Positions 1 through 22,683 of a stretch of 22,683 nt of DNA are shown here, piece by piece; position 1 is the stretch's first letter, and each line of letters opens with the position of its first letter. Source of the stretch: a virus. The stretch spans positions 1-22,683 of IMG/VR virus record IMGVR_UViG_3300032238_000731; one strand, 5' to 3'. Made by a program: the position numbers and the translations under genes. Below the pieces are notes generated by a model. That model saw only the letters and a list, made by a program, of their open reading frames with translations. It had not been told where the DNA came from and ran no database searches.

Positions 1-264
1 AAAGCAATCATCTCTTACGCTGATAGTGATTTCCATAATGGTACAATCTATCGCGCTTGTAACTTTAAATATTGCGGACTCACAGACCCAAAGAAAGATT
101 TCTACTATGCAGACGGAACTAAACACTCTAGAGGCAAAATTAAAGGTGCTGAAGGAGAGTGGAAAGAACGTTCCCAAAAACACAGATATATAATGATATT
201 TGATAAAAAACTTGAATGTTTGTGGAAAAATGATAAGTGTGCTAAAATAAATGAGTCCGTGTGA
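1..264 (+). CDS. Mom-like DNA-modification protein (GNAT fold), C-terminal part
   Basis: This is an 87-codon frame open from the window edge to TGA at 262-264; the start lies outside the window. It begins KAIISYADSDFHNGTIYRACNF, followed by KYCG, DGTKHSRG and KHRYI..FDK. A SYAD start, an IY.A..F.Y.G segment typical of the acetyl-CoA-binding half of GNAT folds, an HSRG stretch and a late KHRY are what I recall from the Mom family. In phage Mu, Mom converts adenine in phage DNA to N6-carbamoylmethyladenine and so blocks host restriction. No Com-like translational activator is visible, though it could lie upstream. The gene ends in a terminator and is separate from the structural operon downstream. 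The family call rests on motif memory; another GNAT acetyltransferase is the main alternative. Confidence 0.55.
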   Translation, partial: KAIISYADSDFHNGTIYRACNFKYCGLTDPKKDFYYADGTKHSRGKIKGAEGEWKERSQKHRYIMIFDKKLECLWKNDKCAKINESV

Positions 265-280
265 AGGAAGTTTAATTTCT

Positions 281-310
281 CCCTCTAATTGCAAAATTAG
301 GGGGATTTCT
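281..310 (+). terminator. Hairpin terminator after the Mom-like gene
   Basis: The 10-bp stem CCCTCTAATT (281-290) pairs with AATTAGGGGG (295-304), with one G-U pair, around a GCAA tetraloop of the GNRA type. ATTTCTTATT follows. It separates the modification gene from the large structural genes. The T-run is interrupted, so termination may be partial. Confidence 0.65.
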
Positions 311-314
311 TATT

Positions 315-322
315 GATAAATA
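315..322 (+). promoter_or_regulatory. T4-type late promoter motif GATAAATA
   Basis: GATAAATA lies 31 nt before the ATG at 354, in the only gap ahead of the gene. The T4 late promoter is TATAAATA, recognised by sigma gp55. Similar NNTAAATA motifs precede the next two structural genes (5977-5984 and 11157-11164). No -35 element would be expected for this class. The motif is short and A+T-rich, so position and recurrence are the main support. Confidence 0.5.
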
Positions 323-353
323 ACTTATAACGGAACTCAATAAAATTAATAAA

Positions 354-3300
354 ATGGGTCTTAGTCGTTTAAATAATTTTCTAAAGAATCCAAGAGGTGA
401 GATCATTTATGTTGATCCCTCAAGTTTAGACTCTACTGATAGTATTGAAAATCAGGGAAACTCTCTTACTAGACCATTTAAAACTCTTCAAAGAGCTTTA
501 ATTGAGGCAGCAAGATTTTCTTATCAAGCGGGAAAAAATAATGATAGGTTCGGTAGAACAACGATTATGCTCTATCCTGGGGAGCATCTTGTTGATAATA
601 GACCTGGGTTAATTCCAATTCATGAAGCTCCAATTTCTGGAAATAATTTCTTAGCAAGATCTGGAACTCCTACTAATAATTTTTATGAATTAGATGCTGC
701 AACTAATTTTGATTTAGAATCTCAAGATAATATTCTTTATAAGTTTAATAGTATTCATGGTGGAGTTGTTGTTCCTAGAGGGTGTTCTATTATTGGACTT
801 GACTTAAGAAAAACAACAATTAGACCAAGGTACGTACCAAATCCAGAAAATGATCAAATAGAAAGATCTGCAATCTTTAGGGTAACTGGAGCTAGTTATT
901 TCTGGCAATTTACTTTACTTGATGGAAGTCCAAGTGGATATGTATATAAAGATTATACAAATAATAAGTTCATTCCTAATTTTTCTCACCACAAATTAAC
1001 TGGATTTGAATATGCTGATGGTGTTAATGATGTAGTCATTAGTGATGATTTTACTACCTGGGTTTCGACCAGAACTGATCTTGAAATGTATTATGAAAAG
1101 ATTGGTATTGCATTTGGACCTTCAAGTGGTAGACCAATTCCTGCAGCAGGAAGTATCTATGGCGACTATCCTTCCACAATTGATATTGAACCAAAAATTG
1201 ATGAATTTAGAATTGTTGGATCTCCTGCCGATAGTGTAGGTATTTCAAGTATCAAGGCTGGAGACGGTGCAACTTCATCAACGACTGTTACTGTATCTTT
1301 TAACGCACCATCCTCAGTATTCCAAGTAGACTCTCCAATTAGAGTACAAGGTGTAACAGCTTCTGGATATAATGGACAGTATGTTATAAGTGAAGTTGTA
1401 AGCGCAAGTGAAATCAAATACGTTGTACAAAATCCACCATCCCAACCACTTCCCACTATTAATGGATCTCCTACGGTAACCGCTGTAGTTGATACTGTAT
1501 CTTCAGCATCTCCATATATTTTCAATGTTTCTCTACGCTCCGTATTTGGAATGTGTGGACTTCATGCTGATGGTGATAAGGCAACTGGATTTAAGTCTAT
1601 GGTTGTCGCTCAATTTACTGCGATTGGTCTACAAAAAGATCCAAATGCTTTCATTAAATATGACCCAACATCAGGATCATATTTGGATTATACCTCTCCT
1701 GGAAATGAAAATATTGGGTCAGACTCTAAGGCAAGATATAATCCAAAATACGAGAACTATCATATTAAAGCATCAAATGATGCTATTCTGCAGTTAGTTT
1801 CTATCTTTGCTATTGGATATGCAAATCAATTTGTTGCTGATCAGGGTGGTGATCTATCGCTAACAAACTCCAACTCAAACTTTGGTGCTAGAGCTCTAAT
1901 CGCCAGAGGATTTAAAAGAGAGGCATTCTTAAAGGACGATACGGGATATATTACTCACATCATTCCTCCCAGAGAATTGGAGACAGATGAGATTACTGTC
2001 GAATTCTTAGGTATAGATGTTGGAGTAACCACTTCTGTGGGCGCCGCAGCAACCACAAAACTTTACTTATATGATTATAAAGATCTAGATAACCCACCAA
2101 ATAGTGTTATTCAGGGATATAGATTTGGAGCCAAATATAATGATAGGCTGTATTTGACTATAATTAGACATGATTATGGGACTGAAAAAGTTTCAACTCC
2201 AATTTTAATGGAAGGAACTCCCGGAACTGGAGCTGAAGCTGTTGCTAAGAAATCATTTACAGTTGGAATATCTGGAGTAGGAGTAAATCTAATACAAAAT
2301 AATGTTCTGACCTTAACTTCTCCACATACTTTAAAAACTGGAGAAAGTGTTAGGGTACTGAGTGCTAATGGTTCTCTACCTGATGGAATTACTTTCAACC
2401 AAGTTTATTATGCAATTACCTCAGAATACTCACCTTCTCTACTTCCAAATCAAATTAAATTAGCGCAAACTGTTAACGAATCTATTAACGATAGTCCAGT
2501 GACTATTAATAGTAGAGGTGGTTTATTGACTGTAGAGAGTAGGGTTTCTGATAAAGTTCCTGGAGAAATTGGTCATCCAATTCAGTGGGATTCTGTTAAA
2601 AATCAATGGTTTATAACAGTTCCTGATACTAATGATAACCAAATTTATACTCTTATTAAGAATTATGGGTATGCAGTTCTGGGTGAAACTACATCAAAAA
2701 CATATTTGAAAAGAAGACCAGACCCAAGACCTTTATCTGATACCATTTTTAGACTTAGGTATGTTATTCCAAAAGATTCTTCCATCAAAGGAAGACCTCC
2801 ATTGGATGGATTCATTCTTCAAGAATCCAATAGTTCAATGCCCGCAACAACAGCAGAAATTCAAAAATTCTTTGGGTCAACTTATCAAGAACTTAGCAAC
2901 TCTACGGAATTAAGAAATCCAAAATTCATTTCATATGCTTATTGGGTCGATCAACCAGGGTTTGGAAAAGTTGCGATTATTTCTACGGAAATGCCCCATA
3001 ACTTATTCTTTGGATCCGAAGTTGAAATTCGTAATATTGTAAGTTTGGGTAACTTAACAGCAGAGTATGGTAAAGGATTTAATGGAAACTTTAGAGTCCT
3101 AACTACAATCTCTAGAAAAGAATTTGTCATCTCACTTCCCAATAATCCAGGAATTTTCTTAAGTAATACTGCTGTTAGAACTGCTTCTCTTCCTTATTAC
3201 AAGAGGAAAAAATATCTTGGGACATACGTTGTATATCGTACACAAGAAATTCAAGAATATATTCAGGGAGAAAAGGATGGAATTTATTATCTAACCATTA

Positions 3301-5969
3301 TAAATTCTGGTAATGGACCATCAGTAACTCCATTTAGGGGAGATACGGTCGCAACTACAGATATTTACGGAAATGCAATTCCTGAAGATATCTTATCGTT
3401 CCAATCCACTGGTGACAAATATTTACAACCAATCCAGTATCTATATCCACAAACAAATAGAGATAATCCTGTATCAGATCCTCCTCCTTCAGTATCTTAT
3501 GCTCTTCCCGATCCAATCGGTCAAGTTATTATTAATAATCCTGAGCATAGTATTTCTAAAGAGACTCTTGGAAGATCACTTGTGGACCTTGGTGTTGGTG
3601 TTGGTCTAACGAATATTGTTTCTCAATTGGATGGTCCATCTGTTTCTCAATACAATCATACAATTTACACAAGACTTGAGCATGGATATAACAGACTTAC
3701 TGGACTTACAATTTTAAGTGGCGGTTATAATTATGGATTTGGAGTTTCGGGAACTTTATATAATGCTCGTTTAGTAAATCCTGGAATTACTCCATTTACT
3801 GTAGGCGAAGCTGCTACTGCTGCAATTAAAGTTAATTCTAGTGGTTCTATTACTGGAATTAGTGTAATGGATGGTGGTAGTGCGTATAAAGTTGGTGATG
3901 TTCTTGCTGTTGTTGGTGTTGTAACTGCTGCTGGATCTGGACTTGGTATTCACACTATTGGATTAGTTCAAGTAACTAACATTTATGATAACGTTAATGA
4001 TACTGTTTCTGTACAGGGGGTTGTTCCACCAGTTTATGATGGATATAATACTCTTTATAAGATTACATCAGTACCAACTCCAACTTCACTTGCAGTAAAA
4101 TCTACTGATGCTGTTTCTGCGGCTAATCCTCTTGGTATTGGAGCTACATTTACTTTATATTCAGTTCTTCAAAACAATGCTCCTTCGATAAAAATTAGTA
4201 ATCTTACTTATGATTATAGGACTGGAATTGCGACTGTTAACTGTACAGACAGTCATGGAATTTTCGTCGATAGTAAAGTGAAACTTGGTGGATTTGACCA
4301 ATCTATTCTGAATAGTTATTCTATTGTTAAGAAAATTAATAGTTTCACTTCATTTAATATTAAACTTGGAATTAGCACTGTAGCAATTTCTACTGGTGGT
4401 AGCGATTTAACCGTTTATAAGGCTGGATTTGGTGCTAATGGTGGTGCATTAAGTAGAGAAAAGGAAAGAGTATCTGCTAGACTTGTTACTGAATATGCTG
4501 GTATAACTACTGTTATAGGTGCAACAATTAATGATACCACAGTATCTACAGTGGTCATTCAAAATGTACAAAATTTTGATTTTAAAATTGGAGACTTTTT
4601 CTCAGTCGATGATGAAATTTTTAGAATTAAAGCAGCTCCTGGAATTGGAAGTGCTTTATCAAATCCAGTTTCTGTATTCAGAGGCGTATTTGGATCTAGA
4701 AAGTCTCCACACCCGATTGGATCTTCTGTAAGAAGAATTTATGCTAGACCTTCTGAATTAAGAAGACACTCTATTGTAAGAGCATCTGGACATACCTTTG
4801 AATATGTTGGATTTGGTCCTGGAAATTATTCTACAGCTTTACCAAGTTATCAAGATAGGGAATTAAAACCAGCAGAAGATTTGATATCTAAATCTCTTCG
4901 CGTTAATGGTGGTATTAACGTATTTACTGGAATGAATAATGACGGTGACTTCTTTATTGGTAATAAGAGAGTAAGTTCTGCTACTGGTCAAGAGGAAATT
5001 TTTGACGCACCAGTTCCATCAGTTACTGGTGAGGATATTACTTCAACTTTAGGTGGTCTAAGTGTTGGATTTGATTTAATTACTCCACTTGAAGCAAAGA
5101 TTGATAGATCGATTAGAGTTGATGGTGGATCCGATAACAATGTTACTTCGGAATTTAACGGACCAGTTATCTTTAACAACCAAATTATTTCTAACACAGA
5201 AAGAGGAGTGCAAGTTAAAAATCTTGTTCTTCAAGGTGAATCTGATACAACTCAAAAAATAAGCGTTGGAATTTCTACTCCTACAGTTGCTGGTGATTAT
5301 GGTGATGTTACATTTACTGATAATCCAATAAGTGGTGGATATGTTGGTTGGGTATATACTATTGATAATAAATGGGAAAGATTTGGTCCTATTCAACAAA
5401 CTGATAGATATGTAGGTATTTGGTCGGGAAGTGGATTAAACGTTCCATCATTCTTTGGAGATGGTTCTGGACTCTATAACGTTTCTGATATTTGGGAAAC
5501 CGATGCTGTTGGTATTCATACTATTGCAAATATTGGTATCGGAACACTATCTGCAAAAGTTGGAGTTTCTCTGTATGTAAATGGAAGAGTTGAAATTTCT
5601 GGACTTAGTACATTTACAAATACAACTCAATCTACAAGTGAATCTACTGGTTCAGTTGTTATTAAAGGTGGAGTTGGAATTGGTAGCAACTTAAATGTTG
5701 GTCAAGATTTTGGAGTAATTGGCGAGAGCACATTCGCAAATAACGTTTATATTTCTCCTTTATTGGATGTTACTGGGCAATCTAATTTTGATACAGTTCG
5801 AGTTTCTGGAATATCTACCTTTGAAAATAGAGTTGGATTTGATACTTATGTTTTTGTTGGAAATGGGCTAAGAGTTGCTGGAATCACTACTTTTAATAGT
5901 AATGTTTTCTTCGGATCAGTTCCATATAGAGCTCTAATTTCAAGTTATGCTATTGTCTTTGGGGTTTGA
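354..5969 (+). CDS. Large virion structural protein, pectin-lyase-like N-terminus and fibre-type C-terminus
   Basis: A 1871-residue protein, probably a tail or baseplate-associated adhesin. Residues about 19-60 (IIYVDPSS, then GNSLTRPFKTLQRAL and MLYPGEHLVDN) read like the first coils of a right-handed beta-helix of the pectin-lyase type. The middle carries divergent beta-domains with a PH.L..G..V...G core near residues 655, 879 and 1299, and a GSITGISVMDGGSAYKVGD module near 1160. Around 1478-1497 is GHTFEYVGFGPGNYST, recalled as conserved in cyanomyovirus structural proteins. After about 1690 the sequence becomes fibre stalk: GDGSGLYNVS, GIHTIANIGIGT, STGSVVIKGGVGIG. The last residues (PYRALISSYAIVFGV) end rather abruptly. 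I saw no continuation in another frame. The ATG lacks a clear ribosome site. It is first of three large genes with late-type motifs. No enzyme active site is evident. Confidence 0.85.
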   Translation: MGLSRLNNFLKNPRGEIIYVDPSSLDSTDSIENQGNSLTRPFKTLQRALIEAARFSYQAGKNNDRFGRTTIMLYPGEHLVDNRPGLIPIHEAPISGNNFLARSGTPTNNFYELDAATNFDLESQDNILYKFNSIHGGVVVPRGCSIIGLDLRKTTIRPRYVPNPENDQIERSAIFRVTGASYFWQFTLLDGSPSGYVYKDYTNNKFIPNFSHHKLTGFEYADGVNDVVISDDFTTWVSTRTDLEMYYEKIGIAFGPSSGRPIPAAGSIYGDYPSTIDIEPKIDEFRIVGSPADSVGISSIKAGDGATSSTTVTVSFNAPSSVFQVDSPIRVQGVTASGYNGQYVISEVVSASEIKYVVQNPPSQPLPTINGSPTVTAVVDTVSSASPYIFNVSLRSVFGMCGLHADGDKATGFKSMVVAQFTAIGLQKDPNAFIKYDPTSGSYLDYTSPGNENIGSDSKARYNPKYENYHIKASNDAILQLVSIFAIGYANQFVADQGGDLSLTNSNSNFGARALIARGFKREAFLKDDTGYITHIIPPRELETDEITVEFLGIDVGVTTSVGAAATTKLYLYDYKDLDNPPNSVIQGYRFGAKYNDRLYLTIIRHDYGTEKVSTPILMEGTPGTGAEAVAKKSFTVGISGVGVNLIQNNVLTLTSPHTLKTGESVRVLSANGSLPDGITFNQVYYAITSEYSPSLLPNQIKLAQTVNESINDSPVTINSRGGLLTVESRVSDKVPGEIGHPIQWDSVKNQWFITVPDTNDNQIYTLIKNYGYAVLGETTSKTYLKRRPDPRPLSDTIFRLRYVIPKDSSIKGRPPLDGFILQESNSSMPATTAEIQKFFGSTYQELSNSTELRNPKFISYAYWVDQPGFGKVAIISTEMPHNLFFGSEVEIRNIVSLGNLTAEYGKGFNGNFRVLTTISRKEFVISLPNNPGIFLSNTAVRTASLPYYKRKKYLGTYVVYRTQEIQEYIQGEKDGIYYLTIINSGNGPSVTPFRGDTVATTDIYGNAIPEDILSFQSTGDKYLQPIQYLYPQTNRDNPVSDPPPSVSYALPDPIGQVIINNPEHSISKETLGRSLVDLGVGVGLTNIVSQLDGPSVSQYNHTIYTRLEHGYNRLTGLTILSGGYNYGFGVSGTLYNARLVNPGITPFTVGEAATAAIKVNSSGSITGISVMDGGSAYKVGDVLAVVGVVTAAGSGLGIHTIGLVQVTNIYDNVNDTVSVQGVVPPVYDGYNTLYKITSVPTPTSLAVKSTDAVSAANPLGIGATFTLYSVLQNNAPSIKISNLTYDYRTGIATVNCTDSHGIFVDSKVKLGGFDQSILNSYSIVKKINSFTSFNIKLGISTVAISTGGSDLTVYKAGFGANGGALSREKERVSARLVTEYAGITTVIGATINDTTVSTVVIQNVQNFDFKIGDFFSVDDEIFRIKAAPGIGSALSNPVSVFRGVFGSRKSPHPIGSSVRRIYARPSELRRHSIVRASGHTFEYVGFGPGNYSTALPSYQDRELKPAEDLISKSLRVNGGINVFTGMNNDGDFFIGNKRVSSATGQEEIFDAPVPSVTGEDITSTLGGLSVGFDLITPLEAKIDRSIRVDGGSDNNVTSEFNGPVIFNNQIISNTERGVQVKNLVLQGESDTTQKISVGISTPTVAGDYGDVTFTDNPISGGYVGWVYTIDNKWERFGPIQQTDRYVGIWSGSGLNVPSFFGDGSGLYNVSDIWETDAVGIHTIANIGIGTLSAKVGVSLYVNGRVEISGLSTFTNTTQSTSESTGSVVIKGGVGIGSNLNVGQDFGVIGESTFANNVYISPLLDVTGQSNFDTVRVSGISTFENRVGFDTYVFVGNGLRVAGITTFNSNVFFGSVPYRALISSYAIVFGV

Positions 5970-5976
5970 GTATTTT

Positions 5977-5984
5977 GCTAAATA
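5977..5984 (+). promoter_or_regulatory. T4-type late promoter motif GCTAAATA
   Basis: GCTAAATA sits in the 53-nt gap between the first and second structural genes, 38 nt before ATG 6023. It shares TAAATA with the motifs at 315-322 and 11157-11164. No hairpin terminator is visible in this gap, so read-through plus internal late initiation is plausible. Confidence 0.5.
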
Positions 5985-6022
5985 ATAGAAAGTTAAAAAA
6001 AGTCACACAATAAGAGGGTCTA

Positions 6023-9000
6023 ATGGCTAGAAAACTGATTTATGGTCCTGATATTCTAGGTTTTACTCCATCTACCGGTATTTTAACGGCAAAAGGATAT
6101 ATTCCTGGACAAAGAGTATTACTGATTAATAATCAAACAATCAATACTTCTATTTTTAATTTTTCGGACCCTCTAACAACAGTAACAACAAATTATGATG
6201 GAGTAACAAACAAAACTACGATAGATTTATCTGTAGATACTTCGTCAATGAGTGCAACTGATAAACTTCAGATTTACTATGAAACTGAGGATGTTACGTT
6301 TGAACCCGGCGCTGCTTATGTTGATGGCGTAAACAAATTTAGAGTTAGTGAAGGTCAATCTCTAATTGATACAGACTTTGAATATGGTCTTCAATATTCA
6401 AAGTGGGAAACGTTAAAGCAAGTTAATAATATTCCGACAACATATTCTCTTGCTGCTGCTACACAAGATCCCATTACAGTATCAAGTATTGATGTTAAGA
6501 GAAATGGTACAACTGTAACTGTTAATTGTGCAGAACCTCATAATTTAATTCCAGGATCAATCGTAGAAATTATTGGTCTTGTCGAAAGTTTATACGAAGG
6601 AACATATATTGTTAGTTCTGTTGCTGATGTAGATACATTTACTTATAAAGTAAAATTTAAGGCAAACAAATGGAAAAATCTATTAACTCCATATACCTTA
6701 GTATATCCTGGAGCATTTTATACTGGTTCTGGGGTTAATGTTCTTAACGTCGAAACAGATGCAAATCCTGTTGCAACTGGATCTACAATTACTGTAACAA
6801 CTCTAACTGACCATGGATTTAATGATGGAACCAAACTTTATCTTAAATCTTCTAGAGCTGTAAAAGTAAAGAAAATTGATAGTCCTGTAAATATTATTGC
6901 TGGAACAGCAACAACAACTCAAAGATCAACGATTAATTCATCTACAACTCCTAACGATAGTCGATATTTTGCAAATAAACCTATTATTATTGATGATTGG
7001 ATGGGAGATTTTGAGATTAACTTCCCATTCTCTGCTGTTAATACAACAACTGGACAATTTTCTTATACGAGTAATCAACAGGTTGGTGTTGCTAGAACCA
7101 CTCCGTTGGTTACTGGCGATGCAATTTCATTCTATACTCCTGTAGGTAATACTCTTCCTGGAGGAATTACATCTTTCAGAACATTCTATGTATTTAATGC
7201 TTCTTCTGTAACAACTGGAATCACTACAACAAATAAAATTGGAGTAACGACGACTACTTTCAATATTGCAAGCAGTTGGGGAAGCACCACACCATTTGTT
7301 CCAACCAGCACTGGTAATACTTTATATGGAAATCATAGACTTATTGTTGGTAGAAAAGTTAATAATATTACGAGACAGGATGTAATTACATTCAGTAAAG
7401 CGCATAATTTTAAAGTTAATGATACTTTAGTAGTTGTTTCTCCAAGTGCAGTTTCTGCTGTAACCAGATCTAGATCTAATCACACAAAAAATGAATATTC
7501 ATATTATTATGTTAGAAAAGTAAATAGTTCTACTCAAATAGAAGTATCTACTACTCAAGGTGGTAGAATTGCGAATATTAATAGTGGGAGTTCGACAGTA
7601 ACCCCAGTTGCATCAAATATTTGTGTTTTTGCTAAAGTTAAAGCACATCCATATGCAAATTGCCTCTGGTTACCACCTCAAGTTGGATTTGCAACGCACC
7701 CATATGAAACTGGTGATACTGTTACATATACTGCTTCTGGTGGTGTTGGATTTGTACCTGCAGGATTAACTAATAATGAAAACTATATTTTAAGAAGAAG
7801 ATATCCAAATAGATTCTGGTATGATCTACATCCAAAAACAACTCCTGATATAAATGCTCCAATTAATCTTGTCTTTAGTAATGCAGCTGCAGGAAATGTT
7901 TATGCTGGTATTCATACTATATCAAGATCAACGCCAAGTTTAGCCGCTTCTACTTTTAGAATTTCTCTTCCACCAAGAGGTGGAATAAACAATAACAAAT
8001 ATTTACAATACTCTTCTGGTATAACTGTTTCTGCTGTTGGCGGACTTGTTAATAATGGATATTATTACGCTAAGACAGGAGATAAAGAAACTATTATTAA
8101 CCCAGGAATTAGCACAGTAAATGATAGATTTAGACTCGCAGATGTAACTGCTGAAACTAGCATTTATGCTGTTGCATATTCCAAAAACCAAACTTACATG
8201 GACATTTATGTAAATAATACAAATGTCGTTGGTTATGGAATTAGTGTTGGTAAAATGATTCAAGTTTCTGGATTTGACGGTACTGCATATGAGCAAAATA
8301 TTTTAAATGGATTGCATTATGTTACTGGTGTTACAACTGCTACCAGTGGTACATATAGATTAAAACCAAGAGTTAGGGTATTTTTCCCAATCGCAACTAA
8401 AAATAGATTTAACTCAGTATCAATTGTAGGAGGAACTAAGAGTTTAAAAAATACTAGGGTTTGTGGTATTGTTTCTTTCTCTTCATCTGGTGGAATTGGA
8501 ACTCACTTCTTATACGATAACAATGATAATGCTGCTGATGGATTATATGAAATTGAAAATTGTTCTGGAACTACATTTACATTTAATACTGGTGTAGAAA
8601 TACCAACAATTGTTAAAACCTTTACTGGAGGAACTGCTGCAGGTAATGTTGGATGGGGCACCACTGCTTCCAGTCCACTTATTAATTCGACTTGGATCAG
8701 AGTTTTAAATCACAACTATTCTGACGGTACACAAGTTGTTTATAATGTTGGTACAGGAAATTCTGTAATCGGTGGATTGGTAAATGGAACAGAATATTAT
8801 GTTAGAGTTCGTGATAAAAATCACATTGGATTGACTACTATTGCAGCAGAGGCTGTAGATAGAATTCTTGATGATAATGATTATTTAATTATTTTCAGCA
8901 GTGCTGGTGCTAATGCTGCTCACTCTTTAACAACAAATAGTATTAAGGGATTCCTAACCGGACCAGGAACTGTTGGATTCTCAACTACATCGCAAATTAT

Positions 9001-11158
9001 TACTGGAACTAAACAAACTAGATTTAACTCTGATTTTTCTATTGGAGATATCTTTAGAGTTTATACATTAAAACCATCTGGAAATGGTCCAGGAACTTAT
9101 TTTCAGTCTAGAATTACTCAAATCAAAAATAACCAAATTTTACAAATTGAAGAAATTCCTGAATATAATTCATCCGCTTCAAATTATTTTGTCCCAACAA
9201 GACTGTATCCTATTTCGGATTCAAGAATTTCACATAGATCTTATGATGGTGGAATTTCGATGACTGCTGGTTTAGTACCAAATACTCAAGTAATTCGACA
9301 AACAAGAAGATACTTTAAGTATCAATCTGGTAAGGGAATTCAATGTTCAATGGCTGTTAACTTTAACCCAACCATTGATATTGATCAAATTACTCCATAT
9401 GGATCTGTTGGTGTTACTACAATTGCTTTAATTGATTGTAAATATCCTCATGGACTGTCTGATAATGCAACTGATCTTGAAGATCTAAGAATTCATGTTA
9501 TGGGATGTGAAGGTCCATATGATGACGATTATAATCAAGATTTCCCACTGGTTGAGATTATTGATCAATACTCATTCACCGTTGCATTCCCAGATGAAGT
9601 ACCTAGAAGAGAACCTTTAGGGTTCCCCAAATTCTCAATAATCAATTGGGGAGATGCTGATGTAAGTATTAAATGTGGAATGTTTGATTCTCAAAATGGA
9701 TTCTTCTTCAAATATAATGGATCTAAACTATACTGTGTAAGAAGATCTTCAACTACTCAATTAGCTGGATGGGTTAATGTACAAACCTTAGAAACTGAAG
9801 TGAGAGGCGTAGACACTAGTTTTGTAGAGCAACTTGCAGCTAATGATAGAATGATCATTAGGGGTCAGACCTATAAAGTCATTAGAGTTGTTGACGACGA
9901 TCAAGTTTATATTCAACCAGGATATAGAGCTCCAAGTCAAAGAAGAATCTTTGCAAGTAAAGTAATTGATACTGAAGTTCCACAAGAAGAGTGGAGTATT
10001 GATCCTTGTGACGGTACAGGTAGATTTGGATATGATCTTGATGTTAACAAGATTCAAATGATTTACATGGATTATTCTTGGTATGGTGCTGGTAAGATTC
10101 GTTATGGATTTAAAGATCAAACAGGAAACTTAAAATATATTCATGAATTTGTACATAACAATGATTTTACTGAAGCATACTTTAGATCTGGAAACCTACC
10201 AGTTAGATATGAAATTGAGACCCTGGATACACCTTTATTCAGCCCAACACTTTATCATTGGGGAGTATCTGTTATTATGGACGGTGGATATGATGAAGAT
10301 AAAGGATATCTATTCAGTGCTGACTCAAATGCTTTACCATTTACGAATGGTGGTTACTCAAATAATGGTAGTGGAACAAGACCTGTTGGAAGCACTACAA
10401 GTGGATCTAAAATTATCACTGCAATTAACGCTACCGAAGCAAGTACCCTTGTTGTCGGTGAAATAGTTGAAGATAATGCATCAACCACCACATTCCCATC
10501 TGGAACTAAAATTACCTCTATTGAAATTGATCAGACAAATGCAACTACAAGATCAAGTAATACTTATCAAGTTACAGTAAATAAAAATGCAACATCGTCT
10601 GGATCTAAGACATTCAACGTGTATTCTGGAACGTCTGATTTAATTAAAAACTATGTACCTCTAGTATCCATTCGTCTTGCACCTTCTGTGGATAATGGAC
10701 TAACTGGTTCTCTTGGATTTAGAGATTTGATTAATCGTATGCAAATTGTTCTTAGAGAAGCAAGTATTTTAACAACTCACGACTGTGAAGCTGCTCTTTA
10801 TCTAAATTCTGAACTTTCTGATGATAACTTTGTTCAAGTTGGTCCTCCAAGTTTGTCTCAAATTTATAAGCATGAAGTTGGAGATTACTTCGCTGGTGGT
10901 ACAAAAATTTACTCCTTCAGAGTATCTGGTGGTGGTATTGTTAATGCTACCAGCGGTAAGAGAGGGTTAAATATTTCTAAGATTGATCTTACTGATATTG
11001 CTGTCCTAGGAAACTCAATTCTCGGTGGTGATAGAGTATTCCCCGATGGTCCAGACATTTTAACTTTGGTTGCAAAACCAATTGATACTTCTCAGATTAC
11101 TGGTTCATCGCCATTAATTCTATCTGCACGTATCACCTGGGCTGAACAACAAGTTTAA
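6023..11158 (+). CDS. Large virion structural protein, mosaic of beta-domains
   Basis: A 1711-residue protein with no signal peptide or TM segment, starting at ATG after AAGAGGGTCTA (a GAGG ribosome site). The N-terminal 130 residues (MARKLIYGPDILGFTPSTG..., YYETEDVTFEPGAAYVDG) form a distinct conserved-looking head. Then come many degenerate beta-domains with the core H.L..G..V...G......Y.V..V.....F, for example TTVTVNCAEPHNLIPGSIVEI (about residues 165-185), TDHGFNDGTKLYL, KAHNFKVNDTLVV and KYPHGLSDN. Near 1455-1532 a threonine/serine-rich GSTTSGSK..I module appears inserted before DLIKNYVPLVSIRLAP. The C-terminal section (LGFRDLINRMQIVLREA, HDCEAALYLN) is less repetitive and may fold as a globular tip or docking domain. 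Its position between two fibre-like genes suggests a tail or baseplate adhesin component. The exact T4 counterpart is unclear. Confidence 0.82.
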   Translation: MARKLIYGPDILGFTPSTGILTAKGYIPGQRVLLINNQTINTSIFNFSDPLTTVTTNYDGVTNKTTIDLSVDTSSMSATDKLQIYYETEDVTFEPGAAYVDGVNKFRVSEGQSLIDTDFEYGLQYSKWETLKQVNNIPTTYSLAAATQDPITVSSIDVKRNGTTVTVNCAEPHNLIPGSIVEIIGLVESLYEGTYIVSSVADVDTFTYKVKFKANKWKNLLTPYTLVYPGAFYTGSGVNVLNVETDANPVATGSTITVTTLTDHGFNDGTKLYLKSSRAVKVKKIDSPVNIIAGTATTTQRSTINSSTTPNDSRYFANKPIIIDDWMGDFEINFPFSAVNTTTGQFSYTSNQQVGVARTTPLVTGDAISFYTPVGNTLPGGITSFRTFYVFNASSVTTGITTTNKIGVTTTTFNIASSWGSTTPFVPTSTGNTLYGNHRLIVGRKVNNITRQDVITFSKAHNFKVNDTLVVVSPSAVSAVTRSRSNHTKNEYSYYYVRKVNSSTQIEVSTTQGGRIANINSGSSTVTPVASNICVFAKVKAHPYANCLWLPPQVGFATHPYETGDTVTYTASGGVGFVPAGLTNNENYILRRRYPNRFWYDLHPKTTPDINAPINLVFSNAAAGNVYAGIHTISRSTPSLAASTFRISLPPRGGINNNKYLQYSSGITVSAVGGLVNNGYYYAKTGDKETIINPGISTVNDRFRLADVTAETSIYAVAYSKNQTYMDIYVNNTNVVGYGISVGKMIQVSGFDGTAYEQNILNGLHYVTGVTTATSGTYRLKPRVRVFFPIATKNRFNSVSIVGGTKSLKNTRVCGIVSFSSSGGIGTHFLYDNNDNAADGLYEIENCSGTTFTFNTGVEIPTIVKTFTGGTAAGNVGWGTTASSPLINSTWIRVLNHNYSDGTQVVYNVGTGNSVIGGLVNGTEYYVRVRDKNHIGLTTIAAEAVDRILDDNDYLIIFSSAGANAAHSLTTNSIKGFLTGPGTVGFSTTSQIITGTKQTRFNSDFSIGDIFRVYTLKPSGNGPGTYFQSRITQIKNNQILQIEEIPEYNSSASNYFVPTRLYPISDSRISHRSYDGGISMTAGLVPNTQVIRQTRRYFKYQSGKGIQCSMAVNFNPTIDIDQITPYGSVGVTTIALIDCKYPHGLSDNATDLEDLRIHVMGCEGPYDDDYNQDFPLVEIIDQYSFTVAFPDEVPRREPLGFPKFSIINWGDADVSIKCGMFDSQNGFFFKYNGSKLYCVRRSSTTQLAGWVNVQTLETEVRGVDTSFVEQLAANDRMIIRGQTYKVIRVVDDDQVYIQPGYRAPSQRRIFASKVIDTEVPQEEWSIDPCDGTGRFGYDLDVNKIQMIYMDYSWYGAGKIRYGFKDQTGNLKYIHEFVHNNDFTEAYFRSGNLPVRYEIETLDTPLFSPTLYHWGVSVIMDGGYDEDKGYLFSADSNALPFTNGGYSNNGSGTRPVGSTTSGSKIITAINATEASTLVVGEIVEDNASTTTFPSGTKITSIEIDQTNATTRSSNTYQVTVNKNATSSGSKTFNVYSGTSDLIKNYVPLVSIRLAPSVDNGLTGSLGFRDLINRMQIVLREASILTTHDCEAALYLNSELSDDNFVQVGPPSLSQIYKHEVGDYFAGGTKIYSFRVSGGGIVNATSGKRGLNISKIDLTDIAVLGNSILGGDRVFPDGPDILTLVAKPIDTSQITGSSPLILSARITWAEQQV
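10385..10620 (+). other. Inserted GSTTSGSK-type beta module inside the 1711-residue protein
   Basis: Residues about 1455-1532 read VGSTTSGSKIITAI, then LVVGEIV, FPSGTKITSIE and YQVTVNKNATSSGSKTFNV. This matches a small module recalled from many phage and bacterial surface proteins (STTSGS..I.G......VG..V.G..I..GT.I.SI......T.S..AT..G...). The flanks (SADSNALPFTNGG and IKNYVPLVSIRLAP) are unlike it, so it looks like a cassette. The module identity is inferred by eye. Confidence 0.45.
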
Positions 11159-11164
11159 TAAATA
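11157..11164 (+). promoter_or_regulatory. T4-type late promoter motif AATAAATA
   Basis: AATAAATA overlaps the stop codon of the 1711-residue gene and ends 28 nt before ATG 11193. With the motifs at 315 and 5977 it makes a set of three NNTAAATA boxes, one ahead of each large structural gene. The A+T-rich surroundings weaken the single-site case. Confidence 0.5.
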
Positions 11165-11192
11165 TAAAAAATAGGGTGGAGAGTGAAACCCC

Positions 11193-14100
11193 ATGGCTAT
11201 CAATAAAAACTTCATTGTTAAGAACGGTCTTGAGGTCGGCACCAACGTAATTGTTGCTGATGAATCCACCAAAAAAGTGGGAGTTGGAACTACTCCCACT
11301 TCATATAAACTTGAAGTTTTTGGTGGACTTGGAACAAAAGATCTAAATGTAACTGGTGTTTCTACTTTATCAACTTTAAGTGTTGTTGGAGTAGCATCTT
11401 TTGTAAACTTAAGACCTCAAGGAATTTCTTGCACTGGTGTTGTTACTAGTGCTCAGTTTTCAACTGGATACCCTGGATTAGCAACTGCTATTGGAATTAC
11501 TACCGATACTATCAGTGGTCCTTCGGAATTATTCATTGACCCCGCTCCAATAGGAACTGATCTTGGAGTTTTGCACATTAAAGGTGATTTATATGTAGAT
11601 GGATCCTATGTTTCTCTATCTGCTGGAGATTTGGATGTATCTGATAAACTTATTGGTATATCTTCTAATGTTTCTCCTGACGATGCAACGACTGCTGATC
11701 AGAGCGGTATAAAAGTTTATGGTACAACAGATAAGACTTTTGTATATAATTATGGAACAGATTCTTGGCTATCTGATCAGAATTTAGATATTTCCTCCGG
11801 AAAAGTATATAAAATTGGTGGAGCACAAGTATTATCTAGTACTAATTTGGGGTCTGGGGTTACAATTTCCAGTTTACAAAATGTCGGTACACTTAAAAAT
11901 TTAAACGTACAGGGTTATATAAACGCTACTGGAGGAATTGTAGGGATATTAACTGGAAATTCTACCGGGTTAAGTGGAACTCCAGATATACTTGTTGGTT
12001 TGGTAACTGCAAGTACGGTATATGTTGGAGCAGCATCAACTTTAAATTCGAGTGGAATTGATGTAACTGGAATAGTAACTGCATCATATTTTGTAGGTGA
12101 TGCTAGAAATTTATTCAATGTTCCAATCAGTTCTAGGTGGTTAATTAATAATTCTGGTATTCATACCCTTGCAAATGTTGGAATCGGATCTACACTTCCA
12201 ACATCAAAATTAACGGTAACTGGAGATTCCAGAATCACTGGAGTAGTAACGGCTCAAAAGTTTGTTGGCGACGGATCTGGACTAACTGGTGTAGTTGGAA
12301 GTGGTAGTGGTACTATTGTCCAAGATGATGGAGTACTTGTTGGTACTGCTGGTACAATTAATTTTGGAAATAATTTAATCGTTTCTTCAATTTCTGCTGG
12401 TTTAGTTACAGTTACTGCAGAAGGATCTCCTTGGCTTTTAAATTCATCTGGTATTCATACAACTTCCAATGTTGGTGTAGGAACCACAAATCCAATTGCA
12501 CGTTTAGATGTTTTTGGAAGTGTTTCAGTAGGTGATAGTACGACATCTAATGCATCAATTACTAGAAAAAATACAGATTCTGGATTAGTTTTAAGTGGAA
12601 ATGGTGCAAATATTGAACTTTATGGTTCTACTCATGCATCTTTTGCAGATAGAGCTTATTATGATTCTCTAAATCATAATTTTAGAAATGTTGATTCCTC
12701 AGTAGTTTATGCAACTATAAGCACTGATACTTCTTACTTTAATAATGCCGTTTTAATTGGATCAGCAACTTCAACTGGAACTGTAGATCAAGATCTTCAA
12801 GTTACTGGCGGTGCTTATGTTTCTGGTAATCTTGGTATAGGAACCACAAATCCAAATTCAAAATTATCTGTTTTCGGGTCTGTTGATATTTCTGGTGGAA
12901 CAGTTACAATTGGATCTACTATATTCCAAGGTAACAGTAGACTTGGTTGGGGAGTTGGTAGTTTCAATACGACTAATTTAAGTTTTGGAATTAATGCAGG
13001 TGCAGCAACTACAAATGGAACTTCAAATATTGCTATAGGTCATTCCTCCCTTTACTTAGCACAAACTGGATTTGGAAATATTGCTATAGGAAATTCTGCA
13101 AGTAGAGGGTTAAAGAGTGGGAATGGAAATGTTGCGATTGGTCATAGAGCATTGAGTGCTCCTTTCCAAGTAGATTTGACTGGAAGTGGTAATATTGCTC
13201 TTGGTTATTTGGCTGGAAGAGATTTATCTTTAGGCGCAAGTGGAAACGTAATTATTGGTAGTGCAGATCCATCACTTTCATCTCCGACTGGTCCTGTTCT
13301 AGCACCACCACTTCCAAATGGTAGCGAGCAACTTGTAATTGGATCTTATAATGGAGCATGGGTTTATGGTACTAGTGATTATAATGTTGGATTGGGGATA
13401 ACTAATCCATCCTACAAACTCCAGGTAAATGGAACCGTAAGAGGTAATCTATTCATCGGTGATGGATCTGGTCTTACTGGATTCAACGCAACTGGTGTTG
13501 GTATGGAGGTTCGTGATAACGATATTCTTGTTGGTGTTGCGACAATTATAAACTTCGGTGATAATGTTAATGTAACTCAAATTTCAACCGGTATAATCAC
13601 TGTAACTTCCCCAAGAAGTCAATGGGTTAATACTAATGCAGGTATTCATACACTTTCCAGTGTTGGTATTGGTAGCACAAATCCACAATCAAGATTAACT
13701 GTATATGGTGATGCAAGAATTTCTGATGGACTATCGGTAACTGGTGTTACGACAATTACAACCATAGGTGCGGATGTAGCAACATTAAGAATTAAATCAG
13801 ATTATACAGATGCGAAACTAGTTATTGAAAGGGATGAGATTGTAGATAAGGCTCAAATAGAATTTTACAGTGAAGAACTAGGTGCAAATGATTTTACCAT
13901 TGGTTTATCTGGAGACAGAGTTTTTAACTTCTTAGATCAAAATGGAAGTCAACTCGTCGGCATTGATACTACTGGAAATGTTAAGGTTGTAGGTATAGTA
14001 ACTGCTAGTAAATTTGTTGGTGATATTACTGGTACTAACTTTAATATTACTGGAATATCAACACTTGAGAGTGTCCAAACAAATGGATTAAGGGTTTCTG

Positions 14101-14744
14101 GAATTACAACTACCGATTTCTTGAATATTTCTGGAACAACTGTAATTAACAACTCTAGACAACTTCAAAATATTGCTTCTCTTGATGCAACGACAACTGC
14201 GACCATTGAATCTGCAATTGCAAATGCTCCAAATAATTTTACAAATATTAGCGTATCTGCTGGTTCTACCTTATCAACTCTTAATGTAACGGGAGTTTCT
14301 ACTTTTACTGCAGTAGGTATTACTACACTAACAGTTTCTCAATTAACTGTAAGTGGAATTGTAACTGCTCCTGTAGTCTCTATTTCAACTGTAGCAGGAT
14401 CTCAAACAGGAACTGGGACGACAATCACGGCATCTAATGGATCGATTTCCTATATTAGTTTACCAACATCTGGAACTGCACATAGTATTACTGTTTCTTC
14501 TTCGACTCCAGGTCAAAACCTGAAACTTTTTGTTCTCAATCCTACCACTGCAAAGACTGTTACTTTCTTCGTTGGACCTGTTGGTGCTGCTGTTTCTATT
14601 CCTAATGCTGGTGTTTCTACTTTCTCAGCAACGACAAATGGCGGAACATGGGCTATTGGTGCAAAATATATGGTAGATATGATCTTCCTCGCAGGTCCAT
14701 TAGGTGTAACTACAGCAACACATACGTTCTTTACTCTTACCTGA
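11193..14744 (+). CDS. Tail fibre-type protein with YadA-head-like repeats
   Basis: An 1183-residue fibre-type protein. The start MAINKNFIVKNGLEVG resembles the N-terminus of many cyanophage fibres. A stalk follows, built of recurring units W....GIHT..NVGIGTTNP.SKL.V.G (near residues 316, 412, 541, 730 and 809) alternating with VTA..FVGDGSGLTG. At about 609-693 there are five GN.AIG..A units (NIAIGHSSL, NIAIGNSAS, NVAIGHRAL, NIALGYLAG, NVIIGSADP), the pattern of the left-handed beta-roll in YadA-type trimeric adhesin heads. The last 110 residues (TASNGSISYISLPTSGTAHSITV... to THTFFTLT) lose the repeat and probably form the distal tip. A GGAG site lies 11 nt upstream of ATG. It likely binds the cyanobacterial surface as a trimer. 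No S74-type chaperone domain is evident at the C-terminus. It ends just before a strong terminator. Confidence 0.85.
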   Translation: MAINKNFIVKNGLEVGTNVIVADESTKKVGVGTTPTSYKLEVFGGLGTKDLNVTGVSTLSTLSVVGVASFVNLRPQGISCTGVVTSAQFSTGYPGLATAIGITTDTISGPSELFIDPAPIGTDLGVLHIKGDLYVDGSYVSLSAGDLDVSDKLIGISSNVSPDDATTADQSGIKVYGTTDKTFVYNYGTDSWLSDQNLDISSGKVYKIGGAQVLSSTNLGSGVTISSLQNVGTLKNLNVQGYINATGGIVGILTGNSTGLSGTPDILVGLVTASTVYVGAASTLNSSGIDVTGIVTASYFVGDARNLFNVPISSRWLINNSGIHTLANVGIGSTLPTSKLTVTGDSRITGVVTAQKFVGDGSGLTGVVGSGSGTIVQDDGVLVGTAGTINFGNNLIVSSISAGLVTVTAEGSPWLLNSSGIHTTSNVGVGTTNPIARLDVFGSVSVGDSTTSNASITRKNTDSGLVLSGNGANIELYGSTHASFADRAYYDSLNHNFRNVDSSVVYATISTDTSYFNNAVLIGSATSTGTVDQDLQVTGGAYVSGNLGIGTTNPNSKLSVFGSVDISGGTVTIGSTIFQGNSRLGWGVGSFNTTNLSFGINAGAATTNGTSNIAIGHSSLYLAQTGFGNIAIGNSASRGLKSGNGNVAIGHRALSAPFQVDLTGSGNIALGYLAGRDLSLGASGNVIIGSADPSLSSPTGPVLAPPLPNGSEQLVIGSYNGAWVYGTSDYNVGLGITNPSYKLQVNGTVRGNLFIGDGSGLTGFNATGVGMEVRDNDILVGVATIINFGDNVNVTQISTGIITVTSPRSQWVNTNAGIHTLSSVGIGSTNPQSRLTVYGDARISDGLSVTGVTTITTIGADVATLRIKSDYTDAKLVIERDEIVDKAQIEFYSEELGANDFTIGLSGDRVFNFLDQNGSQLVGIDTTGNVKVVGIVTASKFVGDITGTNFNITGISTLESVQTNGLRVSGITTTDFLNISGTTVINNSRQLQNIASLDATTTATIESAIANAPNNFTNISVSAGSTLSTLNVTGVSTFTAVGITTLTVSQLTVSGIVTAPVVSISTVAGSQTGTGTTITASNGSISYISLPTSGTAHSITVSSSTPGQNLKLFVLNPTTAKTVTFFVGPVGAAVSIPNAGVSTFSATTNGGTWAIGAKYMVDMIFLAGPLGVTTATHTFFTLT
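12138..13715 (+). repeat. Fibre-stalk repeat units encoded in the 1183-residue protein
   Basis: Five units with the core GIHT..NVGIG(T/S)TNP.S.L.V.G occur at about 12138-12230, 12429-12515, 12816-12880, 13378-13436 and 13619-13710. The second and third share near-identical DNA over TAGGAACCACAAATCCAA (starting near 12478 and 12839). The units are degenerate elsewhere. A related unit sits in the 1871-residue protein at 5494-5590. Confidence 0.7.
13019..13270 (+). repeat. YadA-head-like GN.AIG repeats
   Basis: Five successive translated units share GN(I/V)AIG..A with spacings of about 14-21 residues. This is the hallmark of the trimeric beta-roll in bacterial YadA-type adhesin heads. The DNA of the units has diverged, so the repeat is visible mainly in the protein. 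Confidence 0.65.
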
Positions 14745-14766
14745 GGACGCCTTAAAAACTGTCACA

Positions 14767-14796
14767 CCCTCTTTCCAGATCTGGAAGGAGGGTTTT
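14767..14796 (+). terminator. Strong rho-independent terminator after the tail genes
   Basis: CCCTCTTTCCAGA (14767-14779) pairs with TCTGGAAGGAGGG (14780-14792). All 13 positions match with one G-U, centred on AGATCT so the RNA loop would be GAUC. TTTT follows. It closes the structural module 22 nt past the stop of the fibre gene. Confidence 0.85.
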
Positions 14797-14801
14797 ATAA
14801 T
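14796..14801 (+). promoter_or_regulatory. TATAAT -10 box directly behind the terminator
   Basis: A perfect TATAAT overlaps the last T of the terminator tract. No good -35 is seen at 17 bp (TTCCAG). Transcription would begin near 14808 and read the 33-codon ORF at 14823 and the metallopeptidase. The same terminator-then-TATAAT arrangement occurs at 16593-16625. Confidence 0.45.
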
Positions 14802-14822
14802 GTGGGGAGATACAAACTTCTG

Positions 14823-14924
14823 ATGTACTCAAATACCGAAAGACTCGTTTTTGTTGGGAGTCTTCTTTTGTTGATGAATTGGGGGGTTCGTCTCACTCAG
14901 GTGATTATCAATGCTGTACTTTGA
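14823..14924 (+). CDS. Possible 33-residue single-pass membrane protein
   Basis: A short frame beginning MYSNTERLVF and continuing VGSLLLLMNWGVR to a hydrophobic end VIINAVL. It has a polar N-terminus, one hydrophobic helix of about 12-14 residues and a second hydrophobic stretch. Similar tiny TER/LVF..-type ORFs are, in my recollection, common in cyanophages. It overlaps the metallopeptidase start by 14 nt. A GGGGAG lies about 13 nt upstream, which is long for a ribosome site. The hairpin at 14840-14864 falls inside the frame, so this stretch could instead be a non-coding leader or terminator. Confidence 0.45.
   Translation: MYSNTERLVFVGSLLLLMNWGVRLTQVIINAVL
14840..14868 (+). terminator. 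Hairpin followed by CTTTTG; terminator or coding-region structure
   Basis: AAGACTC (14840-14846) pairs perfectly with GAGTCTT (14858-14864) around an 11-nt T-rich loop, followed by CTTTTG. It resembles a weak terminator. It lies within the 33-codon ORF and about 45 nt before the metallopeptidase start, so it may instead attenuate or shape that mRNA. Confidence 0.4.
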
Positions 14925-15345
14925 TCATTCTGGTCGAGGATACTCAAAAAAACGCTGCGAAAATACTGTAGATTGGTTTTTTGATAAGTATCTTCCCCGC
15001 CATAAAATTGACCTAACTATTGTCCATCGAGGTCTTAGGAGAGAAAGTGTATTTGGATGGGCAAACATTGAGGATGATACGTATCGCCCGCGTTGCTTTT
15101 TGATTGAGATTCAAAGTAATCTTAATTCCCATACATATTCCACAACTCTTTTACATGAACTCTGGCATGTTTATCAGTGGGTTATGGGAGATTTAAAGGA
15201 AAAGAGGTTGAAAAGAATCTGGAAAGGTATCGATCATACCGAAACAGATTATCAAGATCAACCTTGGGAACAAGAAGCATCTTTTATGGAGCAAAAATTG
15301 TACCTAGAGTACTTGACGGATGTTTCAAAAGGGTATATACTTTAA
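14911..15345 (+). CDS. Putative zinc metallopeptidase (HELWH, SprT-/gluzincin-like)
   Basis: A 144-residue protein with a zinc-peptidase signature. HELWH at residues 82-86 supplies two histidine ligands and the catalytic glutamate. PWEQEASFME at 118-127 offers E122 as the likely third ligand. This HExxH plus downstream E..A layout is typical of small SprT- and gluzincin-type domains. There is no signal peptide or TM helix, so it would act in the cytoplasm of the infected cell. It starts 14 nt inside the end of the 33-codon ORF, with AGGTG seven nt before ATG. Its 3' end contains the promoter for the next gene. The substrate is unknown; maturation of a virion protein or cleavage of a host protein are both guesses. 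A degenerate, non-peptidase zinc protein is possible. Confidence 0.65.
   Translation: MLYFDHSGRGYSKKRCENTVDWFFDKYLPRHKIDLTIVHRGLRRESVFGWANIEDDTYRPRCFLIEIQSNLNSHTYSTTLLHELWHVYQWVMGDLKEKRLKRIWKGIDHTETDYQDQPWEQEASFMEQKLYLEYLTDVSKGYIL
15313..15341 (+). promoter_or_regulatory. Sigma70-type promoter TTGACG-N17-TATACT
   Basis: TTGACG (15313-15318) and TATACT (15336-15341) are separated by exactly 17 bp. It is the best-formed bacterial promoter in the window. It lies inside the 3' end of the metallopeptidase gene and would start RNA near 15347-15349, leaving a leader of about 87 nt before ATG 15435. Confidence 0.7.
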
Positions 15346-15350
15346 ACAAT

Positions 15351-15401
15351 GACCAAGGTTGGTCAGATAAACCCTTGAGATAAGGTATCTCGCATAAGGG
15401 T
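15351..15401 (+). promoter_or_regulatory. Structured 5' leader with two hairpins
   Basis: The first hairpin is GACCA/TGGTC (15351-15364). In the second, ACCCTTGAGATA (15371-15382) pairs with TATCTC (15386-15391) and, across a GCAT bulge, AAGGGT (15396-15401), giving 12 bp with an AGG loop. Only TATTCTTAACTTT follows, so it is not a classical terminator. It may stabilise the mRNA or control translation from the AGGAG site at 15422-15426. An AUG at 15349 would open a nine-codon frame in the leader. Confidence 0.5.
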
Positions 15402-15434
15402 ATTCTTAACTTTAATTTCACAGGAGTGAATAAA

Positions 15435-16568
15435 ATGGCGATGAAAGATCGTACAGTGTACGACAATTACTCTTCTATGAAGAGGGGTGGTGTAGAAAGT
15501 CCACGTCTAGCACGTGCACCTATTACAAGGGTGTACAGTTTAAAAGAACAAATTCTGGAACAATCTAAGTTGTTGTCGGAAGATCCAAATCATGAAGTTG
15601 AACTTAAACTTTATGAAAGTGAGAATGCTGTTCAGGTACTGAAGCAACGTACAGTTGCCGACAGCGTAATCCTTGGAGAAGCACAGCGGCAATTTACTAA
15701 AAGTCATAGCAAGAAAATTGCTAAGAGTGTATTTGATGTTTGCGTTCGTGGTGTTTTCCAGTCGGTTCAGGATAAAAATGGGTTGAACAAATTGTTTGAC
15801 CAGCAGCATTCTTTGACTGGACTTCTTGATAATGTTGATGGGAACAAAGATTTTACCGTTCCTTTTGCAGTTACTGTTCTAAAAGATAACTCTAAAGTAT
15901 CTGCAACTGATATTTGTGCTTTTGGATATGATTGTGTTAACAACAAGTCTAAAAAAAGCAATCCAGTTGAAAATTTTTATATTGGATTGAACTCTGGAAA
16001 TCCAAAGTGTATCAAAATCTATGAACACTTGGACAATCTTGAATTGGATGTAATGGAAAACAACTATAAAGTTTTTCCAGAATCTCCTAATCGTTTTTCT
16101 CTTGAAGGATTTGCTCTTTTCCAAGGAGTTTATGATGGAAAAAACCTTGCCCCATGGGTTCGGTATATGAAAAAATCTGTAGGAATTTTGCGAACTTCTT
16201 ATAGCAATAGTGCTTATGCAAAGGTAAATCCAACCAAGGCAAAGATTCTTAATATTTACGATATGAAGGGAGTTTCTTATCTTTTGTATCGTGTGAGCAC
16301 TCTTGCTGATACCATTAATTTTGATCAAGAACACTTGCAGTATGCAATCGAATCTTATTGGAATCGTCACACTGAAATGTTGCATCTTGATGGTGAAAAA
16401 ATGAATCGTTTGAACACTCCCAAAGTTTCTGGACTTTGGGAAGAAAGTGTCGCTTATAATTATGTTTTGCGAGCATATAATCGTTTTGCGATTGAGAAGT
16501 CAGTTCCTCTTCTTGATTTGAAGCAACTCTTTCCCAATGTCTGGCAAGTCTACCACCCTGCTGGCTGA
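15435..16568 (+). CDS. Unrecognised 377-residue protein
   Basis: I do not recognise a family. The ATG at 15435 is chosen because AGGAG (15422-15426) sits 8 nt upstream; the in-frame GTG at 15426 overlaps that site. The protein starts MAMKDRTVYDNYSSMKRGG. It has a basic, probably helical first 110 residues (SLKEQILEQSKLL, KSHSKKIAKSVFDVC), a middle with FTVPFAVTVLKDNSKVS and ICAFGYDC, and a C-terminal part rich in Tyr/Trp (WVRYMKKSVGILRT, YWNRHTEMLHLDG, GLWEESVAYNYVLRAYNRF). There is no signal peptide, TM segment, Walker motif or zinc motif. It is a monocistronic unit with its own strong promoter, a folded leader and a strong terminator. This suggests high, separately timed expression, as for a structural, DNA-binding or takeover protein; that role is inference. 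Confidence 0.8.
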   Translation: MAMKDRTVYDNYSSMKRGGVESPRLARAPITRVYSLKEQILEQSKLLSEDPNHEVELKLYESENAVQVLKQRTVADSVILGEAQRQFTKSHSKKIAKSVFDVCVRGVFQSVQDKNGLNKLFDQQHSLTGLLDNVDGNKDFTVPFAVTVLKDNSKVSATDICAFGYDCVNNKSKKSNPVENFYIGLNSGNPKCIKIYEHLDNLELDVMENNYKVFPESPNRFSLEGFALFQGVYDGKNLAPWVRYMKKSVGILRTSYSNSAYAKVNPTKAKILNIYDMKGVSYLLYRVSTLADTINFDQEHLQYAIESYWNRHTEMLHLDGEKMNRLNTPKVSGLWEESVAYNYVLRAYNRFAIEKSVPLLDLKQLFPNVWQVYHPAG

Positions 16569-16592
16569 TAGACAGTTTAATGATCGTCACAT

Positions 16593-16615
16593 GGGGTCCT
16601 GCGGGACCCCTTTTT
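16593..16615 (+). terminator. Strong rho-independent terminator after the 377-residue gene
   Basis: GGGGTCC (16593-16599) and GGACCCC (16604-16610) pair perfectly around TGCG and are followed by TTTTT (16611-16615). This is a textbook terminator 25 nt after the stop codon. It also argues that the helicase does not begin at the upstream in-frame ATG 16537. Confidence 0.9.
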
Positions 16616-16616
16616 G

Positions 16617-16625
16617 TGCTATAAT
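16617..16625 (+). promoter_or_regulatory. Extended -10 promoter TGCTATAAT for the helicase
   Basis: TG-C-TATAAT is a perfect extended -10 element two bases after the terminator T-run. The -35 position (TCCTGC) is poor, as allowed for extended -10 promoters. RNA would start near 16632, leaving only about 7 nt before ATG 16639 and no Shine-Dalgarno sequence. Confidence 0.6.
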
Positions 16626-16638
16626 AGTTCCATACGCG

Positions 16639-17874
16639 ATGAGACCTGTGTTCCAACTGCGCCCCCACCAACAACGTGCTCTGGATGCCCTGCTGCAGCA
16701 CCGCAAGGGTCAGGTTATTTTCCCGACTGGTGGTGGTAAGACCAACGTTGCAATCTTCGATGCAATTCGTGAGTTTCAATCCGATGCTCCTAAGACGATT
16801 GTAGTTGTTGCTCCTCGCATTATGCTTGCTGAGCAACTGTCTTCTGAGTTTCTTGAGTTTATCACCACTGTTGCTGTTTTGCACGTTCATAGTGGTGAAA
16901 CGCATCACCAGAGCACCACGAAACCTGCTGAGATCTACAACTGGTCCCGTCGTGCCTACAAGCATCAACTGATCTTCACTACCTACAACTCTCTGCAGCG
17001 CCTGCAGCAGGCAGATCTTCACGTTGACACCATTTACTTTGATGAAGCACACAACTCGGTTCAGCGTCACTTTTTCCCTGCTACGGAGCACTTCGCTTCT
17101 AATGCTGACCGCTGCTATTTCTTCACTGCTACTCCTAAGCATTCTGCTACTGTTTCCAAGCCTGGTATGAATGATGGTAAAGTTTATGGTCAAATGATCT
17201 GCAACGTTCCTGCCCCTGAACTTGTTGAGGGTGGTTTCATTGTGCCCCCTAAGGTTGTGGTGCAGCAGTTTGAGATGCTGGGTAAGGGTCAGATCGTTGC
17301 TGATGTGGATTGTGAGAATCTGATTCAGACCATCGACGCTCAGGAAGTTGGTAAGGTTCTGATTTGTTCCAAGGCAACCAAACAGATTACTGCTTTGGTT
17401 TCTCAGACTGATTTCTGCAAGCAACTGGAAGACCGTGGTTTCTCTTGGATGTATATTACTTCCAAGACTGGTGCCGTGATTGATGGTCGTAAGGTCAATC
17501 GTGAGGTGTTCTTCGACACCCTGAGTGCCTGGGGCAAGGACAACGACAAGAAGTTTGTTGTGCTACATCACAGCATCCTCTCCGAGGGCATCAACGTGTC
17601 TGGTCTGGAGGCAGTGCTGTTCATGCGGTCCATGGACTATATCGGCATCTCTCAGACCATCGGTCGGGTCATCCGCCTGCATACTGAAGACGCAGCGGCG
17701 CTCAGGAGCGGCAGGATCGCCCCTGGCGCCCTTCAGGACTACACCAAGTCCTTTGGGTTGGTCTGCATCCCTGTCTACTCTTCTGTGGGCATCAGCACCG
17801 CTAAGAAGGTACAAGCGGTGGTGGACCTTGTATTCAACCAAGGTCAACCTGCTATTTCTGTGGTGAAGCGATGA
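16639..17874 (+). CDS. SF2 DEAH-box helicase
   Basis: A 411-residue ATP-dependent helicase or translocase of superfamily 2. The motifs run in order. LRPHQQRAL is Q-like, at 7-15. PTGGGKT is the Walker A at 29-35. VVAPRIMLAEQL is motif Ia, near 56-67. DEAH is motif II at 135-138. TAT within FFTATP is motif III, about 163-165. A motif V-like SEGINVSG lies near 314. QTIGRVIR is motif VI at 339-346 with both arginines. The length is that of a bare two-RecA core, shorter than T4 UvsW (about 500 residues), so an accessory DNA-binding domain seems absent. The start at 16639 is chosen because the terminator and promoter lie just upstream. It is markedly richer in G+C than its neighbours, above all in the last 350 bases. 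The next ORF overlaps by ATGA. The likely role is phage DNA replication, recombination or repair; RNA as substrate cannot be excluded. Confidence 0.88.
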   Translation: MRPVFQLRPHQQRALDALLQHRKGQVIFPTGGGKTNVAIFDAIREFQSDAPKTIVVVAPRIMLAEQLSSEFLEFITTVAVLHVHSGETHHQSTTKPAEIYNWSRRAYKHQLIFTTYNSLQRLQQADLHVDTIYFDEAHNSVQRHFFPATEHFASNADRCYFFTATPKHSATVSKPGMNDGKVYGQMICNVPAPELVEGGFIVPPKVVVQQFEMLGKGQIVADVDCENLIQTIDAQEVGKVLICSKATKQITALVSQTDFCKQLEDRGFSWMYITSKTGAVIDGRKVNREVFFDTLSAWGKDNDKKFVVLHHSILSEGINVSGLEAVLFMRSMDYIGISQTIGRVIRLHTEDAAALRSGRIAPGALQDYTKSFGLVCIPVYSSVGISTAKKVQAVVDLVFNQGQPAISVVKR

Positions 17875-18044
17875 AAGAAGGATTTATTACAACTGATGGT
17901 TATGCTGCTGTCCCTTGGGGCAAAAGACTTGTGGTTATTTTTAATGGAGAGCAATTGACTGATGTAAGTACAGTAAAGCAGGCTCAAAAGTTTATTAAGA
18001 ATCATAGGTCCAATCCTCAAACTGGCACAGTCTTTGTCCCTTAA
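17871..18044 (+). CDS. Small unrecognised protein coupled to the helicase (57 aa)
   Basis: The ATG overlaps the helicase stop as ATGA, implying translational coupling. The 57-residue product begins MKEGFITTDGYAAVPWGKRL. It continues VVIFNGEQLTDVSTVKQAQKF and ends HRSNPQTGTVFVP. The composition suggests a small beta-strand plus helix fold. The pattern of a short strand, a KQA.KFI helix and a basic tail gives no family. Its G+C content returns to the low level of the surrounding small genes, unlike the helicase. It is likely a helicase-linked accessory or an unrelated early gene. Confidence 0.65.
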   Translation: MKEGFITTDGYAAVPWGKRLVVIFNGEQLTDVSTVKQAQKFIKNHRSNPQTGTVFVP

Positions 18045-18063
18045 CTCATTTTTATCCTATAAT
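18034..18063 (+). promoter_or_regulatory. Sigma70-like promoter TTGTCC-N18-TATAAT
   Basis: A perfect TATAAT (18058-18063) follows TTGTCC (18034-18039) with 18 bp between. RNA would start near 18070, at or just past ATG 18068. Either this message is leaderless or translation begins at the second Met (18086). Confidence 0.5.
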
Positions 18064-18067
18064 AAAC

Positions 18068-18280
18068 ATGTCCAAAACAATTACCATGAAAACTGAATTT
18101 GTTTGTGTTAAACCGAAGTCGAACAAAGCAAAAAATAGGTTTGCGAATCAGATGAATGGATTTCATTCTTGTCGAGTAGAACAAAAAAAAGATGGAAAGA
18201 TGTTTCTAGCTTCGATTACTGGTCAATACTTTTTTTGGATTCCTAATGGTGGTGATGAGCATTGGGAAATTATAAAATGA
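18068..18280 (+). CDS. Small conserved-looking cyanophage protein (70 aa)
   Basis: The 70-residue frame starts MSKTITMKTEFVCVKPKSNK, includes HSCRVEQKKDGKMFLASIT and ends FFWIPNGGDEHWEIIK. I recall similar small proteins starting MKTEFVCVKP in cyanomyoviruses, which would favour the in-frame ATG at 18086. The promoter at 18058-18063 also fits 18086 better. No ribosome site is clear for either start. The product is basic in the first half and acidic at the end, with alternating strands, no membrane segment and two isolated cysteines. The function is unknown. Its stop overlaps the next gene's ATG by four bases. Confidence 0.7.
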   Translation: MSKTITMKTEFVCVKPKSNKAKNRFANQMNGFHSCRVEQKKDGKMFLASITGQYFFWIPNGGDEHWEIIK

Positions 18281-18492
18281 AGAATCTTTTTATATTGTTT
18301 TTTGTCGTTTCTTTTTCTCTACCTTCTTCTGCAGAAGTTAGGTTTAGGAATAGGATAGTTTCTTTTAATTCTGACCGTGTTTGCTCCAATTTAATTGGGA
18401 TACCTAAAAATTCTGATAAAGTTTCTTATGAAGAGTGGGGGAAATTTCAATCTTGTCTGAGATTTTTTGAATTGGTTGATGGAGTTTATTAA
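18277..18492 (+). CDS. Small secreted protein with two cysteines (71 aa)
   Basis: The ATG is taken at 18277 (ATGA overlap with the previous gene) rather than the in-frame TTG at 18262. The start MKNLFILFFVVSFSLPSSAE is a clear signal peptide: a lysine, a hydrophobic core and an SSA/E cleavage site after residue 19. The mature part is about 52 residues, with Cys36 and Cys60 able to form a disulfide in the periplasm or thylakoid lumen, and a basic RFRNRIVSF stretch. It begins a run of four small, mostly envelope-directed genes. The family is unknown. Confidence 0.7.
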   Translation: MKNLFILFFVVSFSLPSSAEVRFRNRIVSFNSDRVCSNLIGIPKNSDKVSYEEWGKFQSCLRFFELVDGVY

Positions 18493-18506
18493 GAAATATA
18501 AAATGT

Positions 18507-18514
18507 ATTAAATA
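18507..18514 (+). promoter_or_regulatory. Possible late-type motif ATTAAATA
   Basis: ATTAAATA lies 22 nt before ATG 18537 and fits the NNTAAATA pattern of the structural genes. The region is very A+T-rich, so this may be chance. Included as a weak candidate. Confidence 0.2.
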
Positions 18515-18536
18515 ATCATAGAATAGGAGAAAAATT

Positions 18537-18722
18537 ATGGTTGCTTTGTTACTAACAACAACCATATCATGCTCAGATGCATTTAAAATCATCAACAATA
18601 TTACGCGAGTTGTTGGATTATCTGAGTCTCAAAAAACAGAATTGATTAAAACAATTCAACAATCTATTCCATCTTGCCCTGTTAAAGTTGAATCAAATGT
18701 TAGATCAAAATCCAACTCATGA
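18537..18722 (+). CDS. Small exported-type protein with two cysteines (61 aa)
   Basis: ATG at 18537 has a good AGGAGA site eight bases upstream. The protein starts MVALLLTTTISCSDAFKI. It has a short hydrophobic N-terminus ending at Cys12 and a helical segment NNITRVVGLSESQKTELIKT with a second cysteine at 47 (IPSCPV). The TISC sequence is only a weak lipobox and there is no N-terminal Lys/Arg, so export or lipidation is uncertain. Similar C...(35)...C small proteins are familiar from cyanophages, in my recollection. The next gene starts 26 bases before its stop. Confidence 0.65.
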   Translation: MVALLLTTTISCSDAFKIINNITRVVGLSESQKTELIKTIQQSIPSCPVKVESNVRSKSNS

Positions 18723-18891
18723 TCAAGAGACCCAAGAAATTAAATGGAATCGAGGACTTGACTTGTTTATTGAATCTGTTCATAAACCAGATTCTGAACT
18801 TAGACAGTGCGCTCATAATCAAAAATGTTACAATGAACTCATGTATGTACGTGAGCACATGTTAGAATATCTCAAAACGTTAAGAAAATGA
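18697..18891 (+). CDS. Small soluble protein, C-x5-C (64 aa)
   Basis: The first ATG at 18697 lies inside the preceding gene (26-bp overlap); an in-frame TTG at 18688 is less likely. The product starts MLDQNPTHDQETQEIKWNRG and is mainly helical and polar, with QCAHNQKCYNEL (C-x5-C) and a basic end YLKTLRK. There is no signal peptide. It sits between small envelope-directed genes, and its stop overlaps the next ATG by four bases. The function is unknown. Confidence 0.6.
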   Translation: MLDQNPTHDQETQEIKWNRGLDLFIESVHKPDSELRQCAHNQKCYNELMYVREHMLEYLKTLRK

Positions 18892-19133
18892 CTTCATATA
18901 CGGTTTGGTTTTTTCTTTTTGCTGTGCTTGCGTACTTTATTGTTACAGATAATAGCGTAGCAAGAGTGTTTTATATGCTCACGCAACTAGCAAGATTTCA
19001 GTATGAGAAGAACAAATGGTGGATTCTGCACAATCCAGCAAATCCTATTGTAAAGTATATGATGTGGCGCAGAGCATACAAACTTGCTGAAGAATTGCAA
19101 CGAGATCTTGCAAAAAAACAAAAAGACTTATAA
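18888..19133 (+). CDS. Small membrane-anchored protein (81 aa)
   Basis: The N-terminus MTSYTVWFFLFAVLAYFIV is a single transmembrane helix (about residues 5-19). A basic, aromatic tail follows (QYEKNKWWILH, YMMWRRAYKLAEELQRDLAKK) that is probably cytoplasmic and helical. The topology is that of a small inner-membrane anchor with a coiled, positively charged end. It is coupled to the previous gene by ATGA. Its membrane location and grouping with exported miniproteins fit a role in altering the host envelope or lysis timing, but no lysis-protein signature is seen. Confidence 0.65.
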   Translation: MTSYTVWFFLFAVLAYFIVTDNSVARVFYMLTQLARFQYEKNKWWILHNPANPIVKYMMWRRAYKLAEELQRDLAKKQKDL

Positions 19134-19136
19134 AAT
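19108..19136 (+). promoter_or_regulatory. Possible promoter TTGCAA-N17-TAAAAT
   Basis: TTGCAA (19108-19113) and TAAAAT (19131-19136) are 17 bp apart at the end of the preceding gene. Initiation near 19143 would give a 20-nt leader before ATG 19163. Both boxes are imperfect in an A-rich stretch. Confidence 0.3.
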
Positions 19137-19162
19137 AGTAGGTGTAATTGAGGAATGGAATT

Positions 19163-19390
19163 ATGTCCAGGACTTATCGCAATCTTGACGGAATCAACAA
19201 GTGTGCTCTTCGTAGCCCTAAAACATCAAACGAACGAAAGCACCTGATTGGTATTTTGCAAGACAGTTATTTTGAAGAATATCAAATTTCTGGTCTTAAT
19301 CATCTTCATCATCGTCTATCTCATTGTCCAACAGCAAACTACGATAAAGTTGTAAGCGGGTATTATCAGGAGGATTACAAATTCGCGTAG
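19163..19390 (+). CDS. Small conserved-looking cyanophage protein (75 aa)
   Basis: ATG 19163 is preferred over the in-frame TTG at 19148 because GAGG lies about nine bases upstream. The protein starts MSRTYRNLDGINKCALRSPK, with a basic N-terminus, then helix-forming ERKHLIGILQDSYFEEY, a His-rich GLNHLHHRLSHCPT and a tyrosine-rich end. I recall MSRTYRNL-type small proteins from cyanomyoviruses. The His/Cys cluster might bind metal, but no standard motif is met. There is no membrane segment. Confidence 0.68.
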   Translation: MSRTYRNLDGINKCALRSPKTSNERKHLIGILQDSYFEEYQISGLNHLHHRLSHCPTANYDKVVSGYYQEDYKFA

Positions 19391-19394
19391 TTTT

Positions 19395-19416
19395 CATTCC
19401 CTCTTCAGAGGGAATG
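19395..19416 (+). other. Perfect 9-bp hairpin without a T-run
   Basis: CATTCCCTC (19395-19403) pairs with GAGGGAATG (19408-19416) around TTCA. TTTT precedes it instead of following, and TAGAGAC follows. It is a poor + strand terminator, and there is no - strand gene for it to end. It may be an mRNA-stabilising or processing structure between two genes. Confidence 0.55.
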
Positions 19417-19445
19417 TAGAGACAAATCATATTATTGGAGGCAAC

Positions 19446-19817
19446 GTGACTGAAAAACAACCGAACCAATTTCGTAAATCACTCCAAGAGTGGTGGGCAT
19501 CAGACTCTTATAAAGAGATGATGAAAGCAAATGAAGAAGCACGACAACGTGCTATTGGAAAATATCATATGCTATCTGAAGAAGATAAGATTGATATGGT
19601 GGAAGCAATTACTCATATTATGTGCGAAGCAGAGCGTGAAGGAATTTCTCATCGTGGGCTACAATCTGCTCTGGGAATCTATCCTGGTGGTTTTTGGGTG
19701 AATCATCTTATGGATGTACACAATGCTCTGTGGTCTTTTTATCATGATAAAAAGCAAGATCAAGAACTTAAGGATGATCTTGATTCACTTGAAGAGTTCC
19801 TTCAGGACAATAAGTAA
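19446..19817 (+). CDS. Small unrecognised acidic helical protein (123 aa)
   Basis: The start is GTG at 19446, supported by GGAGG four bases upstream and no suitable ATG nearby. The protein starts MTEKQPNQFRKSLQEWWASD and is strongly helical and charged. A middle segment (DKIDMVEAITHIMCEAEREG) is followed by GLQSALGIYPGGFWVNHLMDV and an acidic end (ELKDDLDSLEEFLQDNK). There is no signal peptide or membrane segment. It lies alone between a hairpin and a promoter. No family is recognised; the tail could act as a small coiled coil or DNA mimic, a guess from charge only. Confidence 0.75.
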   Translation: MTEKQPNQFRKSLQEWWASDSYKEMMKANEEARQRAIGKYHMLSEEDKIDMVEAITHIMCEAEREGISHRGLQSALGIYPGGFWVNHLMDVHNALWSFYHDKKQDQELKDDLDSLEEFLQDNK

Positions 19818-19832
19818 ACTGTCCACTACCCG

Positions 19833-19861
19833 TTGACTTTCGTGGTCGGCGGTCTTATAGT
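19833..19861 (+). promoter_or_regulatory. Sigma70-type promoter TTGACT-N17-TATAGT
   Basis: TTGACT (19833-19838) and TATAGT (19856-19861) are 17 bp apart in an intergenic gap. RNA would begin near 19868, 17 nt before ATG 19885. The gap, CCCGTTGAC...GGTCGGCGG, is richer in G+C than its surroundings. Confidence 0.68.
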
Positions 19862-19884
19862 ATCTGTATAAATCAAATCCCCCG

Positions 19885-20478
19885 ATGACTTACAAAGCAA
19901 CAGTCAAACTCTGCTACATCAACGATAGTGATGTAACTCCAAGTAAGTATTTTCCAGAACTTGTTGATAGGCAAACGATTACGATTGAAGCACCCGCACA
20001 AGACTTGAATACTCATCAGTATTTTGAACTCTTTAAAGGTTTTCTTCGTGCTGTTGGATTTGATGATTACGGCATTATGGATGGTGCTTGTCGTATTGCT
20101 TTCAATGATTGCAACGATGAAGCAAAGATGAAGAAACTTGCTGATGAGTATGAACTCTTTCTTGCCGAAGATTTTCGTGAAAAAATTGATGAGTATGAGA
20201 CTAAACAAGATGAAGAAATCAATAAACTGAAAGCAGAAATTCGTGAGTTGAAAGAAAAACTTGCAAGAGTTCTTCCAGAACAATATGATGATGAAGATAT
20301 CAAAGCAATCATTGATGAATCTACTGATGGTGGTTATAAACCTTGGGGAAATTTAGTTCCTGGTTCTAATGATGCTGTTGCCGTTGGATGTAAGTGTCCC
20401 GTGATGGATAATGCAGAGATGCCTGCTAGTCAAAAATGGGTGAATGGTGATTGTCCTCTTCATGGTACAGGAAAATGA
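19885..20478 (+). CDS. Unrecognised protein with coiled coil and C-terminal Cys/His motif (197 aa)
   Basis: The first ATG after the promoter. The N-terminal part (MTYKATVKLCYINDSDVTPS, then YFELFKGFLRAVGFDDYG) is a mixed alpha/beta domain. Residues about 75-130 form a charged heptad-like helix (KQDEEINKLKAEIRELKEKLARVL), probably a coiled coil. The last 35 residues carry GCKCPVMDN...DCPLHG, a C-x-C-x18-C-x2-H set that could bind zinc. I recall similar C-termini in other cyanophage small proteins. It begins a new transcription unit and overlaps the next gene by ATGA. It is probably cytoplasmic and oligomeric; the function is unknown. Confidence 0.75.
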   Translation: MTYKATVKLCYINDSDVTPSKYFPELVDRQTITIEAPAQDLNTHQYFELFKGFLRAVGFDDYGIMDGACRIAFNDCNDEAKMKKLADEYELFLAEDFREKIDEYETKQDEEINKLKAEIRELKEKLARVLPEQYDDEDIKAIIDESTDGGYKPWGNLVPGSNDAVAVGCKCPVMDNAEMPASQKWVNGDCPLHGTGK

Positions 20479-20936
20479 AAGAGTTTGATTACTCACTTAA
20501 CTATAAAACTTTAGATTTCTCCAATTCTGATACAAAAAAACTATATAGAATTGGACGCGGAGAGCAGGGAGTGCTCCTTGTGCGTCCATATACCGAAGAT
20601 ATCTGTAAGTATTGGAGGTTCAAGGATGAGACTACTGCTCGGAAGTCTGCTACTAAAATATACGAAATGTTCTTGGATTATTCACGGAAGCGTGACTTCA
20701 TTGGTATGGACATGGCAAGAAAATTCCTTGAGATGGGATTTACTCGCTCCAGAAGGTATGCAAATCACAGTAGTGGAAAAAAATACTCTGAAGATGGTGA
20801 GGTATTACCCCAGAACAAAGATGCACTTACTTGCACAAAAGCAAAAGCAGCAAGAATCTTTAAACAATATAGGGATTTAGCTGCATACGATGAATCTTAT
20901 ATTAAAATGGGAAAATTGTGGAGGATGCAAGAATGA
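20475..20936 (+). CDS. DUF4385 family protein
   Basis: A 153-residue protein matching DUF4385 as I remember it: YRIGRGEQGVLLVRPYTEDI, then CKYWRFKD, DFIGMDMARKFLEMGFTRSRRYANH, KKYSEDG and a late KAKAARIFKQY. It is nearly all conserved domain. The role of DUF4385 is not established. The density of conserved Arg/Lys, Gly and aromatic residues suggests nucleic-acid or nucleotide binding, an inference only. The start at 20475 is chosen from the ATGA overlap; the open frame extends upstream to 20451 without a better start. It is coupled on both sides by four-base overlaps. Confidence 0.8.
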   Translation: MKEFDYSLNYKTLDFSNSDTKKLYRIGRGEQGVLLVRPYTEDICKYWRFKDETTARKSATKIYEMFLDYSRKRDFIGMDMARKFLEMGFTRSRRYANHSSGKKYSEDGEVLPQNKDALTCTKAKAARIFKQYRDLAAYDESYIKMGKLWRMQE

Positions 20937-21157
20937 TGAAAAAAGGAAATCGTGTTTGCTTTATTGGATGTAGTACACACCAAATTAATTGGGGAAACAA
21001 TGATGACCCGAATCCAATTTTGACTGAAGGTGAGACGTATGTGATAGAATCTGTAGATGTACATGCACAACATACAAAAATTAAACTTGAAGGATATTCT
21101 GGGTGGTTTAATTCCGTATGCTTTCATGGGAGTGAAAATGAAACCAAATTTCCGTAA
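20933..21157 (+). CDS. Small beta-rich protein (74 aa), SH3-like
   Basis: The start MMKKGNRVCFIGCSTHQINW follows GGAGG (20920-20924) by eight bases, and ATGA overlaps the DUF4385 stop. The pattern KGNRV..IG, LTEGETYVIESVDVHAQHTKIKLEGY and WFNSVCF is that of a small five-stranded barrel of SH3 type, in which strands follow KG..V and EGE.Y.V. Similar short proteins occur in phages and bacteria. No catalytic motif is present. The gene's last 20 bases overlap the next ORF. Confidence 0.72.
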   Translation: MMKKGNRVCFIGCSTHQINWGNNDDPNPILTEGETYVIESVDVHAQHTKIKLEGYSGWFNSVCFHGSENETKFP

Positions 21158-21323
21158 AGTATTGGAGATGGCCCTTGAAGAAGGTGTACGTTTCGGTTAT
21201 AATAGAGCACATAAGCACGTAGAGAAACCACATGAAGATGCTGTGGTTGATTGTGTTGTGGAGGGTGCTATGAACTCTCTGTATGAATGGTTTGATTTTG
21301 AGGACAATTATGAATCTAATTAA
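21138..21323 (+). CDS. Small helical protein (61 aa)
   Basis: ATG at 21138 lies after GGGAGTGAAA and 20 bases inside the previous gene. The product starts MKPNFRKVLEMALEEGVRFG, then YNRAHKHVEKPHEDAVVDC and ends NSLYEWFDFEDNYESN. It is amphipathic-helical with an acidic end. I recall MKPNFRKVLE-type proteins as widely conserved among cyanomyoviruses, so it is likely functional despite its size. There is no membrane segment. Confidence 0.72.
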   Translation: MKPNFRKVLEMALEEGVRFGYNRAHKHVEKPHEDAVVDCVVEGAMNSLYEWFDFEDNYESN

Positions 21324-21582
21324 CTTTAAACACCGTGAAGACTTTGGACATGATTGGGATGTTCAATTCCTAAACATTAAAAGATGGTCACTGATTCAAA
21401 CATCAGTCAGTTGGAATGATTATCCTGGATGGCCTTATCTTCAGATTACATTTGGATCTAATGGTTTTTTCAGTATTCTCTTTTGGGTATATAAGTTTGG
21501 TTTAGATATTGATATTCTCTCCCGCACTTGGAGGTGGGATCACTTGGAGACATTAGATGAGCAAGAAACTGAATTGGTTTGA
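21310..21582 (+). CDS. Small aromatic-rich protein (90 aa)
   Basis: ATG 21310 follows GAGG by six bases and overlaps the previous gene by 14. The protein starts MNLINFKHREDFGHDWDVQF and is unusually rich in Trp and Phe (WSLIQTSVSWNDYPGWPYLQ, FFSILFWVYKFGLDIDI). The central FFSILFWVYKFGL could be an amphipathic or buried strand pair rather than a true TM helix. The next gene starts 26 bases before its end. The family is unknown; similar proteins seem common in cyanophages. Confidence 0.7.
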   Translation: MNLINFKHREDFGHDWDVQFLNIKRWSLIQTSVSWNDYPGWPYLQITFGSNGFFSILFWVYKFGLDIDILSRTWRWDHLETLDEQETELV

Positions 21583-21895
21583 GTATTATTTCGGTCACTG
21601 TTTCCAAACAGGATGGCGTGAGATGTGGAACAACTTTAAGATGTGGAGAGACCTCATTAGTGGAAACTACAAGGATTATGCTCTTCTAAAAAATGACGAT
21701 CCTTATGAGGAATGTTATCAGTGGTTCTGGACGAGTATCAACCTAGATGAAACTTATCCCAAAGAGTTTCTTGAGTATCTGATGGAAATGTGTGATAGGA
21801 TTGATAGAGGAGAAGAGAAAGTATATCCTCTTGATGAAGATTATATGAATAATCTGAAAAAATTGTTAGAAGATGTGGAGTTAGGGGAAGAATAA
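21557..21895 (+). CDS. Unrecognised acidic protein (112 aa)
   Basis: ATG 21557 has GGAG seven bases upstream. The protein starts MSKKLNWFEYYFGHCFQTGW, is aromatic at the N-terminus (REMWNNFKMWRDLISGNYKDY) and strongly acidic and helical later (EFLEYLMEMCDRIDRGEEK, ending LEDVELGEE). There is no signal or zinc motif. Its TAA shares an A with the ATG of the 14-codon ORF at 21895 (TAATG), indicating coupled translation. The function is unknown. Confidence 0.72.
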   Translation: MSKKLNWFEYYFGHCFQTGWREMWNNFKMWRDLISGNYKDYALLKNDDPYEECYQWFWTSINLDETYPKEFLEYLMEMCDRIDRGEEKVYPLDEDYMNNLKKLLEDVELGEE

Positions 21896-21939
21896 TGCCT
21901 ATTTTTACAGAATACTTTGATGGGTGGGGTGAAGAATGA
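21895..21939 (+). CDS. Possible 14-codon coupling ORF
   Basis: The frame MPIFTEYFDGWGEE starts in a TAATG junction with the gene before and stops in an ATGA junction with the gene after. It bridges exactly the 40-nt gap between two genes whose own ends do not touch. Its main role may be to carry ribosomes onto the next start. The peptide is acidic and probably has no fold of its own. It could be chance. Confidence 0.4.
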   Translation: MPIFTEYFDGWGEE

Positions 21940-22175
21940 CTAAACTAATAAGGTGGGAAGAAAACCCAGACGAAATCGTGCTGGAAGAAGTAAAGATGTT
22001 TCATCTGGAAAGTATGAATGAAAGAAGTCTTTGGATTGGTGTTTATACTGAAGATGATAAGATTTACCACTTGAATATTTCTGCTGATGGTGATAAACTG
22101 AAATACTATTGGAGTGATGAGACACCTGAAGAACTGGCACAAGAACTTCCCAAAGTCCCACCAGATGCCCTATAA
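21936..22175 (+). CDS. Small acidic protein (79 aa)
   Basis: ATG at 21936 overlaps the 14-codon ORF stop. The product starts MTKLIRWEENPDEIVLEEVK and alternates strands and turns (LWIGVYTEDDKIYHLNISAD, KLKYYWSDETPEEL), ending in a proline-rich PKVPPDAL. It is acidic, soluble and probably an all-beta or alpha/beta miniprotein. The stop codon lies inside the TATAAT of the next promoter. No family is recognised. Confidence 0.72.
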   Translation: MTKLIRWEENPDEIVLEEVKMFHLESMNERSLWIGVYTEDDKIYHLNISADGDKLKYYWSDETPEELAQELPKVPPDAL

Positions 22176-22176
22176 T
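22171..22176 (+). promoter_or_regulatory. TATAAT -10 box overlapping a stop codon
   Basis: A perfect TATAAT in CCTATAATAGTC, which contains the preceding gene's TAA. No convincing -35 is seen at 17-18 bp (TCCCAA or TTCCCA). RNA would begin near 22183, about 19 nt before ATG 22202 and just upstream of the AAGGA site. The same CTATAATAG string occurs at the helicase promoter. Confidence 0.5.
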
Positions 22177-22201
22177 AGTCTCATAAGCAAAGGAACTCCA
22201 A

Positions 22202-22468
22202 ATGTTTGATGCCTACACTGATTATCCTTTTGAGGAACTTGGTGATACTGCTAATGAGGAAGCACCCATTCGCAAATGCACCATTCTAACTTGGGACAGA
22301 AACAAGTATTGTGATGTTCTTGTTTATTTTGTAGATGGTGATGGTGATTTGCGAGGGCATATTAACAGCATCAAACAATTCTATCTTTACAAAAATGAAG
22401 CACGACTTGATGATGGGGAGCAATTTGGTGATGATGAACTCAAAACTCTTTCTTGGACTTACCGATGA
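22202..22468 (+). CDS. Small acidic protein (88 aa)
   Basis: ATG 22202 is preceded by AAGGA with seven bases of spacing and by its own TATAAT box. The protein starts MFDAYTDYPFEELGDTANEE and then reads as a small beta-barrel-like chain (IRKCTILTWDRNKYCDVLVY, FVDGDGDLRGHINSIKQFYLY). DGDGD is Asp-rich but does not form a complete EF-hand loop with flanking helices. It ends ELKTLSWTYR with an ATGA overlap into the next gene. The function is unknown. Confidence 0.75.
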   Translation: MFDAYTDYPFEELGDTANEEAPIRKCTILTWDRNKYCDVLVYFVDGDGDLRGHINSIKQFYLYKNEARLDDGEQFGDDELKTLSWTYR

Positions 22469-22641
22469 ACTACCTTTGCCTTGTTGATGGTGTTGTAGAA
22501 TATGGTAGCACCAGTTTGAGTGATTTTGCCCACTATCAACTGGTGTATGCTGAAGAACATCGTGATGCTGATGTTCAGTATCTCACACTGACTGATGAAG
22601 AGTTTGATGCTATGTTTCCTGTGGAGGAGGGTGACTACTAA
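22465..22641 (+). CDS. Small acidic protein (58 aa)
   Basis: ATG 22465 overlaps the previous stop (ATGA). The in-frame TTG at 22453 is less likely. The product starts MNYLCLVDGVVEYGSTSLSD and ends EEFDAMFPVEEGDY. It is a strand-strand-helix miniprotein with a strongly acidic end. TAATG links it to the next ORF. No family is recognised. Confidence 0.68.
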   Translation: MNYLCLVDGVVEYGSTSLSDFAHYQLVYAEEHRDADVQYLTLTDEEFDAMFPVEEGDY

Positions 22642-22683
22642 TGACTGAAATTGAAAAACTAGAAGTGGAGATTAAAACTCTTC
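22641..22683 (+). CDS. Start of a further small gene, cut by the window edge
   Basis: ATG in a TAATG junction after a GGAGGAGGG ribosome site opens a frame reading MTEIEKLEVEIKTL up to the window end. The heptad-like spacing of I/L residues suggests an N-terminal coiled coil. Only 14 codons are visible, so nothing more can be said. Confidence 0.55.
   Translation, partial: MTEIEKLEVEIKTL

Follow-up and report, generated by a model that had tools for sequence, protein, structure and literature searches.

Does the truncated reading frame that opens this presumed cyanophage tail-fibre region encode a DNA-modifying enzyme of the Mom family, and what would such an enzyme be doing beside the fibre genes?

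The gene fragment and its complete counterpart

The window, i.e. the whole stretch of 22,683 bases that was analysed, is the virus record itself, and the frame in question (window 1-264, plus strand) is cut by the contig start: it lacks a start codon, encodes 87 amino acids and closes with a TGA stop at 262-264, representing the last 87 codons and the stop of mom on the evidence of PF25680 (Mom), PHROG 1384 and a sister phage. A preliminary description had read a Mom-type gene from four motifs in these C-terminal 87 residues, and all four are present: SYAD (nt 13-24), IYRACNFKYCG (46-78), HSRG (124-135) and KHRYI (178-192). Even with the threshold relaxed to E 10, Mom was the sole Pfam family to match the fragment (E 5.1e-9, 36.5 bits, above the curated cut-off of 27.1), with no unrelated GNAT family as best match, and PHROG 1384, "Mom-like DNA modification protein", matched with E 1.1e-16. 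An independent profile of seven isolate Moms (Mu, Riggi, Stickynote, LP-124, PMBT8, Stockyards and Inception, leaving out three contig rows and CRP-212 of the source alignment) scored the fragment at 64.0 bits, whereas none of 2,000 shuffles exceeded 9.4 bits. Together with the conserved residues and the sister protein's matches to the Mu Mom structure described below, these results bear out the proposed assignment, and window 1-264 is confirmed, at the level of sequence, as the C-terminal part of a Mom-family gene.

The complete gene was found in the sister phage (L002, record G001), a 172,232-base virus record carrying a T4-type capsid gene 23. The two genomes are syntenic, with 86.9% DNA identity in an 18,950-column alignment starting at window position 1, and three fibre-region proteins are 90-94% identical; a further 380-amino-acid protein (window 15426-16568), 94% identical in the sister, had no PHROG or Pfam match. 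The sister carries a single Mom, encoded at 5641-6264 (207 codons), which matched Pfam Mom over residues 5-192 (E 1.8e-24, 87 bits); another relative, L039, reached 90.3 bits (cut-off 27.1), and NCBIfam and PADLOC gave no Mom match. Over the first 75 residues, the fragment equals the sister in 68 and the relative L004 in 71 positions, and the window and sister proteins have in common a C-terminal tail absent from the other Moms listed. Comparison with the sister phage suggests that the window's Mom continues N-terminally for about 120 residues past the contig end, and this missing 5′ part would resemble that of the sister.

The contig break leaves room for the fragment to come from a homing or HNH endonuclease, as its C-terminal module, with the nuclease part upstream, as two PHROGs of that kind matched weakly over the C-terminal part of their families (E 4e-4 and 7e-4), and endonuclease-like proteins appeared among viral structure matches. 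The Mom PHROG scores far better on the fragment, the sister gene is a stand-alone Mom, Pfam shows Mom only and no nuclease domain in the sister protein or in a relative from a second genomic slot, described below, and all 126 unique slot-assigned relatives are 195-217 amino acids long, which makes the endonuclease very improbable.

Purifying selection acts on the mom family, with median dN/dS of 0.11 among Moms of the gene-32 slot (107 usable pairs of 150 drawn), 0.16 among those of the fibre slot (68 of 150) and 0.145 between slots (21 of 150), after dropping pairs with dS of at least 1.5 or not computable. For the fragment only, the comparison with the sister is looser than these family medians (dN 0.075, dS 0.233), and only the 3′ part of the gene is visible, as would be expected of a decaying or truncated copy without function. 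We regard such decay as scarcely credible, as the break is the contig end and not a stop codon, the frame is open, and the identities to the sister and L004 are high.

Fold, conserved residues and predicted activity

In phage Mu, the mom enzyme chemically masks adenines in viral DNA, by a proposed mechanism that uses iron and acetyl-CoA. The structure of the sister Mom was predicted from 48 Mom sequences (mean pLDDT 84.1), and its best solved match in Foldseek was 8BV8, the crystal structure of the inactive Mu Mom S124A (E 4.6e-11). The same entry was top in VIA-align (Z 17.8, rmsd 3.3, 171 residues), ahead of the next at Z 14.1. A profile of the 48 relatives searched against PDB sequences at E up to 10 returned one match, again 8BV8 (E 2.2e-38), whereas a single-sequence search of the PDB returned none. 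The predicted model thus places the family, represented by the sister protein, in a GNAT-type fold.

This fold is common to many protein acetyltransferases (Z up to 14.1), and an ordinary GNAT enzyme acting on proteins or small molecules, e.g. host transcription or translation factors, would show it as well. However, no GNAT family in Pfam matched the fragment at E 10 or the whole sister protein at E 0.1, and Mu Mom ranks over all GNATs in the structure comparison of the sister model, leaving an ordinary acetyltransferase improbable.

Eighteen positions are invariant in an alignment of 11 Moms, Mu included, and presumably comprise the Mu active-site residues Y49, R101, D139 and Y149. Fifteen positions, i.e. 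12 from or near the invariant list together with K180, R182 and Y183, were checked in the unique slot-assigned relatives, and each was kept in 126/126. One of the fifteen is S104 of the sister Mom, the counterpart of the alanine in the S124A Mu chain. The window fragment itself contains only the invariant positions from residue 121 onward; S104, R88, H23 and Y24 fall in the N-terminal part absent from the window and are seen in relatives only.

Mu Mom (8BV8; AF083977 35907-36602) and the cyanophage protein have the GNAT-type fold, the invariant positions and the stand-alone architecture in common, and differ in sequence (23% identity) and in genetic context. In Mu, mom overlaps com, the translational activator of mom, whereas no com-like gene was seen before the cyanophage mom; the gene upstream in the sister, phrog_2818 (5462-5626, 54 codons), lies 14 bases before mom and has one cysteine and no Pfam match. 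The Mom-like proteins of Listeria, Enterococcus, Staphylococcus, Bacillus and other, unrelated phages (PHROG 1384) belong to the same family at about 28-34% identity, and six of them, when aligned, showed the same invariant residues. The Mom of Staphylococcus phage BSwM-KMM1 (L083:3696-4219) is annotated in two halves, as overlapping hypothetical genes. The closest isolate relative among the matches listed was the Mom of Roseobacter phage CRP-212 (52% identity over 95%), which, unlike the stand-alone cyanophage protein, is joined in one open frame to a MazG domain and whose gene is near DNA polymerase and ribonucleotide reductase genes, away from gene 32 or fibres. The CRP-212 record annotates only a shorter MazG gene within this Mom and MazG pyrophosphohydrolase frame (L082:3614-4591). 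Jumbo-phage Moms share the Mom domain and, according to PMC7824862, are often fused to restriction-type nucleases, a domain that the cyanophage protein lacks.

The low identity to Mu Mom and the several DNA-modifying GNAT types in phages, as described in PMC7824862, would also fit a Mom fold with altered chemistry, in which the acyl group, base or sequence context differs from that of Mu Mom. Because every position at which Mu and nine other phage Moms agree without exception is preserved, we hold altered chemistry to be unlikely, if the least so of the alternatives. With good probability, the gene encodes a stand-alone Mom-family enzyme of GNAT fold, most likely a carbamoylmethyl-type N6-adenine modifier of the phage's own DNA that blunts host restriction. 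The product would be an acyltransferase of about 207 amino acids, as in the sister, which after replication would place a carbamoylmethyl-type group on N6 of some adenines in phage DNA; DNA modified in this way would be cut poorly by those host restriction enzymes whose sites contain adenine. We infer all three elements for the cyanophage enzyme: the N6-carbamoylmethyl-adenine chemistry, adenine as the target and anti-restriction as the benefit.

A SAM-derived group had been suspected, since the sister has adjoining genes for SAM synthetase and SAH hydrolase (L002:3130-5465) immediately ahead of the 54-codon gene and mom. As a general rule for the Mom reaction, this was rejected on locus counts: neither gene was near mom in the examined flanking DNA of the 79 other nearest mom loci, mom stood beside SAH hydrolase in 2 of 38 SAH-hydrolase loci (L002 and L099), and three SAH-hydrolase phages carry mom in the fibre slot, far from the SAH-hydrolase gene. 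Besides the sister, SAH hydrolase was seen in 37 further viral-contig loci, some with psbA.

Genomic positions of mom and the junction with the fibre gene

The mom gene of uncultured T4-like cyanophages occupies one of two positions: one is flanked by gene 32 and gene 53, the other by the 54-codon gene and the fibre gene. Among the Moms nearest to the fragment (the best 80 of 550 relatives), 79 lie with gene 32 and/or gene 53, and only that of the sister is fibre-adjacent. Mom begins at the very end of gene 32 in 42 of the 61 full-length cases with both genes mapped, with a GTGA overlap at the junction in L004. Seen from the Mom side (1/80), the fibre-side gene might have been a quirk of the window phage, a view overturned from the fibre side, where 35 of the 80 nearest fibre loci have mom upstream, 34 have phrog_2818 without mom and 11 have neither. 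The preliminary description was right in placing mom directly upstream of the fibre gene; the place is indeed unexpected, as it had remarked, yet it is recurrent and one of two fixed homes. With cultured phages as queries, mom was found in 19 of 80 gene-32 loci (S-SRM01 query; 5 cut) and in 28 of 80 fibre loci (S-SM2 query; 1 cut), the locus sets being nearest matches, partly from the same populations, and no census. The 54-codon phrog_2818 gene was upstream of the fibre, with or without mom between, in 67 of 80 fibre loci (L300-L379).

Mom was present in 38 of 40 records, 37 of them with exactly one. The 23 fibre-slot records that also carry gene 32 each have one cyanophage-type Mom only, and in the sister the slot between gene 32 and gene 53 is empty, as the two gene matches are about 6 bases apart. 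A second, divergent Mom with 28% identity to that of the sister was noted elsewhere in the fibre-slot phage G040 (L469, G040:C1:137108-137704).

Just 3′ of mom, the window has a terminator-like hairpin of 11 pairs, followed by TTTCTTATTG (280..305, plus strand). The fold of window 262-322 reached -16.2 kcal/mol (z -2.4), the same hairpin in the sister -18.6 (z -2.2), and terminator-like sites numbered three in 1 kb, with 0.4 expected. The late-promoter-like motif GATAAATA (315..322, plus strand) stands 39 nt ahead of the first fibre gene's start codon; this gene (354..5969, plus strand), which follows directly after mom, matches PHROG 529 (tail fiber protein). In 30 of the 31 unique fibre-slot loci, NATAAATA is found at -35 to -39 of the fibre gene, both forms resembling what we take to be the late-promoter consensus. 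No such motif was present within 110 nt upstream of mom in the same 31 loci or in 95 gene-32-slot loci. Because the hairpin and the promoter-like motif lie between them, mom and the fibre gene are probably not one transcript and, from these signals, would be expressed separately; their neighbourhood looks like a shared insertion place and not an operon. The third fibre-region gene, whose start codon is at 11193, has a second NATAAATA motif 36 nt ahead of it (window 11157-11164).

Cultured cyanophages and slot history

Every one of the 391 phage records that the first fibre gene matched at the DNA level bears the name Synechococcus, Cyanophage, Prochlorococcus or Marine. The psbA/psbD family of photosystem genes was represented in 3 of the 14 mom records found via Mom loci (G002, G013 and G008), and no member was seen in the sister record; as these genes occur in few mom records, and the records are mostly fragmentary, we infer the host of the window phage.

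Mom experiments have mostly been made on Mu-like phages, and in this respect the preliminary description, which had called Mom best described there, holds; the family itself is wider, the sister Mom matching 224 of 50,697 phage records at E 1e-3. No cyanophage was among the best 60 of these 224, nor among the 69 records that matched a fibre-slot Mom at E 1e-12, i.e. Listeria (38), Enterococcus (23), Staphylococcus (6), Roseobacter (1) and Geobacillus (1). The same collection, which may omit records very near the window and whose isolates come from few host strains, holds 438 records named Synechococcus or Cyanophage with a gene-32 match. In S-SM2 (L548), the 54-codon gene and the fibre gene are present with the mom slot empty, and in S-SRM01 and S-SKS1 gene 32 adjoins the following minus-strand baseplate-region gene without mom. 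PMC10434257 and PMC9965433 describe Mom in other phages, and the literature searched, which covers few subscription journals, yielded no report of a cyanophage Mom. The family is known, and its cyanophage membership is without an earlier report found.

To our knowledge, the role of restriction in shaping cyanophages has been little tested. Among the uncultured relatives sampled, roughly one quarter to one third have mom, compared with no cyanophage record seen. This contrast suggests a widespread means of protection that culture collections overlook. It is possible, and we put it forward tentatively as something short of an even chance, that wild T4-like cyanophages carry mom as an exchangeable anti-restriction cargo. 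In such a scheme, either slot, gene 32/gene 53 or 54-codon gene/fibre, could carry the gene or be without it, no genome would have more than a single copy of the cyanophage type, and that copy would sometimes shift between slots; cultured cyanophages would lack the gene because laboratory hosts do not select for it, and the window's copy would have come from the gene-32 slot into the fibre slot.

Mom has likely moved between the slots, as far as the tree of sequences can tell, a reading that stays tentative because a tree in which the fibre-slot Moms all form a single clade was not rejected in the AU test (p 0.084; 56 rows, window left out). Nor was the grouping of L002 and L260 as one event rejected (p 0.255). 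The tree, built on 131 rows, unites the 95 gene-32-slot Moms without exception in one well-supported group (100/97), to which the fibre-slot Moms of L002, L260/L264 and the window likewise belong, the window row filling only 41% of the alignment columns. Along this tree the slot label changes 4 to 6 times, compared with about 30 times in shuffles.
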